64,000 bases of DNA from an uncultured Clostridia bacterium (lineage in GTDB: Bacteria > Bacillota > Clostridia > UBA1381). Below, piece by piece: positions 1-64,000 of the stretch (position 1 is its first letter; every line of letters begins with the position of its first letter). The translations under genes and the position numbers were made by a program. Under the pieces are notes generated by a model. It saw nothing but the letters and a program-made list of their open reading frames with translations. It had not been told where the DNA came from and ran no database searches. The stretch lies in assembly GCA_947626135.1 (NCBI GenBank), contig CANQQZ010000002.1, forward strand, positions 1 through 64,000, written 5' to 3'.

Positions 1-144
1 TTATAATAACCTCACGTTGTAACCAAAATCAAAGATTTTGACAACTGAGAGAACATTGAAACATAACGCTGCGGCGATGATACCGCCTTGCAGTTATGTT
101 AAAAAAACCTCATTTTATATGTGTTTTACGGAAAGGAAAATAGT
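1..144. other. Upstream region of rimM with a bulged hairpin
   Basis: No gene is visible here. Bases about 60-99 can fold into a bulged hairpin: ACATAAC pairs with GTTATGT, and the inner TGC and GGCG blocks pair with GCA and CGCC. A run of A rather than T follows on the plus strand, so this is not a typical terminator for a leftward-lying gene. It may be a structured leader or processing site ahead of rimM. The region probably follows the rpsP/KH-protein genes that usually precede rimM, but those lie outside the window. Confidence 0.3.
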
Positions 145-657
145 ATGGAATTGCTTGAGGCGGGAAAAATTGTGAACACTCACGGACTGCGTGGCGAGAT
201 GAAGGTTGTTCCGTGGACGGATTACCCGGAGGATTTTGAAAATATAGATTATGTAATTGTAAAGCGGAAAACGGGCGGCGAGCGGCTTGATATCGAAAGC
301 GTGAGATATCAAAAGGCAAATGTCCTGCTGAAATTCAAACAGATTAAGGATATAAATGAGGCGGAAAAATATAAAGGCATGACGGTTTACGCGCCGAGGG
401 ACGCTTTTGAGCTTGAGGAGGGCGCGCATTTTATAGCGGACCTGATCGGGCTTGACGTTATAGACATTGACACCGGCGCCAAAATCGGCGTAATAGAGGA
501 TGTTTTTAACACGGGCAGCAACGATATTTACGAGGTAAAACGCGAAAACAGAAAAAACCTGCTCGTACCGGTTATAGAGGAGGTTGTAAAGGAAATTGAT
601 ACGGACGGCGGCTTTGTAAGGATTTTTATGATGGAAGGACTTGACGATGAGGTTTGA
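145..657 (+). CDS. rimM: Ribosome maturation factor RimM
   Basis: RimM binds ribosomal protein S19 and helps mature the 3' domain of 16S rRNA in the 30S subunit. The 170-residue product opens with the typical beta-barrel start (LLEAGKIVNTHGLRGEMKV) and ends with the PRC-barrel half, including the VPVIEEVVKEID and GL-D-E ending. An in-frame GTG lies 24 bases upstream, but ATG at 145 is preferred because GGAAAGGA lies 7 bases before it. The stop overlaps the start of trmD by 11 bases, the standard rimM-trmD coupling. Length and motifs match the family; identification is firm. Confidence 0.95.
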   Translation: MELLEAGKIVNTHGLRGEMKVVPWTDYPEDFENIDYVIVKRKTGGERLDIESVRYQKANVLLKFKQIKDINEAEKYKGMTVYAPRDAFELEEGAHFIADLIGLDVIDIDTGAKIGVIEDVFNTGSNDIYEVKRENRKNLLVPVIEEVVKEIDTDGGFVRIFMMEGLDDEV

Positions 658-1396
658 CGTGCTGACGCTGTTCCCGCAGATGTTCGAGGCGGTGCTGGGC
701 GAGAGCATAATCGGACGCGCCGCGGAGGCGGGAATAATTGAATTAAATTTTATAAATATCCGTGATTACACAAAAAATAAGCACCGCAAGGTGGATGACA
801 CTCCCTACAGCGGCGGCGGAGGTATGCTGATGAGCGCTCAGCCGATATACGACGCATATATGTCGGTGGCGGAGGGACTTCCGTATAAGCCTTATACGAT
901 TTACATGTCGCCGCGCGGCGAGGTTATGACTCAGGAAACGGTGAGATCCCTCGCGGCAAAGCACGAGCATATAGTGCTTTTATGCGGTCATTACGAGGGA
1001 GTTGACCAGCGTGTGATTGATGAAATTGCCGACGCGGAGATATCGTTGGGAGATTTTGTCCTCACAGGCGGGGAGATACCGGCTATGGCTGTCATAGACG
1101 CGGTGTCGCGTATGCTCCCGGGCGTGCTGTCGGACGAGGGCTCATACAGCAACGAGTCGCATTTTAACGGACTGCTTGAATATCCGCAGTATACAAAGCC
1201 CGCCGAGTGGCACGGGAGGGAAATCCCCGGGATACTGATAAGCGGACATCACGCCAAAATTGAGGAATGGAAGCGGGAGCAGTCGCTTCTGAGCACGCTG
1301 AAAAAGCGTCCGGATTTGCTGAAAAAAGCGGCGCTCACGGATAAGGACAGAGCGTTTTTAAAACGCATTTTGGAGGACGGCGCCGGCGGGAATTAG
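647..1396 (+). CDS. trmD: tRNA (guanine-37-N1)-methyltransferase TrmD
   Basis: TrmD uses S-adenosylmethionine to methylate G37 next to the anticodon of several tRNAs, which prevents +1 frameshifting. The 249-residue protein shows the SPOUT trefoil-knot signatures: DVLTLFPQMF at the N terminus, LCGHYEGVDQRV in the middle and SLGDFVLTGGE in the knot. ATG at 647 was chosen over an in-frame TTG at 641 because MRFDVLTLFP is the conserved start. It overlaps rimM, so translation is probably coupled. In many Firmicutes rplS follows directly; here a serine acetyltransferase with its own promoter follows instead. Confidence 0.97.
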   Translation: MRFDVLTLFPQMFEAVLGESIIGRAAEAGIIELNFINIRDYTKNKHRKVDDTPYSGGGGMLMSAQPIYDAYMSVAEGLPYKPYTIYMSPRGEVMTQETVRSLAAKHEHIVLLCGHYEGVDQRVIDEIADAEISLGDFVLTGGEIPAMAVIDAVSRMLPGVLSDEGSYSNESHFNGLLEYPQYTKPAEWHGREIPGILISGHHAKIEEWKREQSLLSTLKKRPDLLKKAALTDKDRAFLKRILEDGAGGN

Positions 1397-1423
1397 CCGG
1401 CTTTGCGCAAAGAGAAGAATATA

Positions 1424-1452
1424 TTGAAAAAAACGGAAATATATGTTAAAAT
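1424..1452 (+). promoter_or_regulatory. Sigma-A promoter ahead of the serine acetyltransferase
   Basis: TTGAAA at 1424-1429 and TAAAAT at 1447-1452 are separated by 17 bases, 25 bases ahead of the ATG. This suggests the gene is transcribed independently of rimM-trmD. Confidence 0.6.
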
Positions 1453-1476
1453 ATCCATAGTCAGGGAGGCGGAGAA

Positions 1477-2436
1477 ATGGAATTTAAAAAAAATATAGAA
1501 AGCCATATCGACGCGCTTTTGGAAAGCCAGAGAAATAACCGTTTTTCCGAGCGTAAAATACGAACGAGGATGCCGGACCGCGAGGCGGTCATTGACATAA
1601 TAAATGACCTTCGGGCGCTGCTTTTTCCCGAGTATTTCGATGCGCGAAAAATTGATGATTTAAGCGTAAGATATGTTACGGGAGATTTAATGCTCACGAT
1701 CAATCGCAAGCTTAAAAAGCAGCTGAAGCTTGCGTATTTGTACGAGAGCAGCATAGAAAGCCCGGATAAGGAATACGGCGCGATGTACGACGAGGCGGAG
1801 ATTAAGGCAAACGAGGTGTGCGACGCGTTTTTTGGGCGTCTGCCGCATATATACGAGCTTTTGACGACCGATATACAGGCGGCGTATGACGGAGATCCCG
1901 CGGCGGAGAACAAGGATATAATCGTGTTTTCTTATCCGTGTATGCTCGCGATTACCGTGCATCGCGTGGCGCATGTTTTCTATGAACTGAACGTGCCGCT
2001 TCTGCCGAGGATTATGTCCGAGTACGCACACAGCGAAACGGGGATAGATATAAATCCCGGCGCGCGGATCGGCAGATATTTTTTCATTGATCACGGCACG
2101 GGCGTGGTGATAGGCGAGACGACCGTGATAGGAGACAGGGTAAAAATTTATCAGGGCGTTACGCTGGGCGCGCTCTCGACGCGCGACGGGCAGAAGCTCC
2201 GGCACGTTAAGAGGCATCCGACAATAGAGGACAACGTGACGATTTATTCCGGCTCGTCGGTACTCGGCGGCGAAACGGTGATAGGCGAAAACGCCGTGAT
2301 AGGCTCAAACGCTTTTATAACGTCGTCCGTGCCGAAAAACACGCGTGTGTCTATAGAGAAACCGGAGCTCAAATTCAAGGACGCGGACGATGCGGAAATA
2401 TCTGATTTTCCGCAGATTTTAACAAATGATATCTGA
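1477..2436 (+). CDS. cysE: Serine O-acetyltransferase (EpsC/CysE type)
   Basis: It transfers acetyl from acetyl-CoA to L-serine, giving O-acetylserine for cysteine synthesis in the cytoplasm. The 319-residue protein has an N-terminal helical region (about 1-190) and a C-terminal left-handed hexapeptide beta-helix, with DINPGARIGRYFFIDHGTGV and GETTVIGDRVKIYQGVTLGA visible. The catalytic histidines sit in the IDHG segment and in the later RHPTIED segment. It is longer than E. coli CysE (273 residues), as expected for the EpsC-like branch common in Clostridia. GGAGGCGGAG directly precedes the ATG. No cysK or other sulfur gene is adjacent. Confidence 0.9.
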   Translation: MEFKKNIESHIDALLESQRNNRFSERKIRTRMPDREAVIDIINDLRALLFPEYFDARKIDDLSVRYVTGDLMLTINRKLKKQLKLAYLYESSIESPDKEYGAMYDEAEIKANEVCDAFFGRLPHIYELLTTDIQAAYDGDPAAENKDIIVFSYPCMLAITVHRVAHVFYELNVPLLPRIMSEYAHSETGIDINPGARIGRYFFIDHGTGVVIGETTVIGDRVKIYQGVTLGALSTRDGQKLRHVKRHPTIEDNVTIYSGSSVLGGETVIGENAVIGSNAFITSSVPKNTRVSIEKPELKFKDADDAEISDFPQILTNDI

Positions 2437-2479
2437 TATTACGGGCAAACAAAACGATGATTTTTTATAAACGGTGGTG

Positions 2480-4240
2480 ATGGCAGTGGAAAATAAACAG
2501 CCGATGAGACTGGGATATCTTGTAAAGCGCTTTTTGCCGTATTATAAGCCGTATATCGGCGTAATGACCGCGGATTTGTTCTGCGCGTCTATGACCACGG
2601 CATGCGCGCTTGTCTTTCCGGTGCTTATACGCTATATTACAAATACGGCGATAAACGATATCTCTTCGCTTACCTTCGGGATAATAGCGAAGATAGCGAT
2701 TTTTTACATAATACTCAGAATAATCGACGCCGCCGCGAACTTTTACACGAGCAATCAGGGGCATGTGATGGGAGCTAATATGGAAACGGATATGCGCAGG
2801 GATTTGTTCGAGCATCTTGAGCGGCTGTCCCATTCGTATTATTCCAATCACAAGGTAGGACAGCTTATGGCGAGAATGACGGGAGATTTAAACGATATTT
2901 CGGAGTTTGCGCACCATTGTCCGGAGGAATTTTTTATCTGCGGACTTAAGCTTATAGTCTCGTTTGCGGTGCTCTCGTCCATCAGTCTGCCGCTTACGCT
3001 TATAGTTTTCGCTGCGTTCCCGTTTGTGGTAATATTCGTGAAATTTTTCAACGTCCGTATGCGGTTCGCTTTTAAGGAGCAGCGCAGGCAGGTAGGCGAG
3101 GTAAACGCGCAGGTTGAGGATTCCTTGCTCGGCATACGCGTTGTAAAGTCCTTTTGCGGCGAGGAGGTCGAGGCGGAAAAGTTCAGGAAGGGCAACGAGC
3201 GATTCTTTAAGAGCAAGAAGAACAGCTTCTTCTATATGGGAGGCTTCAGCACATCTACGCGTGTGTTTGAGGGCGTAATGGAGCTGACGGTCGTTGTTGC
3301 CGGAGCGGTTTTCATGATAAAAGGAAAAATAATGCCGGGCGATTTCACGGCGTATCTGCTTTACATAAGCACGCTGATTGCTTCGGCGAGAACGATTATT
3401 CAGTTCACGGAGCAGTTCCAGCGCGGCATGACGGGCATAGAGCGTTTTATCGAGATTATGGACACGGAGCCGGATATTACGGAAAAAAAGGAAGCGTCTG
3501 AGCTCACGGACGTTAAGGGGAATATTGATTTTGACGATGTGTCGTTCCATTATGAGGATGGCGGGGACTGTGTGCTGGAGCATATAGACCTCCATATCGA
3601 CGCGGGGAAAAGCGTGGCGCTCGTCGGTCCGTCCGGCGGAGGAAAGACCACCATATGCAACCTTATACCGCGCTTTTACGATGTGACGGGCGGCTCTGTC
3701 AAAATCGACGGCAGGGATGTGAGAGACGTGACGCTGCGTTCGCTTCGGAACGCGGTGGGAGTTGTGCAGCAGGATGTGTATTTGTTCTCCGGCACGGTGA
3801 TGGAAAATATTCTGTACGGCAATCCCGGAGCGACGCGCGAGGAGGTGAAAACCGCCGCCAGGCGCGCGGGAGCGGATGAGTTCATACGGACTCTGCCGAG
3901 AGGCTACGATACCTATGTGGGCGAGCGCGGCGTAAAGCTGTCCGGCGGTCAGAAGCAGCGTATATCTATTGCCCGCGTGTTCCTGAAAAATCCTCCGGTG
4001 CTGCTGCTTGACGAGGCGACCTCGGCGCTCGATAACGAGAGCGAGAGGCTGGTGCAGCAATCGCTTGACGAGCTTGCGGAGGGAAGAACGGTGTTCACGA
4101 TTGCGCACAGACTGACAACGGTAAGAAACGCGGATATGATTTTGGTGCTAACAAACGAGGGCATAGCCGAAAGCGGAACTCACGAGGAGCTTATGAACGC
4201 GGGAGGAATTTACGCCGGAATGTATAAGCTTTACAGCTAA
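2480..4240 (+). CDS. ABC transporter, fused permease and ATPase
   Basis: This 586-residue half-transporter combines an exporter-type membrane domain (about residues 15-310, six predicted helices) with an ATPase domain. Walker A is GPSGGGKTT, the signature is LSGGQKQR, Walker B is VLLLDEATSALD and the switch histidine lies in IAHRLTT. It resembles the MsbA/LmrA multidrug and lipid exporter group and should work as a homodimer, since no partner gene is adjacent. Two GTG codons lie just upstream in frame; ATG at 2480 is preferred. Substrate cannot be inferred from sequence. It sits alone between cysE and the pyrH operon. Confidence 0.88.
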   Translation: MAVENKQPMRLGYLVKRFLPYYKPYIGVMTADLFCASMTTACALVFPVLIRYITNTAINDISSLTFGIIAKIAIFYIILRIIDAAANFYTSNQGHVMGANMETDMRRDLFEHLERLSHSYYSNHKVGQLMARMTGDLNDISEFAHHCPEEFFICGLKLIVSFAVLSSISLPLTLIVFAAFPFVVIFVKFFNVRMRFAFKEQRRQVGEVNAQVEDSLLGIRVVKSFCGEEVEAEKFRKGNERFFKSKKNSFFYMGGFSTSTRVFEGVMELTVVVAGAVFMIKGKIMPGDFTAYLLYISTLIASARTIIQFTEQFQRGMTGIERFIEIMDTEPDITEKKEASELTDVKGNIDFDDVSFHYEDGGDCVLEHIDLHIDAGKSVALVGPSGGGKTTICNLIPRFYDVTGGSVKIDGRDVRDVTLRSLRNAVGVVQQDVYLFSGTVMENILYGNPGATREEVKTAARRAGADEFIRTLPRGYDTYVGERGVKLSGGQKQRISIARVFLKNPPVLLLDEATSALDNESERLVQQSLDELAEGRTVFTIAHRLTTVRNADMILVLTNEGIAESGTHEELMNAGGIYAGMYKLYS

Positions 4241-4265
4241 AAATATGACTAATTAAAAAATGGGG

Positions 4266-4294
4266 TTGTAATTTTTTATCGTATTTGGTATAAT
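4266..4294 (+). promoter_or_regulatory. Sigma-A promoter of the pyrH-ispG operon
   Basis: TTGTAA at 4266-4271 and a perfect TATAAT at 4289-4294 have a 17-base spacer. The promoter is 48 bases ahead of pyrH and follows the ABC gene closely without an evident terminator. Confidence 0.7.
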
Positions 4295-4342
4295 CAGATA
4301 TAAGATAAAGAGCGGAAAAATTACGGTCATGGAGGATGATAT

Positions 4343-5050
4343 ATGAAGGCGAAATACAGGAGAGTGCTGCTTAAAATAAGCGGCGAAGCGCTCGCGGGAC
4401 CGAACGGCTTCGGGCTGGACGAGGTAACGATAGAAAAAATCTGCGAGAATATTAAGAAAATAGTTGAAATGGAGGTTCAGGTCGCTGTGGTTGTGGGCGG
4501 CGGCAATATTTGGCGCGGCAGAAGCGGCGGAACTATGGACAGGACCCGCGCGGACCATATGGGAATGCTTGCCACGGCGATCAACGCGCTTGCGCTCGGC
4601 GCTCAGCTTGACGGCTGCAAGGTGGCTAACCGTGTTCAGACCGCTATCGAAATGAAAACGATCGCCGAGCCGTATATACGCGGCAGGGCTGTAAGGCATC
4701 TGCAAAAGGGCAGGGTTGTTATTTTCGGATGCGGCACGGGAAATCCGTTTATGTCCACCGATACGGCGGCAGCGCTGCGTGCGGTGGAGATTGACGCGGA
4801 TGTCATATTGCTCGCGAAGAAGGTCGACGCGGTGTATGACAGTGATCCCAATGTTAATCCGGACGCAAACAAATATGACGAGCTTACGTTCGCGGAGGTT
4901 CTGAGCAATCATCTCGCGGTTATGGATTCGACCGCCGCGTCGCTTTGCGAGGATAACAATATGCCGATACATGTTTTCGGGCTTGACGATCCCGAAAATA
5001 TCGTGCGAGCGGTCACCGGCGAAAAAATAGGAACGGTAGTTCATAATTAA
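4343..5050 (+). CDS. pyrH: UMP kinase
   Basis: PyrH phosphorylates UMP to UDP with ATP, a committed step for pyrimidine nucleotides; it is a homohexamer of the amino-acid kinase fold. The 235-residue sequence begins [15 protein letters not shown] and carries [10 protein letters not shown], plus the [19 protein letters not shown] region of the UMP-binding lid. GGAGGATGATAT precedes the ATG. It heads the conserved pyrH-frr-uppS-cdsA-dxr-rseP-ispG order. Confidence 0.97.
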
Positions 5051-5115
5051 GGCAAAGCGCCGCGCGCGGCTTGTGCGGTGCTGCCGTCAATATAATAAAA
5101 CGGAGGAATAAAAAA

Positions 5116-5667
5116 ATGGCAAAATATCCTGATGTGGAAAACAAAATGTCAAAGAGAGTAGACGCATACGCGGGCGAGCTCAAGACTATACGCGCCGGAC
5201 GCGCGAGCGCGGCGGTTTTGGACAAGGTGGCAATCGACTATTACGGCGTTTCCACGCCGGTTCAGCAGGTTGGTCAGATTTCCTCGCCCGAGCCGAGAAT
5301 GCTTGTGGTTCAGCCCTATGACCCGTCGATTTTATCGGCGATCGAGAAGGCTATTGCTGCGTCGGATCTGGGCATATCGCCCCAGAATGACGGCAAGGTG
5401 ATACGGCTGTCGTTCCCGCCGCTTACGGAGGAAAGACGCAAGGAGCTCGTTAAAACGGTAAGAAAGTACACCGAGGAGGCAAAGGTTCAGATTAGGAATA
5501 TCCGGCGCGACTTTCTGGACGATCTCAAAAAGCAGAAGAAAAACGGAGAAGTGACCGAGGACGACATAAAGGGTATGGAAAAGGATATCCAGAAGCTTAC
5601 GGATAAGTATGTATCTGAGATTGACTCCATTGCTTCGGCGAAGGAAAAAGAGATTACGGAGGTATGA
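5116..5667 (+). CDS. frr: Ribosome recycling factor
   Basis: RRF with EF-G splits the post-termination ribosome. The 183-residue protein has the two expected domains: the three-helix bundle and the small beta/alpha domain containing [20 protein letters not shown] and the [13 protein letters not shown] segment. A longer reading from an upstream ATG is possible but CGGAGGAATAAAAAA directly precedes ATG 5116, and [11 protein letters not shown] is a natural start. It lies 65 bases after pyrH. Confidence 0.96.
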
Positions 5668-5673
5668 CAAAAC

Positions 5674-5700
5674 GGGCGGTTTTAAAGCCGCCCTTACTTT
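5674..5700 (+). terminator. Hairpin between frr and uppS, possible attenuator
   Basis: GGGCGG (5674-5679) pairs with CCGCCC (5688-5693), followed by TTACTTTT. The T tract is interrupted, so this may reduce rather than stop transcription into uppS. Confidence 0.45.
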
Positions 5701-5712
5701 TGAGGGATAAAG

Positions 5713-6465
5713 ATGATTTTCAGGAAAAAGGAAAATACGCGGGACAAGATTGATTTTGACCGGCTGCCGCGGCATATCGGTATAATCATGGACGGAAACG
5801 GCAGGTGGGCAAAGCGGCGCGGACTGCCGCGGAGCGCCGGGCACAAGGCGGGCTCGGAAACGGTGAAAAAGATAATACGCGAGGCGGCGCGTCTGGGCGT
5901 GAAATACGTTACGGTATACGCGTTCTCGACGGAGAACTGGAAGCGCTCGGAGCAGGAGGTTTCAACGCTTATGGACCTGCTCCTGAATTATCTTCGCGAT
6001 GCGGAGAAGATCATGCAGGGTGATAACATACGTCTTAACATGATGGGCGTAAAGGAGGGTCTTTCGCGTGAGATCCAGGACGAGGTTGACCGCGTTATGG
6101 AGCTGACGTCGAAAAACGACGGTCTTGTCTGGAATATCGCAATAAATTACGGCGGGCGCGAGGAAATCACGCGCGCGGCGCGAAGAATAGCGGAAAAGGC
6201 AAAGGCGGGCGAGATTGATATAAACGATATCAACGAGAATACGGTTTCGGATAATCTTTACACCGCCGGACAGCCGGATGTGGATTTGCTGATACGCACG
6301 AGCGGCGAGCAGCGGCTGTCGAATTTTATGCTATGGCAGGTGAGCTACGCCGAGTTCTGGTACACGGATAAGCACTGGCCCGATTTTACCGAGGCGGATC
6401 TGCGCCGGGCGATTATTGATTTTCAGCACAGAGGACGACGGTTCGGAGGTGTTACAAATGCTTAA
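5713..6465 (+). CDS. uppS: Isoprenyl (undecaprenyl diphosphate) synthase
   Basis: This cis-prenyltransferase elongates farnesyl diphosphate with isopentenyl diphosphate to undecaprenyl diphosphate, the lipid carrier for cell-wall precursors. The 250-residue sequence has the signature HIGIIMDGNGRWAKRRGLPR with the catalytic Asp, VKYVTVYAFSTENWKR and the C-terminal DLLIRTSGEQRLSNFMLWQ. The ATG follows GAGGGATAAAG. Its last codons overlap the cdsA start by 8 bases. All catalytic motifs are intact. Confidence 0.97.
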   Translation: MIFRKKENTRDKIDFDRLPRHIGIIMDGNGRWAKRRGLPRSAGHKAGSETVKKIIREAARLGVKYVTVYAFSTENWKRSEQEVSTLMDLLLNYLRDAEKIMQGDNIRLNMMGVKEGLSREIQDEVDRVMELTSKNDGLVWNIAINYGGREEITRAARRIAEKAKAGEIDINDINENTVSDNLYTAGQPDVDLLIRTSGEQRLSNFMLWQVSYAEFWYTDKHWPDFTEADLRRAIIDFQHRGRRFGGVTNA

Positions 6466-7306
6466 AAGAATTATTACGGCGGCGGTCGCGCTGGTTGTGT
6501 TTATAGTGGTTTTGCTGCTGCCGCCTGTCGTTTTCACGATCGCGCTTGCGGCAGTGATTTTTATGATGCTCTATGAGTGTTACAGCGCGACAAAGGCGGA
6601 CACGGCGATGAAGATTGTCGGATTTATCTCGGCGGTGCTGATAATGGGAGCGCTGGGTTGTACCCAAAAATGGACGACGTTTAACGCCGAACCCGGCGTT
6701 ATTGTGGCGATTATTTTGAGCATACTTGTATATATGGCGCTTGTTGTAAAGGAGCATGGAAAGCGCGATTACAAAGATGTGCTGTCAAGTTTTGCTCTGA
6801 CTATGTACATTGTTATGTCGATGAGCTGTTTATGGCTTGCGAAGGAGACATTCGGAACATCAAATATGGTTTTGATTTTTGTATGCGCATGGTCATGCGA
6901 TACATTTGCGTATTTTGCGGGAAGATTTTTCGGCAAGCACAAATTAATACCCCACGTTAGCCCTAAAAAAACAGTTGAAGGCTTAATAGGAGGTATTCTG
7001 GGTTCGGGAATTTCGTGCATTGTATATCTACTAATTACAAACTATATTATGGATATTTCAACTATATGGCTGAATATATTCTTTCAGGGAGCAATAATAG
7101 GTGTTGTTGGTGGTGTTTTATCTCAATTAGGCGATTTGACTGCATCGGCAATCAAGCGTGATTCAGAAATCAAAGATTTTGGCTGGATTTTCCCGGGTCA
7201 CGGGGGATTTATGGACAGGTTTGACAGCGTAATCTATATTGCTCCCATCTTGTATGGGTTAATGTGTATTATGGCAGTCGCAATATTAGGTTCAGCATTA
7301 GGTTAA
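6458..7306 (+). CDS. cdsA: Phosphatidate cytidylyltransferase CdsA
   Basis: CdsA makes CDP-diacylglycerol from phosphatidate and CTP at the membrane, the branch point for phospholipids. The 282-residue protein is hydrophobic with about eight membrane segments and carries the family signature near the C terminus (S-x-IKRDSEIKDFGWIFPGHGGFMDRFDS). ATG at 6458 follows GGAGGTGTTACAA. A marked oddity is that the 3' part of the gene, roughly 6890-7306, is visibly AT-richer and uses codons such as TTA, CTA, TCA and GGT, while the 5' part and the neighbouring genes prefer GCG, CTG and GGC. The reading frame and motifs stay intact across the change. Confidence 0.95.
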   Translation: MLKRIITAAVALVVFIVVLLLPPVVFTIALAAVIFMMLYECYSATKADTAMKIVGFISAVLIMGALGCTQKWTTFNAEPGVIVAIILSILVYMALVVKEHGKRDYKDVLSSFALTMYIVMSMSCLWLAKETFGTSNMVLIFVCAWSCDTFAYFAGRFFGKHKLIPHVSPKKTVEGLIGGILGSGISCIVYLLITNYIMDISTIWLNIFFQGAIIGVVGGVLSQLGDLTASAIKRDSEIKDFGWIFPGHGGFMDRFDSVIYIAPILYGLMCIMAVAILGSALG

Positions 7307-7321
7307 TTTGGGAAAATAATA

Positions 7322-8473
7322 ATGAACGAGAAAAATATTTCGATTTTAGGCTCCACGGGGTCTATCGGTACGCAGACGATTGAGGTCGCGAGGGCGTACC
7401 CGAATATAAAAATACGTGCTATCGCGGCAAATTCCAATATCGAATTGCTTGAAGAGCAGGCGCGGGAGTTTATGCCGGAAATAGTCTGCGTTGTGAACGA
7501 GGAAAAGGCACGGGAGTTAAAAATAAAATTAGCCGACACGGATATAAAAATCGTCGGCGGCAGAGATGGCTTGAACGACGCTGCGACGCTCGAATCGGCT
7601 GATACCGTCGTAACGGCGGTGGTCGGAATAGCGGGACTGGAGCCGACGATAGAGGCGATCAGGGCGGGAAAGGATATCGCGCTTGCGAATAAAGAAACGC
7701 TCGTTACGGGCGGTCATATCGTGACGGCATTGGCGCGCGGGAACGGCGTGAAAATATTGCCCGTGGACAGCGAGCACAGCGCGATTTTCCAGTCGATGCA
7801 GGGATTTAAGCATTCGCAGATCAAGCGGATCTTATTGACCGCGTCGGGCGGTCCGTTTTTCGGGAAAAAGCGCTCCGAACTGCAAAATATCACGCCTGCC
7901 GACGCCTTAAAGCATCCGAACTGGAACATGGGCGCGAAGGTGACGATAGACTCGTCAACGCTTGTAAACAAAGGTCTTGAGGTGATCGAAGCGAAGTGGC
8001 TGTTCGATGTACCGGTGGAAAAAATCAAGGTTTTAATTCATCGCCAGAGCATAGTTCACTCGATGGTTGAGTATAATGATAACGGCGTGATAGCGCAGCT
8101 GGGCGTGCCGGATATGAAGCTGCCGATTCAATACGCGCTGACGTACCCCGACAGACTTCCCATGAGCGGCAATGCCTTGGATTTTACGAAATACGCTCAG
8201 CTGACATTTGACGAGCCGGACACGGAAACGTTTTTCGCGCTGGAGCTGGCGAAAAAAGCGGGAACGATCGGCGGAATACTGCCGACCGTGTTCAACAGCG
8301 CGGACGAGGCGGCGGTGGAGCTGTTCATGAAGGGCAAATTATCGTATCTGGGGATTGCCGACGCGATCGCCTCGGCGATGGATAAAATCCCGAACACGGC
8401 TGATCCCGGGCTGGACGATATTTTTGACGCCGACATGGCAGCGAGAGAATTTGTATACGGACAGGTGATGTAA
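7322..8473 (+). CDS. dxr: 1-deoxy-D-xylulose 5-phosphate reductoisomerase
   Basis: Dxr converts DXP to 2-C-methylerythritol 4-phosphate with NADPH, the first committed step of the MEP isoprenoid pathway. The 383-residue protein starts with the nucleotide-binding ILGSTGSIGTQT motif. It contains ALANKETLVTGG, PVDSEHSAIFQ (metal ligands Asp and Glu), TASGGPF and the NKGLEVIEAKWLF segment with a further metal-binding Glu. Base composition returns abruptly to the operon norm at this gene after the AT-rich end of cdsA. It is followed 3 bases later by rseP. Confidence 0.97.
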   Translation: MNEKNISILGSTGSIGTQTIEVARAYPNIKIRAIAANSNIELLEEQAREFMPEIVCVVNEEKARELKIKLADTDIKIVGGRDGLNDAATLESADTVVTAVVGIAGLEPTIEAIRAGKDIALANKETLVTGGHIVTALARGNGVKILPVDSEHSAIFQSMQGFKHSQIKRILLTASGGPFFGKKRSELQNITPADALKHPNWNMGAKVTIDSSTLVNKGLEVIEAKWLFDVPVEKIKVLIHRQSIVHSMVEYNDNGVIAQLGVPDMKLPIQYALTYPDRLPMSGNALDFTKYAQLTFDEPDTETFFALELAKKAGTIGGILPTVFNSADEAAVELFMKGKLSYLGIADAIASAMDKIPNTADPGLDDIFDADMAAREFVYGQVM

Positions 8474-8476
8474 TTA

Positions 8477-9628
8477 ATGTTAACGGCGGTTGTAACGATT
8501 GCGATGTTTCTTGTAATGGTATCATTGCATGAGTTCGGACATTTCATTGCAGGCAAATTATTGAATTTTGAGATACTCGAATATTCCATAGGCTTCGGAC
8601 CGAAAATCATTTCGGGCAAAAAGGGCGAAACGCGGTATTCGCTGCGGTGCATACCGCTCGGCGGCTACTGCAAATTCGAGGGCGAGGATACGCAGTCGGA
8701 TGATCCGCGCGCGTTCCCGAACCAAAAGGTATGGAAACGGATAATTGTGGTAATCGCGGGCGGACTGGTCAATATCCTGCTCGGATTTATACTGTTCATG
8801 ATAATCGTGCCGCTCACGTCACCCGTCGCGACTAATGTCGTGTCGGAGGTCGTGGAAAACAGCTATGTCGAGCGCGCGGGGTTACAGCCGGGCGATGAGA
8901 TAGTGAAAATCGACGGCAAAAACGTCGGCTTTTACAACGATATAACGCTCGCCACATCGACGTTTGACAAGGATACCGAAACGACGATCGTTGTAAAGCG
9001 TAACGGGAAAAAGGAAACGCTCACGTTCCGCCCGACGGAGCAGATTGTAAAATACGTTTACGGAGAGAGCGGGATTACCGTTATTGACAGCATAAACGGA
9101 AAAGCGACGGAGGAATATTACGCCTACGGCGACGGCGCAGTGAGGGACGAAGAGAAAATCGGCACGGAGGAAACAGCGACCCGCTACATCATAGGATTTG
9201 TTCCGATGAGCGAGGATATTAATTTCCTCAACGTTTGGGGCGAGGCGTGGAACGAGACGAAATTCGTTGTAAAGTTAGTCTACCAGTCGCTGTGGCAGAT
9301 GATAACCGGCAAGGTCGGCTTAGACCAGATGGCGGGGCCGGTAGGGATCGTGAGCGAGGTCAACAACGCCGTTAATTCAGGCGCGTACCGATGGATAAAC
9401 GTAATGAACCTGATCGCGCTTCTGACGATTAATTTAGGCGTGTTCAATTTATTGCCCATACCCGCGCTTGACGGCGGGCGGCTTCTGTTCATGGTGATTG
9501 AATTGATCCGCAGAAAGCCCATACCGCCGGAAAAGGAGGGGCTTGTCCACGCGATAGGAATGGCGCTTCTGTTCGCGCTTGTGATTGTGATATCGTTTAA
9601 CGATATCGCGCGGCTCATAGGAGGATGA
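8477..9628 (+). CDS. rseP: RIP metalloprotease RseP (site-2 protease)
   Basis: This intramembrane zinc protease cleaves membrane-anchored anti-sigma factors and signal-peptide remnants. In 383 residues it shows HEFGH at about residues 18-22, a PDZ domain at about 110-190 ([19 protein letters not shown]), and the C-terminal [15 protein letters not shown] motif holding the third zinc ligand Asp. Membrane segments lie at both ends. Its stop overlaps the region used as ribosome binding site for ispG. Which anti-sigma factor it cuts cannot be told from the window. Confidence 0.95.
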
Positions 9629-9630
9629 TC

Positions 9631-10677
9631 ATGCGTAAAAAAACGAGAGAGGTAAACATAGGCGGCGTGAAAATCGGAAAAAATAACCCGATTGCGATAC
9701 AGTCGATGTGCAATACCGACACGCGCGACGTTGACGCGACCGTAAGGCAGATTTTGGCGCTTGAGGACGCGGGCTGCGAGATAATCCGCGTCGCGGTGCC
9801 GGATATGGAGGCGGCTGAAGCGGTGGGGCGGATTAAACCGCAAATTCACATACCGCTTGTGGTCGATATACATTTCGATTACCGTCTTGCGCTCGAGGCT
9901 ATGCGACGGGGCGCGGACAAGGTGCGCATTAATCCGGGGAATATCGGCGATAAATCACGCGTTAAGCAGGTCGTGGAAATGGCGAAGGCGAACGGAATAC
10001 CGATTCGCATCGGCGTAAACGGCGGCTCGCTCGAGAAGCGGCTCCTGCAAAAATACGGCGGCGTAACGGCGGACGCGCTTGTGGAAAGCGCGGCGGGGCA
10101 TATCGCGATTTTAAAGGATTTGAGCTTTGATGATATAGTCGTGTCGATAAAGGTTTCCGACGTGCCGACGATGATAGAGGCGTACCGCAAATTCAGCAAA
10201 GCGAGCGATATACCGTTACATATCGGCGTGACCGAGGCGGGAACGCTCCGGAACGGCACGATAAAATCCGCCGTCGGTATCGGCGCGCTTTTATCGGACG
10301 GAATAGGCGATACCGTTCGCGTATCGCTCACTGCCGACCCGGTCGAGGAAATTTACGCGGCGAAAAGCATACTGCGGATTTTAAATCTGCGCAAAAGCGG
10401 CGCGCAGGTGATTTCATGCCCGACATGCGGCAGGACGCGGATCGATCTTATCAAAATCGCGTCCGAGGTCGAAAAGCGGCTCATGGACTGCGAAAAGCCG
10501 ATAAAGGTCGCGGTAATGGGCTGCGCCGTAAACGGTCCCGGCGAGGCGCGCGGGGCGGATATAGGCGTCGCGGGCGGCGACGGCGAAGGGCTCATTTTCA
10601 AAAAGGGCGAGATCGTAAGAAAGGTCCGCGAAGAGGATATCGTTGACGAGCTTATAAAGGAAATAGAGCTGATGTAA
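9631..10677 (+). CDS. ispG: 4-hydroxy-3-methylbut-2-enyl diphosphate synthase
   Basis: IspG (GcpE) reduces MEcPP to HMBPP with a 4Fe-4S cluster in the MEP pathway. The 348-residue protein has the TIM-barrel part ([32 protein letters not shown]) and the C-terminal cluster-binding part with ISCPTCGRT and [11 protein letters not shown]. An in-frame ATG at 9625 exists, but AGGAGG lies directly against it, so ATG 9631 with a 6-base spacer is the better start. It is the last gene of the operon and is followed by a strong terminator. Confidence 0.96.
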
Positions 10678-10690
10678 AAACGCTCATAAT

Positions 10691-10733
10691 AAAACTGCAC
10701 AAAATTTGCAAAAAATTTTTGTGCAGTTTTTAT
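10691..10733 (+). terminator. Rho-independent terminator after ispG
   Basis: AAAACTGCACAAAA pairs with TTTTTGTGCAGTTTT across a short loop, and the stem runs into a T tract. It closes the pyrH-ispG operon. Confidence 0.85.
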
Positions 10734-10756
10734 ATTACAAAAATCACTTTTTATTC

Positions 10757-10785
10757 TTGTTAAAAACGATGAAATATTATAAAAT
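10757..10785 (+). promoter_or_regulatory. Sigma-A promoter of the PL11 lyase gene
   Basis: TTGTTA at 10757-10762 and TAAAAT at 10780-10785 are 17 bases apart, 45 bases before the TTG start codon. Confidence 0.6.
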
Positions 10786-10830
10786 ATATTTAACTATGAT
10801 TAATCGTTTACGGCGAAAGGAGAGATTATA

Positions 10831-13800
10831 TTGAAACTAAGAAGGAGAATTTTAAGCTCGGCGCTGAGCGTGGCTCTTGCGGCGTCGGCGTTTACCGGTT
10901 TTGCGTGCGTTACGTCTGCCGCTGACGATGATGTGCGGCTTCAATCGACTTTGTCGCATCAAATGGAAAAGCTTGACCGCGGACTTGTTGCCGTAAAGCA
11001 GACGAGCGGCGGCGTATTTTTGTCGTGGAGACTTCTCGGCAGCGAGGATCTCGCGAATACGGCATTTACTGTATATAAGAAAAACGGAAGCTCGGAGTCC
11101 GTCGTGGCAAATATCGCTGCCGGCGAGGCGACAAACTGCGTCGATTCGACCGGCACGGGGACAACCGAATATCAGGTCGTGCTGAGTGGGCACAGTCCCG
11201 AGGCGGGCGCGTGGGTAAAGCCCTGGACGGGCTATTATGAGCGCGGCAACAGCGGCATTAATAATAAAGCGGGCTATTTAGACATAAAATTTGACGCTCC
11301 GCCGGGCGGCAACGACCGCGACGGCAAAGCTTATACGTACACCGCCAACGATATGAGCGTGGGCGACCTCGACGGCGACGGTCAGTACGAGCTTGTCGTA
11401 AAATGGGATCCGTCGAACTCGCAGGACAACTCAAAGTCGGGGTATACGGGTAACGTATATATCGACGCGTATGAAATGGACGGAACAAACAGGCGTTTAT
11501 GGAGACTGGATCTGGGTCCCAATATCCGTGCCGGCGCGCATTATACGCAGTATCTCGTCTATGACTTCGATAACGACGGCTGCGCGGAGGTCGTGTTTAA
11601 AACCGCGCCCGGCTCTAAGGACTCGACCGGCAATTATGTATCGGATGCGGGAAAATCCGGCAGATATACGCCTGACGATAACAACAAATCTTACGTAACA
11701 ACAAAAAGCGGTAGCACTCAAGGAACGATTCTCAGCGGTTCCGAATGGCTGACGATATTTGACGGAGAGACCGGCGTGGCTATGGATACGGTTGACTACG
11801 ACCCGCCTCGTAATATAAAAAGTGATTGGGGTGACAGCGACGGCAACCGCTGCGAGCGCTATCTCGCGGGCGTCGCGTATCTCGACGGAGAGACGCCGAG
11901 TATGCTCTTCTGCCGTGGATATTATACATACGCCTATGTGGCGGCTTATAAGTGGGACGGCGAAAATCTGACCGAGCAGTGGATAAGCAAAAATGAAAAC
12001 GGAAAAAGCTGGAAGGAAAACGCCAATCATGAAATGGTAGGCTCCGAAAGCGGCTATTCGCTTTACGGACAGGGCGCGCACAGCGTATCGGTAGCCGATG
12101 TTGATAACGACGGCTTTGACGAGCTTATATTCGGCTCGGCTGTGCTCGACCACGACGGAACTGTTCTTTATTCCGACGGACGCGGTCACGGCGACGCCGA
12201 GCACGTTTCCGATTTCGACAACGACGGAAACCAGGAAATATTTATGGTTCACGAAGCCGGTAAACCTGCTAAGGAGGGTCAACCCGGAAAAACTATTGAT
12301 TACGCCGTAGATATAAAGCGATATGAAGGTAATACGATAAAAAGTATTATGGATCAGAGAGCTACGGGCGATATAGGCAGAGGCGTTATGGACAATGTTG
12401 ATGACACGTATGCTGCAAGTAATTCCGATTCGCGCGCTCTCTTTTGGTCGACGGCTGACGGCACCGCCACATATAATATAAGCGGTGTGAAAAAAGGAGT
12501 AAGCACAGATTCCAACGGTCAAAAGTTCCAGAATTTTATGATTTACTGGGACGGGGATTTGGGACGTGAGCTTCTCGATGACAATCTGCTTGCCAAATAC
12601 AGCGTGACAGGCGGCATAACAAGAATAAAGTTTACATCAGACAACTATATTCCCGCTATAAGCAGTAATAACGACTCAAAAGCCACTCCCGGGCTTGTCG
12701 CGGATGTTTTGGGCGACTGGCGCGAGGAAATGATTTTCCGTCTCTCTGACGGCACCGGCGCGAGAATTTACACCTCCTGCATACCCACCGAGTACCGCCT
12801 TACCACGCTTATGCACGACGCGCAGTACCGCTGCGCCATAGCCTGGCAGAACGTCGGCTATAACCAGCCGCCGCACACAAGCTATTACATAGGCTCGGCT
12901 TCGCTCGCGTCCGGCAGGAAATATCTTGACCCGGCAGTGGAATTCACGCAGGTCACATACCCCGTTACCCAGATAACAAACCACGTAACGGGACTTACTC
13001 TTTCCCAGAACAGCGTAAAAGTCGAGCAGGGCTCGACCGTAACGGTAACGGCGAATATCACGCCCGACGACGCGGACGAGAAGAAGGTTATCTGGACGTC
13101 CGACAGTACGGACATTGCGACCGTTGTAAACGGCGTTATAAAGGGCGTATCCCCGGGTACGACCACAGTTCACGCGGTTCCCAAGGATAACGAGAATAAT
13201 ATAACCCCGGTAGACTGCAAGGTGGAGGTATATAAGGAACCCGTAACGGATGTGACCTTGAGCGGTGCGGATGATATAACGCTTTTGCCCGGCGGTACGG
13301 TCACTCTCGAAGCATCTGTCGTTCCGCAGAACGCGACCGATAAGACGATACAGTGGCAGTCCACCAATCCGAATGTTGCGGCGGTGAACGATGGCGTTGT
13401 GACGGCTGTCGGCATAGGCACGGCGATAATCCGCGCTGCGTCAAAAGACAACAGCGGGATACATAAGGAGCGCGTTATTTCCGTAGCCGGTACGCTTACC
13501 GACCTTACGGGTACGGATAACGTAGATGTGACGGGCACCGTTACGCCGAGCAACGTTACGGCGAAATCTGCGAAAATAACGCAGCAGGACGCTGATGGCG
13601 GAGCTTCTGCGACAAAGACCTTTACGTCCGGCGGCAGTAACAAAACCACTCTTTCGTTCCGCCTTCTGACCGGCGGTCAGGAAAGAGTCGGCAGCAACGC
13701 CTCCCCTACAGGTGACAATACCAACAAATGGACCTGGAAGGACCATGAATACAGTCTGGGCGTGCAAATCCTCGATGAAAGCGGAAATAATATCCTTCTT

Positions 13801-15342
13801 TTGCGTCAGCCCTACGCTGCGGGCACAAGCAGCAACGGCGCGGGCGCGCTGATGAGCACTGTCTTAAACGAAGCCGAAAGCAAATTTGTCGACAGCTGGA
13901 GCGGCAGCGGTGAAGGAAGTATTCAAGGCAGCTCAAAGCGCTGGAATGTAACGCTTGAATTTGACTATAACGACGATACATGTACAGCCAAAGTGGTTGG
14001 TACCGATGGCAGTTGGTCTGCAAACAACGGAACGTACACCACGCAGTTTGACCTTAACGGAGCAAAATGCAAAAGCCTTAAGATTTATACGCAAAAGGAC
14101 GGCACCGGAACAATAATGGCAGCTCCCGAGGTAACTGAAATTTCCTATATCCAATCCGAGCCGACGACGGGCGTGAGCAGCGTGGTTTACGATAAGGCTA
14201 CCGCGGCCGATAACCCGTGGACGAATGATGATATCAGCGGCTGGACGACGACGGGAACCGCGCCGACGGTTACAAGCGACGGATTCGGATATACACAGAA
14301 TAATCCGGGTGCCTTATACGGCGCGGAGAAAAAGTTTACGATTGCTGAGGACGTCCTTGTAACATATAACGCCGATTGGCATTATTTCAACACAACCTCG
14401 CGCGAGGGCAATACTGAGTATATCCAGCTCGGTCCCGTAAGAATAGCGGCGGGTAACGGCGGCGGTAAAGATGATACGATGTTTAAGAGTCAGTTTTTCA
14501 CAGCGGTAAGTCTTGACGACGGCGCTACCTGGTGCGATTTTGACAACGACGGCAGCCCCGATAACGTAGCCCCGGGCAGCAGTGCAGCAGTGCTTGACAA
14601 AAACGTAAGCCTTGTTATAGACACAAAGACGAATACTATCAAATCGCTGAAATTCGGCGATACCGAAATCACAGGCTGCAAAGACAAGGCTCTCGGAGCG
14701 GCTCCCGACTATACGACGGTAAAGCTTGGCTTGGCAAGAGGCGGTAAATGCGAAGCCGGTGATTATGTTAACAGGATTAAAAATCTGACGGTGCTTCAGT
14801 TTAAGGAGGGTGCGGTTCTGCCGTCTCCGTCGCCGGAGGCGAGCGAGGAACCCGTTCAAAGCGAGGAGCCCGTTCAGAGCATGGAGCCCGTTCAGAGCGA
14901 GGAGCCCGTTCAGAGCATGGAGCCCGTTCAGAGCGAGGAACCCGTTCAGAGCATGGAGCCCGTTCAGAGCGAGGAGCCCATTCAGAGTATGGAGCCCGCG
15001 CAGTCCTTCCCGCCGGTAATGGATCAGGCGCTTTCGGTTAAGTCCGTTGAGGGCGCGAAGGTGTCGTATGAATACAGCTCGACCTATGCCGGCGAGCTGA
15101 CTGTAATAGCCGCTCTCTATAACGCAAGCGGAGCCGTAAAGGAGGTTAAGCTTGACGTTAACACCGTTACGGCAGGGCAGGAGCTCCTGAAGGATATTTC
15201 CTTCAGCGCCGCTCCGGAGGAGACGGATGTTATAAAGCTGTTCGCGTGGGATATGAGCGCAAATAAGCTCAGACCCATTATTGACGAACCGGCAGTTTTC
15301 AGTATGCATTCGTCTGAACTCCCGGAACCGCCCGCAGTTTAA
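10831..15342 (+). CDS. Secreted rhamnogalacturonan lyase, family PL11
   Basis: This 1503-residue exoenzyme should cleave the rhamnose-galacturonate backbone of rhamnogalacturonan I by beta-elimination. A signal peptide (about 1-30) is followed by the PL11 catalytic region (about 35-705). That region opens with QMEKLDRGLVAVKQTSGGVF and carries the calcium-binding DLDGDGQYELVVKWDPS, DFDNDG and DVDNDGFDE loops. Two bacterial Ig-like (Big_2) domains follow at about 718-888. Two uncharacterised beta-rich regions lie at about 890-1330, then nine hexapeptide repeats (1339-1392) and a C-terminal module (about 1396-1490). The start is TTG, chosen because AAAGGAGA is well placed and the signal peptide begins there. 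No dockerin or sortase motif is visible. The repeat linker probably spaces the C-terminal module from the enzyme. Confidence 0.92.
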   Translation: MKLRRRILSSALSVALAASAFTGFACVTSAADDDVRLQSTLSHQMEKLDRGLVAVKQTSGGVFLSWRLLGSEDLANTAFTVYKKNGSSESVVANIAAGEATNCVDSTGTGTTEYQVVLSGHSPEAGAWVKPWTGYYERGNSGINNKAGYLDIKFDAPPGGNDRDGKAYTYTANDMSVGDLDGDGQYELVVKWDPSNSQDNSKSGYTGNVYIDAYEMDGTNRRLWRLDLGPNIRAGAHYTQYLVYDFDNDGCAEVVFKTAPGSKDSTGNYVSDAGKSGRYTPDDNNKSYVTTKSGSTQGTILSGSEWLTIFDGETGVAMDTVDYDPPRNIKSDWGDSDGNRCERYLAGVAYLDGETPSMLFCRGYYTYAYVAAYKWDGENLTEQWISKNENGKSWKENANHEMVGSESGYSLYGQGAHSVSVADVDNDGFDELIFGSAVLDHDGTVLYSDGRGHGDAEHVSDFDNDGNQEIFMVHEAGKPAKEGQPGKTIDYAVDIKRYEGNTIKSIMDQRATGDIGRGVMDNVDDTYAASNSDSRALFWSTADGTATYNISGVKKGVSTDSNGQKFQNFMIYWDGDLGRELLDDNLLAKYSVTGGITRIKFTSDNYIPAISSNNDSKATPGLVADVLGDWREEMIFRLSDGTGARIYTSCIPTEYRLTTLMHDAQYRCAIAWQNVGYNQPPHTSYYIGSASLASGRKYLDPAVEFTQVTYPVTQITNHVTGLTLSQNSVKVEQGSTVTVTANITPDDADEKKVIWTSDSTDIATVVNGVIKGVSPGTTTVHAVPKDNENNITPVDCKVEVYKEPVTDVTLSGADDITLLPGGTVTLEASVVPQNATDKTIQWQSTNPNVAAVNDGVVTAVGIGTAIIRAASKDNSGIHKERVISVAGTLTDLTGTDNVDVTGTVTPSNVTAKSAKITQQDADGGASATKTFTSGGSNKTTLSFRLLTGGQERVGSNASPTGDNTNKWTWKDHEYSLGVQILDESGNNILLLRQPYAAGTSSNGAGALMSTVLNEAESKFVDSWSGSGEGSIQGSSKRWNVTLEFDYNDDTCTAKVVGTDGSWSANNGTYTTQFDLNGAKCKSLKIYTQKDGTGTIMAAPEVTEISYIQSEPTTGVSSVVYDKATAADNPWTNDDISGWTTTGTAPTVTSDGFGYTQNNPGALYGAEKKFTIAEDVLVTYNADWHYFNTTSREGNTEYIQLGPVRIAAGNGGGKDDTMFKSQFFTAVSLDDGATWCDFDNDGSPDNVAPGSSAAVLDKNVSLVIDTKTNTIKSLKFGDTEITGCKDKALGAAPDYTTVKLGLARGGKCEAGDYVNRIKNLTVLQFKEGAVLPSPSPEASEEPVQSEEPVQSMEPVQSEEPVQSMEPVQSEEPVQSMEPVQSEEPIQSMEPAQSFPPVMDQALSVKSVEGAKVSYEYSSTYAGELTVIAALYNASGAVKEVKLDVNTVTAGQELLKDISFSAAPEETDVIKLFAWDMSANKLRPIIDEPAVFSMHSSELPEPPAV
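14845..15006 (+). repeat. Nine 18-bp tandem repeats inside the PL11 gene
   Basis: Nine in-frame copies of an 18-base unit encode the hexapeptide (E/M)EPVQS. The first two copies are both E-type and then E- and M-types alternate; the last two copies diverge (EEPIQS, MEPAQS). They form a Pro/Glu/Gln-rich linker. Near-identity at the DNA level suggests copy number can change by slippage. Confidence 0.9.
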
Positions 15343-15352
15343 TTGATGCTTT

Positions 15353-15385
15353 AAAAGAGCCGCCCTCACGGGCGGCTCTCTTTTG
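15353..15385 (+). terminator. Rho-independent terminator after the PL11 gene
   Basis: GAGCCGCCC (15357-15365) pairs perfectly with GGGCGGCTC (15370-15378) across TCAC, flanked by AAAA and CTTTT. Confidence 0.9.
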
Positions 15386-15458
15386 TATATCCTCCGCCCG
15401 TTCGTATCCCCCGCAAAAAATAAATTGCCCGGGAAACGGCGTTTTATGTAAAAAACAG

Positions 15459-15487
15459 TGGACAAAACAAACCGTTATTGTTATAAT
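15459..15487 (+). promoter_or_regulatory. Sigma-A promoter of the GT-C/UbiA gene pair
   Basis: TGGACA at 15459-15464 and TATAAT at 15482-15487 have a 17-base spacer, 57 bases ahead of the start codon. Confidence 0.6.
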
Positions 15488-15544
15488 AGACTGTAAGACT
15501 ATATTGCGCGCGGCGCGCCGCGATTAAACATAACGGAGGCAGAT

Positions 15545-17206
15545 ATGAAAAAAGATACGACAACTAACATTTCGGACGGAGGTCAGACAAATAATTTTTT
15601 TGATTGGATTCCGTGCAAAACAGCGGAACAAATTATAAACAATTTAAAATATAACTGGTTTTTCCCCATATCCGCCGCTGCGGCGTTTATCCCGTACAGC
15701 AGTGTTTCGATTCCCGGCATAGTCGGGCTGGTATTGGCGTTTGTTATAGCCGTGATAACAGCGTCGCAGATTCCGTCGGTGCGGGAATATTCAAAGGCAA
15801 GCCCCGGCTTCCACCGCAGGCTGTCCGCTCTTACGGCTGTAGGTATTTGCTGGTGGAACGAGGGCGTTTTGCAAAACGCGTCTCAGAGCATTCTGCTGAG
15901 CGCCGGTCCGAAGCTTTGCGTACTTACGGCGGTCATAGCCTTCCCGTTCATATATGCGTGTGTTTTGTACATGGGACGGCAGCTTATTGATATATTCAGG
16001 GACATAGACCCGCTGCACAATATTACAAAAACGGAGATTATATTGTATTCGCTGCTTTATATCGCCGCGGCCGTTTTCACCGTATGCGTTTTTTCGCGGA
16101 CTGATATATTTTATTGGCAAAGGGCGGATATTATATATCGGAGCGATTCGGGATGGATAGTCGGAAGCAATGCGTATATGTCGTTAACCTATCACGAAAA
16201 TGATTTGCGGCAGCCGTTGTTTGCCGTATTCGCCGCTCCGTTTACGGGTATTCCTTATCTGATAAACAAACTGCTGCCTGTGCCGATGTTTGTCCAGGCT
16301 TCGATTATCAATTTTGTTCAAATTGCAATGCTCTTATCATCCGTTTTTATCCTTGCGGAAACGATGGAGCTAAGTCCGCGCAGACGTATCCTGTTCATGC
16401 TGCTGAGCTGCTTTTCGTATACCGGACTCTTGTTCGTTCCCATGATGGAGCAATATGTTGTTGCCCAATTCTGGCTGATGCTGTGCGTTTATTTTGTATG
16501 CAAAAGGACGAAGAATTGTCCGGGCATGGTTCTCTGGGGAGCCGGAGGCACATTGCTTACCAGTATGGCTTTAACGCCGTTTTGCTCGGTCAAATCACCG
16601 CTTAAAAATTTTAAGGGCTGGCTTAAGGATATGCTCAAATACGCGCTCGGCTTTGCGGTGCTTATGCTGTTCTTCTTCCGGTTTGACGTTTTGTATAATA
16701 TCACGACTAAGGTACATGAGCTCGGCAATTATGCCGGTCCCGGAGTGACGGTTACGGAAAAGATTCTGCAATATACGGAGTTTATTCGCAATTGCTTTAT
16801 CGCTCCGAACGCAGTCATCCGCGATTACAACTCCTGGCAGCTTGCGCCGATAACAAAGGTCAGCATGATCGGCGTTGTAATATTGGCGGTTTCGATTTTA
16901 AGCGCGGTTCTGAACAGAAGGAAAAGAAGCAGCTTATGCGCCTTGGGATGGATAGTATTTTCTGCCGTTATGCTTATAGGCTTGGGATGGGGAACAAGGG
17001 AGAACGGACTTATTTTGTATTCCCTTTACTTCGGCTGGGCATTTTTGGTTTTGATGTTCCAGCTGGTCGAAAAAATAGAGGACAAGCTGAAAATAAAATA
17101 TCTTGTTCCCGCGGTCTGTATTATATGCATAATAATATTGCTTGTAATAAATATTCCGGCAATAAAAAGCCTGATGGATTTTGCCATAGCTGCTTATCCG
17201 GTCTGA
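15545..17206 (+). CDS. Polytopic membrane protein, GT-C glycosyltransferase-like
   Basis: I do not recognise a named family with certainty. The 553-residue protein has about a dozen hydrophobic segments. A large loop after the third or fourth segment is rich in acidic and aromatic residues (TDIFYWQRADIIYRSDSGW and YHENDLRQPLF), the layout of GT-C enzymes that use polyprenyl-phosphate sugars on the outer face of the membrane. Its neighbour 19 bases downstream is a UbiA-type enzyme that makes just such a lipid-linked pentose. A transporter or polymer ligase is the main alternative. ACGGAGGCAGAT precedes the ATG. Confidence 0.45.
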   Translation: MKKDTTTNISDGGQTNNFFDWIPCKTAEQIINNLKYNWFFPISAAAAFIPYSSVSIPGIVGLVLAFVIAVITASQIPSVREYSKASPGFHRRLSALTAVGICWWNEGVLQNASQSILLSAGPKLCVLTAVIAFPFIYACVLYMGRQLIDIFRDIDPLHNITKTEIILYSLLYIAAAVFTVCVFSRTDIFYWQRADIIYRSDSGWIVGSNAYMSLTYHENDLRQPLFAVFAAPFTGIPYLINKLLPVPMFVQASIINFVQIAMLLSSVFILAETMELSPRRRILFMLLSCFSYTGLLFVPMMEQYVVAQFWLMLCVYFVCKRTKNCPGMVLWGAGGTLLTSMALTPFCSVKSPLKNFKGWLKDMLKYALGFAVLMLFFFRFDVLYNITTKVHELGNYAGPGVTVTEKILQYTEFIRNCFIAPNAVIRDYNSWQLAPITKVSMIGVVILAVSILSAVLNRRKRSSLCALGWIVFSAVMLIGLGWGTRENGLILYSLYFGWAFLVLMFQLVEKIEDKLKIKYLVPAVCIICIIILLVINIPAIKSLMDFAIAAYPV

Positions 17207-17225
17207 TTTTGGGAGAACTGCAAAG

Positions 17226-18083
17226 ATGGGAAAATATTTAAAGCTGATGCGCGTTAAGCATTACATAAAAAATCTATTGGTATTTGCCGCCCTTGCTTGC
17301 AGCGGTCAATTTTTCAACACGGAAAAGCTGCTTGCATGTCTGGCGGGCTTTGCTGCGTTCTGCATGATTTCCTCGGCAGTATACGTAATTAACGATATAC
17401 GGGACGCGGAAAAGGACAGAATGCATCCGGAAAAATGCAAAAGACCCATTGCCGCGGGGGATATATCGGTCAGAAACGCGTATATTCTGCTGGCGCTGCT
17501 TTTGGCGGCTGCCGCTGTATGCGTATACCTGACGCGTTGTTATCCTCCCGCCGTTTTGCTTTTGTTATATGTGCTGCTTAATTTGGCGTACAGCTTCGGA
17601 CTGAAAAATATCCCGATTGTCGATATAATCATATTGGTGTCGGGATTCCTTATCCGGGTGATATACGGAGCTGTGATAACGGATATCGTCATATCAAACT
17701 GGCTGTATCTCACGGTTGTGACAATATCGTTTTATTTCGCGCTGGGCAAGCGGAGAAACGAATTGCAGACGGTCGGAAACGAAAGCAGAGCGGTTCTGAA
17801 GGAATATCCGTTAAGCTTCCTTGACAAGAGCATGAACATGTGCCTGACGCTTGCAAATGTTTTCTACGCGTTGTGGAGTATGGACAAAACGACCGTGTCG
17901 GCATACCGGAACAAATATTTAATATGGACCGTTCCGATTGTACTTCTTATTACAATGAAATACAGCCTTGATATAGAGGGAAATTCGGACGGGGACCCTG
18001 TCGAGGTATTCCTGCGTGATAAGGTGCTGTTTGCGTTATGCGCGGCATACGCCGCGGTTATGTTTTTTATTTTGTATCTGTAA
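17226..18083 (+). CDS. UbiA-family polyprenyl-phosphate phosphoribosyltransferase
   Basis: The 285-residue integral membrane protein belongs to the UbiA superfamily and resembles decaprenyl-phosphate phosphoribosyltransferase (DPPR synthase, Rv3806c type), which transfers phosphoribose from PRPP to a polyprenyl phosphate. Evidence is MRVKHYIKNLLVFAAL at the start, the Mg-binding NDIRDAEKDRMHPEKCKRP motif, LKNIPIVDIIILVSGFLIR, and ALGKRRNEL with a downstream FLD. About nine membrane helices are predicted. The usual phosphatase and the DprE1/DprE2 epimerase genes are absent nearby, so the final lipid-linked sugar (ribose or arabinose) is unknown. It is co-directional with the GT-C-like gene. 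Confidence 0.8.
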   Translation: MGKYLKLMRVKHYIKNLLVFAALACSGQFFNTEKLLACLAGFAAFCMISSAVYVINDIRDAEKDRMHPEKCKRPIAAGDISVRNAYILLALLLAAAAVCVYLTRCYPPAVLLLLYVLLNLAYSFGLKNIPIVDIIILVSGFLIRVIYGAVITDIVISNWLYLTVVTISFYFALGKRRNELQTVGNESRAVLKEYPLSFLDKSMNMCLTLANVFYALWSMDKTTVSAYRNKYLIWTVPIVLLITMKYSLDIEGNSDGDPVEVFLRDKVLFALCAAYAAVMFFILYL

Positions 18084-18172
18084 ACGGCTGCGTATCCGCG
18101 GGACATACGCCGCGGACAGCGCAAACGGCTCGTTTTCGTGCGCGGATTGCCGTATGTACGCCGCCGGTTCGC

Positions 18173-18200
18173 TTGGCATGCGGCAAATAACTGGTATAAT
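18173..18200 (+). promoter_or_regulatory. Sigma-A promoter of the 1483-residue exoprotein gene
   Basis: TTGGCA at 18173-18178 and TATAAT at 18195-18200 are 16 bases apart, 32 bases ahead of the ATG. A GC-rich inverted repeat, TCCGCGG at 18095 with CCGCGGA at 18110, lies upstream without a T tract. Confidence 0.6.
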
Positions 18201-18232
18201 TTAATTATAATATTCCGGAAAGGATGAATATC

Positions 18233-21200
18233 ATGAAAAAGAAACTATTAGGTATCGTAACGGCATTGTCGTTACTGCTGCCGCCCGCGGCGGCAATGGC
18301 TCAGGGCGGCTCAGGACAAGCTGCCGAGCCGGACACGGCTTATGCGGAGAACGCTTCGCTGACCGCCGCGGAGCAATCGGACGCGGAGCGCGAGCACAGG
18401 GCGCATATTGCCCAAACACTCGCGCAAATGCATAGATTTGACAATATGGGATCCGACGCAGAGGGAAGCGATATTTCCCTCATGTCAGAGGATACGGCTG
18501 TGCTGTCGGGAACGGTCACACTGCCCGACGGCGTGACCGCGCGCGAGGGGGATTACGCGGCTGTTGTGCTTTTCAGCATGGAAAAGGACGAGAACGGCAA
18601 AATCTTGAGCGTTAATAATTTAAACGGCTACAGTCCGTATTCGGCAGCTGCCGCCTTTGCGGACGGTGAAAACTCCGCCTCGTATTCAATAACTGCACCT
18701 AAGGGCAGCTATGTTGTAATGCTGCAAACATATGGAATTGCCGATCCCGTTGTCATAAGCAGCACAATGTACTATACCGAGGACGGCTATACTGCGTCGG
18801 GTGAATTTGGCGAGATTATCGACCTCAGCGCCGATAAATCAGTAGATCTTAAAATTCCCGCGGCGAAGCATACGATAAGCGGAACCGTAACGCTTCCCGA
18901 GCCTGCGGATGAGGATATTATTGTTGACGCTGTGGCATATAAAGAAACAGTGTACAGCGGCTCCGGTCAGGCTCCCAATACCAACGGCGGTGTTGGCAGC
19001 GGTCCCGCAAGAGGTGTAAAAATCCCCGCAGGACAAACCTCGGCGGAATATGCCGTGGGACTTCCTGACGACGGTGTTTACAGTCTGTATGTCTTAACGT
19101 CGTATGGCAGCGGATATTACTCCGTGTACGGAACAATGACAAGCAGTCAGGATTCGCGTATGTATTTCGATATGTCTCGCGGCGACGTTACCGGTATGGA
19201 TTTAATGTTTACGCCGTACTCAAACGACGCTGAAAGTCAATACGGTATTCCCTTCACCATCACGCTGCCCGAGCCTATGGAGAACGGCGTCGGCTATAGC
19301 GTTGATCTTGTAAATGAAAATGAATCCGAAAGTTATTTTGCATTCGGCAGCGGATATATTTATGCGGAGCCGGGAAACACAACGATAAACGGCAGCGTTT
19401 CCTTTTCCGGCGACGTAACAAAGGATTTCATATTGGAAATTATGCAATATTCATCATCGGGACAATATGTGTCCACATACTATTACAGCAGCGAGAGCGG
19501 GATCACAACAATCCGCGATAAGGCGACGCCTCTTAATGTCTCATCGTTAGCCGGATTAAATATACAATTCCCGCAGACCGGTACGATCTCGGGAACGATA
19601 TCGAGAGACGGCGTCATGGAAGGCGATTCCCTGGACGTGGTTGTCACAGCCGGGACCCCTGACGGCGAAAAATATTCATCGTTGGTATCCATGTCCGGCA
19701 GCGAGGATAAGGCTCAATACAGCGTTGATATTCCCGAAAAATATCTTAACGGCTCATGCAACTTACAAGCGGAAATATTTAGCGGATATTTTCATCCCGA
19801 CATAAATATTTACGGCGATGCCGTCAGCGTGACATTTACTGACGGACTTAATGTCGATTTGACTGTGCCCGGTTCGGACCGGATCCATCATCTGCGCGGA
19901 ACGGTGCAGCTTTCGTCGGCAGCGCCGCGGGGAGGCTTGCTTCTTTCCATACAAGCGAACAGACATACAATCGAATCGTATTGGAGCTACATCGCTTCTA
20001 TGTATGCGGTTCCGGAAGGAGCAAACAGCGTAACTGTCGATACATATCTTATTTCGGACAGCGCCGATTCAACCGTTCCCGTATACGTTTCTGCGTCCGG
20101 AGCGGACGGGATTATTATTGAGAGCAGATATGCTGAGATTGACACGTCTTCAGCAAACAATACGATATCGACTGAGGAAATGATACTCGGATACGACTAT
20201 GTGACGGTCAGCGGAAAGGTGAAGCTGCCCGACGGCGTAACCTCGTCAAGCGGGTTATCATACGTAATTACGGTATACGGAAGCGGGTACACACAGTACG
20301 GCGGCACATATAACTCAATATTTAAGGGTGAGAGCGAGAGCAGCTACTCCTTCCAAATACCTGTCGGAGCATCGGTAAGCAGAATGAGCCTTTCGGTATT
20401 GTCGGCAGGCTCGATGCCTATATATGCCGGAAGTCAAAACTATGTGCCGGACGGCAGTGAAGAACCGGGCTTTACGGTAGACTCCGATATTGCAAACGCC
20501 GATTTCACACTTGAGCGCGGCGTTGCCGTTTCGGGAAGGATAATCGCGCCCGACGGCGTAACGCCGTCCGCAGGAGCGGAGGCATATATTTCGGCGGAAA
20601 TAAGACCATACGAGGCTGTTGCGGAACTGAATATTCCCATGACAGGGCGGGAAACGCCTTACTCGCTTGTTTTGCCTCCGGATTATATAGGAGATATAAA
20701 AATCAGCTACAGCGTTACACAAAATAACGGCAGTATAGATGACAGCTTTTTGTACTATGTAAAGGACGGCAGTCCTGCGGAGGACTTTGACAGCGCGTCG
20801 GTAATTGAGGTAAACGGCGCCGATGTGACCGGTATCGACCTTAAAACGATAAAGCGCGAAGCGGGTATTGATGTGACCGGCGGTCTTATCCCGATTGACG
20901 GAAAGCTGTACGGCACCGTTACGGCGAAATATATCGACCCTGATATGGAATCGGAGCCGAAATATATCCTTGCCGTATACGAAAACGGAGTGCTGACCGG
21001 CGCTAAGGTAAGCGAAAACGGGGTATTTTATGTAACGGCTGTGGATAATCTTACGTATAACGCCGATTCTTCGGATTGTAAGATATTTGTTTGGGATGAG
21101 AGAATGACGCCGTGCTGTGAGCCAGTCGGATCGGAGCGTTTTATGGCTCAGACAACATCGTTTAAGACGGCGGAGGTTGAAACTGCCAATACGGGATACA

Positions 21201-22684
21201 TCGGATGCCGTGATGAAAACGGTGAGTTGAAAGAATTTAACTTGCAGTATGACGCCGAATGGTTCGTGAACGGATGCGAGGTTCAATACAGCAGTGATTT
21301 TGCCGATAAATATATATACGGCAATTACGGCGGGGAGATTACGTTAAAAGATTTTCTGACATATAACGGCGTCGGAAGCGACGGCGTATATGATTCCGTC
21401 AATATTACCTATTACACCGACGCGGTTGTTGACGAGGTAACAACAAACAATGATACGACCGAGATAGCGCTTCTTACGGCTGACCCGGAGCTGTCCGGCA
21501 ATAATAAGCTTGTTATATCCCCGGATAAAAACGTTACTGTTACGGGCGCCGCTGAGAGCTTGGACGAGATTGAAAAATATGACGTGCTGTCGGTAAAATT
21601 CAATCCCGTTGAAGGGTTTGAAAACTCAGACGATATCGAAATTATCGTTTCAAGAGACTGCGTGCTCGGCACGATAACAAAAATCGACCATAACACCTAT
21701 TCGGACGGAGCCCGCTATTATTTCGGAAATAAATATGATTATCCGACTAACGCGAACACCTGCTTATATGATATGGAGGCGGGAACCGTATGCGGCGCGT
21801 ATATTGACGCCTTCGGCTATATAGCATATATGGATGAATATGCCGCTATGCAGAATTACGGCATAATTGACGGCATGTACGCAGCGGAAGGCGGCTCGGT
21901 ATATAAGGTACGGATCATAGCCGCCGACGGCGAGCGTCACACATATAATTATTACAGGCAGGATATGAGCGATTTCCTGAATGCGGCTGTACAATACGCA
22001 TATGATATGCCTGACGGAGCGGACCTTCAGAATTTGACGGCTGAAAATCTCAAGCCTGTTCAAGACAGAGTTATAACATATTTGCTTACAGCTCAGGGAA
22101 ATATAAGGATCGCAAGAGGTGTCGGCGATGAGGAGTACGGCATCGAAAAGACCGAAATCACCGGCGCGGCTTATTCTGCCGGACAGAATACGCTCGGAGA
22201 TATTGAGCTCAGCGGCGGCACAAATATGCTTGACATATCCGATTATATCATTGACGGCGGCAGCGAGATACCTGTTGCGGCTTCACTTAAAAACGGCGTC
22301 GGCTATAACGCGTATGCCTACAGCCGGACCGGCGCGGCATGCGATTTTCTCCTTGTAACGAACGGTGAAACAAATACGGCGGAGCTTAGATACGGCACAA
22401 TCAATAAAATGTATTTTGACGAGCCTTCAAAAAAGTATAAAATAGAAATCACAGACGAGGGCGGTCCGAATTATATATTTGATTATCAAAGTCAGAACAA
22501 ATATGAATTTATGTTCTGCGCGATGCATTCCGTATACAACGCCGACCCGATAAAAGATATTTCGGAGCTTGCTGACAGCACGCTCAGGGATTCCTCGGAA
22601 CGGGAGGTAGTATATATCGCAGTCGGCGAGGGAAATGACGAAACAATGAGGATATTGATGCCGGAACGATACATCAATTATTGA
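18233..22684 (+). CDS. Giant secreted protein with seven beta-sandwich-like repeats
   Basis: I do not recognise this 1483-residue protein. A signal peptide (MKKKLLGIVTALSLLLPP and a cut near AMA-QG) is followed by a short charged linker. Seven related segments start at about residues 89, 212, 337, 449, 552, 657 and 764. Each opens with a variant of xSGTVTLPDGV, like carboxypeptidase-regulatory or prealbumin-like folds, with a 100-125-residue period. At about 889-985 lies a module (ILAVYENGVLTGAKV, CKIFVWDERMTP) resembling the C-terminal module of the PL11 lyase. The remaining 500 residues are beta-rich and acidic, with few cysteines. No catalytic motif, SLH, sortase or dockerin signal is seen. 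ATG 18233 is preferred to 18224 because GGAAAGG abuts the latter. A structural or adhesive surface role is plausible but unproven. Confidence 0.6.
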   Translation: MKKKLLGIVTALSLLLPPAAAMAQGGSGQAAEPDTAYAENASLTAAEQSDAEREHRAHIAQTLAQMHRFDNMGSDAEGSDISLMSEDTAVLSGTVTLPDGVTAREGDYAAVVLFSMEKDENGKILSVNNLNGYSPYSAAAAFADGENSASYSITAPKGSYVVMLQTYGIADPVVISSTMYYTEDGYTASGEFGEIIDLSADKSVDLKIPAAKHTISGTVTLPEPADEDIIVDAVAYKETVYSGSGQAPNTNGGVGSGPARGVKIPAGQTSAEYAVGLPDDGVYSLYVLTSYGSGYYSVYGTMTSSQDSRMYFDMSRGDVTGMDLMFTPYSNDAESQYGIPFTITLPEPMENGVGYSVDLVNENESESYFAFGSGYIYAEPGNTTINGSVSFSGDVTKDFILEIMQYSSSGQYVSTYYYSSESGITTIRDKATPLNVSSLAGLNIQFPQTGTISGTISRDGVMEGDSLDVVVTAGTPDGEKYSSLVSMSGSEDKAQYSVDIPEKYLNGSCNLQAEIFSGYFHPDINIYGDAVSVTFTDGLNVDLTVPGSDRIHHLRGTVQLSSAAPRGGLLLSIQANRHTIESYWSYIASMYAVPEGANSVTVDTYLISDSADSTVPVYVSASGADGIIIESRYAEIDTSSANNTISTEEMILGYDYVTVSGKVKLPDGVTSSSGLSYVITVYGSGYTQYGGTYNSIFKGESESSYSFQIPVGASVSRMSLSVLSAGSMPIYAGSQNYVPDGSEEPGFTVDSDIANADFTLERGVAVSGRIIAPDGVTPSAGAEAYISAEIRPYEAVAELNIPMTGRETPYSLVLPPDYIGDIKISYSVTQNNGSIDDSFLYYVKDGSPAEDFDSASVIEVNGADVTGIDLKTIKREAGIDVTGGLIPIDGKLYGTVTAKYIDPDMESEPKYILAVYENGVLTGAKVSENGVFYVTAVDNLTYNADSSDCKIFVWDERMTPCCEPVGSERFMAQTTSFKTAEVETANTGYIGCRDENGELKEFNLQYDAEWFVNGCEVQYSSDFADKYIYGNYGGEITLKDFLTYNGVGSDGVYDSVNITYYTDAVVDEVTTNNDTTEIALLTADPELSGNNKLVISPDKNVTVTGAAESLDEIEKYDVLSVKFNPVEGFENSDDIEIIVSRDCVLGTITKIDHNTYSDGARYYFGNKYDYPTNANTCLYDMEAGTVCGAYIDAFGYIAYMDEYAAMQNYGIIDGMYAAEGGSVYKVRIIAADGERHTYNYYRQDMSDFLNAAVQYAYDMPDGADLQNLTAENLKPVQDRVITYLLTAQGNIRIARGVGDEEYGIEKTEITGAAYSAGQNTLGDIELSGGTNMLDISDYIIDGGSEIPVAASLKNGVGYNAYAYSRTGAACDFLLVTNGETNTAELRYGTINKMYFDEPSKKYKIEITDEGGPNYIFDYQSQNKYEFMFCAMHSVYNADPIKDISELADSTLRDSSEREVVYIAVGEGNDETMRILMPERYINY

Positions 22685-22701
22685 TATGCGGCAAAGAATC
22701 A

Positions 22702-22739
22702 AAAAAACGGAGCGCGGCTTACGGCTGCGCTCCGTTTTT
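22702..22739 (+). terminator. Rho-independent terminator after the exoprotein gene
   Basis: ACGGAGCGC (22707-22715) pairs with GCGCTCCGT (22727-22735), preceded by an A run and followed by TTTTT. Confidence 0.88.
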
Positions 22740-22749
22740 GTCTAATGAA

Positions 22750-22772
22750 AACCACGCGATAGTCGCGTGGTT
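22750..22772 (+). repeat. Left-end hairpin of the IS200 element
   Basis: A perfect 10-base stem AACCACGCGA / TCGCGTGGTT closes on a TAG loop. It lies about 105 bases ahead of tnpA and is the likely TnpA-binding site at the left end. Confidence 0.75.
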
Positions 22773-22808
22773 CAAAAGAGGCTAAAGCCGGTGAGATAGA
22801 CAGAAAAA

Positions 22809-22869
22809 CTCCAATTTTGTATAATAAGCTTGTGACCTGTCAGTTACAATAAAAAATACAAAATTGGAG
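22809..22869 (+). promoter_or_regulatory. Inverted repeat masking the tnpA ribosome binding site
   Basis: CTCCAATTTTGTAT (22809-22822) is the exact reverse complement of ATACAAAATTGGAG (22856-22869). The right arm contains the GGAG of the tnpA Shine-Dalgarno. In the mRNA this 14-base stem would bury the site and keep transposase translation low, as is established for IS200 itself. Confidence 0.7.
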
Positions 22870-22878
22870 GATATTAGC

Positions 22879-23349
22879 ATGAAAAATCAAGATAATACCA
22901 CAAACAGTTTAGCACACACTAAATGGAATTGCAAGTACCATATAGTATTTGCGCCGAAGTACAGAAGGAAGGTATTTTATGAGGAGAAGAGAGCGGAGAT
23001 ACGAGAGATATTGAGGACGTTATGCCAATGGAAGGGAGTGGAAATCATAGAAGGGGAGGTATGTCCTGACCACATACATATGCTGGTCAGCATACCGCCC
23101 AAAATGAGTGTATCGGGATTCATGGGGTATCTGAAAGGGAAAAGCAGTCTTATGATATTCCAGAAGTGGGGCAACATGAAATACAAGTACCGGAATCGGG
23201 AATTCTGGTGCAAGGGGTACTATGTGGACACCGTGGGAAAGAATACTGCGGCGATAAAAAGCTACATAGCGAATCAAATCAAGCGGGACAGGGAAACAGA
23301 CCAATTGAGTTTGTTTGATCCGAGGGACCCGTTTACGGGCAGCAGGTAA
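22879..23349 (+). CDS. tnpA: IS200/IS605-family transposase TnpA (Y1 HUH)
   Basis: This 156-residue single-strand transposase uses a HUH metal site and one catalytic tyrosine to cut and rejoin DNA at subterminal hairpins. KYHIVFAPKYRRKVF near the N terminus, the HUH motif in CPDHIHMLVSIPP and the tyrosine in KSYIANQIKRD are all present, and the length is normal, so the enzyme looks intact. ATG 22879 follows GGAGG with an 8-base spacer; a TTG 15 bases upstream is less likely. The ribosome binding site is paired in a long inverted repeat. Confidence 0.93.
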   Translation: MKNQDNTTNSLAHTKWNCKYHIVFAPKYRRKVFYEEKRAEIREILRTLCQWKGVEIIEGEVCPDHIHMLVSIPPKMSVSGFMGYLKGKSSLMIFQKWGNMKYKYRNREFWCKGYYVDTVGKNTAAIKSYIANQIKRDRETDQLSLFDPRDPFTGSR

Positions 23350-23378
23350 AAGGTGCGTGACTGGCAGGTCAAAAGAAG

Positions 23379-23449
23379 GCGCACTTGTGCGCAAGCCAGT
23401 AGAGCTAGGGCTATGCCCGAAAATGAAAAACCCCCGGCTTTGCCGGGGG
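23379..23449 (+). repeat. Right-end hairpins of the IS200 element
   Basis: GCGCAC/GTGCGC (23379-23392) is nested within CTGGC...GCCAG, followed by the strong CCCCCGGC-TTT-GCCGGGGG stem at 23431-23449. The latter is the likely right-end recognition hairpin, although it could also terminate transcription. Confidence 0.65.
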
Positions 23450-23553
23450 ATATTTATTGTCCCGTAAACCGGTCATAAAAATTTTAGCATAGGACACGAA
23501 TGCATATAAAAAAAACGCTTAAGACCTTTACGGCGCAAGCGCTTATAAGAACG

Positions 23554-23582
23554 GAGCAGCGGAACGCTTTGCGTTCCGCTCC
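23554..23582 (-). terminator. Hairpin directly after the Xaa-Pro peptidase gene
   Basis: AGCGGAACGC (23558-23567) pairs with GCGTTCCGCT (23571-23580), extended by GGAG/CTCC. It abuts the stop codon on the minus strand. The T tract on the minus strand is weak, so termination is plausible but not certain. Confidence 0.45.
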
Positions 23583-24635
23583 TTATACGATAATCAAATC
23601 CTTCGGCGATTTTGTCAGATTGACGGGCTCATTGTCACGTATCACAATCAAATCCTCTATCCGCACTCCCCCGAAGCCTTCTATATATATTCCCGGCTCT
23701 ACCGTTATAACATTACCGGGCTTTAAAATGTCAGTGCACCTGGGGGAAAATGACGGTGATTCATGTATTTCTATGCCAACGCTGTGTCCGAGTCCATGTC
23801 CGAAATTTCCGCCGTAGCCGGCACCGGCAATGATTTTCCTCGCTGCGCCGTCCACAGTCGAGCAGACGCATCCGGGCTTTGCCGCATCAATACCTGCCCT
23901 CTGCGCTTGTAAAACGATTTCATAAATCTCCCGCTGCCTTTCGCTTGCCTCGCCGACAACGACAGTGCGCGTCATATCCGAGCAGTATCCCTCGAAAACG
24001 CATCCGAAATCAAGCGTGAGAAAATCGCCGCGCTCTATCGTCTTCTCCGACGCCAGACCGTGCGGCATTGCCGAACGCGCGCCGGACGCGGCTATGGTAT
24101 CAAAAGATAACGCGGACGCGCCCTGCCTCTTCATAAAAAACTCCAGCTCAAGAGCAATTTCTCTTTCCGTCACTCCGGTCCTGATTTTAGGCAGAATATA
24201 CTCAAACGCCGCATCGCCTACAGCCTCCGCCGCCGCGATGCGCCGTATCTCATCCTCATCCTTTACCCTGCGCGGCGCATCTATCATTTTCTGCGCCTCG
24301 ACAAATTCATGATTTCCCCGGAGCTTCCTTTTAAATCGCCTGTACTGCTTTAACGAGAGGTTATCCTCTTCTATTCCGATCGATATCTCCCCTACTCTGG
24401 AAAAAAGATTCTCCAATCCGTTTTTTATATCATAAAGCTCGAACTGCGGAGACTGCTCTTTCGCCTGAATCGTGTATCTTGAATCGGTAATAATATACCT
24501 CTTATCATGAGTGATAAGCAGATATGCGTCCGCGGAGCGAAATCCGCTGTAGTAAAATATATTCGGGTATGACGAAATAAAAACCGCTTCATCGGGCGCG
24601 ATTGAATTTAAAAGCTTGTCAATTCTTGTTTGCAT
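23583..24635 (-). CDS. Xaa-Pro aminopeptidase family protein (M24)
   Basis: This cytoplasmic metallopeptidase family removes N-terminal residues that precede proline. The 350-residue protein has the creatinase-like N domain (about 1-120) and the pita-bread M24 domain. Metal ligands are visible in LDFGCVFEGYCSDMTRT (two Asp), GHGLGHSVGIEIHE (His), ITVEPGIYI (Glu) and RIEDLIV (Glu). The start at 24635 follows GGAGGCTCTGTGCG, which lies inside the end of aroQ; the two genes overlap by 17 bases. It is the last gene of the uxa-aroQ strand and is common next to efp or aroQ in Firmicutes, so its role is probably housekeeping. Confidence 0.9.
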   Translation of the reverse strand: MQTRIDKLLNSIAPDEAVFISSYPNIFYYSGFRSADAYLLITHDKRYIITDSRYTIQAKEQSPQFELYDIKNGLENLFSRVGEISIGIEEDNLSLKQYRRFKRKLRGNHEFVEAQKMIDAPRRVKDEDEIRRIAAAEAVGDAAFEYILPKIRTGVTEREIALELEFFMKRQGASALSFDTIAASGARSAMPHGLASEKTIERGDFLTLDFGCVFEGYCSDMTRTVVVGEASERQREIYEIVLQAQRAGIDAAKPGCVCSTVDGAARKIIAGAGYGGNFGHGLGHSVGIEIHESPSFSPRCTDILKPGNVITVEPGIYIEGFGGVRIEDLIVIRDNEPVNLTKSPKDLIIV

Positions 24636-25056
24636 CGCACAGAGCCTCCAGCGCCAATTCATAACCTTTAAACCCAAGTCCGCATATTTGTCCCGCGCAC
24701 TCGGGCGCTATGACCGACGTGTGTCTGAACTCTTCTCTTTTATGGATGTTGGATATATGCACCTCTATGACCGGAAGCTTTACCGACGCGAATGCGTCGC
24801 GTATAGCGTAGGAATAATGGGTAAACGCGCCGGGGTTTATTACGACTCCGTCATATTTGCCGTATGCTTCATGGATTTTGTTTACGATTTCACCCTCAAT
24901 ATTGCTTTGGAAAAAATCAACCGATACTCCCAAATCATCCGCCTTTTTCGTCACACCCGCCTCTAAATCCGCAATCGTGTTCCTGCCGTAAATCCCCGGC
25001 TCGCGTATGCCCAGCATATTGAGATTTACGCCGTTGATTATAAGATATTTTTTCAT
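24619..25056 (-). CDS. aroQ: 3-dehydroquinate dehydratase, type II
   Basis: AroQ dehydrates 3-dehydroquinate to 3-dehydroshikimate in the shikimate pathway and forms a dodecamer. The 145-residue sequence shows the hallmarks INGVNLNMLGIREPGIYG (Asn, Arg and the catalytic Tyr), INPGAFTHYSYAIRDA, VEVHISNIHKREEFRH and the C-terminal GLGFKGYELALEAL. An AGGAGAAA ribosome binding site precedes the ATG. It sits 12 bases after uxaA, so its expression may be tied to the hexuronate genes, which is not an obvious metabolic link. Confidence 0.96.
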   Translation of the reverse strand: MKKYLIINGVNLNMLGIREPGIYGRNTIADLEAGVTKKADDLGVSVDFFQSNIEGEIVNKIHEAYGKYDGVVINPGAFTHYSYAIRDAFASVKLPVIEVHISNIHKREEFRHTSVIAPECAGQICGLGFKGYELALEALCDANKN

Positions 25057-25068
25057 ATTTTTTCTCCT

Positions 25069-26481
25069 TTACAGCGTTACGCCGTCCTTAAAAATCGATA
25101 TTTCTCTGTACCCGTTTTTCTCATTGTTTGTCCTCTCGCCGTTCGCGGCGCGTATCACATAATCAAACAATTCGTCCGTTAAATCCGCGCCGTTTATGAT
25201 CTCTCCGGCGTTAAAGTCGATCCAGTGCGGCTTCCTTTGCGCCAAATCGGAATTGGTCGCTATTTTCACCGTCGGCACAGGCGCGCCGACCGGCGTGCCG
25301 CGTCCCGTCGAGAACAAGATAAGATTGCAGCCCGACGCGGTCAGATTCGTCACCGCGACAATGTCGTTGCCCGGACCGGTCAGAAGATTCAAGCCCTGCT
25401 TTTTTACATAATCGCCTATCGCGATAACGTCCGCAACGTCTGCGCTGCCGGATTTTTGCACGCAGCCGAGCGACTTGTCCTCGAGCGTCGTAATGCCGCC
25501 CCTTTTATTGCCCGGCGACGGATTTTCGTACACCACCTGGTTATGGCGCATGAAATATTCCTTGAAGTCGTTTATCAAATGAACCGTTTTATCAAACGTC
25601 TCTTTATCGCGGCAGCGGTTCATCAAAATCGTCTCCGCGCCGAACATCTCCGGGACCTCTGTTAAAATCGTGCTGCCGCCCGCCGCGATCAGCTTATCCG
25701 AAAATCGTCCGATAAGCGGATTCGCTGTAAGACCGGAAAATCCGTCCGAACCGCCGCATTTCAATCCCACGACAAGCTTTGACAAATCGCACTCCCGCCG
25801 TTTGAACCGCTTCGAGTATTCGACAAGCTTCCCTATCAGTTCAAGCGCCGCTTCGATTTCATCGTCGCGCTCCTGCGCGATCAGGAATTTCACGCGGTTT
25901 TCGTTTACCTCGCCCAAAACCTCGCGGAACATAGGGATATTATTATTCTCGCACCCCAAACCGAGCACCAATACGCCCGCGGCGTTGGGGTGATTTACCA
26001 GTCCCTTTAAAACCGCCTGCGTCGTTTTTTGATCATCGCCGAGCTGCGAGCACCCGAACGGATGCACAAAATTATAAATCCCGTCACATTCCGAGCCGTA
26101 CCGCTTCATAGCCTCCCGCGCGATTATTTCCGAGGTCTTGTTCACGCAGCCGACCGTGTTGACGATCCATATCTCGTTGCGTATGCCCACGCTTCCGTCC
26201 TCGCGGACATATCCCATAAACGTTTTCGGTTTTTCTTTCTTTAGTGTCCCCGACTTCGGCTCATATGTATAATTTAGTGTCCCCGAAAGATTGGTTTTTA
26301 TATTATGCGTGTGAACGTGCTCTCCGGCCTTGATATCACAAACCGCGTGACCTATCGGGTAGCCGTATTTTATTACGTCCTCGCCCGCCTTAATATCCGT
26401 CAGCGCGATTTTGTGTCCCTTTAAATCGCCTTCAAGCATTACCGCGACATTATCGCGCTCATTAATCTTTATTTGCCTCAT
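25069..26481 (-). CDS. uxaA: Altronate dehydratase
   Basis: UxaA dehydrates D-altronate to 2-keto-3-deoxygluconate in galacturonate catabolism. The 470-residue protein has the N-terminal SAF-like domain (about 1-75) and the large C-terminal catalytic domain with GYVREDGSVGIRNEIWIVNTVGC, HPFGCSQLGDD, LKCGGSDGFSG and GCNLILFSTGRGTP. Length is normal for the single-chain form. The linker between the two domains (about residues 66-84) is encoded by two copies of CGGGGACACTAAA and reads SGTLNYTYEPKSGTLKKEK. The start overlaps the uxaB stop by 4 bases. Confidence 0.94.
   Translation of the reverse strand: MRQIKINERDNVAVMLEGDLKGHKIALTDIKAGEDVIKYGYPIGHAVCDIKAGEHVHTHNIKTNLSGTLNYTYEPKSGTLKKEKPKTFMGYVREDGSVGIRNEIWIVNTVGCVNKTSEIIAREAMKRYGSECDGIYNFVHPFGCSQLGDDQKTTQAVLKGLVNHPNAAGVLVLGLGCENNNIPMFREVLGEVNENRVKFLIAQERDDEIEAALELIGKLVEYSKRFKRRECDLSKLVVGLKCGGSDGFSGLTANPLIGRFSDKLIAAGGSTILTEVPEMFGAETILMNRCRDKETFDKTVHLINDFKEYFMRHNQVVYENPSPGNKRGGITTLEDKSLGCVQKSGSADVADVIAIGDYVKKQGLNLLTGPGNDIVAVTNLTASGCNLILFSTGRGTPVGAPVPTVKIATNSDLAQRKPHWIDFNAGEIINGADLTDELFDYVIRAANGERTNNEKNGYREISIFKDGVTL
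26240..26285 (-). repeat. Two GGGGACACTAAA motifs inside uxaA
   Basis: On the minus strand CGGGGACACTAAA occurs at 26285-26273 and again at 26252-26240, a period of 33 bases, so both copies are read in the same frame as G-T-L. Related copies are found inside murF. Confidence 0.8.
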
Positions 26482-27851
26482 TTTACCGCCTTTTCCATTG
26501 CCGCGCGTATTCCGTTTTTCTCGATATCCGCAATATACTTTTCAACCGACGGCAGCAAAAACGTCAAATCCGCGTCCCAATACTCTGTTTTCGCCAATAT
26601 TTCCGCCGCCGGCGCGGTTTTCATAAATTCCATGACCGCCGGATCGTCGTTCGCCTCGTCACCGCGGTAAAACTCTATCAGCGCCGCCAATGAGAACGTC
26701 AAACACTCCGGCTCCTTACCGAATTTTTCAACATATTCCAGGAGCGACGGCAGATCGCGCACCTTGAATTTTGATACGGAATTTAGCGTTATGCTCAGCA
26801 GCAGATGCTTTATAAACGGGTTTCTGAACCGCTCTATAACGTCGTTTGCGAACTGCACAAGCTCATCACGCGGCAAATCAAGCGTCGGGATGATTTCCTC
26901 AAACAAGCCCTTGTGCATGAACGAATAGATAAGCTCGTCGTTCATCGCCTCACCGACCGATTCCAGTCCCGCCAGTCTCGCTGCCGGAACCATCATCGTG
27001 TGCGCACCGTTTAAAATACGCACCTTGCGCTTTTTGTACGGCGTTACGTCGTCCGTCCACAGCACGTTAAGCCCTATATCCGTAAACGGGATCTCCGACG
27101 CGTATTTTTTGTCGCCCTCTATCACCCACAAATGGAAAATCTCGGCAGTATCTATCACATTGTCCTTGTACCCGAATTTTTCGCACATTTTTTCCGCGTC
27201 GTCGCGCGGGTATCCGGTAACTATGCGGTCTACAAGCGTGTTGGTAAAATGATTTTCCTCGTTCACCCACCTGATAAAATCGTCGCCGTAGCCGAAATCG
27301 GCGGCGTATCGGAGCACGCATTTTTTAAGCTCGTCGCCGTTGCGGTCGATAAGCTCGCACGGGAACAGGATAAAGCCCGGCAGTCCTAAATCAAACCGCT
27401 TTTTCATAAACATTGTCAATCTTCCCGGGAACGTCGTGTCCGCGAACGATTTTCCGTCGTCGCCCGCCTTATATTCTATCCCCGCCTCGGTCGTGTTCGA
27501 CACGATAAACCGCAGAGCGGGGTTCGCGGCGCATGAGAAAAACTCGTCCGTCCGCGCATACGGGTCTATGCAGCGCGTCACGCACTCCACGACGCGCGTT
27601 TCCTCCACACGCTCGCCGTTTAAAAGTCCGCGCAGATAAAGGTCGTATAACCCGTCTTGGTCGTTTATGAATTTGTCCATCATCGGGCTTGACAGCGGCT
27701 CGACTATCACCACGCCGTAATCGCCGCAGTTTTCCTTGTTCAGTCGGTCGATCATCCAGTCCACAAATCCGCGAAGGAAATTTCCCTCGCCGAACTGCAA
27801 TACCCGCTCCGTATGCCTCGGCTGCGCGGGTGTTCTTTTCAACAATTCCAT
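26478..27851 (-). CDS. uxaB: Tagaturonate reductase (altronate oxidoreductase)
   Basis: UxaB reduces D-tagaturonate to D-altronate with NADH. The 457-residue protein belongs to the mannitol dehydrogenase family: the N-terminal Rossmann part opens VLQFGEGNFLRGFVDWMID, with SNTTEAGIEY in the middle, and the C-terminal domain carries RKVRILNGAHTMMVPAARLAG with the catalytic Lys-Asn-His region. AAAGGAGAATAAAA precedes the ATG. It overlaps uxaA by 4 bases and is separated from the upstream uxaC by a MITE-like insertion. Confidence 0.94.
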   Translation of the reverse strand: MELLKRTPAQPRHTERVLQFGEGNFLRGFVDWMIDRLNKENCGDYGVVIVEPLSSPMMDKFINDQDGLYDLYLRGLLNGERVEETRVVECVTRCIDPYARTDEFFSCAANPALRFIVSNTTEAGIEYKAGDDGKSFADTTFPGRLTMFMKKRFDLGLPGFILFPCELIDRNGDELKKCVLRYAADFGYGDDFIRWVNEENHFTNTLVDRIVTGYPRDDAEKMCEKFGYKDNVIDTAEIFHLWVIEGDKKYASEIPFTDIGLNVLWTDDVTPYKKRKVRILNGAHTMMVPAARLAGLESVGEAMNDELIYSFMHKGLFEEIIPTLDLPRDELVQFANDVIERFRNPFIKHLLLSITLNSVSKFKVRDLPSLLEYVEKFGKEPECLTFSLAALIEFYRGDEANDDPAVMEFMKTAPAAEILAKTEYWDADLTFLLPSVEKYIADIEKNGIRAAMEKAVK

Positions 27852-27877
27852 TTTTATTCTCCTTTTATTTTCTATAG

Positions 27878-28108
27878 TAAATTTTAGTTTATCTAAGGTC
27901 GTGGCTGCGGTGCGCGTTAGCCTCCCTTGTCAAAGGGAGGGGGACCGCCGTAGGCGGTGGGGGGATTCATGGGTACAAAAAACCGCATATTTGAGCAATT
28001 TGTTGTAATTACGGAATCCCCTCGCCAACTTCGTTGGTCCTCTCCCCTTTAACAAGGGGCGCAAGCAGAGCGCTGCCGTTTGCAAAAGTGCGTTAAACTA
28101 AAATTTAC
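27878..28108. mobile_element. MITE-like element with 15-bp terminal inverted repeats
   Basis: GTAAATTTTAGTTTA (27878-27892) is the exact reverse complement of TAAACTAAAATTTAC (28094-28108). Between them lies a second, imperfect inverted pair, CCTCCCTTGTCAAAGGGAGG near 27921 and CCCCTTTAACAAGGGG near 28045. Further inside are GGGGGGATTC near 27960 and GAATCCCC near 28014, plus two small hairpins (ACCGCC-GTA-GGCGGT and CCAAC-TTC-GTTGG). About 231 bases long, with no coding capacity. The right terminal repeat contains the TAA stop codon of uxaC. It resembles non-autonomous foldback elements; its autonomous partner is not in this window. Confidence 0.8.
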
Positions 28109-29520
28109 AATTCAACTCCGAAATAATTTTTCGCGTTATTAAAGCATATATCCCGCACAATCTTCCCGAGCGTATCATAATCCGCCGGAAACTCGCCGTT
28201 TTCGACCCACTCGCCTAAAATATTGCACATGATCCTCCTGAAATATTCATGACGCGTATACGACAGGAAGCTCCTCGAATCGGTAAGCATACCCACAAAC
28301 TTATTAAGCGCTCCCAGATTTGCCAGCGCCTTCATCTGCTCCGTCATACCGTCGCGCTGATCGCAGAACCACCATCCGGAGCCGAACTGAATTTTTCCGC
28401 CCGCGCCCTTGCCCTGGAAATTTCCGAGCATAGAAGCGATTACGTAATTATCCTTGGGATTCAACGTATACAAAATCGTCTTGGGTAAATTGTCCTCCGA
28501 CTCCATAGCGTTTAGGAGCTTCGACAAATCCTCCGCGATATTATAATCGGCAATCGAATCGAAGCCGGTATCCGCGCCCAAAATATCAAACATACGCGTA
28601 TTATTATTGCGAAGCGCGCCGATATGCAGCTGCATTGCCCAGTCAAGCTCCTTATATTTTTTTGCCAAATCTATCAGCACCGACGCCTTATAGCCCCTGA
28701 TTTCATCGTCCGTCAGCCTGTGTCCCGCCATTGCCTTTCGGAACGCCGCGTTAACGTTAACATTCCCGGCATACGGAACAGCGTCGAGTGCATGGTCGCT
28801 TATACGGCAGCCCGCATCGTGGAAGTAATCAATCCGTTTATAAACCGCGTCTATCAGCGAAGCGTAGGAGTTGATTTCTGTCCCCGATACAAACGCGAGC
28901 TTTTCTATGTACGGCACAAAAGTGTCCTTGTCAATATTAATCATAAGGTCCGGTCTGAACGCGGGAAGGACCTTCGCCTTAATATGACCCTTCAGCGCAA
29001 TTTTTTCGTGCCATTTCAAATCATCCGCCGGATCGTCCGTTGTGCATATGCACACCACATTGGAATTATTGATAAGATACGACGGCGACATACTCTTTTC
29101 CTTAATCGCGGCGTTAGCCTTATCGAAAATTTCGCGCGCCGTATCCGCGCGGCATACCGTATCAATACCGAAATACCGGCGCAGCTCGAGATGCGTCCAA
29201 TGATAAAGCGGATTTCCCACAGCATATTGCAGTGCAGATACAAATGCCCCGAATCTTTCGTAATCCGACGGCTTGTCACCCGTTCTGTGCCCTGTCATAT
29301 ATCTTTCGTCAAGACCCATAGAACGCATATAGCGCCATTTATAATGGTCGCCGTCCAAAAAAATCTGCGTTACGCTCTCAAACGGCTTATCCTCGTACAT
29401 TTCCTGCGGGCTCAAATGGCAGTGATAGTCAAAAATCGGCATATCCGCCGCATATTCCCGGTAAAGCTTTTTTGCCGTGTCGTTTGACAGCATGAAATCT
29501 TCATCCATAAATTGCCTCAT
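28105..29520 (-). CDS. uxaC: Uronate isomerase
   Basis: UxaC isomerises D-galacturonate to D-tagaturonate and D-glucuronate to D-fructuronate. The 471-residue amidohydrolase-fold protein shows IFDYHCHLSPQEM near the N terminus (metal His-x-His), the W-RY-F-GID segment, QLHIGALRNNNTRMF and SDSRSFLSYTRHEYFRR near the C terminus. Several upstream in-frame ATGs exist; 29520 was chosen because AAGGAGATGTTATTG precedes it and MRQFMDEDFML is a usual start. Its stop codon is supplied by the terminal repeat of the adjacent MITE-like element, so the original 3' end may have differed by a few residues. Confidence 0.95.
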   Translation of the reverse strand: MRQFMDEDFMLSNDTAKKLYREYAADMPIFDYHCHLSPQEMYEDKPFESVTQIFLDGDHYKWRYMRSMGLDERYMTGHRTGDKPSDYERFGAFVSALQYAVGNPLYHWTHLELRRYFGIDTVCRADTAREIFDKANAAIKEKSMSPSYLINNSNVVCICTTDDPADDLKWHEKIALKGHIKAKVLPAFRPDLMINIDKDTFVPYIEKLAFVSGTEINSYASLIDAVYKRIDYFHDAGCRISDHALDAVPYAGNVNVNAAFRKAMAGHRLTDDEIRGYKASVLIDLAKKYKELDWAMQLHIGALRNNNTRMFDILGADTGFDSIADYNIAEDLSKLLNAMESEDNLPKTILYTLNPKDNYVIASMLGNFQGKGAGGKIQFGSGWWFCDQRDGMTEQMKALANLGALNKFVGMLTDSRSFLSYTRHEYFRRIMCNILGEWVENGEFPADYDTLGKIVRDICFNNAKNYFGVEL

Positions 29521-29554
29521 CAATAACATCTCCTTAGCGTAATTTTCCATGAAT

Positions 29555-29583
29555 ATTATATAACATATCGCGCGGAACGTCAA
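29555..29583 (-). promoter_or_regulatory. Sigma-A promoter of the uxa genes
   Basis: On the minus strand TTGACG and TATAAT are separated by 17 bases, 34 bases ahead of the uxaC ATG. No operator palindrome is obvious and no uxuR-like regulator is in the window. Confidence 0.7.
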
Positions 29584-29594
29584 GCGCTATGCCG

Positions 29595-29629
29595 AAAAAA
29601 GAGACCGGCTTCTACGACGGTCTCTTTTA
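29595..29629 (-). terminator. Terminator after the CAP-domain gene
   Basis: GAGACCG and CGGTCTC pair across a 10-base loop with A runs on one side and T runs on the other, so it could work in both directions. It lies 120 bases past the CAP gene and just upstream of the uxaC promoter. Confidence 0.7.
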
Positions 29630-29749
29630 TGAAATCATGTCTGCGCGGGAGATGTGAATATATTTTCAGGAGGCGCGGGATTTATCCGCTGCTTTGCGAA
29701 AAGTCACCGCTATACAATGAGTATCGTCCGCGCAGACTGTTTCGCGCAA

Positions 29750-30511
29750 TTATCCGGCAAACAGCTGCGACCAGTAATATGTACCTCCCGACTTATAGCA
29801 GCCTACGCCGATTTTCGTATAATTTCCGTTCAGAATATTCGCTCTGTGTCCGGAGGAATTCATCCATGCCGTGACAACCTCCTGCGGTGTACGCTGACCG
29901 TAAGCAATGTTTTCACCCGCGGTGCGGTATCCGTAATTATATTCGGACAGCACCGAGCTGAATGATGAGCCGTTCGGACGCGTGTGTGAGAAGCTTTTCA
30001 CGGTCTCCGCCGCGCGCGTGAGCGCCGCGCTCATAAGCGTGTTATCGATCGTCAAAGCCGGCAGGCTCCTCTTTGCGCGCTCTTGATTTACGAGGTCAAC
30101 CACCTGCCGCGCGTATGACGACGTCGAATCGTCCGTCACATAAGGAGGTTCGGCAGCTGGAGCTTTTGTCGGCACCGGCTTCGGCGTCGCGGGTTCCTCC
30201 GGCTCCGCGGGCGCCTTTGTCGGTACGGGCTTCGGCGTCGCGGGTTCCTCCGGCTCCGCGGGCGCTTCCGGCTCAGACCGGTCGCCGCTGCCGCATATGT
30301 AATCCCTTAAAAAATCCGCCGCGGGGCAATCGGGTAAATCAACTCCGAATTTTGCAAGAACATCACAGATATCCTGCATATCCCCGGCACAAATTATGTT
30401 TGAATCCGCGGCGCAGCCCTCCGAGGCGCTAATCAAATCCCACGCTTCCTCAGGGACTCCCGAGCCACATGAAAGCGCGGCGGACAAAATAAGTGATGGT
30501 ATTACTGTCAT
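29750..30511 (-). CDS. Secreted CAP/SCP-domain protein
   Basis: The 253-residue protein has an N-terminal signal-like segment (MTVIPSLILSAALSCGSG), a cysteine-containing region (about 15-75) with several CD/C pairs, and a Pro/Glu/Lys linker built from two 17-residue repeats (about 80-115). A CAP (SCP/PR1, CAP bacterial or YkwD-like) domain occupies about 135-253. CAP motifs visible are ARQVVDLVNQERAKRSLPAL, FSHTRPNGSSF, AGENIAYG, VVTAWMNSSGHRANIL and YYWSQLFAG. Such proteins are common on spore-former surfaces; no enzymatic activity can be assigned. The gene stands alone with its own promoter and terminator. Confidence 0.85.
   Translation of the reverse strand: MTVIPSLILSAALSCGSGVPEEAWDLISASEGCAADSNIICAGDMQDICDVLAKFGVDLPDCPAADFLRDYICGSGDRSEPEAPAEPEEPATPKPVPTKAPAEPEEPATPKPVPTKAPAAEPPYVTDDSTSSYARQVVDLVNQERAKRSLPALTIDNTLMSAALTRAAETVKSFSHTRPNGSSFSSVLSEYNYGYRTAGENIAYGQRTPQEVVTAWMNSSGHRANILNGNYTKIGVGCYKSGGTYYWSQLFAG
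30162..30263 (-). repeat. Two 51-bp direct repeats in the CAP gene linker
   Basis: Two near-identical 51-base units, starting at 30162 and 30213, encode the linker segment containing PEEPATPKPVPTK twice. Confidence 0.85.
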
Positions 30512-30567
30512 TTTAATGCACTCCTTCTTTAAAATTTACTCGCGGTCTATTTTCTGACTGCATAGCT

Positions 30568-30596
30568 ATAATAACACTTAAAAGGAATCGTTTCAA
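30568..30596 (-). promoter_or_regulatory. Sigma-A promoter of the CAP-domain gene
   Basis: Minus strand TTGAAA and TATTAT with a 17-base spacer, 56 bases ahead of the ATG; AAGAAGGAG precedes the start codon by 9 bases. Confidence 0.6.
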
Positions 30597-30644
30597 TGGT
30601 AATAAATCCCTGATTTCATGCGGTTTCCAGAGGTTTACATGGAA

Positions 30645-30687
30645 TAAAAAAGCAAGCTCCCGTGCACTGCGGCGCGGGAGCTTTTTA
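30645..30687 (-). terminator. Terminator after the metal ATPase gene
   Basis: AGCTCCCG pairs with CGGGAGCT, with A-rich left and T-rich right flanks. On the minus strand it lies 139 bases past the ATPase stop. The remaining bases of this 30512-30825 gap show no gene. Confidence 0.65.
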
Positions 30688-30825
30688 TGTTTGCGTGAAT
30701 TGCCATATATTACATTGTATTTTTTATCGTTTCATTGAACATTTTTCTTGAAATGGCGTAATTATAAACGCTTGGAGCGCGAAAATTATATTTGGGCAAG
30801 CGCGTATATTATACGCGCGATACAA

Positions 30826-32694
30826 TCATTTTATTTTCAGCGCGCGTATGGCGTTGAGCACCGCGATTATCATAACCCCGACATCGGCGAATATTGCCAG
30901 CCACATGTTAGCCATTCCGAACGCTCCGAGCACAAGACAGACGACTTTTACCCCGAGCGCGAAAATTATGTTTTCATACACTATTGCCATACATTTTTTT
31001 GCAATTTTCAGCGCGCGCGCAATCTTGACCGGGTTATCGTCCATGAGCACAACATCCGCCGCTTCTATAGCGGCGTCGGAGCCGAGAGCGCCCATCGCTA
31101 TACCGACATCGGCGCGGGAAATCACCGGAGCGTCGTTTATTCCGTCCCCGACAAACGCGAGCGTAGATTTGGCGGGCTTCTCGCTCAAAAGCGCCTCCAC
31201 GCGCGAGACCTTATCCGCCGGCAGAAGCCCGCTGTAAAATTCGTCAATACCCACTCCGGCAGCCACGGTCTCCGCCGTTTCAGCGCTGTCTCCGGTGAGC
31301 ATAACTGTTCTTTCAACACCGCGCTTTTTTATTGCCGCCACAGCCTCCGCCGCCGTGGGCTTTATGACGTCGGATATGACTATATATCCGGCGTAAACTC
31401 CGTCCACAGCCGCGTGAATTGCCGTTCCTTCGCTGTCCGCGCATTGCGCGGGGGCTCCCTCTCGCCGCATAAGACGCTCGCTGCCCACTGAGATCCTTTT
31501 TCCGTCCACAACCGCCGTAACGCCCTCTCCGGCAATTTCCTCTATACCGCTTACGCGCGTTTTATCTATAGCCGGAACCGCGTTTCGCAGGCTTTTGGCA
31601 ATCGGATGATTTGAGCCGCTTTCCGCAAGCGCCACATATTCGAGCAGCGCCGCCTCATCTATCCCTTCGGCGCAGACGCGCGTAACCTCAAAAACGCCCT
31701 TCGTCAGCGTTCCTGTTTTGTCAAAAACGACACATTTCGTTTTTGACAGCGCCTCAAGATAATTTGAGCCCTTTACCAAAACGCCTTCTCTGCCCGCACC
31801 GCCGATACCGGCGAAAAAGCTGAGCGGTATGCTTATTACAAGCGCGCACGGACAGCTTATAACAAGAAATGTAAGTGCTCGCATAATCCATCCGCTCCAT
31901 TCGGGAGTAAGCCCCATAATAATCCGGGCGGCGGGTCCCATAACGGCGAGAGCAGCCGCGCCGGCGCATACCGCGGGGGTGTAATATCCGGCGAAACGGC
32001 TTATAAAATTCTCCGAACGCGATTTTTTCGCGCTCGAATTTTCAACAAGCTCAAGTATTTTGGAGACCGTAGATTCTCCAAACTCCCTCGTTGTGCGTAT
32101 TTTTACAAGTCCCGTCATATTAATGCAGCCGCTTTTTACCTCGCCGCCCTCCGAAACGCTGACCGGCACGCTTTCTCCGGTCAATGCGGACATATCAAGC
32201 GACGTATGACCCTCGCATATCACTCCGTCAATAGGAATCTTTTCCCCCGGCTTCACTACAATTACGCTTCCCGTTTCAACCTCGCCCGGATCGACCGTAA
32301 CAACGCTTTCCCCGCGCTCAACGTTGGCATAATCGGGACGTATATCCATAAGAGCGGCAATATTGCGCCGGCTCTTTCCCACCGCCGCACTCTGGAAAAG
32401 CTCTCCGATCTGGTAAAACAGCATAACCGCCGCGCCCTCGCGGAACTCTCCAAGCAAAACCGCGCCAACCGTGGCTAATGCCATGAGAAAATTCTCATCG
32501 AACACCTGACCGTTTACTATTCCCCTTCCGGCTTTGAGCAGTATATCATAGCCTATCACAAGATACGGAACAAGGTACATAATCAGCAGCGCCCACCGCG
32601 GGAAATCGATCATATATGACGCCGCTGAGCATAACACAAGCAGCGCTGCCGATATTATAATACGTATTAACGTCTTTTTCTGCTTTCGGTTCAT
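30826..32694 (-). CDS. Heavy-metal P-type ATPase (Zn/Cd exporter type)
   Basis: This P1B ATPase couples ATP hydrolysis to metal export across the cytoplasmic membrane. The 622-residue protein has the actuator motif TGES, the metal-channel motif SCPCALVIS, the phosphorylation site DKTGTLTKG, the P1B-specific HP dipeptide (SNHPIAKSL) and GDGINDAPVI. The CPC motif with the downstream GAGREGVLVKGSNYLEAL region fits the Zn/Cd/Pb (P1B-2, CadA/ZntA) group. It lacks an N-terminal metal-binding domain; that domain is encoded by the separate gene immediately upstream. Expression should be shared with it from one promoter under an ArsR-like operator. Confidence 0.9.
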   Translation of the reverse strand: MNRKQKKTLIRIIISAALLVLCSAASYMIDFPRWALLIMYLVPYLVIGYDILLKAGRGIVNGQVFDENFLMALATVGAVLLGEFREGAAVMLFYQIGELFQSAAVGKSRRNIAALMDIRPDYANVERGESVVTVDPGEVETGSVIVVKPGEKIPIDGVICEGHTSLDMSALTGESVPVSVSEGGEVKSGCINMTGLVKIRTTREFGESTVSKILELVENSSAKKSRSENFISRFAGYYTPAVCAGAAALAVMGPAARIIMGLTPEWSGWIMRALTFLVISCPCALVISIPLSFFAGIGGAGREGVLVKGSNYLEALSKTKCVVFDKTGTLTKGVFEVTRVCAEGIDEAALLEYVALAESGSNHPIAKSLRNAVPAIDKTRVSGIEEIAGEGVTAVVDGKRISVGSERLMRREGAPAQCADSEGTAIHAAVDGVYAGYIVISDVIKPTAAEAVAAIKKRGVERTVMLTGDSAETAETVAAGVGIDEFYSGLLPADKVSRVEALLSEKPAKSTLAFVGDGINDAPVISRADVGIAMGALGSDAAIEAADVVLMDDNPVKIARALKIAKKCMAIVYENIIFALGVKVVCLVLGAFGMANMWLAIFADVGVMIIAVLNAIRALKIK

Positions 32695-32704
32695 GGCAAT
32701 ATCC

Positions 32705-32923
32705 TCATATATAAATTTCGCAGTCCGATTCTACCCTGCGGCATGCCTTTAATACCTTCTTCATTGTCGCCTTTTCATCGGCGCCGTCTTCAAACTCAAC
32801 ATTCATTTTTAACGCCATAAAGCTTACGACCGCGTTTTTCACGCCATCGGTATTGTTTGCCGCAGCCTCCATTTTGTTCGCGCAATTGGCGCAGTCCACC
32901 TCAATATTATAGCTTTTTTTCAT
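32705..32923 (-). CDS. Free-standing HMA metal-binding domain
   Basis: A 72-residue heavy-metal-associated domain with the CxxC site in VDCANCANKMEAA and the ferredoxin-like betaalphabeta pattern. It corresponds to the N-terminal domain missing from the ATPase 10 bases downstream, so it probably delivers metal to, or regulates, that pump. The start at 32923 follows GGAGGTGCAAATT; an upstream in-frame reading lacks a ribosome binding site. The acidic C-terminal tail (ESDCEIYI) carries an additional cysteine. Confidence 0.88.
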   Translation of the reverse strand: MKKSYNIEVDCANCANKMEAAANNTDGVKNAVVSFMALKMNVEFEDGADEKATMKKVLKACRRVESDCEIYI

Positions 32924-32941
32924 AATTTGCACCTCCATTTT

Positions 32942-32961
32942 ATATGAATACATGTTCATAT
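32942..32961 (-). promoter_or_regulatory. ArsR/SmtB-like operator in the metal ATPase leader
   Basis: ATATGAA and TTCATAT form a perfect inverted repeat spaced by 6 bases, lying about 10 bases after the -10 box. The layout resembles the operators of ArsR/SmtB metal sensors such as CadC and CzrA. No arsR-type gene lies in the window, so the repressor would act in trans. Confidence 0.55.
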
Positions 32962-32970
32962 GATAATATG

Positions 32971-32999
32971 ATTATACCACCTGTTAAGTGCATTGTCAA
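32971..32999 (-). promoter_or_regulatory. Consensus promoter of the HMA/ATPase operon
   Basis: On the minus strand a perfect TTGACA and a perfect TATAAT are 17 bases apart. Such a strong promoter would need repression, in keeping with the operator that follows it. Confidence 0.82.
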
Positions 33000-33029
33000 T
33001 ATATTTTTTATAAATTTTTCAAAAAGTGC

Positions 33030-33058
33030 TTGACAAACAATTGCTACAGGTGTAGTAT
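33030..33058 (+). promoter_or_regulatory. Promoter of the blaI-blaR-SLH operon
   Basis: TTGACA at 33030-33035 and TAGTAT at 33053-33058 are 17 bases apart, 41 bases ahead of the blaI-like ATG. The promoter is back to back with the metal ATPase promoter, the two -35 boxes being about 30 bases apart. Confidence 0.75.
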
Positions 33059-33081
33059 ATACATATACTACATATGCAGTA
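33045..33081 (+). promoter_or_regulatory. Overlapping BlaI/MecI-type operators
   Basis: TACAGGTGTA (33045-33054) fits the TACANNTGTA operator core of BlaI/MecI. TACTACATATGCAGTA (33066-33081) is a second, nearly symmetric copy, and GTAGTATA/TATACTAC (33052-33071) forms a perfect pair bridging them. They cover the -10 box and transcription start, so binding should block the promoter and autoregulate the operon. Confidence 0.75.
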
Positions 33082-33098
33082 CAAAGGAGCCGTAAATT

Positions 33099-33485
33099 AT
33101 GAAATTAAAGAAAATCCCGGAAACGGAGCTGGAAATTATGCAGGTAATCTGGTCAAATCCGGTGCCTATTACTACAACGCAAATCAAACAAAAGCTTGAA
33201 GAGAGGCGTCCGTGGAGCCAGGGCGCCGTACAATCGCTGCTGTCAAGGCTGACGGAACGGGGATTCCTGAGGACGGGCACGCTCGGAAAAAGCAAAACCT
33301 TTGAGCCGCTGGTATCGGAGGATGAATATTTTAAGGTGGAGAGCGCGTCCTTTTTTCAGAAATTCGGAGCTAAGAGCTCTATAACCGGACTTGTGGCGTC
33401 GCTCTACGACAGCAACTCTATTTCAAAAAAGGACATTGATGAGCTGGACGCATTTATAGAAACGATTAAGAAGGGCGGAAGGTAA
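33099..33485 (+). CDS. BlaI/MecI/CopY-family transcriptional repressor
   Basis: The 128-residue protein has the winged-helix domain of BlaI/MecI (ETELEIMQVIWSNPVPITTTQIKQ, then GAVQSLLSRLTERGFL) and a C-terminal dimerisation segment (about 75-128), where the partner protease normally cuts. Ribosome binding is by AAAGGAG. It should bind the operators just upstream and repress its own operon. The next gene is the matching BlaR1-type protease, directly abutting. Confidence 0.92.
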   Translation: MKLKKIPETELEIMQVIWSNPVPITTTQIKQKLEERRPWSQGAVQSLLSRLTERGFLRTGTLGKSKTFEPLVSEDEYFKVESASFFQKFGAKSSITGLVASLYDSNSISKKDIDELDAFIETIKKGGR

Positions 33486-34862
33486 ATGGAGAATTTAGTT
33501 ATCGATATTCTTGAAATCACGATACCCGTAAGCATATTCATTGTTATATTGCTTTTGTGCGCGCCGATTTTAAAGCGAGGCTTCGTGTCAAAATGGCGTT
33601 ATTGCATGTGGCTGTTTGTGGCGATACGGCTTATATTGCCGCTCAGACTGAATATAGCCGGTTTCGTCACGCTGACCGTTCCGGTCGGTCCGAACGCGGC
33701 GGCAGCGGGATATCAGACTGCCGCGTGGGCATCCCTGCCCCGGCTGATTACGGTTATATGGCTTGTCGGAGCTGTTATATTCGCCGCATATCAAACGGCA
33801 TGCTATCTGGCCTTCTCCAAAATCGTGCGCAGATGGTCACGGCAAATCACGGACAAGCGTATTCTCGCGGCGGCGCGGCAAGCGGCGGCCTCCGCGGGAG
33901 TAAAACGAAATTTTAAAATAAAATATTGCAGGGCTGTCTCAACGCCCATGATATTCGGCATATTTAAACCGGCTCTGCTTCTGCCGGACATTGATTTCAC
34001 CGATACGGAGCTGTCGATAATACTGCGGCACGAGCTGGTGCATATGAAGCGGCACGATATATGGTATAAGCTGCTCATCATGGCTGCGCGAACAGAGCAT
34101 TGGTTTAATCCCTTAGTTCATCTGATGGCGCGGGCGGCGGATACCGATATGGAGCTTGCGTGTGATGCCGAGGTGGTCAGAAATCAAAGCTCCGCCTATC
34201 GGCGCGGCTATTGTGAAACAATAATGCGTCTGGTCCATAACTGCCGCGGACGGGGCACCGCGCTGTCCACATGCTTCTTTTTCTCGAAGAGAACGGTCCT
34301 GGAGCGCTTCCATGAAATACTCGATGAAAGGATCAAGCGCAGAGGTGCGCTGACCTTCTGTATAATCGCCGTATCGGTAGCCGTATCCGGAGAGGCGATA
34401 ACGTTTGCTGCCGACGGTATCGCCGGTGTAATCGAGGATGAGTTTAAAATCGCCGAGCAGTCCGCAGACGCGCCGATACCATCGCCGGCGGAGGAAACGG
34501 GCGCCGCGGAAAATGTCGGTCCGGCGGAGGAGCAATATTCCGATGAGGATGATTTCGGGTATCGGACGATCGACGATTACGGCGCCGCGGAAAGCTATTC
34601 CGGCGAATCGGACAGCCCCGCCGCCTACTCATACGAATCGGACGGGGACGAGCCGGAATACTATCCCCCAAAATCCGAATACGATTCGTATCATACTGAT
34701 TACGCGGAGGAAACCGGGTCCGATTTGACGGAGCTGCAAAGCGCGCCCGATTATGTTTCCGAAGACGGCAGCCGTGAGACATACCTTCTCGACGACGGCT
34801 CCACGGCGATAGTCCGGTACGACGGAGATATTCCGGACACGGGATATATATTGGTGAAATAA
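33486..34862 (+). CDS. BlaR1-like M56 membrane protease without penicillin sensor
   Basis: BlaR1/MecR1 proteins sense a ligand outside the cell and inactivate BlaI by gluzincin proteolysis. The 458-residue protein has four predicted membrane helices, the zinc motif HELVH at about residue 182, followed by MKRHD, WFNPLVHLMARAAD and ELACDAEVV, all typical of M56. After the last helix (about 290-310) the penicillin-binding sensor of true BlaR1 is missing. In its place is a tail of about 150 residues rich in Tyr, Ser, Asp, Glu and Pro, ending in a short ordered-looking segment (LLDDGSTAIVRYDGD). It therefore probably senses something other than beta-lactams, or relies on a partner. The start codon abuts the repressor stop. 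Confidence 0.88.
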   Translation: MENLVIDILEITIPVSIFIVILLLCAPILKRGFVSKWRYCMWLFVAIRLILPLRLNIAGFVTLTVPVGPNAAAAGYQTAAWASLPRLITVIWLVGAVIFAAYQTACYLAFSKIVRRWSRQITDKRILAAARQAAASAGVKRNFKIKYCRAVSTPMIFGIFKPALLLPDIDFTDTELSIILRHELVHMKRHDIWYKLLIMAARTEHWFNPLVHLMARAADTDMELACDAEVVRNQSSAYRRGYCETIMRLVHNCRGRGTALSTCFFFSKRTVLERFHEILDERIKRRGALTFCIIAVSVAVSGEAITFAADGIAGVIEDEFKIAEQSADAPIPSPAEETGAAENVGPAEEQYSDEDDFGYRTIDDYGAAESYSGESDSPAAYSYESDGDEPEYYPPKSEYDSYHTDYAEETGSDLTELQSAPDYVSEDGSRETYLLDDGSTAIVRYDGDIPDTGYILVK

Positions 34863-34890
34863 CGGTTTTTAAGGGTAAAAGGAGAACAGT

Positions 34891-37407
34891 ATGAAAATTT
34901 TAAAAGGATTGACCGCTGTAATACTGACCGCGGGAATGGCGGCGTCAGCCGTTCCCGCGTCCGCCTCAGGCGGAACGTCCGCTTCGGGCGGAACGTCCGC
35001 TTCGGGCCCGGACAACATACCGTGGATAACGGTATCGTCATGGGCATATCCGGACGTAAGCAATTTCCGCAGGGTCGTGGAGATGCCTGATATGTTCGCG
35101 GACGTGACCGACTATACGCAGCCGATAACGCGTATGCAGCTCGCGCAGCTGCTCGGCGCGACGCTGAAAAGCGCTGGTGAAATATACGATTACGACAGCC
35201 GTGATTCGTATCCGGACAGGTATGAGGACACGGACGATCCGGCGGCGGGAGTGCTGAAGGATTATAATATAATGCGCGGCGAGCCGACAGGCGAGGATGA
35301 ATACGGGGCGACGCTGTATAATTTTTATCCCGACCGCCTGCTGACGCGCGAGGAGCTGGCGGCGGTACTGCGCAGGACAAGGAGGTTTTACCGTCTGGAC
35401 ATATTTGACCCGGATGAAAAAGTCATGGCGGAGGACATAGCCGACTACGATGATATTTCCGGCTACGCGAGGGAGGACGTACTCGATGTGATGGGATGCG
35501 GGCTGATGAACGGCGTGGGCGGCGGCAGATTCGCGCCGAAGGACAGGCTGACGATCGAACAGACGGTTGTCACGCTATACCGCCTGTTCCGGCAGATGCC
35601 GCTTACTCCGGCGGCGGACGGCGCGGGGCTTCCCGACGGGCAGGAATTTAATCAATTTAAAAACGGCGTTACCGAGGAACGAAGCGGGAACACGCTGTAT
35701 TTAAAGCGCGGCGGCGCCGCTCTTATGGAATTTGAGACGGATATTTACGAGAACGTATTCTGTGCCGACAGCGACGGCGTAACGTATGCGGCGGCAGAAA
35801 ACACGTATGACCGCACGGATGTGTACAACGCGGACACAAAGGAGCTGCTGTTCCGCATACCGTACCCGGTTTACGACGCGCAAAGCGATTATATAATCAC
35901 CAAATCGTCCGATACCGGAAAATGTACGTTCGGTCTGTACGGCTACGACGGGAACGAGGCGCTTGAGCCAAAGTACAGCCTTAACGAGATCGATATTTTA
36001 AAGGCGAATAATTTTGTCCCGCCGGAGGATGAATACCGCGCTCCCGACGGCTGGGTTTATTACTTCGATTATAGCGACGGGCATCTATACAGAATAGATA
36101 CGAACGGCGAGAATGAGCAAAAGCTTTCCGACAACAGCTGCTATGACCCGGCATATGTAAACGGCTGGCTTTATTATACCGTGCGCGGCGCGGACGAGAA
36201 TAAGCTGTACACCATGCGCGCCGACGGCAAATACGAGCAGCGGCTTACCGATGAGTGCGCGGGTGTGATAAAGTGCGGAAAGCGCGTGTACGATGAGGAC
36301 CGACCGTCCGGAGATATGGGAGATGTTATCATAAACGGCAGGAACCTCGGCGATATTATCACTCCGTATTTTGACGGCGAGTGGGTGTATTATTTTGAGA
36401 CGGTCAACGAGTATAAAACGCTCGGCAATCTATGGCGTGTCAGGATGAACGAGGACGGCACGGCGGTAAAGGAAAAGGTAAGCGACGAGATATTCGGCTG
36501 CGATAATCTGCACAGCGCCGCCGCGAGCTTCGCCAATCAGCAGAATGACGGGAAATTGTATCTTCTTAATTCGGACAGGGATAAGCTTTATATTTTCGGC
36601 GGCGGAGACGAAAGGGTGATCGAGGCGAATATAAACGAGTTCGGATTTTACGGCGATAAGCTTGTGATGTCGGTAATCACAGGCGAAACGGACGAAAACG
36701 GAAAGAGCGTGACGGAGGTTTACCTTGCGGAGCCGGACGGCTCGGACATACGCATATGGCAGGACGGGAACAGCGTGCTGAATATTGGTACGGTCGATTG
36801 GTTCGACACGTATGTCGATCCCGAAACGGGCGCAACAAAGTATAATACCGTTTATTACGGCGCCAGCAACGAGCGCTTCACGGTATACGCCGTAAATATC
36901 CTTGTGCCGCACGGCAGGAACGGGATGATGGGCGGAATATACGGACTGCATGTGATGGCGGCGGACGGTACGGACAGCGAGGTATGCGCCGGAAGCTGGC
37001 AGGGCGGCATTGAGAGAACAGGCGATATACTGTACTATACGAAAAGCGAAATGAAGGACGGGCGCATGAGCGGCGTTCTGATGGCGTATGATATGAACAC
37101 GGGCGAGCAGACGCGCATGGCGGATGATGTGAACAGATTGACACACGCCGGAACATCGGAGACGAGCGGGGATTTCCTGCTGTATGAGGATAACGGCGGC
37201 AATATCTGGCGGTACAATATTACAGACGGGAAACCGGCGGAGATATTCCCGAACGCGAATCTGAAAAAATACGGCGCGGCTGCCGATTGGAGCAACAGCG
37301 ATAACAGCTTTTTCAAGATTGATACGGACGGCGATTTCACGACAATCGTGGATAACGGCGCGGCGATCTACGTGCCGGACGGATTCCCGGTAAACGTTAC
37401 GCCGTAA
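34891..37407 (+). CDS. SLH-domain exoprotein with DUF5050-like beta-propeller
   Basis: The 838-residue protein has a signal peptide (1-25), a short GTSASG repeat and three SLH-like segments at about 40-95, 105-170 and 185-240, which usually anchor proteins to pyruvylated wall polysaccharide. From about 265 to the end it shows repeated YY-D-x-LYRIDTNGENEQKLSD and GWLYYTV-type strands, as in DUF5050/WD-like beta-propellers. No catalytic residues are recognisable. It lies 28 bases after the blaR-like gene with AAAAGGAGA, so it is the third gene of that operon and the probable output or sensing partner of the BlaI/BlaR system. A terminator follows. Confidence 0.8.
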   Translation: MKILKGLTAVILTAGMAASAVPASASGGTSASGGTSASGPDNIPWITVSSWAYPDVSNFRRVVEMPDMFADVTDYTQPITRMQLAQLLGATLKSAGEIYDYDSRDSYPDRYEDTDDPAAGVLKDYNIMRGEPTGEDEYGATLYNFYPDRLLTREELAAVLRRTRRFYRLDIFDPDEKVMAEDIADYDDISGYAREDVLDVMGCGLMNGVGGGRFAPKDRLTIEQTVVTLYRLFRQMPLTPAADGAGLPDGQEFNQFKNGVTEERSGNTLYLKRGGAALMEFETDIYENVFCADSDGVTYAAAENTYDRTDVYNADTKELLFRIPYPVYDAQSDYIITKSSDTGKCTFGLYGYDGNEALEPKYSLNEIDILKANNFVPPEDEYRAPDGWVYYFDYSDGHLYRIDTNGENEQKLSDNSCYDPAYVNGWLYYTVRGADENKLYTMRADGKYEQRLTDECAGVIKCGKRVYDEDRPSGDMGDVIINGRNLGDIITPYFDGEWVYYFETVNEYKTLGNLWRVRMNEDGTAVKEKVSDEIFGCDNLHSAAASFANQQNDGKLYLLNSDRDKLYIFGGGDERVIEANINEFGFYGDKLVMSVITGETDENGKSVTEVYLAEPDGSDIRIWQDGNSVLNIGTVDWFDTYVDPETGATKYNTVYYGASNERFTVYAVNILVPHGRNGMMGGIYGLHVMAADGTDSEVCAGSWQGGIERTGDILYYTKSEMKDGRMSGVLMAYDMNTGEQTRMADDVNRLTHAGTSETSGDFLLYEDNGGNIWRYNITDGKPAEIFPNANLKKYGAAADWSNSDNSFFKIDTDGDFTTIVDNGAAIYVPDGFPVNVTP

Positions 37408-37443
37408 ATAACGAAGTCCGCTCTCCCCGCGGGACAAGGTATC

Positions 37444-37477
37444 AAAAAGCGTATCGAACCGGACGATACGCTTTTTT
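37444..37477 (+). terminator. Terminator of the blaI-blaR-SLH operon
   Basis: AAAAAGCGTATCG pairs with CGATACGCTTTTTT across a 7-base loop; 37 bases after the SLH gene stop. Confidence 0.88.
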
Positions 37478-37535
37478 GACCGATATAGAACATATAATTG
37501 TCTTTGCATACGCAAAGATATCCGCCGGATGCTCA

Positions 37536-37564
37536 AAGAACCGCCCGCCGGCGGTTCTTTTTAA
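37536..37564. terminator. Terminator between convergent SLH and acyltransferase genes
   Basis: GAACCGCC and GGCGGTTC pair across a CGCC loop; T-rich on the plus side, AAAG on the other, so it may serve both strands. A small TCTTTGC/GCAAAGA hairpin lies at 37501-37518. Confidence 0.65.
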
Positions 37565-37571
37565 GCTTCGG

Positions 37572-38651
37572 TTATTTTTTGTTTTTCGGGGAATGTGAAA
37601 ATAATTTTTCAGGCAGCGGCACAGACTCGAATCTGCTGAATATAGCTGAAAATCCGGCGCAAAGCAGAAATGCGATGACAAAGCAGATTCCGGCTTTCAG
37701 AAATTCGGCGGCGGATACGGCGGGAAGCGGTATATAACTTGTTATTATTATCGCCGTAAGGAAAGCGAAGGGCTGATACAGAAATACAGTCAGGCTGTGC
37801 ATCTCATATTGCCCGAATATTTTACGGGATATTCCGGAGCTTTCGCTGATCTTCCTAAATATCCGATCCAAGGGAAAAAGCAGCAGCCCGATCGCGCTCA
37901 TAATCATGAACGAGTATATCATGAATATAATGTTGGGCGGAAACTTATTATTTTGCATATCCAGGGAAATTCCGCGTTTACCCGCCAGTATCAGCATCAC
38001 CAGGCTGAACGCGAAAACAGCCAAAAGATATTTCTGTGCCTTTTTCTCTTGTATCGATGCTTTAATATTACTGTAAAACATACCGATATATGTCCACATG
38101 CCGAAAAATAATATATATTGCCCCTGTTTGAATTTAAAAACGCAAGCAGCTATATACAATGCTATAAACAAAAATACAGCTTTCCAGTTTAGCTTTGTCT
38201 CTTTTAACCGCAGCATAAACGGCATCAGCAGGACAATTCCCAGGTATACTGGAATATACCACAACGCCCATGTCATATATGAAAAAGACGTTATTTGTCT
38301 GTTAAACGGCAAAAACCAGGATATCAATAAATGCGCAAAATTATTTGCGGGTACAGCGCCGCCGCATGAGAATAAATATATTATTATGCATATCACGGCG
38401 TATATCCAATATGGGATCAATATTTTCCAGAAACGCTTAAAAACAAAGTTTCCGTAACCGGTCGCTTTCGAATAGGCATTGCTTGCTCCTGTTACAAAAA
38501 ACAGTAACGGCATTTCAAATAAGAAAAATGATTTGACGACAGCAGCGTTTCCGTATGCAAAAAATCCGGTCCAATACAATACATGAACAATTATGACTTG
38601 TATCATAGAGAATCCGCGCAGCCTGTCCAGCATTTTATCACGTGATACCAT
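37572..38651 (-). CDS. Acyltransferase 3 family membrane protein
   Basis: Acyltransferase 3 proteins O-acylate extracytoplasmic glycans or cell-wall sugars using a membrane-passed acyl donor. The 359-residue protein starts with DRLRGFSMIQVIIVHVLYW, where the family's D-x-L-R-G-x-x-x-x-x-x-V-x-x-H pattern is clear, and shows about ten membrane segments and a basic C-terminal tail. Start 38651 follows GGGAGGACTGGGACA; further upstream in-frame ATGs lack a site. Substrate is unknown; it stands alone between the SLH gene and nadB. Confidence 0.82.
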   Translation of the reverse strand: MVSRDKMLDRLRGFSMIQVIIVHVLYWTGFFAYGNAAVVKSFFLFEMPLLFFVTGASNAYSKATGYGNFVFKRFWKILIPYWIYAVICIIIYLFSCGGAVPANNFAHLLISWFLPFNRQITSFSYMTWALWYIPVYLGIVLLMPFMLRLKETKLNWKAVFLFIALYIAACVFKFKQGQYILFFGMWTYIGMFYSNIKASIQEKKAQKYLLAVFAFSLVMLILAGKRGISLDMQNNKFPPNIIFMIYSFMIMSAIGLLLFPLDRIFRKISESSGISRKIFGQYEMHSLTVFLYQPFAFLTAIIITSYIPLPAVSAAEFLKAGICFVIAFLLCAGFSAIFSRFESVPLPEKLFSHSPKNKK

Positions 38652-38810
38652 TGTCCCAGTCCTCCCAAACATCTTTACAAAGAATAGTATCACAATTTTC
38701 CTCATCGGTCAAGTAATACGGCAGGATTTGTCCTTTCCCGGTTAATCGTCCCGGAAAATCTCCGGATCGCGGGAGGCGGAATGCGCTGTTTTCGGTATAA
38801 AATCATATAA

Positions 38811-38846
38811 ATATCTTTACATATGTCTTGACATATGTAAAGATAT
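38811..38846 (+). promoter_or_regulatory. 36-bp perfect palindrome at the nadB promoter (NiaR operator)
   Basis: Two 17-base arms (38811-38827 and 38830-38846) are exact reverse complements around a central TT. Each arm contains ACATATGT next to the centre. The -35 box TTGACA is the centre of the palindrome, so a bound regulator would block RNA polymerase. Because the NAD repressor gene niaR is the third gene of this operon, NiaR is the expected ligand. Confidence 0.75.
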
Positions 38847-38856
38847 CTGCTATAAT
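38828..38856 (+). promoter_or_regulatory. Consensus promoter of nadB-nadC-niaR
   Basis: A perfect TTGACA (38828-38833) and TATAAT (38851-38856) with a 17-base spacer. The predicted start of transcription lies near 38863, which argues against an ATG at 38868 as the nadB start. Confidence 0.85.
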
Positions 38857-38921
38857 ATGGATACATTATGGCAAACACGCCCTGCGCAGCGCGCTCGGCA
38901 GACAAGAAGGGTATATTCGAT

Positions 38922-40220
38922 ATGGAAGCTGATGTTGTAATAGCGGGAACGGGAGTCGCGGGATTATATACTGCGCTTAACCTGCCCGAGGACACAAAAA
39001 TTATAATGGTAACGAAGGCGGCGGTTGACGAAAACGATTCCTTCCTCGCCCAGGGCGGCATATGCGTATTAAAGGATCCGTCAGATTATAACAGTTATTT
39101 CGAGGACACGATGAAGGCGGGACATTATGAAAACAACAGGAAGAGCGTTGAGATTATGATCAGGTCATCGCCCGACATTATAAATGATTTAATGAGCCTC
39201 GGGGTTGAATTTGCCCGCGGCGCGGACGGCAATCTTGAATACACAAAGGAAGGCGCTCATTCAAAGCCGCGCATACTGTTTCACGAGGATATCACCGGAA
39301 AGGAGATTACGTCTCATCTCCTCGCGCGCGTGAGGACGCTCAAAAACGTTGTCATCCGCGAGCATTTCACTATGGTTGATATTATCGAGCAAAACGGCAG
39401 ATGTGTCGGCATTATAGGCAGATCCGCGTCTGGCAGATATGAGGCGATATACGCAAAATTCACCATGCTTGCAACGGGCGGCGTAGGCGGATTGTACGCC
39501 AATACCACAAATTACCGCCACCTGAAGGGCGATTCCCTGGCGATTTGTAAAAATCACGGCATAGAGCTTGAAAATATAGACTACGTTCAAATTCATCCGA
39601 CAACGCTTTATTCCAAAAAAAAGGGACGGCGGTTCCTTATTTCCGAATCGGTCAGAGGCGAGGGCGCAAAGCTTTACGGCGCGGATATGAAACGGTTCGT
39701 GGATGAGCTTCTGCCCCGTGATTTGCTTACCAAGGAAATAGAAAAGCAGATGAAAAAGGACGGTAAGCCTTACGTATGGCTGTCAATGGTCCCGCTCGGC
39801 GCAGATATGATAAAAACCCATTTTCCCAATATTTACAAGCGCTGCCTCGAGGAAGGCTACGATGCGACAAAGGAATGCGTGCCCGTCGTACCGGCACAGC
39901 ACTATTTCATGGGCGGAATAAAGGTCGACAGCGACAGCCGTACCGGTATGCCCGGGCTGTACGCGGCAGGCGAAACAAGCTGCAACGGCGTTCACGGGAG
40001 AAACAGGCTCGCCAGTAACTCGCTTCTGGAAAGCCTTGTCTTTGCAAAGCGCGCAGCTCAGACTATAACAAAGCAGCTGCCAGGCGCGGCGCACGAATAT
40101 GAGCCTGTGGAAATAGACGAAAGCCGTTACGCGGACTGCGCGGAACGGTATGCCGAAATAATACGCGAGGAAACGGAAAAGGAGAGAAAAGAGCATGAAC
40201 AATATAACAATGAAGCTTAA
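38922..40220 (+). CDS. nadB: L-aspartate oxidase
   Basis: NadB oxidises L-aspartate to iminoaspartate with FAD, the first step of de novo NAD synthesis. The 432-residue flavoprotein has the dinucleotide motif VIAGTGVAGLYTALNLP, LAQGGICVL, the active-site EGAHSKPRILFHEDITGKEI segment, and HGRNRLASNSLLESLVFAKRA. It is shorter than E. coli NadB (540 residues), with most of the C-terminal helical domain missing, which is common in Clostridia. ATG 38922 is preferred because AGAAGGG lies 10 bases before it; an upstream ATG at 38868 would start almost at the 5' end of the transcript. It overlaps nadC by 26 bases. Confidence 0.94.
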   Translation: MEADVVIAGTGVAGLYTALNLPEDTKIIMVTKAAVDENDSFLAQGGICVLKDPSDYNSYFEDTMKAGHYENNRKSVEIMIRSSPDIINDLMSLGVEFARGADGNLEYTKEGAHSKPRILFHEDITGKEITSHLLARVRTLKNVVIREHFTMVDIIEQNGRCVGIIGRSASGRYEAIYAKFTMLATGGVGGLYANTTNYRHLKGDSLAICKNHGIELENIDYVQIHPTTLYSKKKGRRFLISESVRGEGAKLYGADMKRFVDELLPRDLLTKEIEKQMKKDGKPYVWLSMVPLGADMIKTHFPNIYKRCLEEGYDATKECVPVVPAQHYFMGGIKVDSDSRTGMPGLYAAGETSCNGVHGRNRLASNSLLESLVFAKRAAQTITKQLPGAAHEYEPVEIDESRYADCAERYAEIIREETEKERKEHEQYNNEA

Positions 40221-41046
40221 CGCGGACGAGCTTATAAAGCTCGCGCTTTGCGAGGATATTACATCGGAGGATATCACCACAAATTCCGTAATGCCCGAAT
40301 ACCGAAAGGGCAAGGTGGAGCTGATATGCAAGCAGGACGGCGTGATCGCCGGTTTAGATGTATTTAAACGCGTTTTTGAGCTGCTTGATGATACGTTTGA
40401 AATCAGGTTCCATTGCAAGGACGGGGATTTTGTAAAAAAAGGCGATCTTGCCGCGGAGCTTACCGGCGACATACGCGCCCTTCTTTCAGGCGAACGCACC
40501 GCCCTTAATTATTTGCAGCGCATGAGCGGCATCGCCACATATACGCGCTCTATCGCCGCGCTTCTGGAGGGTACGAAAACCAGGCTTCTGGATACCCGCA
40601 AGACCACTCCCAATATGCGTATTTTTGAAAAATACGCTGTCAGGGTCGGAGGCGGCTTCAATCACAGATACAATCTTTCCGACGGTGTTCTGCTTAAGGA
40701 TAACCATATCGGAGCCGCCGGGAGTGTGCAAAAAGCCGTGGCAATGGCAAAGGAATACGCTCCGTTTGTGCGCAAAATCGAGATTGAGGTCGAAAATCTC
40801 GACATGGTTCGCGAAGCAGCAGACGCGGGCGCGGACATAATCATGCTTGACAATATGGATGTGGACACAATGAAAAAAGCCATTGAGATTATCAATGGGC
40901 GCGCACAGACCGAGTGCAGCGGCAATGTCACTCGCGAAAACGCGGAAAAACTCGTAAATATAGGCGTGGATTTTATATCGAGCGGGGCGCTGACACATTC
41001 GGCGCCGGCGCTTGATTTGTCGCTGAAAAATCTTCGCGCGGTGTAA
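40195..41046 (+). CDS. nadC: Nicotinate-nucleotide pyrophosphorylase (carboxylating)
   Basis: NadC converts quinolinate and PRPP to nicotinate mononucleotide with loss of CO2. The 283-residue protein shows EDITSEDITTNS, GERTALNYLQRMSGIATYTR, LLDTRKTTPNMRIFEKYAVRVGGGFNHRYNLSDGVLLKDNHI and the barrel-end ISSGALTHSAPALDLSLK. It is translated from inside the end of nadB (AAGGAG 10 bases ahead). The quinolinate synthase gene nadA, which works between NadB and NadC, is not in this operon. Confidence 0.96.
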   Translation: MNNITMKLNADELIKLALCEDITSEDITTNSVMPEYRKGKVELICKQDGVIAGLDVFKRVFELLDDTFEIRFHCKDGDFVKKGDLAAELTGDIRALLSGERTALNYLQRMSGIATYTRSIAALLEGTKTRLLDTRKTTPNMRIFEKYAVRVGGGFNHRYNLSDGVLLKDNHIGAAGSVQKAVAMAKEYAPFVRKIEIEVENLDMVREAADAGADIIMLDNMDVDTMKKAIEIINGRAQTECSGNVTRENAEKLVNIGVDFISSGALTHSAPALDLSLKNLRAV

Positions 41047-41059
41047 GAAGGGGTGCGGA

Positions 41060-41572
41060 ATGAACGGAGAAGAAAGACGCGAAAAGCTGTTTAATCATAT
41101 ACGCGGCTGTTCTGAGCCGGTATCTGCCAATACGCTCGCTTCAATTTACGGCGTATCACGTCAGGTTATAGTGCAGGACATTGCCCTTCTGAAGGCGGGC
41201 GGCTCGGACATTATATCAACTCACAAGGGGTACCTTATGAATTACAACGCAGCCTTTACGCGCGTTATTAAGGTGCGCCACACAGACGGGCAAATAGAGG
41301 ACGAGCTTCAGACTATCGTTGATTTGGGCGGGCGCGTTACAGACGTATTCGTATGGCACAGAGCGTTCGGGCGTGTCAACGCTAAGCTCTCGATCAAGTC
41401 AAGACGCGATATAAATCAGCTCCTGAGCGATTTAAGCACAGGAAAATCCTCGCCTCTTAAGAATATCACCGCCGGGTATCATTATCACACGGTCGAAGCG
41501 GATAATGAGGAAACCTTAAATGAAATAGAAACGGCGCTCAGCAATAAAAATTATCTGGCTCCGGAAATATAA
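41060..41572 (+). CDS. niaR: NAD biosynthesis repressor NiaR
   Basis: NiaR (YrxA) represses NAD synthesis or niacin uptake genes with nicotinate as co-repressor. The 170-residue protein has an N-terminal HTH_11 domain (PVSANTLASIYGVSRQVIVQDIALLK) and a C-terminal 3H domain with conserved histidines in KVRHTDGQIEDEL, DVFVWHRAFGRV and AGYHYHTVEA, which bind metal and ligand. It is the last gene of the nadBC operon, so the palindrome at the nadB promoter gives autoregulation. Confidence 0.92.
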   Translation: MNGEERREKLFNHIRGCSEPVSANTLASIYGVSRQVIVQDIALLKAGGSDIISTHKGYLMNYNAAFTRVIKVRHTDGQIEDELQTIVDLGGRVTDVFVWHRAFGRVNAKLSIKSRRDINQLLSDLSTGKSSPLKNITAGYHYHTVEADNEETLNEIETALSNKNYLAPEI

Positions 41573-41577
41573 AAGCG

Positions 41578-41612
41578 AAAAACGCGCCGTAAACATAACG
41601 GCGCGTTTTTAT
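41578..41612. terminator. Bidirectional terminator between niaR and fumarase beta
   Basis: AACGCGCCGT pairs with ACGGCGCGTT around AAACATA, with A and T runs on both flanks. It serves the convergent genes on each side. Confidence 0.88.
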
Positions 41613-41613
41613 A

Positions 41614-42165
41614 TCAGATTTTTCTGTATTCCCTCTGCCCTATCTCATAAATATCGCTGCCCTCACAGTCGATAAGCACGACCGCGGGGAAATCCTCGAC
41701 TGTCAATTTTCGTATCGCCTCCGTGCCCAAATCGCCGTAGGCTATAACCTCAGCCGATTTTATACATTCGGCTATAAGCGCTCCCGCGCCGCCCGTCGCG
41801 CCGAAATACACAGCGCCGCTGCGCTTCATCGCGTCAACGACCTCTTTACTCCGGGCGCCCTTGCCTATCATCGCGCCGAGACCGTTGTCAAGCAGCAACG
41901 GAGTGTACGCGTCCATGCGCCCCGATGTCGTCGGACCGCAAGAGCCTATTACCTCGCCCGGCTTCGCGGGGCAAGGACCGGCGTAATATATGACCTGATT
42001 TTCTAAATCAATAGGGAACGGTTCGCCGTTTTTGAAATTTGTTGTCATACGTTCATGAGCCGCGTCGCGCGCAGTATATATTGTTCCGCTTATAAGCACG
42101 CTGTCGCCGGCGTGAAGCTCCTTCATCTGCTCCTTTGATACCGGAGCCGTAATTTTTATCGCCAT
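41614..42165 (-). CDS. fumB: Fumarate hydratase class I, beta subunit
   Basis: Two-subunit class I fumarases and tartrate dehydratases use a 4Fe-4S cluster held by the alpha subunit; the beta subunit completes the active site. The 183-residue protein shows LHAGDSVLISGTIYTARDAAHERM, YYAGPCPAKPGEVIGSCGPTTSGRMD, MIGKGARS and GATGGAGALIAECIK, all typical of the C-terminal swivelling domain. The alpha subunit gene is not adjacent: the upstream neighbour is a secreted arabinofuranosidase 14 bases away. AGGAGGGGATAAGC precedes the ATG. Whether it acts on fumarate or tartrate cannot be told. Confidence 0.88.
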   Translation of the reverse strand: MAIKITAPVSKEQMKELHAGDSVLISGTIYTARDAAHERMTTNFKNGEPFPIDLENQVIYYAGPCPAKPGEVIGSCGPTTSGRMDAYTPLLLDNGLGAMIGKGARSKEVVDAMKRSGAVYFGATGGAGALIAECIKSAEVIAYGDLGTEAIRKLTVEDFPAVVLIDCEGSDIYEIGQREYRKI

Positions 42166-42179
42166 TGCTTATCCCCTCC

Positions 42180-45100
42180 TTATTCTACGCTCCGCCGCTG
42201 CGGTTTTGATATGCCGGCGCACCATGCGGCGGTTACATACGCTATATCCGCGCCCCGGATCTCGCCCGCGTTTTCGGTAAACAGCCGCGAGCCGACCAAT
42301 ATGCCGTCCGCATTGTATGCCGCGGTTATTACCGGAATATCGCGCTTATTTTCAAGCTCTATCTTAACACCCGCGTCGGTTTTTTCCGCTGATTTTATGT
42401 CCGGTCCGCTGCCGCCCGTGTATATCCGCATTACCGTAAACGAATGCCCGGGGACGTCGCAGGTCATACCGTCGGACACGCTTATATACGACGTTTCGGG
42501 CGCGATTTTTTGCGGGGCATCAATGCTGTTGCTGTCTGTAAGCCCGCCTGTAATCTGCATAATCTGCGCCGCGCCGGATAAATCAAAGCCGCCGAACGTC
42601 AGCTTCACGCGCTGCTTATGCGCGTAGGGATTGGCGATTTTCACGATTATATCGCCCGTTTCCTCATCATAGGATACGGTCTGATAAATTTCCTCGGTAT
42701 TTTCCGAAACATCGCATTTAAGCGTATAATCGCCGCTGTTGTTCGAATAAAGGCTCTGGACGTAATACGTCGGCGAGCCGTAGCTTTGCGCATCGTCGAA
42801 CCATATCATATCCGGCGACCACTGCGTGTAGCCGAGCCGCGCGAACAGCGGCGCGTAGCACGCCATGTACACAACGTCGGCGTTTCGCTCCATCATCGTC
42901 ATATACGCCGCCTCGGAAAGCGCCGCCTCCCATGTGTTCGCCGCCGGGTCGTTGGGCTGATTTACGCGGCGCGACGCGTATTCGCCCGCGAACACCTTTA
43001 CCTCGCGCGGATATTCGTCATAGAAATGCGCGTTCTGATAAAACCAGTCGGGCGTTCTGTAATAATGCTCGTCAACCGCATACACGAAATTCGGATTCTC
43101 CGCCGTCTTTTCGCGGATCCAGTTCCATGCGGTGTTGTAATCGTTATCCTGCACACCGGGACCGGATGTGCCGATGAGCTTCATATCAGGGTACTTTTCA
43201 TGTATCGCCCTCTCGAACCGCTCATAGCGCGTGTGCCAGTCGTTTGCATCCGTCTGCCACTGCTCGTTGCCCACGCCCATTATTTCAAGATTGAACGGCT
43301 CGGGATGTCCCATTTCGGCGCGGATTTTACCGTATTCGGTATCTGCGCCGCCATTGGCGAACTCGATCAAATCGAGCGCGTCTTTAATATACTGCTCAAA
43401 ATCATCGCTGTCAACAGGCACCAGCTCGTTCGTCTGGTACTGACACGCCATTCCGGCATTCACGACGGGCACCGGCTTCGCGCCCAGATATTCGCACAGC
43501 AGGAAATATTCGTAGAAGCCCATACCGTATGTCTGGTTATAGTGCTTGTAGCCGTTGTCAATTTCGCCGTCCGCCATATGCAGCGACCAGCGGTTCCAGT
43601 TTTGCTTTCTCTCCTCAACCGGTCCTATGCTGTCCTTCCAGTTATAGCGATTGTCAAGGTCATAGCCCTCGATAACGCAGCCGCCGGGGAAACGCAAAAA
43701 TCCCGGATTTAACGCCTTGAGCTTTTCCGCCAGATCCCTGCGAAACACGCCCTCAACCGCGTCGGACGGCATACATGACACCATATCGAAATCAGCCGTT
43801 CCCGCGCCGTCAAGCGTTATCACAAAATCGGCATTGCGGACGGTCTTATCGACCGAAAGCACACCCTCGTATTTTGTCCACTCATCCGTAACCGCGCCGG
43901 TCAGCTTAACCTCGCCGGCGGACGCGTTTCCCAAATATACCTTCGCCGTTACGCCGCCGGTGTATTTATCGGATTTTGCATACAGGGAGACGTTATACTC
44001 CTTCCCCGCCTCCATGTAAACGCCGTCGTAAGCCTGATTTTTAAAGCCCTGATCCGCCGATGACGACGTAAACGACAGATAATGCGGATTGTTTTCATTA
44101 AGACCGCCCTTGTCCTTTGCTTCGAGCCTGCCGCCGTTATACGCGCTCCACGCATATAAGCCGTCGTAGTCATTGCCGAAGCCTTTCGTCGCCTCAAACG
44201 AGCGGTTCTCTATCATTTCCGCGTACAGACCGCCGTCGGCGGCATAGTTTATGTCCTCAAAAAACAGTCCGTACATACCGTCCTGAATATCGACGCCCTT
44301 TTCGTTTTTGATATTCAGCTCGTAATCATAGTAATCGTCAGCCTTCACAACAGCGCTGTAATCGCGTTTCAACGCCGTGCCGTCAAACATATACGACGCG
44401 GTGAGCGTAACAGGCTTTTTGCCGCTTTGCGGCACAATTATCTGCCCGTCGGACGTTATCGCGCTCTCATCCGAGCTTGACCAGGAAACGCTGTATTTTG
44501 CGTCGGTTGAGCCGGGCAAATCAAGCTTCGTATTTTCCGTAAGCTCTGACAAATCGCCCAGATCCGCGCTGTCAACCGCGAAATCGTATATTTTTATATC
44601 GTCGATCAAGCCCTTTGACCATTCGCCCTCGCCCCATGCCGCGTGACCGATGTATGTCACCGGATCATCGTCGAGCATTTGAGAGAGCGTGAAATCATAC
44701 GTCTTTTCCGACACGAAATTCCCGTCTATGTAGAGCGCGGTCTTATCCTTGCTTATCACTACCGCCACGTCCTGCCAGACGCCCTGCTCGTACATATACG
44801 ACGGCACCTCCGGACGCGAGCCGCTGTTATTGTAACGCTCCGCGCTGATATTTGAACCGTTGTCAAGAATTCCCAGATAATGCTCGGAATTGTATACCTG
44901 CGGTGTGTCGTCCGGCGCGGCGAAGAACCACCACGACGTTACCGGCTGCGCCTGCTTGCGGAACGTTATTGTGATCTCGTCCTTCCCCGCCAGCAGCGGC
45001 GTACCGTCCTCGTTCGTGAGTATTAGATAATTTCCGCGCTTATCGCCCGTTCTCGCGGCGTAGCCGCCGTTCCCGTCCGGCTCATAGCCCGTGACGCCCA

Positions 45101-45254
45101 TTTCCTGCGCGCGTCCGACCGACGCCTCGCACGATTGGTTATTAAAGTCAAGCTCAAAAATTAATCCGTTATCCTCCGCGTTCACCGTCATCGCTCCGAA
45201 TGCGCCGGCGCATAGTACAGCCGACAACGCGGCGCTTATAATCCGTTTGAGCAT
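42180..45254 (-). CDS. Secreted alpha-L-arabinofuranosidase, family GH51
   Basis: The enzyme removes L-arabinose from arabinan or arabinoxylan side chains. The 1024-residue protein starts with a signal peptide (1-26), then a LamG-like jelly-roll (about 30-230) and a short Ig-like segment (about 235-305). The catalytic part begins with GMYGLFFEDINYAADGGLYAEMIENRSFE. Within it a carbohydrate-binding jelly-roll (about 370-500) precedes the (beta/alpha)8 barrel. The acid/base Glu lies in GVGNEQW near residue 661 and the nucleophile Glu in FAGEYAS near residue 757. The last 80 residues resemble the C-terminal module of the PL11 lyase. It probably acts with that lyase on pectin hairy regions. Confidence 0.93.
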   Translation of the reverse strand: MLKRIISAALSAVLCAGAFGAMTVNAEDNGLIFELDFNNQSCEASVGRAQEMGVTGYEPDGNGGYAARTGDKRGNYLILTNEDGTPLLAGKDEITITFRKQAQPVTSWWFFAAPDDTPQVYNSEHYLGILDNGSNISAERYNNSGSRPEVPSYMYEQGVWQDVAVVISKDKTALYIDGNFVSEKTYDFTLSQMLDDDPVTYIGHAAWGEGEWSKGLIDDIKIYDFAVDSADLGDLSELTENTKLDLPGSTDAKYSVSWSSSDESAITSDGQIIVPQSGKKPVTLTASYMFDGTALKRDYSAVVKADDYYDYELNIKNEKGVDIQDGMYGLFFEDINYAADGGLYAEMIENRSFEATKGFGNDYDGLYAWSAYNGGRLEAKDKGGLNENNPHYLSFTSSSADQGFKNQAYDGVYMEAGKEYNVSLYAKSDKYTGGVTAKVYLGNASAGEVKLTGAVTDEWTKYEGVLSVDKTVRNADFVITLDGAGTADFDMVSCMPSDAVEGVFRRDLAEKLKALNPGFLRFPGGCVIEGYDLDNRYNWKDSIGPVEERKQNWNRWSLHMADGEIDNGYKHYNQTYGMGFYEYFLLCEYLGAKPVPVVNAGMACQYQTNELVPVDSDDFEQYIKDALDLIEFANGGADTEYGKIRAEMGHPEPFNLEIMGVGNEQWQTDANDWHTRYERFERAIHEKYPDMKLIGTSGPGVQDNDYNTAWNWIREKTAENPNFVYAVDEHYYRTPDWFYQNAHFYDEYPREVKVFAGEYASRRVNQPNDPAANTWEAALSEAAYMTMMERNADVVYMACYAPLFARLGYTQWSPDMIWFDDAQSYGSPTYYVQSLYSNNSGDYTLKCDVSENTEEIYQTVSYDEETGDIIVKIANPYAHKQRVKLTFGGFDLSGAAQIMQITGGLTDSNSIDAPQKIAPETSYISVSDGMTCDVPGHSFTVMRIYTGGSGPDIKSAEKTDAGVKIELENKRDIPVITAAYNADGILVGSRLFTENAGEIRGADIAYVTAAWCAGISKPQRRSVE

Positions 45255-45290
45255 ATATTTCCCTCCGTTCTTTTTGATTTCAATAAGCTT

Positions 45291-45319
45291 ATTTTATCAT
45301 AAATTTATCAATTAGGCAA
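45291..45319 (-). promoter_or_regulatory. Promoter of the GH51-fumarase beta unit
   Basis: Minus strand TTGCCT and TAAAAT are separated by 17 bases, 37 bases before the GH51 ATG; CGGAGGGAAA is the ribosome binding site. Confidence 0.5.
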
Positions 45320-45444
45320 TAAATTTATTCGACGCGCCGGCATTCCGTTTTTGAACCGTTCCGTTTTTATTCCCGTTTTCATGCATATTTCCGTTATTTT
45401 CGCAGCAAAATAAATATATATTTTATATATTGGGAGTGAATATT

Positions 45445-46113
45445 ATGTTTAAACACGAAAAAAATTTATTTCATCCGGTAAAGGTTGAACGTCCCAATCC
45501 GCAGTACGCCGCGCTGATGCAAGAGCAGCTGGGCGGCGCAAACGGCGAGTTAAAAGCGGCGCTGCAATATCTTTCGCAGAGCTTCCGCATAAAGGATCCG
45601 GAAATAAAGGATTTGTTCATGGATATCGCCGCTGAGGAGCTCAGCCATATGGAAATGGTATCGGAAACGATTAATCTGCTGAACGGGCACGACGTAAATT
45701 ATAAAAAAACCGGCGTCGGCGAAATCCAGACGCATGTGCTTACGGGATTGAATCCCGCGCTGACGAATGCCTCAGGCTATTCCTGGACCGCCGATTATGT
45801 AAGCGTTACCGGCGATTTGTGCGCGGACCTGCTTTCTAATATCGCATCCGAGCAGCGAGCCAAGGTAGTGTACGAATATCTTTATCGTCAGATCGACGAC
45901 CGTTATGTTAAGGAAACAATAGACTTTCTGTTAAACCGCGAGGAGGCGCACAATGCCATGTTCCGCGAGGCGTTCAACAAGGTCCAGCGCACCGGCTCCG
46001 ACCGTGATTTCGGCACAACAAAGGCGGCGAAAATGTATTTCAGCCTGTCTGAGCCGTCCCCAGAAAACAATCCGTTTAAAAACTCGGAATTTAAGCATCC
46101 GGCGTTCAATTGA
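45445..46113 (+). CDS. Manganese catalase family protein (CotJC-like)
   Basis: The 222-residue four-helix bundle protein carries the dimanganese ligands seen in Mn catalases: Glu in ANGELKAALQYL, Glu and His in AAEELSHMEMV, Glu in NIASEQRAKVVYEYLY and Glu/His in NREEAHNAMF. It begins MFKHEKNLFHPVKVERPNPQYA, typical of the spore-coat CotJC subgroup. It may break down hydrogen peroxide in spores or vegetative cells. ATG 45445 follows GGGAGTGAATATT. The cotJA/cotJB partners found in bacilli are absent. No sigma-A promoter is obvious, so a sporulation sigma factor may read it. Confidence 0.88.
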   Translation: MFKHEKNLFHPVKVERPNPQYAALMQEQLGGANGELKAALQYLSQSFRIKDPEIKDLFMDIAAEELSHMEMVSETINLLNGHDVNYKKTGVGEIQTHVLTGLNPALTNASGYSWTADYVSVTGDLCADLLSNIASEQRAKVVYEYLYRQIDDRYVKETIDFLLNREEAHNAMFREAFNKVQRTGSDRDFGTTKAAKMYFSLSEPSPENNPFKNSEFKHPAFN

Positions 46114-46118
46114 GCATT

Positions 46119-46153
46119 ATACCGCATTCCCGCAGAGGAATGCGGTATTTTTG
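46119..46153 (+). terminator. Terminator after the Mn catalase gene
   Basis: ATACCGCATTCC pairs perfectly with GGAATGCGGTAT across a 6-base loop, followed by TTTTTG. Confidence 0.9.
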
Positions 46154-46180
46154 TCTGCGCCCGGGAAATGTGTATTATTC

Positions 46181-46209
46181 TTGACACCCATAGTATTTTC
46201 TGTTATAAT
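46181..46209 (+). promoter_or_regulatory. Consensus promoter of the tRNA-Leu gene
   Basis: Perfect TTGACA (46181-46186) and TATAAT (46204-46209) with a 17-base spacer, 11 bases ahead of the tRNA. Confidence 0.88.
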
Positions 46210-46219
46210 GTCGTTAATT

Positions 46220-46303
46220 GCGGATGTGGCGGAACTGGCAGACGCGCCGGCCTTAGGAGCCGGTGTCCCCGACGTGCAGGTTCAAGTCCTGTCATCCGCA
46301 CCA
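46220..46303 (+). tRNA. tRNA-Leu (anticodon UAG)
   Basis: 84 bases including an encoded CCA. The acceptor stem GCGGATG pairs with CATCCGC. The anticodon stem CCGGC/GCCGG holds the loop CTTAGGA with anticodon TAG, the variable arm is long as expected for leucine, and the T loop is GTTCAAGTC. Chromosomal 3' flanks show no attachment-site duplication. Confidence 0.95.
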
Positions 46304-46425
46304 GTGCGCTGCGGACGATATATCGTTCGCAGCTGTTTTTATGCAAACGTTCATTTCTATCCGGCGCGCCGCGTCAATTTTCGCATAATGTCATACCGTC
46401 CCGATTGCAACATCTCTGCCCGGGC

Positions 46426-46454
46426 TTGACATTTTTTAAATTACGGAGTATTAT
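46426..46454 (+). promoter_or_regulatory. Promoter of the ABC permease/ATPase pair
   Basis: TTGACA (46426-46431) and TATTAT (46449-46454), 17 bases apart, 32 bases before the ATG. Confidence 0.7.
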
Positions 46455-46486
46455 ATATATCGTAAAAACAATGGTAGGAGAGAACA

Positions 46487-47392
46487 ATGGTACTTGTATT
46501 AGGTTCGCTTGAGCTCGGTATTATCTACGGGCTCCTGGCGCTTGGCATATTTATAACATTCAGGATACTTAACATTCCGGATCTGACCTGCGAGGGCAGC
46601 TTTACGCTGGGACTTGCCGTTTCCGCGGCGCTCTCGTGTTCGGGTCATCCGTACATAGGCATCATCGCCGGAATTATCGGAGGCATGGCTGCCGGAGGGA
46701 TCACGGGATTTTTACAGACGCGATGCAAAATACACCCCATTCTGGCGGGAATACTCGTCATGAGCGGGCTGTATCCCATTAATCTGCTTATACTCGGCGG
46801 CAGTCCCAATCTCGCACTTATAGACAGTCAGACAATTTTCAAAGACGCCGCCGCGGCAATGCCTTTTCTCGGAGACGACGGTACAAAAATTGCCGTTTCC
46901 CTTATAATAACGGTGATCGCGGCAGCGGTTCTCGCGATGTTCTTTAAAACGCATACCGGTCTTGCTGTACGGGCAACGGGAGATAACGAGGATATGGTCC
47001 GCGCCTCGTCAATTAACGCGGACAAAATGAAGGTTCTCGCTCTCGCCGCCGGCAACGGAGTTATCGCTCTGTGCGGCGCGGTCATTACGCAGTATCAGAA
47101 TTACGCGGACATAAACTCCGGCGCGGGCACTCTTGTGCTGGGGCTCGCCTCGGTTATCATAGGCGAGGTTATAATTTTCCGCCGCGACCTTACTCTTTCA
47201 CTCGCGGCGGCTGTAATAGGCTCGATCGTATACAGGTTTATTATAGCGCTCGCCATGAAGCTGCCGTTTTTTGATTCGAGCTATTTAAAGCTCGTTTCCG
47301 CCGTGATCGTCGCGATTGCCCTTTCCATTCCCGCCATCAAGGACCGCGCGGCGCTTATGAAAGTGAAAAGGGAGGGTGAAAAAAATGCTTGA
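46487..47392 (+). CDS. ABC transporter permease, TrpY/LivH-like
   Basis: The 301-residue membrane protein has about nine hydrophobic segments and the branched-chain-permease-like pattern (ALGIFITFRILNIPDLTCEGSFTLG, RATGDNEDMVRASSINADKMK, GLASVIIGEVI). It matches the family annotated as putative tryptophan/tyrosine transport permeases in Firmicutes. AGGAGAGAACA precedes the ATG. It overlaps the ATPase gene by 8 bases. The usual third gene, a lipoprotein substrate-binding component, is missing on both sides, so the substrate cannot be stated. Confidence 0.85.
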   Translation: MVLVLGSLELGIIYGLLALGIFITFRILNIPDLTCEGSFTLGLAVSAALSCSGHPYIGIIAGIIGGMAAGGITGFLQTRCKIHPILAGILVMSGLYPINLLILGGSPNLALIDSQTIFKDAAAAMPFLGDDGTKIAVSLIITVIAAAVLAMFFKTHTGLAVRATGDNEDMVRASSINADKMKVLALAAGNGVIALCGAVITQYQNYADINSGAGTLVLGLASVIIGEVIIFRRDLTLSLAAAVIGSIVYRFIIALAMKLPFFDSSYLKLVSAVIVAIALSIPAIKDRAALMKVKREGEKNA

Positions 47393-48185
47393 AATAAAAA
47401 ACCTTACAAAGGTATTCGCTAAGGATACCGTTAATGAGCACACCGCTCTCGACAACCTCTCCCTCAGTCTCGACAAGGGGGAGTTCGTCACGATCGTAGG
47501 CTCTAACGGCGCCGGCAAAAGTACGCTTTTTAACGCCGTATGCGGTACGTTTTTCGCGGACAGCGGGAGGATCACCCTTGACGGAGAAGATATAACATAT
47601 ATGCCGGAGCATAAACGCTCCAAAATGATCGGACGCGTATTTCAGGATCCTATGAAAGGAACCTCTCCCAATCTGACGATAGAGGAAAATATCGCGCTTG
47701 CATACTCGCGCGCGAAACACGGTCCGCTAGGATTCGCGCTGAACAGACGCGATATGGCGCTGTTTCGCGAAGCGCTCTCGGATTTTGACATGGGACTCGA
47801 GAACCGGATGAAAACAAAGGTAGGGCTTTTAAGCGGCGGACAGCGCCAGGTGGTAACACTGCTGATGTGCACTATCGTTCCGCCGAAGCTTTTGCTGCTT
47901 GACGAGCATACCGCAGCGCTTGACCCCGCAACCTCAGGCAAAATTATGGACATCACCAATAATATAGTGAACAAAAATGCTCTGACGACGCTTATGATAA
48001 CGCACAATATAAACTCCGCCCTCAAAACAGGTACTCGCACGATTATGATGGACAGCGGACGGATCATACTTGACATTTCCGGAGACGAACGCGGAAAAAT
48101 GAGTCTAAATGAGCTTTTGGAGCTGTATTCGCAAAGAAGCAATAAGGTATTCGACAATGACAGAATGCTTCTCGGCGACAATTAA
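47385..48185 (+). CDS. ABC transporter ATP-binding protein
   Basis: The 266-residue ATPase partners the preceding permease. Walker A is GSNGAGKST, the signature LSGGQRQ, Walker B LLLLDEHTAALD and the switch His in ITHNINSAL. ATG 47385 was chosen over a GTG at 47376 because GGGAGGGTG sits at the right distance. The His in LLDEHTAALD is characteristic of this amino-acid-type subgroup. A bidirectional terminator follows immediately. Confidence 0.9.
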   Translation: MLEIKNLTKVFAKDTVNEHTALDNLSLSLDKGEFVTIVGSNGAGKSTLFNAVCGTFFADSGRITLDGEDITYMPEHKRSKMIGRVFQDPMKGTSPNLTIEENIALAYSRAKHGPLGFALNRRDMALFREALSDFDMGLENRMKTKVGLLSGGQRQVVTLLMCTIVPPKLLLLDEHTAALDPATSGKIMDITNNIVNKNALTTLMITHNINSALKTGTRTIMMDSGRIILDISGDERGKMSLNELLELYSQRSNKVFDNDRMLLGDN

Positions 48186-48209
48186 AAAGCGGGAATCCCC
48201 GCTTTTTTT
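48183..48209. terminator. Bidirectional terminator, ABC ATPase and mntP
   Basis: AAAAAGCGGG pairs with CCCGCTTTTT around AATC. It overlaps the ABC ATPase stop and ends 3 bases before the mntP stop. Confidence 0.88.
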
Positions 48210-48211
48210 AT

Positions 48212-48760
48212 TTATAAAACCGCTTCAATCAAAGATTTTACAGCTATTATTATTAACGCCGCGCCTCCGGCAAGCTCCGCCGGGAACGGAAGCAGCCGGC
48301 GCGTAAATTTTCCTATGCATAATCCCGCCGCCGAAAGCAACGCAGCCGCGGCGCCTATCACAGCCGCCGCGGACAGCACATCGCAGTCCGCCGCCCTTAT
48401 CGATACGCCCGCCGCGAGCGCATCCACCGATGTGGCAAACGCGAGCAGCAGGACCTCCGTATTTTTAAACGGATTTGGCGACAAGCCCGATCCACCGCGC
48501 GAATCCACCATCATTTTTACGCCCAGAAACGACAGAACGACAAACGTGATAAACGGCGCGAACCTCCGCGTATAATTCACAAAAAGCAATGCCGCTCCGT
48601 TCCCCGCAACAGGCATAAAAAACTGAAACGCGCCGAACAAAAATGACATTTTCGCGGCGTTTTTGAATGTGCAGTTTTCATTCATGCCGGCGCTTACCGA
48701 TACGGAAAACGCGTCCATCGCGAGAGCTGCCGCAAGCGCGAATATTTCAAACCGTGTCAT
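48212..48760 (-). CDS. mntP: Manganese efflux pump MntP-like
   Basis: MntP-family proteins export Mn(II) across the cytoplasmic membrane. The 182-residue protein has six predicted membrane helices in two homologous halves, each with the conserved Asp motif: AMDAFSVSVSAG and TSVDALAAGVS. ATG 48760 follows GAGGTGACGTAT; a GTG 9 bases upstream overlaps that site and is rejected. No yybP-ykoY (Mn riboswitch) fold is evident in the short leader. It is the last gene of a minus-strand run with the transaldolase and SCP2 genes, though a hairpin separates it from them. Confidence 0.85.
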   Translation of the reverse strand: MTRFEIFALAAALAMDAFSVSVSAGMNENCTFKNAAKMSFLFGAFQFFMPVAGNGAALLFVNYTRRFAPFITFVVLSFLGVKMMVDSRGGSGLSPNPFKNTEVLLLAFATSVDALAAGVSIRAADCDVLSAAAVIGAAAALLSAAGLCIGKFTRRLLPFPAELAGGAALIIIAVKSLIEAVL

Positions 48761-48830
48761 ATACGTCACCTCAAATAATGTATATGCCGGTATGAATTAT
48801 AAAATCCCGGTGTTTTTACGCGCGCACCGC

Positions 48831-48857
48831 AAAAAAAGAGGCGTTCGCCCCTTTTAT
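48831..48857 (-). terminator. Hairpin after the transaldolase gene
   Basis: On the minus strand GGGGC and GCCTC (one G-U pair) form a short stem flanked by AAAA and TTTTTTT, 9 bases past the transaldolase stop. Confidence 0.6.
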
Positions 48858-48865
48858 ATCCGTTT

Positions 48866-49513
48866 TTATTTTTTGGGAACCGTCTCCCAATCCTTTAAAA
48901 AGCGATCGATACCCGAATTTGTAAGCGGGTGATGAAGCATCTGCTCAAGCACCTTAAACGGAACCGTCGCAATATTACAGCCGGCGCGCGCCGCATCGAT
49001 AACATGGATCGGATGCCTTATGCTCGCCGCTATAATTTCCGTTGATATATCATGAATTTTAAAGATATCCGCAATCTCTTCAATCAAAATCATGCCGTTT
49101 GAACCAACATCGTCAAGTCTGCCCAGGAACGGGCTTACATACGTCGCGCCCGCGCGCGCCGCCAGCAGCGCCTGAGCCGCCGAGAATACAAGCGTGACAT
49201 TGGTTTTTATTCCCTTAGCGCTAAGCACCTTGACCGCTTTAAGACCCTCTTCGCACATAGGGATTTTTATAACTATATTTTTGCTGATACCGGCGAGAGG
49301 AAGAGCCTCCTCAACCATCTTGTTAGCCTCAAGCGAAATAACCTCGGCGCTTATAGGACCGTTAACAATCGTTGTGATTTCCTTAACGACCTCAACAAAA
49401 TCTCTGCCCTCTTTTGCGATAAGCGAGGGATTCGTCGTTACGCCGCAGATAATCCCCATATCGTTGGCGCGTCTTATCTCGTCAACATTGGCTGTATCCA
49501 CGAATAATTTCAT
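48866..49513 (-). CDS. tal: Small transaldolase / fructose-6-phosphate aldolase family
   Basis: These proteins carry out transaldolase or FSA-type aldol reactions in the pentose phosphate pathway via a Schiff-base lysine. The 215-residue TIM barrel opens [36 protein letters not shown], has the Schiff-base Lys in IVIKIPM and ends with [28 protein letters not shown]. Length fits the short TalC/Fsa group; whether it is transaldolase or FSA cannot be settled from motifs alone. GGGAGGCATAAGTT precedes the ATG. It lies 18 bases after the SCP2-like gene. Confidence 0.92.
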
Positions 49514-49531
49514 AACTTATGCCTCCCGAAT

Positions 49532-50041
49532 TTATTTCGATGTTTTCTTTGCTGTTCTCTTTGCTGTCTTTACTGCTTTCTTCGCGGGCTCTTTCTTTGC
49601 GGGAGCCGCCTTCTTTGCCGTTTCCTTGGCAGCCGGAGCCACCTTCTTTGCGGGAGCCGCCTTCTTTACGGGAGCTTCCTTCTTTGCGGGAGCCGTTTTC
49701 TTTACCGAAGCTTCCTTTTTTACCGTTTTAAGAACAGCCTTAAGCGAGTCAATCACCGATACGTCACCTTTGATCGAAGCGCCGCCGTCAACCACCTTAT
49801 CGATGCTCTTTCTTCCCGCAATCAGCGCGAGCAAATCCGATTTTGAAATATCGAGCATAGCATTGTTGTCCTTATAATCGTATGGCTCCACCGCCAAAAC
49901 GCCGTCCTTGACCGCGGCATAGAACGTACCGCCGCAATCCTCGTCGGACATGGTTATCTGAAGCGCAAAATCGCCGACTCCTTTTGCGTCCGCACCGTCA
50001 AACTTTTTCTTAATTGATTCAAAAGCCTTCTCAAATGTCAT
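49532..50041 (-). CDS. SCP2 sterol-carrier-like domain with histone-like Lys/Ala tail
   Basis: The 169-residue protein has an N-terminal SCP2 fold (about 1-108: FALQITMSDEDCGGTFYAAVKDG and LLALIAGRKSIDKVVDGGASIKGD) that normally binds a lipid or acyl ligand. About 60 residues made of KKAAPAKK-like repeats follow, resembling histone H1 tails and HU-type extensions. Such tails bind nucleic acids or acidic polymers. The combination suggests a lipid-binding domain tethered to DNA, RNA or wall polymers; which of these is unknown. GGAAGGAGGAAAT precedes the ATG. It has its own strong promoter and precedes the transaldolase. Confidence 0.75.
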   Translation of the reverse strand: MTFEKAFESIKKKFDGADAKGVGDFALQITMSDEDCGGTFYAAVKDGVLAVEPYDYKDNNAMLDISKSDLLALIAGRKSIDKVVDGGASIKGDVSVIDSLKAVLKTVKKEASVKKTAPAKKEAPVKKAAPAKKVAPAAKETAKKAAPAKKEPAKKAVKTAKRTAKKTSK

Positions 50042-50109
50042 TTTTTTATTTCCTCCTTCCGTAGGATCAAAAATACTTTTAAATTAAGTTTTTTTAAACT
50101 TCATTATAT

Positions 50110-50138
50110 AGTATATACCATTTTTATAAATCTGTCAA
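50110..50138 (-). promoter_or_regulatory. Promoter of the SCP2-transaldolase unit
   Basis: Minus strand TTGACA and TATACT with a 17-base spacer, 68 bases before the ATG. The rest of the 50042-50426 gap holds no gene. Confidence 0.75.
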
Positions 50139-50359
50139 ATAAATATTTGCCAAAGTGAGCGCGATATTCCATTTATTGTATACTTGCCCTAAAAAAACGC
50201 GGTTTTAAGCCGTTCTTTTGTTCTAAATTGCAGTTAAAACCTCATTGATCCGCCGTTTGCTTTTATTTGTCTCCTCAAATTTTAACGCCGGAATCCTTTA
50301 ACCGGTGCGCCGCGGAAACTATTTTTTTATTATTTTCAGAAAAATTTTCATGTTTTAAT

Positions 50360-50388
50360 TGAAAATTATCGTTAAATGTGTTATAATT
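50360..50388 (+). promoter_or_regulatory. Promoter of the small-protein cluster
   Basis: TTGAAA (50360-50365) and TATAAT (50383-50388) with a 17-base spacer, 38 bases before the ATG at 50427. Confidence 0.75.
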
Positions 50389-50426
50389 AAGAAAATATGT
50401 ATGCAAAAACGGAAAGGAGGATTATA

Positions 50427-50717
50427 ATGGCTGCGGCTAAAAAGAAAAAGATCCTGACATACAAGGGCAAACCGCTTATCCGGTGCGGCGACAGGATTTA
50501 TTACGGAAACCTTGAAGACAAATATATTCTTGCGCTCGACATAAAGGAATCAAAGGATGTAAACGGCTCCCGCAAATCGACAAAGGTCAAAATACAGGTT
50601 ATGGATAACACCGGCGAGCTCGGCAAAGGACAGGTATTCAGAACCGCCGAGCGCGATAATCTCTACAAAGCGATAGACATCGGCGAATGGTGGCTCCAGG
50701 ACGCGCTTTCTATGTAA
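50427..50717 (+). CDS. Small conserved-looking protein of unknown function
   Basis: I do not recognise this 96-residue protein. It begins with a basic stretch (MAAAKKKKILTYKGKPLIRCGDRIYYG), then alternating polar and hydrophobic strands (YILALDIKESKDV, STKVKIQVMDNT) and a helical C terminus (DNLYKAIDIGEWWLQDAL). The pattern suggests a small beta-barrel cytoplasmic protein. AAAGGAGGATTATA gives a strong ribosome binding site at ATG 50427. It begins a run of three small genes of unknown role with one promoter. Confidence 0.7.
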   Translation: MAAAKKKKILTYKGKPLIRCGDRIYYGNLEDKYILALDIKESKDVNGSRKSTKVKIQVMDNTGELGKGQVFRTAERDNLYKAIDIGEWWLQDALSM

Positions 50718-50768
50718 ATTAAAACGTCAAGTTTTAAATTATAATTTTATGAACGGAGGAAAACAACA

Positions 50769-51293
50769 ATGGACATGGATGAAATTTTTGACAAAATCAA
50801 ATCTTACGCCGACGTGGCAATTGACCAGGCCGGCAAATTCGGCAAGGCAGCCGCCTCAAAAACGGAAAACGTCGTGTCTCGCGCCAAGGTGAAGTATGCA
50901 ATTAACGAGACCGAGGGACAAATCAAGGAGATATATACCGCGATAGGCGAGAAGGTATATCAGAAGTTCCTTGAGGATGGGGACGTCTGCGCTGATGTGA
51001 AGGAGGACTGCGAGAAAATCTCAAGCTTCACCAGCGAGCTCGATTCACTGAACTCTCAGCTTGCCGATTTGCGTGAATCGGTAAAATGCGGCGAGTGCGG
51101 AGCATATAACAGCGCCGACAGCTCCTTCTGCGCGAAATGCGGCGCTAAGCTCTCCGACATCGAACAGACCATCGAGGACGATATAGAAGCCGCGGCGGAC
51201 AAAATCGTTGACGCAGCCGAAGCTGTATCGGAAAAGGTCGAGGCTGTCGCTGAGGAGGTTGCGGAAGCCGTTAAGCCGGACAGCGAGGATTGA
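50769..51293 (+). CDS. Zinc-ribbon protein with coiled-coil and acidic tail
   Basis: The 174-residue protein has an N-terminal helical coiled-coil region (about 1-100, SRAKVKYAINETEGQIKEIYTAIGEKVYQKF), a zinc ribbon with two CxxC pairs (CGECGAYNSADSSFCAKCGAKL, split here by spacing at about 113-133) and an Ala/Glu/Val-rich acidic tail predicted as helix. No enzyme motif is present. GGAGGAAAACAACA precedes the ATG. The zinc ribbon suggests a scaffold or protein-binding role; function is unknown. Confidence 0.72.
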   Translation: MDMDEIFDKIKSYADVAIDQAGKFGKAAASKTENVVSRAKVKYAINETEGQIKEIYTAIGEKVYQKFLEDGDVCADVKEDCEKISSFTSELDSLNSQLADLRESVKCGECGAYNSADSSFCAKCGAKLSDIEQTIEDDIEAAADKIVDAAEAVSEKVEAVAEEVAEAVKPDSED

Positions 51294-51348
51294 TTCCCGG
51301 CGGCTTTGCCGCATCCGGCTCGGAAATTTTTTATGGGGGATTATTTTA

Positions 51349-52269
51349 ATGGAAAACAATAATGTTGATAAAAACAATTCCGGAATTGAATCCTACGAGG
51401 GCGCCGACGCATATTATGAGGGCACCGATAAGGATTACGAGGATTTTTTAAAGCAGGTCGATGACGGAGCCGTATCCTCCGGGACCGCCGGCGTTGAGAG
51501 CTCCGACGACACAGTACCGGGCGAAACGATAAATATAAGGGGCGTTATAGATCTTGTACGCAAAAAGGCGGGCGAGGGCTGGAACACGGCGAAAAAAATC
51601 GGCGGTGAGGTTAAGGAGCAAATTAACGACTATATCGCCGCCGCGAACGAGAAGTCCGAAGAGCGCCGCGCCGAAGCGGAAAAGGCGTCGGAAAAAGAAG
51701 CGGAAAAATCCGCCGAAGCAGTGAATGACGAGACGGACATGCCTTCGGACACGCAGGATCATCAGAGCATCGCAGCGTCGATAAGCAGCACAGCGAAAGC
51801 CGCAAAATCCCATATGAAATCCGCTTCGGAGGCAACGCGCGAAAAGCTCGGCGAGGTTTCCGAAAAGCTCGGTGAGGTTTCCTCCATAGGCGCGGATATC
51901 GACAAGATCTCCTCGGATATCGAAAGCGCAGCCGCAAAGCTCGATGCCGTTAACTCCAAGCTCAGCGAAATAGAAGTAAAGCAGATCGAGAACAGGAACA
52001 ATTACGACAGAAGCGTAAACGATATGCGCGTTTCCATGAGCTGCCTTATGAACGATATTTCCGAGATGAGCCAAAACACCGGCGGAATTGCAAAGCTCTC
52101 GGACGCTGTATTCGACTTGAAAAACTCTCAGCAGAACACGAAAAAGGCGATTGCGGACGTCGAGGAACGGGTTATCGCTCTGCGCAAAAAGGTGACGGCG
52201 GGAATAACCGTTCTGAGCATTTTATCTTTGATAATGATTGCGCTTGAAATAATCAATTTATTATCTTAA
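51349..52269 (+). CDS. Coiled-coil protein with C-terminal membrane anchor
   Basis: I do not recognise this 306-residue protein. An acidic low-complexity N terminus (1-60) is followed by amphipathic helices, a charged Glu/Ala/Lys stretch (about 105-130), and long coiled coil (about 145-275) with a duplicated KLGEVS segment. It ends in a hydrophobic membrane helix (TVLSILSLIMIALEIINLL). The orientation is most simply N-terminal cytoplasmic with a tail anchor. The start at 51349 follows GGGGATTATTTTA. With the preceding zinc-ribbon gene it may form a membrane-tethered scaffold. Confidence 0.68.
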   Translation: MENNNVDKNNSGIESYEGADAYYEGTDKDYEDFLKQVDDGAVSSGTAGVESSDDTVPGETINIRGVIDLVRKKAGEGWNTAKKIGGEVKEQINDYIAAANEKSEERRAEAEKASEKEAEKSAEAVNDETDMPSDTQDHQSIAASISSTAKAAKSHMKSASEATREKLGEVSEKLGEVSSIGADIDKISSDIESAAAKLDAVNSKLSEIEVKQIENRNNYDRSVNDMRVSMSCLMNDISEMSQNTGGIAKLSDAVFDLKNSQQNTKKAIADVEERVIALRKKVTAGITVLSILSLIMIALEIINLLS

Positions 52270-52304
52270 AAATTAAAAGTAACACGGAAGGATGGAAAAT
52301 TGCT

Positions 52305-53852
52305 ATGGATTTAGCACAGACACAAACAGTCACAATCGTGGCTTTGGCGATATTCGCGCTTATAATGGTATGCATAGGCGTATTCTCATCGCTTAAAACA
52401 AAAACAATAGACGGGTTCCTTCTCGGGAACCGCAATATCGGACCGTGGGTAAGCGCCTTCGCCTACGGCACATCATATTTTTCGGCAGTCGTTTTCGTCG
52501 GCTACGCCGGTCAGCATGGCTGGAACATAGGCATAGGCAGCGTATGGATAGGCATAGGCAACGCAATTCTGGGATGCCTTGTCGCCTGGCTTTTGCTCGC
52601 GCGGCGCACAAGAACCATGACGCACACGCTCAACTCGAAAACAATGCCGGAATTCTTTATGGCAAGATTTAATTCGCGCAACATGAAGCTGTTTGCCGCG
52701 GTAGTAATCTTTGTATTTCTCGTGCCGTATTCGGCGGCTGTTTATAAGGGACTCGGCAACATGTTCCTCGCGATATTCCCGCAGGTTCCGGTTAACGTAT
52801 GGATGCTTGTAATCGCGGTCCTCACGGGAATATATCTTGTGCTCGGCGGATATGTCGCCACAGCTTATACGGATTTTGTTCAGGGACTCGTCATGATCGC
52901 CGGCGTTATCGTAATGGTAATCGCGCTCATGAAATCCGACGCGGTCGGCGGAATCACGCATTTTATGGATAATCTGCGCGCGGTTCCCGACAACGGCGAC
53001 GGTATAACCGGAGCTCAGCTTACAAGCTGGTACGGCGGCGCGAGCCTGAAATTCTTATGCATAAACATTATGCTTACGTCATTCGGAACATGGGGACTTC
53101 CCCAGATGGTTCAAAAATATTACGCTATCAAGAACACTCAGTCAATCAAGCAGGCGACGATAATTTCCACGGTATTTGCTCTCATAATCGGCTGCGGCGC
53201 TTATCTGACCGGTTCAATGTCAAGGCTTATACTCGGCAACGTGCTCCCCGACGGAGGCGTGGATAACGTTATCCCGACAACGCTGCTGACGGCGCTTGGC
53301 GGCTCGAATATATTTACAACCATTATACTCGCCGTTCTGCTTATTCTGCTGCTTTCCGCATCCATGTCGACGCTCTCCTCGATAGTTCTCACCTCCTCCT
53401 CGGCGATAAGCGTGGATCTTCTTCCCGAAATCCGCAAAAAGGAGGCAAAGAAGAACAATCAGGTTATTATAACGCGCGCCCTGTGCCTGCTGTTTGTCGG
53501 ATTGTCCTATATATTCGCGACAATGAATATAAGTATTATAGTAAACATCATGTCGTTCAGCTGGGGCATCGTTTCCGGCGCGTTCATAGGTCCGTATATA
53601 TGGGGTATTTACTCGAAAAAAATCACCCGCGCCGGGTCATGGGCGGGAATGCTTTGCGGCTTCTTTACCGTTGCTCTGCCCACGGTTATTCTTTCGATAA
53701 AGCTCGGCTCGGTACCCGCCGCTGCGGCTTACGCTCCGCAGATGGGCGTCGCGGCTATGGCGGTTTCACTCGCGGTTACGCCTGTCGTTTCGGCATTTAC
53801 GAAAAAATACGATGATAAATTCTTGGAAGGAGTATTCAAAATCACGGAATGA
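52305..53852 (+). CDS. Sodium:solute symporter family protein
   Basis: SSS-family carriers import a solute with Na+. The 515-residue protein has about 13 membrane helices and the family patterns GFLLGNRNIGPWVSAFAYGTSYFSAVVFVGYAG and GGYVATAYTDFVQGLVM, plus the Na2-site-like SASMSTLSSIVLTSSSA. The ligand is not evident from sequence. The next gene, 18 bases downstream, is an acyl-CoA synthetase-like enzyme, which would fit uptake of a carboxylic acid followed by CoA activation. Ribosome binding is by GGAAGGATGG at a rather long distance. Confidence 0.88.
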   Translation: MDLAQTQTVTIVALAIFALIMVCIGVFSSLKTKTIDGFLLGNRNIGPWVSAFAYGTSYFSAVVFVGYAGQHGWNIGIGSVWIGIGNAILGCLVAWLLLARRTRTMTHTLNSKTMPEFFMARFNSRNMKLFAAVVIFVFLVPYSAAVYKGLGNMFLAIFPQVPVNVWMLVIAVLTGIYLVLGGYVATAYTDFVQGLVMIAGVIVMVIALMKSDAVGGITHFMDNLRAVPDNGDGITGAQLTSWYGGASLKFLCINIMLTSFGTWGLPQMVQKYYAIKNTQSIKQATIISTVFALIIGCGAYLTGSMSRLILGNVLPDGGVDNVIPTTLLTALGGSNIFTTIILAVLLILLLSASMSTLSSIVLTSSSAISVDLLPEIRKKEAKKNNQVIITRALCLLFVGLSYIFATMNISIIVNIMSFSWGIVSGAFIGPYIWGIYSKKITRAGSWAGMLCGFFTVALPTVILSIKLGSVPAAAAYAPQMGVAAMAVSLAVTPVVSAFTKKYDDKFLEGVFKITE

Positions 53853-53870
53853 TTTTGAGCTGAAACAGAT

Positions 53871-55514
53871 ATGCCAATTACTAAGCTACTCGAAAGGAAC
53901 GCGGAATTATACGGAGACGATTCCGCCCTTGTGGAAATCAATCCGCAGATCATGGAGCACTCGCGCGTTACATGGAAGGAATATTCTCTTATTGAGGCGA
54001 ACAGGCTTGAGCCCGGAAGAAGCGAAATAAGCTGGAGGGAATTTGACAAGCGCGCCAACCGCTTCGCCAACCTTATACTGAGCCGGGGAATCAAAAAGGG
54101 CGATAAGGTTGCCATATTGCTCATGAACTGCCTTGAATGGCTGCCGGTGTATTTCGGAATATTAAAAGCGGGTGCAATTGCCGTGCCGCTCAATTACCGG
54201 TATACGGCGGATGAAATAAAATATTGCCTCGAGCTGTCGGAATCGGATATGCTCGTGTTCGGACCGGAGTTTATAGGACGCGTCGAAACGATATGCGACA
54301 GTCTGCCCCGCATAAAAACCATGTTTTATGTCGGCTCAAGCTGCCCCACATTTGCGGACAGCTACGACTATTACGTAAAATTTATGCGCTCGATAGCGCC
54401 GGATGTGGATATAACAGACGATGATTTTGCGGCAATATACTTTTCCTCGGGAACCACCGGATTCCCGAAGGCGATACTTCATAAGCATCAAAGTCTTATG
54501 CACAGCGCAAAGGTGGAACAGGCGCATCACGGTCAGCAAAAGAACGATGTGTTCCTTTGCATTCCGCCGCTTTATCACACAGGCGCAAAAATGCACTGGT
54601 TCGGTTCGCTCATATCGGGCGGGAAGGCGGTGCTGTTAAAGGGGATAAAGCCCGAATGGATACTTCGCGCCGTATCCGAGGAGGAATGCACGATCGTATG
54701 GCTGCTTGTGCCGTGGGCACAGGATATCCTCGATGCGATAGACCGCGGCGAAATTGATTTGGGAAAATATAAGATAGACCAGTGGCGGCTTATGCATATA
54801 GGCGCGCAGCCCGTTCCGCCGAGTCTTATAAAGCGCTGGCTGAAGCATTTTCCAAACCATCAGTACGACACCAATTACGGACTGTCGGAGTCAATAGGTC
54901 CGGGCTGCGTTCATCTGGGCGTGGAAAATATCCACAAGGTCGGCGCCATAGGAAAAGCCGGTTACGGCTGGGGAACAAAAATCGTTGACAAGGACGGGAA
55001 CACCGTGGAGCGCGGCTCGGTCGGCGAGCTCGCCGTAAAGGGACCCGGCGTTATGACCTGTTACTATAACGACAAGGCCGCCACCGACGAGGTGTTAAAG
55101 GATGACTGGCTTCTTACGGGAGATATGGCGGAGGAGGACGAGGACGGGTTTATTTATCTGGTTGACCGCGCAAAGGACGTTATAATATCCGGAGGCGAAA
55201 ATCTTTATCCGGTGCAGATAGAAGATTTCCTGCGCGCTCACAGCGCTATAAACGATGTGGCTGTCATAGGTCTTCCGGATGCTCGTCTGGGTGAGATCGC
55301 GGCAGCGATCATTCAGCTTAAGCCCGACGCGGTTTGCACGGAGGACGATATCATGAGCTTCTGCAAGGAGCTGCCCCGATATAAGCGTCCGAAAAAAATC
55401 ATTTTCGCCGATGTGCCGCGCAATCCTACCGGTAAAATAGAAAAGCCGGCGCTTCGGAAAAAATACTGCGGCGAAAGCGTAGTTGCGAAGCAAAATGAAA
55501 TTAATACAAAATAA
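53871..55514 (+). CDS. AMP-dependent acyl-CoA synthetase/ligase
   Basis: The 547-residue adenylate-forming enzyme activates a carboxylic acid as acyl-AMP and then, probably, acyl-CoA. It has the P-loop IYFSSGTTGFPKAI, the YGLSESIG adenine-binding motif, the hinge LLTGDMAEEDEDGFIYLVDRAKDVIISGGENLYP and the catalytic lysine in PTGKIEKPALRK. The N terminus has a longer than usual spacer between LLERNAELYGDDSAL and ISWREFDKRANRFAN. No good ribosome binding site precedes the ATG, so translation may be coupled to the symporter. The substrate is unknown. Confidence 0.88.
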   Translation: MPITKLLERNAELYGDDSALVEINPQIMEHSRVTWKEYSLIEANRLEPGRSEISWREFDKRANRFANLILSRGIKKGDKVAILLMNCLEWLPVYFGILKAGAIAVPLNYRYTADEIKYCLELSESDMLVFGPEFIGRVETICDSLPRIKTMFYVGSSCPTFADSYDYYVKFMRSIAPDVDITDDDFAAIYFSSGTTGFPKAILHKHQSLMHSAKVEQAHHGQQKNDVFLCIPPLYHTGAKMHWFGSLISGGKAVLLKGIKPEWILRAVSEEECTIVWLLVPWAQDILDAIDRGEIDLGKYKIDQWRLMHIGAQPVPPSLIKRWLKHFPNHQYDTNYGLSESIGPGCVHLGVENIHKVGAIGKAGYGWGTKIVDKDGNTVERGSVGELAVKGPGVMTCYYNDKAATDEVLKDDWLLTGDMAEEDEDGFIYLVDRAKDVIISGGENLYPVQIEDFLRAHSAINDVAVIGLPDARLGEIAAAIIQLKPDAVCTEDDIMSFCKELPRYKRPKKIIFADVPRNPTGKIEKPALRKKYCGESVVAKQNEINTK

Positions 55515-55524
55515 ATTCCGAACA

Positions 55525-55562
55525 AAAAACGGAGCCGCTTCAAAATGGTTCCGTTTTTTTTG
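55525..55562 (+). terminator. Terminator after the acyl-CoA synthetase gene
   Basis: AACGGAGCC pairs with GGTTCCGTT (one G-U pair) followed by eight T. Confidence 0.8.
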
Positions 55563-55572
55563 CATATATGCT

Positions 55573-55601
55573 TCCTTTTCGGGAAAACTATCCGAAAAGG
55601 A
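55573..55601 (+). promoter_or_regulatory. Inverted repeat masking the DUF606 ribosome binding site
   Basis: TCCTTTTCGG (55573-55582) is the reverse complement of CCGAAAAGGA (55592-55601), with a 9-base loop. The right arm is the Shine-Dalgarno of the next gene. It could act as a translational control hairpin. Confidence 0.6.
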
Positions 55602-55612
55602 GTTGATTAAAA

Positions 55613-56044
55613 ATAACCGGTATTATATCATGTATTATCGCGGGCGCAGCAATGAGCATACAGGGCGTGATGAACACGCGCCTGGGCGAAAAGATAGGAC
55701 TGTACGAATCCAACGCGTTCGTGCAGGGGACAGCATTTGTCCTCGCTATAATTATCGCGTGGATTTTCGGCAGGGGGCGATTCAGTGAAATACTTAACAC
55801 CGACAAGCTCTACTGGCTCGGCGGCGCGCTCGGCATTCTTATAACGGTCACCGTTATGATCGGGATGGGCAAAACCTCCCCCGCCGTCGCCGTATCGGTC
55901 ATTCTGATATCTCAGCTGCTCGTCGCGGCGCTCATTGACGCATTCGGCATTATGGGTACGGAAAAGGTTCCGTTTCTATGGAACAAATACGCCGGTCTCG
56001 CGTTGATGATAGGCGGAATGCTGCTGTTCAAATGGAAATTATAG
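55613..56044 (+). CDS. DMT-family transporter YdcZ/DUF606, non-standard start
   Basis: The 143-residue reading frame matches small DUF606 (YdcZ-like) membrane proteins with four to five helices, including the family's SIQGVMNTRLGEKIG and the C-terminal KYAGLALMIGGMLLFKWKL. The full-length family start is expected at residues ITGIISCIIAGAAMSIQG, but there the codon is ATA (55613), not ATG. AAAAGGAG lies 10 bases ahead, at correct spacing. ATG at 55652 would give only 130 residues lacking most of the first helix. Either ATA is used as a rare start, the gene has lost its start codon, or a base error hides an ATG. Confidence 0.6.
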   Translation: MTGIISCIIAGAAMSIQGVMNTRLGEKIGLYESNAFVQGTAFVLAIIIAWIFGRGRFSEILNTDKLYWLGGALGILITVTVMIGMGKTSPAVAVSVILISQLLVAALIDAFGIMGTEKVPFLWNKYAGLALMIGGMLLFKWKL

Positions 56045-56050
56045 CGCGCG

Positions 56051-57076
56051 TCACACCTTCGCCTCTCCCGCGAGCACGCGCTTGTAGTCCTCGTAATTCT
56101 TTTTCAGCAGCTCCGGAGTATCGAGCTCATACGGACATTTTTGTACGCACTGATTACAATGCAGACAATTCTCTATCTTTCTCATCTCCGCCTGCATTTC
56201 CTCCGTCAGCCAGAACCGCGACGGAGCGCGGCGCAGCATAAGCGCCATACGCGCGCAGTTGTTTATTAAAATTCCTGCCGGACACGGCATACAATAACCG
56301 CAGCCGCGGCAGAAATCTCCGGACAGCTCCTCGTTTTCGCGCCTTATAAACTCTGAGATCTCATCTGTCATTTCGGGCGTATTTTCCATGTACGAAAGCC
56401 ATTCCTCAAGCTCGTTCGCCCGCTGTATGCCCCAAATGGGAAGAACGTTATCAAACTGAGTCATAAACGCCATGGCCGCATCGGAGCGCGTGATCAATCC
56501 GCCGGCTAATCCTTTCATCGCGATAAAGCCGACATTTTTTTCGCGGCATTTGTTCACAAGCGCAATTTCCTTTTCGGAGGACAAATAGCTGAACGGAAAT
56601 TGAAGCGTTTCGTACAGCCCCGACTCCGCGCATTCCTCCGCGATCTGAATTTTATGCGCCGTTATCCCGATATGCCGTATTTTTCCCTGCTTCTTCGCCT
56701 CGAGCATACACTCGTACATCCCGGTGCCGTCGTCCGGACGGAAGCATCGGTTTGCGCAGTGAAATTGATAAATGTCTATATAATCGGTTTTAAGCAGCCG
56801 AAGCGACGTTTCCAGCTGCTCCCAAAACTCCTCCGGCTCAGACGCCATCGTTTTTGTCGCAATGTATATTTTATCCCGCATTCCCTCGAATGCCTCGCCC
56901 AGCTTTTCTTCGCTGTCGCTGTACGCGCGCGCCGTATCGAAAAAACGTATTCCTCCCTCATACGCGCGGCGCAGCAGCCGGATTGCCTCTGTTTTTTGCG
57001 TTCTCTGAACGGGCAGCGCTCCGAATGCGTTCTGACAAACGGTTATACCCGTTGTTCCGAGAGTTACCTGATTCAT
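56051..57076 (-). CDS. Aldo/keto reductase with C-terminal 4Fe-4S domain
   Basis: The 341-residue protein has an NAD(P)-dependent aldo/keto reductase barrel (about 1-260) with the tetrad Asp and Tyr in RFFDTARAYSDSE, Lys in IATKTMA and His in YQFHC. A C-terminal ferredoxin-like part follows, with CRGCGYCMPC at about 258-267 and CLHCNQCVQKCP at about 311-322, enough cysteines for two clusters. Such fusions are common in anaerobes. It lies 19 bases after hisS on the same strand. Substrate unknown. Confidence 0.9.
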   Translation of the reverse strand: MNQVTLGTTGITVCQNAFGALPVQRTQKTEAIRLLRRAYEGGIRFFDTARAYSDSEEKLGEAFEGMRDKIYIATKTMASEPEEFWEQLETSLRLLKTDYIDIYQFHCANRCFRPDDGTGMYECMLEAKKQGKIRHIGITAHKIQIAEECAESGLYETLQFPFSYLSSEKEIALVNKCREKNVGFIAMKGLAGGLITRSDAAMAFMTQFDNVLPIWGIQRANELEEWLSYMENTPEMTDEISEFIRRENEELSGDFCRGCGYCMPCPAGILINNCARMALMLRRAPSRFWLTEEMQAEMRKIENCLHCNQCVQKCPYELDTPELLKKNYEDYKRVLAGEAKV

Positions 57077-57095
57077 AGCTGTTTCCTCCCCTTTC

Positions 57096-58313
57096 TCAGC
57101 GAAGCTCTTTTATGTCTCCGTCTGTAAAGCAAAAGCCGTAATACTCCTTTTCCTTCAGCCTGTCAAGATACCTGGACAGCTTCTTAGGTTTTTCATAAAG
57201 CGTTACGTCATACCCGCCGCGCAGCCTCTCAGCTTGTCTGACCGCATCGGCTATTTCATCGGGATTATACAGCAGCGCTATATGCCTTTTGGCATTCGGT
57301 ATTTTATAGCCGGCGCCGTTTAAAATTGCGAATATGCGCTCAAAGCCTATCGAAAATCCCACGGCGCTCACCTTTTCACCGGTAAATTTTCCGATAAGAT
57401 TATCATATCTTCCGCCGCCCGCTATCGCGCCGCTGAATTTCTCCGAAATGATTTCAAATACCGTTCCCGTATAATATCCCTGTCCGCGGACAAGGGAAAT
57501 ATCAAACTCGATTTTATATTTTCCCTCCGCGAGCTCCTCCGACGCCGCAATGATTTTTCTGACGTTTTCAGCCGCATCCGGATCCGCTGTCAGCGCCGCG
57601 TCATCAAGCGTAATGGGATTTGCCGTAAGCCTCGCAAATTTTTCTATCGCTTCGCCGGGAAATCCCTTTTCAATCAGCTCGTCCCGCACACCGTCGGCTC
57701 CGAGCTTATCAAGCTTATCAAAGCTGACGCATACGCTGTCAAGCGAATCCTCGTCGAAGCCGATATTCATGAGCATCGATCTCAATATACGCCTATCGTT
57801 GATACGGACCGTAAATCCGCCGATATCAAGCGATAAAAGAGCCTTCGCCGTTAGGTATATAAGCTCCACCTCAGTAGTATATGAGGATGAGCCTATAACG
57901 TCTATATCGCACTGCGTAAACTCCCTCAGGCGCCCCTTTTGCGGACGCTCGGCACGGTACACGCTTCCTATCTGTATGCATTTCGCCGGCATAAGCAGCT
58001 TTTCGCGGTTATTAGCATAATATCTCGAGAGCGGCAGCGTAAGATCATAGCGCAAGCCCATGTCATACAGCTTCGCGCCGCTTTTCATCGCCTTCTCGAG
58101 CTTGTCCCCGCGCTTCATAATATTAAACACAAGGTTCAGATTGTCTCCGCCGTCGCTTTTATCGAGATTCTCCGCGTCCTCAATGGCGGGGGTCATGATA
58201 CGCTCATATCCGCCGCTTATATAGGTCTCAAGAATTTTATTCTGCAAATAATCCCTTAACCGAGCCTCCTCGGGCAGGAAATCATTCGTTCCTCTTACAG
58301 GTGTCTTTTTCAT
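57096..58313 (-). CDS. hisS: Histidyl-tRNA synthetase
   Basis: HisRS attaches histidine to tRNA-His. The 405-residue class II enzyme shows motif 1 (KKTPVRGTNDFLPEEARL region), motif 2 (YRAERPQKGRLREFTQCDIDVIG), the His-specific LVRGQGYYTGTVFE and GGGRYDNLIGKF, and motif 3 (VGFSIGFERIF). It has a short C-terminal anticodon domain (about 320-405). A HisZ regulatory-subunit role is less likely because the catalytic Arg in motif 2 and the HisA motifs are kept and no hisG is nearby. It follows murG by 3 bases, an unusual partner for a cell-wall operon. Confidence 0.9.
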   Translation of the reverse strand: MKKTPVRGTNDFLPEEARLRDYLQNKILETYISGGYERIMTPAIEDAENLDKSDGGDNLNLVFNIMKRGDKLEKAMKSGAKLYDMGLRYDLTLPLSRYYANNREKLLMPAKCIQIGSVYRAERPQKGRLREFTQCDIDVIGSSSYTTEVELIYLTAKALLSLDIGGFTVRINDRRILRSMLMNIGFDEDSLDSVCVSFDKLDKLGADGVRDELIEKGFPGEAIEKFARLTANPITLDDAALTADPDAAENVRKIIAASEELAEGKYKIEFDISLVRGQGYYTGTVFEIISEKFSGAIAGGGRYDNLIGKFTGEKVSAVGFSIGFERIFAILNGAGYKIPNAKRHIALLYNPDEIADAVRQAERLRGGYDVTLYEKPKKLSRYLDRLKEKEYYGFCFTDGDIKELR

Positions 58314-58316
58314 CCG

Positions 58317-59423
58317 TCATACCTCTTTTTCACTCATTTTTATCATAAGCCCGTACAGCTTTTCAAGCGCGTCGGTTTTTGCAAACGGCGCCAAAGCCTC
58401 CGACATGCTCTTAAGCATAGCGGGATCGTCAAGCATCCGCATTATTTTATCATATAATACATCCGCCGTCAATTCATTTTCGGTTATAACAGCCGCCGCG
58501 CCCCGCCGTTCAAATTCGCGCGCATTCTGCTCCTGATGATTGCGCACCACATTTGGCGATGGGATCAAAACCGACGGCTTCCTTAAAACGGCGATTTCAC
58601 TGACTGTAATGGCGCCCGAACGCGCCGCCGTTATATCAGCCGCAGCCATAACGTCGGCGATGTTGTCTATATACGGGACCACGCGGACATTTTCATTCAG
58701 CTTTATGCCGCGCCGGTCGATTTCCGCCTTTACCGCGCTGTAATTTCGCTCTCCGGTGCCAAAGGTGAGCGCGATTTTATCATCACTGATAATTCTGCCG
58801 AGCATATTTATAACGGTATCATTGATTTTTGCGGCGCCCAGAGAGCCGCCGAAAATCAGGACAAACGGACGTTTGATCCCGAGCTTTTTTCTCGCGAGCT
58901 TCCTGTCGGCATTTATAATCTGCATTCGGACGGGATTTCCCGTCACAACGCATTTTGATTTGTCCTTCATGTGATTAACCGTTTCATCAAAGCTCAGCGC
59001 GAGATAGGATGCGTATTTTTCAGAGCCCTTGACCGTCAGACCCGGATACACGTTCTGCTCGTGAATGAGCGACGGAACTCCAAGAGCAGCCGCAGCCATC
59101 ATGACCGGACCGCTCACGTAACCGCCGGTGCATACCACGCAGTCGGGCTTAAACTCCTTTATAATCCTGCGGCAGTCGGAGCGGGCTTTGATAAGCTTCC
59201 TTATCGTTGCCGCGTTTCTCAGCAGCCGCTTTCTGTCAAAGCCTTGAATATCAATATACTCGATATCGTAGCCCGCCTTCGGCACAAGACGCGTTTCAAG
59301 ACCGCTCCGTGTGCCTATAAACAGCACCTTATGCTCCTTATCGCGCGTTTTGGCATAATCGGCGATGGATATCGCGGGATTGATATGTCCTCCCGTGCCG
59401 CCGCCCGCATAAATTACTCTCAT
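58317..59423 (-). CDS. murG: UDP-GlcNAc:lipid I GlcNAc-transferase MurG
   Basis: MurG adds N-acetylglucosamine to lipid I, forming lipid II at the inner membrane face. The 368-residue GT-B protein starts RVIYAGGGTGGHINPA, with CVVCTGGYVSGPVMMAA, LIHEQNVYPG and LIFGGSLGAAKIND following in the expected order, and ITAARSGAITVSEIA near the end (UDP-sugar site). It overlaps ftsW by 4 bases, the standard murG coupling. Confidence 0.97.
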   Translation of the reverse strand: MRVIYAGGGTGGHINPAISIADYAKTRDKEHKVLFIGTRSGLETRLVPKAGYDIEYIDIQGFDRKRLLRNAATIRKLIKARSDCRRIIKEFKPDCVVCTGGYVSGPVMMAAAALGVPSLIHEQNVYPGLTVKGSEKYASYLALSFDETVNHMKDKSKCVVTGNPVRMQIINADRKLARKKLGIKRPFVLIFGGSLGAAKINDTVINMLGRIISDDKIALTFGTGERNYSAVKAEIDRRGIKLNENVRVVPYIDNIADVMAAADITAARSGAITVSEIAVLRKPSVLIPSPNVVRNHQEQNAREFERRGAAAVITENELTADVLYDKIMRMLDDPAMLKSMSEALAPFAKTDALEKLYGLMIKMSEKEV

Positions 59424-60625
59424 AGCTTCTCCCTTTTCATGTTAGGTTTAATTGCATATCTTGAAATATTTAATAAAATTCCCATTTCCGCGAGCAGCGT
59501 TATAATGGACGTGCCGCCGTAGCTGAAAAACGGCAGCGATACTCCGGTATTCGGTACCGACGATGTGGCAACGGCAATATTTAAAACCGTCTGTATCGCC
59601 AGATGCGCCGTTATTCCCGTCGCAACGAGCGACGAATACAAATCCGGCGCGTATGACGCTATCCTTGCCGCGCGGAGAATGAGCGCCGCGAACAATATAA
59701 TAACGCATATCGCTCCGAAAAGCCCCAGCTCCTCGCATACTATGGCAAAAATAAAGTCATTGTACGGCTCCGGCAGATAAGTATATTTCTGAACGCTCTG
59801 ACCGAGACCGAGACCGAACAGCTTTCCCGAGCCGATCGCATAAAGTCCCTGGGAAATCTGATAACCCGTATTCTGCAAATCCGAAAACGGATCGAGGAAG
59901 CTCATAATTCTGTTCCAGCGCACCTCGCTGAACTGACGCACGCCAAATATTCCCACGACCCCTATAACCAGCCCGCCGATAATCAGCGGTTTGACCGGTA
60001 TGCCGCCCGCAATAAGCACCACCATACCTATTCCGGCAATAACAATCGCGCCGGACAGGTGGGTTTCCATAAGCATCAGCGAGAGCACTATCACCATGAC
60101 TCCCGCGAACGGCAGTACGCCCTTGAGCGTTTTTAAATTATATTTACCCTTATCTATTAAAAGCGCGAAATACATGGCTATAATCGGCTTCATAAACTCC
60201 GACGGCTGAAGCTGGACCACCGGCGTATTTAGCCAGCGTCGCGAGCCATTAAGAGATACGCCCGTTCCCGGCAGCAGCACCAGCACCAGAGCAATTATGC
60301 ATATCACAAGCGCGCCGGGCACAAACCTCTTGCAGCGCGCGTAATCGATTCTCGACATTATGTACATGCACACAAGCCCTATCGCCGCACACGCGCATTG
60401 CTTCAGGAAAAAATAGTACGAGTTGCCGTAAAGCCGTTTCGCCTCCGGTGCGGAAGCGGACAGCAGCATGACCAGTCCCACCGACAGCACCAGTACGACC
60501 ATAAACAAAAATGTATAATCCATATCCCCGCGCCTGAGCTTAATAATCGGCGGCTTCATTTTTTTTACGTCCTCCGCGGATATTCCCCTGCGGCGGCGTT
60601 TATATGTTTTAATATCAGCCGGCAT
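59420..60625 (-). CDS. ftsW: SEDS peptidoglycan glycosyltransferase FtsW/SpoVE
   Basis: SEDS proteins polymerise lipid II into glycan strands with a partner class B PBP. The 401-residue protein has a basic cytoplasmic start and ten membrane helices. It carries GSRRWLNTPVVQLQPSEFMKPI, ETHLSGAIVIAGIGM, SFLDPFSDLQNTGYQISQGLYAIGSGKLFG and the C-terminal TSSVPNTGVSLPFFSYGGTSII, with the catalytic Asp in a loop of the FTY-like YNDFIFAIVCEELG region. In the mur cluster it may be vegetative FtsW or sporulation-specific SpoVE; the sequence does not decide. murD, usually between mraY and ftsW, is missing. Confidence 0.93.
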   Translation of the reverse strand: MPADIKTYKRRRRGISAEDVKKMKPPIIKLRRGDMDYTFLFMVVLVLSVGLVMLLSASAPEAKRLYGNSYYFFLKQCACAAIGLVCMYIMSRIDYARCKRFVPGALVICIIALVLVLLPGTGVSLNGSRRWLNTPVVQLQPSEFMKPIIAMYFALLIDKGKYNLKTLKGVLPFAGVMVIVLSLMLMETHLSGAIVIAGIGMVVLIAGGIPVKPLIIGGLVIGVVGIFGVRQFSEVRWNRIMSFLDPFSDLQNTGYQISQGLYAIGSGKLFGLGLGQSVQKYTYLPEPYNDFIFAIVCEELGLFGAICVIILFAALILRAARIASYAPDLYSSLVATGITAHLAIQTVLNIAVATSSVPNTGVSLPFFSYGGTSIITLLAEMGILLNISRYAIKPNMKREKL

Positions 60626-60666
60626 ATCCTATCCTCCAAAAATCAAAACGTCAATCGGTGCGCGTG

Positions 60667-61695
60667 TTATATTATCAGAGCGTAAGCCGCGGCGCACAGC
60701 ACCGCCGTAACTCCCGTAAACACGCCCACTATCTTCCATTCGTTCCAGCCGCACATCTCAAAATGATGATGTATAGGCGTCATCTTAAATATTCGTCTGC
60801 CCTCGCCGTATTTATGTCTCGTGTATTTAAAATACGCGGTCTGCATAATCACGGATAAGGTTTCAAAGAAATATACAAATCCGACGATTATCAAAAATAC
60901 CGGTATGCCCAGATCTATTCCCATAAGCGCAACGGCGGCTCCCAAAAAAAGCGAACCCGTATCGCCCATGAATACCTTTGCGGGATGATGGTTGAAGATA
61001 AAAAATCCGAGCATTCCGCCCACAAGCGCAGCCGCAAATATTGTATCGCCCATAACGTTAAACGGAATGAACGACACAACGGCAAAAAACAGTCCCACGA
61101 CAAACGTTACGCCTGCCGCAAGCCCGTCAAGCCCGTCTGTAAGATTTACGGCGTTTACCACACCCACAACAACGAACAGCACAAACGGAATATAAATCCA
61201 TATGGGTACATAAACCAAGTGATTTACAAACGGTATTTTCATATTGAGGTCGATCCCGCCGATAAAATACAGCGCTATTACATAAATGACCGCGAAAAAC
61301 AGCTGCAGAGCAAATTTCTGCACCGCCGTAAGTCCTAAATTGCGCTTTTTTACCACCTTTATATAATCGTCTATAAATCCGACTATGCCGAACAGCAGCG
61401 ATACCGCAAATATTATTATTCCCTTCGCCGCTTTGGCGTCAAAATTGCCCTTGACCGCCGCGAATACCGTTGATACTATTACGGCGATCCCTATTCCGGC
61501 TATAAACATTATGCCGCCCATAGTCGGCGTACCGGACTTCTTTTGATGCCACTTCGGTCCCTCCTCGCGTATCTCCTGTCCGAATTTGAGCTTCCGGAGC
61601 CACGGTATAAAAACCGGTCCCGCCGCGGCGGTCACAGCAAACGCAATCGCAAACGGCAGCAGCGACAGCATGGCAAATTCCTTTATCATTTCCAT
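60667..61695 (-). CDS. mraY: Phospho-MurNAc-pentapeptide transferase
   Basis: MraY transfers phospho-MurNAc-pentapeptide to undecaprenyl phosphate, forming lipid I. The 342-residue polytopic protein shows KWHQKKSGTPTMGGI, FIDDYIKVVKKRNLGL (Asp-Asp metal site), NLTDGLDGLA, MGDTGSLFLG and HHHFEMCGWNEWKIV. GGGAGAAGAAATT precedes ATG 61695. It lies 15 bases after murF, and 41 bases of non-coding DNA separate it from ftsW. Confidence 0.97.
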   Translation of the reverse strand: MEMIKEFAMLSLLPFAIAFAVTAAAGPVFIPWLRKLKFGQEIREEGPKWHQKKSGTPTMGGIMFIAGIGIAVIVSTVFAAVKGNFDAKAAKGIIIFAVSLLFGIVGFIDDYIKVVKKRNLGLTAVQKFALQLFFAVIYVIALYFIGGIDLNMKIPFVNHLVYVPIWIYIPFVLFVVVGVVNAVNLTDGLDGLAAGVTFVVGLFFAVVSFIPFNVMGDTIFAAALVGGMLGFFIFNHHPAKVFMGDTGSLFLGAAVALMGIDLGIPVFLIIVGFVYFFETLSVIMQTAYFKYTRHKYGEGRRIFKMTPIHHHFEMCGWNEWKIVGVFTGVTAVLCAAAYALII

Positions 61696-61710
61696 AATTT
61701 CTTCTCCCTT

Positions 61711-63099
61711 TTATTCATCCGATAACGCATCATATATTTTTTCAAAATGCATGCCGTGCGACGCTTTTATAAGAACCGCCGTACCGGGCGCAAGAGTTTT
61801 TTTAGCAAATTCCGCCGCCTCGTCGGTAGTCTCAAACGCGTATACGTCCTTCATACCGAGCTCCTTCGCCCTCGCCGCGGCAAGCGCTGCATTCTCCCCC
61901 GCCGTAATAAGCATATCCGCCCCGCTCTTTACGACCTCGTCTCCAATCATGATATGCGCCTTTGCGGCATATTTTCCCATTTCAAGAATATCGCCCAAAA
62001 CCGCCGCCTTTCGCTCCTCCGCCGCGCATGACAAAACTCCGAGGGCGGATTTAACGGAATCCGGAGACGCGTTATAATAGTCCCTTATTATTTTCATTCC
62101 GTTCACATCAACAATTTCAAGCCTTCCGTTCGTGAGCTCCGTATGCTCGATGCCGCGCACCGCTGTTTCCGGCGCTATTCCCAGCTCGCGAGCCACACTC
62201 ATTGCCGCGAGCGCGTTATACACATTATGAACGCCGGGTATATCAACAAAAACATGATAGCTTTTGCCATCGACGGCTATATCGCACTCCGACCCGTCAA
62301 GACCGTGATTCACCACATTATACGCCTTAATGTCACAGCTGTCGCTGTCAACGCCGTAGGTTACAAGCTTATAGTTTAGTGTCCCCCGTTTCAGTGTCCC
62401 CAGATATTCGTCGTCACCGTTGACAATTAACGTATTATGAGCGTCAAAGTAATCGGTAATCTCCATTTTAGCCTTAAATATTCCCTCGCGCGAGCCTAAA
62501 TTCGCAATATGAGACATCCCGATATTTGTTATAACCGCTATATCGGGCTTAACGATCGACGCAAGATAATCGATTTCGCCGAAATGGTTCATGCCCATTT
62601 CAATCACAGCCGTTTTATGCTCCTTTTCGATTGACAGAACGGTAAGGGGAACTCCGATATGATTGTTGTAATTATCCTCCGTCTTCATTGCGCATCTGTC
62701 CGCTGCAACAGCGGAATATATCATATCCTTCGTTGTCGTTTTACCGACGCTGCCCGTTACGGAAACGGTTGGCAAATTATATTTTTCCTTATAGAAGCGC
62801 GCTATATCGCCATATGCCTTTATAGTATCCTCCACCAGCAGCACCGGCACATCCGCCCCGGTGTTTTCCTGCGCGGCTATAAGAACAGCGCCGCGCCGCA
62901 CCGCATCGGGAATATATACATGCCCGTCGTTATTGTCCCCCTTTATCGCTATAAACACCGAATTTTTTTCGGCGATTTTCGAGTTCGTGACAACGGACGA
63001 AATTTCAATGTTCTCATAATCTTCTTTTTTGTGTCCCTGCGGCAATTTTAATGTCCCCCCTGCCGCTTTGACAATTTCAGAAAACGTAAGCTTCTGCAT
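61711..63099 (-). CDS. murF: UDP-MurNAc-tripeptide:D-Ala-D-Ala ligase MurF
   Basis: MurF adds D-Ala-D-Ala to UDP-MurNAc-tripeptide with ATP. The 462-residue Mur ligase has the P-loop SVTGSVGKTTTKD, the carbamate-type AVIEMGMNHFGEIDYL, NIGMSHI, LIVNGDDEYL and NGRLEIVDVNGMKIIRDYYNASPDS, then the C-terminal domain (GDILEMG). Length is usual. Two spots are encoded by GGGGACAC-type motifs: a short GTLKRGTLNY loop at about residues 233-242 after the GDDEY motif, and GGTLKLPQGHKK near residue 15. Both leave the frame open. Confidence 0.94.
   Translation of the reverse strand: MQKLTFSEIVKAAGGTLKLPQGHKKEDYENIEISSVVTNSKIAEKNSVFIAIKGDNNDGHVYIPDAVRRGAVLIAAQENTGADVPVLLVEDTIKAYGDIARFYKEKYNLPTVSVTGSVGKTTTKDMIYSAVAADRCAMKTEDNYNNHIGVPLTVLSIEKEHKTAVIEMGMNHFGEIDYLASIVKPDIAVITNIGMSHIANLGSREGIFKAKMEITDYFDAHNTLIVNGDDEYLGTLKRGTLNYKLVTYGVDSDSCDIKAYNVVNHGLDGSECDIAVDGKSYHVFVDIPGVHNVYNALAAMSVARELGIAPETAVRGIEHTELTNGRLEIVDVNGMKIIRDYYNASPDSVKSALGVLSCAAEERKAAVLGDILEMGKYAAKAHIMIGDEVVKSGADMLITAGENAALAAARAKELGMKDVYAFETTDEAAEFAKKTLAPGTAVLIKASHGMHFEKIYDALSDE
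62375..62401 (-). repeat. Two GGGGACAC-type motifs inside murF
   Basis: On the minus strand GGGGACACTGAA (62401-62390) is followed 15 bases on by GGGGGACACTAAA (62387-62375). They match the motif pair in uxaA, and the second copy shares the following TATA context. Confidence 0.75.
63027..63060 (-). repeat. Degenerate GGGGACAC-type motifs near the murF start
   Basis: GGGGGGACATTAAAA (63060-63046) and GGGACACAAAA (63037-63027) are looser copies in the same orientation and frame logic as the better pairs, near residue 15 of MurF. Confidence 0.5.
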
Positions 63100-63130
63100 T
63101 ATATAACCTCTTTTCCCTCTTTAGAGCTAA

Positions 63131-63163
63131 TAAGGGCGCATCCGGTACCGGAAACCGCCCTTA
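63131..63163. repeat. Inverted repeat between murE and murF
   Basis: TAAGGGCG (63131-63138) pairs with CGCCCTTA (63156-63163); an inner CCGGTACCGG palindrome sits in the loop. The flanks do not form a typical terminator on the minus strand. It may be a processing or attenuation site between murE and murF. Confidence 0.5.
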
Positions 63164-63178
63164 AAAATTTGTCTTAAA

Positions 63179-64000
63179 TTATTGTTTATTGTTTAAATAG
63201 TCCCAAACGACAACTCTCTCGTCAAAATCATGCTTTTCCTTACCTATAATCTGATATGTTTCCTGTCCCTTTCCGGCGAGGATAATCACGTCATCCTTCT
63301 GCGCGAAATCAAGAGCATAGCCTATCGCCTTTCGTCTGTCCACGATGACAATATATTCGCCGCCGGATTCCTTCATACCGCGCTCAATCATTGCCACGAT
63401 CGATATCGGGTCCTCTGTACGCGGATTATCCGATGTGATTATGGAATAATCCGAATATCTGCCGGCAATTTCGCCCATTATGCTTCTCTTTGTAGCGTCT
63501 CTGTCGCCTCCGCAGCCGAACAGGGTTATAACTCTGCCTCTTGCGAACTCCTTAACCGATTTTATTATATTTTCCAATCCGTCGGGCGTATGGGCGTAAT
63601 CTATTATTACCGTGTAATCCGTATCCGTGGGAACGACCTCAACGCGCCCGAGAACACCCTTTGCTTCGGATAAGCCGCGGCGTATCGTTTCCATATCAAA
63701 GCCAAGCTGCAATGCCGCTCCCGCCGCGCAAATCGCATTATACACGCTGAACTTTCCCGGGATTTGTATAGTTATTGGATACACAGTACCCTTATAGGTC
63801 ATATTAAACTCGTCTCCGCGCGCGGTTATCTTCATATCCGACGCCCTGACATCGCATCCGTCTCCGAAGCCGACGGTCAGGAAATCGCAGTCCTTTTCCC
63901 TGACAATCTGACGTCCTCCGGCGTCATCATAATTTACGACGCCCTTCTCGCTTATGTCAAACAGCATCGCCTTCGCCTGAAGGTAATTCTCCATTGTGCC
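63179..64000 (-). CDS. murE: MurE ligase (meso-diaminopimelate adding), 3' part
   Basis: MurE adds the third stem-peptide residue to UDP-MurNAc-L-Ala-D-Glu. The window ends inside the gene; the visible 273 codons begin at GTMENYLQAK, which follows the HG of the conserved FHGTMENY segment. Visible motifs are the central-domain end PGKFSVYNAICAAGAALQLG, GRVEVVPTDTDYTVIIDYAHTPD, TLFGCGGDRDATKR and the C-terminal TSDNPRTEDP. DNPR indicates meso-diaminopimelate rather than lysine as the added residue. It heads the visible mur cluster on the minus strand. Confidence 0.95.
   Translation of the reverse strand, partial: GTMENYLQAKAMLFDISEKGVVNYDDAGGRQIVREKDCDFLTVGFGDGCDVRASDMKITARGDEFNMTYKGTVYPITIQIPGKFSVYNAICAAGAALQLGFDMETIRRGLSEAKGVLGRVEVVPTDTDYTVIIDYAHTPDGLENIIKSVKEFARGRVITLFGCGGDRDATKRSIMGEIAGRYSDYSIITSDNPRTEDPISIVAMIERGMKESGGEYIVIVDRRKAIGYALDFAQKDDVIILAGKGQETYQIIGKEKHDFDERVVVWDYLNNKQ

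Follow-up and report, generated by a model that had tools for sequence, protein, structure and literature searches.

The window analyzed here is a 64,000-nucleotide stretch of contig CANQQZ010000002.1 from an uncultured Clostridia gut bacterium (assembly GCA_947626135.1). Positions 33045 to 37407 of the window form one operon, in which a BlaI-box promoter is followed by blaI, an M56 protease gene, and an SLH/DUF5050 gene. The features are given below with the evidence for each.

33030–33058, +: sigma-70-type promoter of the operon, TTGACA-17-TAGTAT (from sequence)
33045–33054, unstranded: BlaI box 1, TACAGGTGTA, an exact TACAnnTGTA covering the promoter spacer and −10 region
33069–33078, unstranded: BlaI box 2, TACATATGCA, spaced 24 bp from box 1 on its downstream side and differing from the consensus at one position
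33099–33485, +: BlaI/MecI-family repressor, 128 aa, without cysteine (Pfam PF03965, Penicillinase_R, E 3.9e-23; MecI alignment)
33486–34862, +: M56 (BlaR1-type) membrane metalloprotease, 458 aa (Pfam PF05569, E 1.3e-52; four hydrophobic segments by hydropathy)
34029–34043, +: HELVH zinc motif, aa 182–186, with third ligand E223 (alignment A1)
34260–34277, +: ALSTCF, aa 259–264, aligned with the BlaR1 autocleavage site LSHS-F
34410–34709, +: acidic low-complexity extracellular linker (net charge of the entire 150-aa outer part, −35)
34710–34859, +: conserved C-terminal tail domain, aa 409–458, possibly BamE-like (A3 search, E 1.1e-20)
34891–37407, +: secreted SLH/DUF5050 protein, 838 aa (Pfam matches)
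35017–35604, +: SLH trimer, aa 43–238 (predicted fold compared with 6bt4)
35617–36003, +: beta module, aa ~243–371 (A7 alignment; family-wide search, E 7.1e-56 at the window)
36031–37392, +: beta-propeller part including DUF5050, aa 381–834 (Z 10.6 with propeller 3s25)

Repressor, operators, and protease core

The repressor scored far above the gathering cutoff of Penicillinase_R (82.4 bits versus 22.6), as did the M56 protein for Peptidase_M56 (PF05569; 179 bits versus 31). Residues H182, E183, H186, and E223 were invariant across alignment A1; the zinc-site motifs are complete, and the protein is predicted to be an intact protease. A first, sequence-only reading of this DNA had called the repressor, its operators, and the M56 core (HELVH, four helices) intact, and each was recovered as described, with an unbroken blaI frame, both boxes lying at the operon's own promoter, and the motif, E223, and all four hydrophobic segments found. 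The window BlaI reads S-L where the MecI alignment places N101-F102, the cleavage site of MecI/BlaI in the C-terminal part. The BlaR1 structure 8exp was matched by the A1 profile, in which LSHSF aligns with LSTCF (a likeness of sequence context only); autocleavage of BlaR1 occurs within LSHS-F, at Ser283-Phe284 (PMC9834060).

Perfect TACAnnTGTA boxes were greatly enriched upstream of blaI genes (29 observed versus 0.2 expected in 52 upstream regions). The SLH gene starts 28 bp behind the M56 stop, under the single BlaI-box promoter. The divergent ATPase genes (HMA/P-type, 30826–32959) have a consensus promoter of their own at 32971–32999, clear of the BlaI boxes. Eight BlaI/M56 pairs are encoded in the window's genome.

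Pfam gave no match at all in the 150 residues after the last M56 helix, hence none to a transpeptidase or penicillin-binding domain, and the M56 protein scored 119 bits against blaR1_generic (cutoff, 400), in agreement with the earlier statement that the penicillin-binding domain is missing. A penicillin-binding fold in the tail was rejected, as the outer part is too short and matched no such profile.

Tail domain and SLH partner

The outer part had been described as a Tyr/Ser/Asp/Glu-rich tail of about 150 residues; its size and the acidic linker were borne out, but it ends in a conserved domain of about 50 residues. In the AlphaFold2 model, the last part of this domain comprised three strands (pLDDT 83 to 89). 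BamE/SmpA (PF04355) matched 5 of 13 tail-domain and small secreted members, all below the cutoff (best E 8e-4), and fold comparison of the tail model (VIA-align) placed OsmE 4dm5 (Z 2.6) and 3d4e (Z 2.7) among unrelated, tied low-Z entries. A Foldseek search with the model returned nothing at E ≤ 0.001, and a profile search of the domain against PDB sequences gave no match. The domain is possibly BamE-like and was not filed under BamE/BLIP because the structure match was too weak. Two BamE-like small lipoproteins from outside the family (L220 and L222) matched the tail weakly, and neither an M56 nor a BlaI gene was seen in the neighborhood of L222. A small secreted protein that copies the tail domain is encoded in most relatives and was missing from the window locus in the A3 tail search; the front of the window's tail domain is also shorter than in relatives.

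DUF5050 (PF16472) was matched in the third protein with 51.4 bits (cutoff, 27; E 1.1e-13), and one Pfam SLH repeat exceeded its cutoff. The predicted fold of aa 22–238 aligned with 6bt4, the structure of Sap SLH in complex with a pyruvylated SCWP unit (Z 17.7, rmsd 2.4, 161 residues), and CsaB was found in the genome (273 bits; cutoff, 213). Wall anchoring of the protein, predicted from the SLH fold and CsaB, is supported. Searched alone against PDB sequences, the beta module gave single-stretch WD-repeat matches only (E ≥ 0.0095), and its Pfam matches were weak. The propeller was missing or replaced at three loci of relatives (L105, L111, and L197). The SLH trimer and the ~130-residue beta module are the constant part of the partner, and the DUF5050 propeller is replaceable; the earlier label of an SLH-anchored propeller protein named two parts that are present but gave prominence to the one that varies.

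Distribution of tail and partner among relatives

The comparison set comprised 70 genomes of the same family, all relatives being MAGs of one uncultured family. The tail domain and the beta module were present in the identical 20 genomes, and the other 50 carried neither. At 24 of the 26 tail-bearing M56 loci, the SLH partner lay in the same cluster on the same strand, and the remaining 2 were cut by contig ends. Unlinking of the SLH gene in relatives, which the sequence-only reading had named as evidence that would count against it, was searched for; linkage was kept at every assessable locus, and the operon is conserved in close relatives. On the M56-core tree, tail and SLH partner occurred on at least five separate lineages, with the tail/partner label having to change at least five times along well-supported branches (single-clade constraint, AU test, P = 5e-68). 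Independent contrasts on supported branches numbered only five (sign test, P = 0.0625), and tail and propeller distances correlated weakly once the core was taken into account (0.18, P = 0.09).

Individual loci showed how the two elements change together. BlaI and M56 of L120 and L197 are alike up to the juxtamembrane region/linker, after which the tail and the downstream gene both differ; the promoter region of L197 resembles that of L120. The M56 core of L106 is window-like, but its tail and SLH protein are different. Fused M56-SLH proteins were found at L113 and L114, and several SLH copies follow one receptor at L109, L112, and L190. That the tail domain and the SLH protein form a matched pair is well supported. 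The travel of the tail with one wall-anchored protein suggests that the switch reads a wall protein partner and not a drug. The SLH protein had been proposed as output, sensor, or both; its coupling to the switch holds, and the fact that tail and partner repeatedly changed together favors a sensing role besides coregulation. Because the tail and the SLH gene are adjacent, a single recombination could transfer both without physical contact.

Proposed mechanism, alternatives, and known systems

We consider it moderately probable that an autoregulated BlaI/M56 chassis carries an outer tail that docks on a wall-anchored SLH partner, the two being exchanged as a cassette. At rest, BlaI dimers on the two boxes would silence the sole promoter from which all three genes are transcribed. 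The M56 protein, predicted to cross the membrane four times, would expose a long acidic linker tipped by the small conserved domain. We infer that this domain binds the SLH protein of the same operon directly, most likely touching the beta module beside the SLH repeats, while the distal head of that protein (the propeller here) would contact the wall or the environment. The signal would presumably be an altered contact (partner absent, displaced, or ligand bound), upon which the M56 protein may cleave itself and BlaI in a BlaR1-like manner, and cleavage of BlaI would then increase receptor and surface protein synthesis. The small secreted tail copy of most relatives could compete for the partner, setting a threshold.

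In an alternative that we regard as unlikely, the SLH protein is a regulated output only, and the tail senses a small molecule, a peptide, or envelope strain and frees BlaI, with the comovement of tail and SLH gene stemming from adjacency. The place of the SLH gene directly behind the M56 gene fits an output gene, multiple SLH copies per receptor fit an expanding output, and the weak tail-partner coevolution signal also favors this view; however, output linkage would not require tail and beta module to coincide exactly in 20 of 70 genomes and on at least five chassis lineages, with the L120/L197 break close to where the outer part begins, and in the fused proteins the receptor itself carries an SLH part. 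A cell wall stress or beta-lactam response, in which a muropeptide coactivator frees BlaI or M56 answers wall damage and the SLH protein strengthens the envelope, would not account for the matching of tail and partner. The chassis is BlaR1-type and such a coactivator has been reported for B. licheniformis BlaI (PMC3305447), but the operon has no penicillin-binding domain, beta-lactamase gene, or PBP gene, and we judge this response improbable.

A decayed or constitutive system with no real input, suggested by the shortened tail domain and the missing small secreted copy at the window, is highly improbable: every frame is intact, the motifs for zinc binding and cleavage are preserved, the boxes are near perfect, and the operon is retained by close relatives. 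The least probable of these alternatives is a CopY-like metal repressor governing the adjoining, divergent ATPase genes. CopY_TcrY was the nearest NCBIfam model for BlaI, but its 68.9 bits lay well under the CopY cutoff of 121.95. The metal site of CopY/TcrY is a CxCxxxxCxC motif, which is absent from the window BlaI because that protein has no cysteine. The ATPase side is separately promoted, and among tail-bearing loci an ATPase homologue was in view only at L105, several genes off. On the score, the lack of cysteines, and the separate promoter, the metal reading was rejected.

More broadly, it is possible, though we rate it somewhat below even, that the docking chassis represents a family of Gram-positive coreceptor systems with exchangeable tail/SLH cassettes and often a secreted tail decoy, by which cells monitor their own wall proteins through regulated proteolysis and gain new inputs by cassette swap. 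To our knowledge, BlaR1-type proteases are known almost exclusively as penicillin sensors. Should the outer half prove to be a swappable cassette of tail and surface protein, M56 signaling would be a general means of watching the own wall or coat in Gram-positive gut bacteria, and the natural swap pair L120/L197 would offer a ready test of what such receptors perceive.

No account of the blaI-M56-SLH arrangement came up in literature searches, and the sequence-only reading had also not recognized it as a described system. The window operon shares its repressor family and TACAnnTGTA-type operators with the beta-lactam-sensing BlaI-BlaR1 and MecI-MecR1 systems of S. aureus and B. licheniformis, and its M56 protein shares with BlaR1/MecR1 the HExxH...E protease, four transmembrane helices, the LSHSF/LSTCF context, and an extracellular part past the last helix. 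Unlike those systems, it has neither a penicillin sensor nor a beta-lactamase/PBP target gene and has instead an acidic linker that ends in a small conserved domain, together with a wall-anchored SLH partner. BlaI_0696 and BlaI_1845 of Clostridium thermocellum have small autoregulatory regulons, each covering the repressor's own operon, in which blaR1 and hypothetical genes also lie, and require two inverted-repeat sites (PMC8457756); autoregulation of an operon with blaR1 and the two sites recall the window, whereas the box differs (GTCTAT/GACTAT) and neither an SLH partner nor a tail cassette is described there (PMC8457756). CopY/TcrY copper repressors share superfamily and operator core with the window BlaI, which in contrast scores below their cutoff, is cysteine free, and has an M56 partner and a separately promoted ATPase side. 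BamE/SmpA and BLIP-fold domains resemble the tail and small secreted proteins in a weak sequence match and in three strands after a short helix, although all matches were under the cutoff. The third protein has the SLH trimer fold of Sap of B. anthracis, with the pyruvyl transferase CsaB in the window's genome, and differs from Sap-type SLH proteins in its beta module and propeller and in its place within a BlaI/M56 operon.

Operon layout and the BlaI/M56 chassis

The operon was found at 33045-37407, the position that the sequence-only reading had assigned to it, and comprised the following features:

33030-33058, promoter TTGACA-17-TAGTAT, reading into blaI, the M56 gene, and the SLH/DUF5050 gene
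33045-33054, BlaI box 1, TACAGGTGTA, on top of the operon promoter
33069-33078, BlaI box 2, TACATATGCA, 24 bp downstream of box 1
33099-33485, blaI
33486-34862, M56 protease gene, gap to blaI of 0 bp
34891-37407, secreted SLH/DUF5050 gene, gap to the M56 gene of 28 bp

Within the window, TACAnnTGTA occurred only at this operon. Across the whole genome, double boxes at this spacing (≤2 mismatches) were found here and at a paralogous blaI-M56-SLH-SLH operon on contig 8; the other two matches had two mismatches each, which is the control level. The upstream regions of 52 blaI genes from the same family contained 29 perfect boxes (0.2 expected), often paired 24 to 26 bp apart, in agreement with the BlaI regulons of C. 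thermocellum, which are tiny and autoregulatory and require two inverted-repeat pairs (PMC8457756).

The M56 core was intact, as first read: HELVH (aa 182 to 186) and E223 were present in the window protein, and H182, E183, H186, and E223 showed no variation across the M56 alignment (A1), whose profile recovered S. aureus BlaR1 (8exp) at 8.5e-25. LSTCF of the window protein is the aligned counterpart of the BlaR1 autocleavage segment LSHS↓F, which is cut between Ser283 and Phe284 (PMC9834060). BlaI and M56-core distances were correlated (r = 0.98), as expected for a repressor and its protease. Judged by sequence, the chassis formed by BlaI and the M56 core looks functional. The penicillin sensor was indeed missing; the outer part (150 residues, net charge -35) had no match in a Pfam search, and blaR1_generic was far from reached. 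The component parts are known families, and no description of the blaI-M56-SLH arrangement was found in the literature, with most subscription journals outside the search. The operon was filed as a variant of BlaI/M56 signaling, distinct from the BlaR1 beta-lactam sensor.

Receptor tail and surface partner

The outer part, first described as a Tyr/Ser/Asp/Glu-rich tail, is more than low-complexity sequence: the last ~50 to 60 residues form a conserved domain (the tail), with the consensus GxxRxxVYxxLGEPxxVSxxGxKETYxLxDGSTAVLxYDxxxLxxGYI among relatives. AlphaFold2, run on 21 sequences, predicted three strands, with pLDDT values of 83 to 89 in the last third of the modeled fragment. Some tail-domain members matched Pfam BamE (best, 8e-4, below the cut-off), and the structural resemblance to OsmE (4dm5) and to the BLIP-like protein 3d4e was too weak to be decisive; a BamE-like identity was retained only as a lead. 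In most relatives, the domain is also encoded as a small secreted protein of about 80 to 110 aa, whose gene separates the M56 gene from the SLH gene or adjoins the latter; the window operon lacks this gene.

Both parts of the proposed SLH-anchored propeller protein were found. The predicted fold of residues 22 to 238 matched that of the Sap SLH domain in complex with pyruvylated wall polymer (161 residues at rmsd 2.4, Z 17.7), and residues 381 to 834 were propeller-like (3s25, Z 10.6). The propeller, however, was not constant among relatives; constant in the tail-bearing relatives were SLH and a ~130-residue beta module (window aa ~243 to 371; alignment A7). The remaining part was a DUF5050 propeller in most of these, replaced by a weak Cu_amine_oxidN1-like region at locus L197 and by unrecognized sequence at L105, while the L111 partner (436 aa) had little beyond SLH and the beta module. 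The genome encodes CsaB and 86 SLH repeats. A tandem SASGGT coding repeat lies near the start of the window SLH protein (about 34965-35010); a longer one serves as linker at L120 (3786-5402), where the SLH protein is otherwise different.

The tail (profile A3) and beta module (A7) occurred in an identical set of 20 of the 70 family genomes, and neither occurred in the other 50; these genomes are related rather than 70 independent observations, and the positive ones fall in 5 of 17 genera. Gene order in relatives bore out the linkage: 24 of 26 tail-bearing M56 genes share their cluster and strand with the SLH partner; at the other two (L090 and L091) the contig ends just behind the M56 gene. 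When the search covered 391 genomes from the class, the tail proved confined to the same family, apart from three weak matches elsewhere in which the protein was small and lipoprotein-like or of another kind. About 85,000 species genomes were scanned as well: SLH and propeller occurred together at 14 loci, and each of these came from a MAG labeled Clostridia, Oscillospiraceae, or just bacterium; more distant propeller proteins were also present, without the operon.

Exchange of outer halves and the proposed co-receptor reading

On a tree of 54 M56 cores, the tail/partner label changed at least five times on well-supported branches. A single origin of the label was rejected (AU, P = 5e-68). Tail and SLH/beta-module partner were concordant in 52 of 52 rows with an assessable neighborhood. 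In the clearest case, L120 and L197, BlaI and M56 are alike as far as the juxtamembrane region (high identity until ...EIMPEPIAEFIDEA) and the promoter regions have motifs in common, whereas past that region the linker and tail are dissimilar and the downstream surface proteins gave no convincing alignment. L106 is the converse case: its M56 core falls inside the window's clade, but its tail and its SLH protein are both of a different kind. Operator, BlaI, and M56 core, which make up the cytoplasmic half, therefore behave as one exchangeable unit, and the outer half, made up of tail and SLH partner, as another. A caveat is that the tail and SLH gene adjoin, so that one recombination could move them together. 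Independent contrasts on the core tree numbered only five (sign test, P = 0.0625), and with the core accounted for, a distance-correlation test did not reveal coevolution of tail and propeller (0.18, P = 0.09).

The best reading of the operon is a co-receptor system, in which the tail would dock on the wall-anchored SLH/beta-module protein. An altered contact would then start a BlaR1-like chain of autocleavage, BlaI cleavage, and derepression of the whole operon, and the secreted tail homologue may act as a competitor. In the main rival reading, which is plausible but less probable, the SLH protein serves purely as the regulated output. Fused M56-SLH proteins (L113, 6656-8551, minus strand; L114, 6743-9259, plus strand) show that the SLH part is able to sit on the receptor itself.

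Related loci and flanking genes

The sister type, type B, has a beta-rich tail, an SLH partner of 476 to 633 aa, and CTACAnnnTGTAG-like double boxes at several loci. It is a second widespread BlaI-M56-SLH type (L087, L088, L089, L094, L106, and L118 to L121), and most of its SLH proteins have a DITLIDYLNG-like motif at the end. Three and four tandem, diverged SLH-propeller gene copies stand behind one receptor at L112 (1-6885) and L109 (7122-18508), respectively.

The operon's own genome (G000, 2.33 Mb) contains eight BlaI and eight M56 genes, paired one to one (L021 to L027). The outer parts of these M56 proteins are very different, being, for example, Cu_amine_oxidN1-like at L021 and 400- to 500-residue unknown regions at L024 and L026. 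The tail of the paralogous operon on contig 8 (L025, 2189-7853) is of a third type, and the operon's two surface proteins both have SLH repeats in front. Three of the eight M56 proteins are only 265 to 288 aa long (L022, 4622-6639; L023, 4677-6900; L027, 4253-7179) and lack any outer domain; behind each lies a separate gene, coding for unknown proteins of 389 aa and 454 aa and a 548-aa LytR-CpsA-Psr protein; these are perhaps split receptors.

Beside the operon, the region 30826-32999 contains divergent genes for an HMA protein and a heavy-metal P-type ATPase, and their consensus promoter (TTGACA-17-TATAAT). A palindrome-like stretch near 32943-32970 resembles ArsR/SmtB operators.
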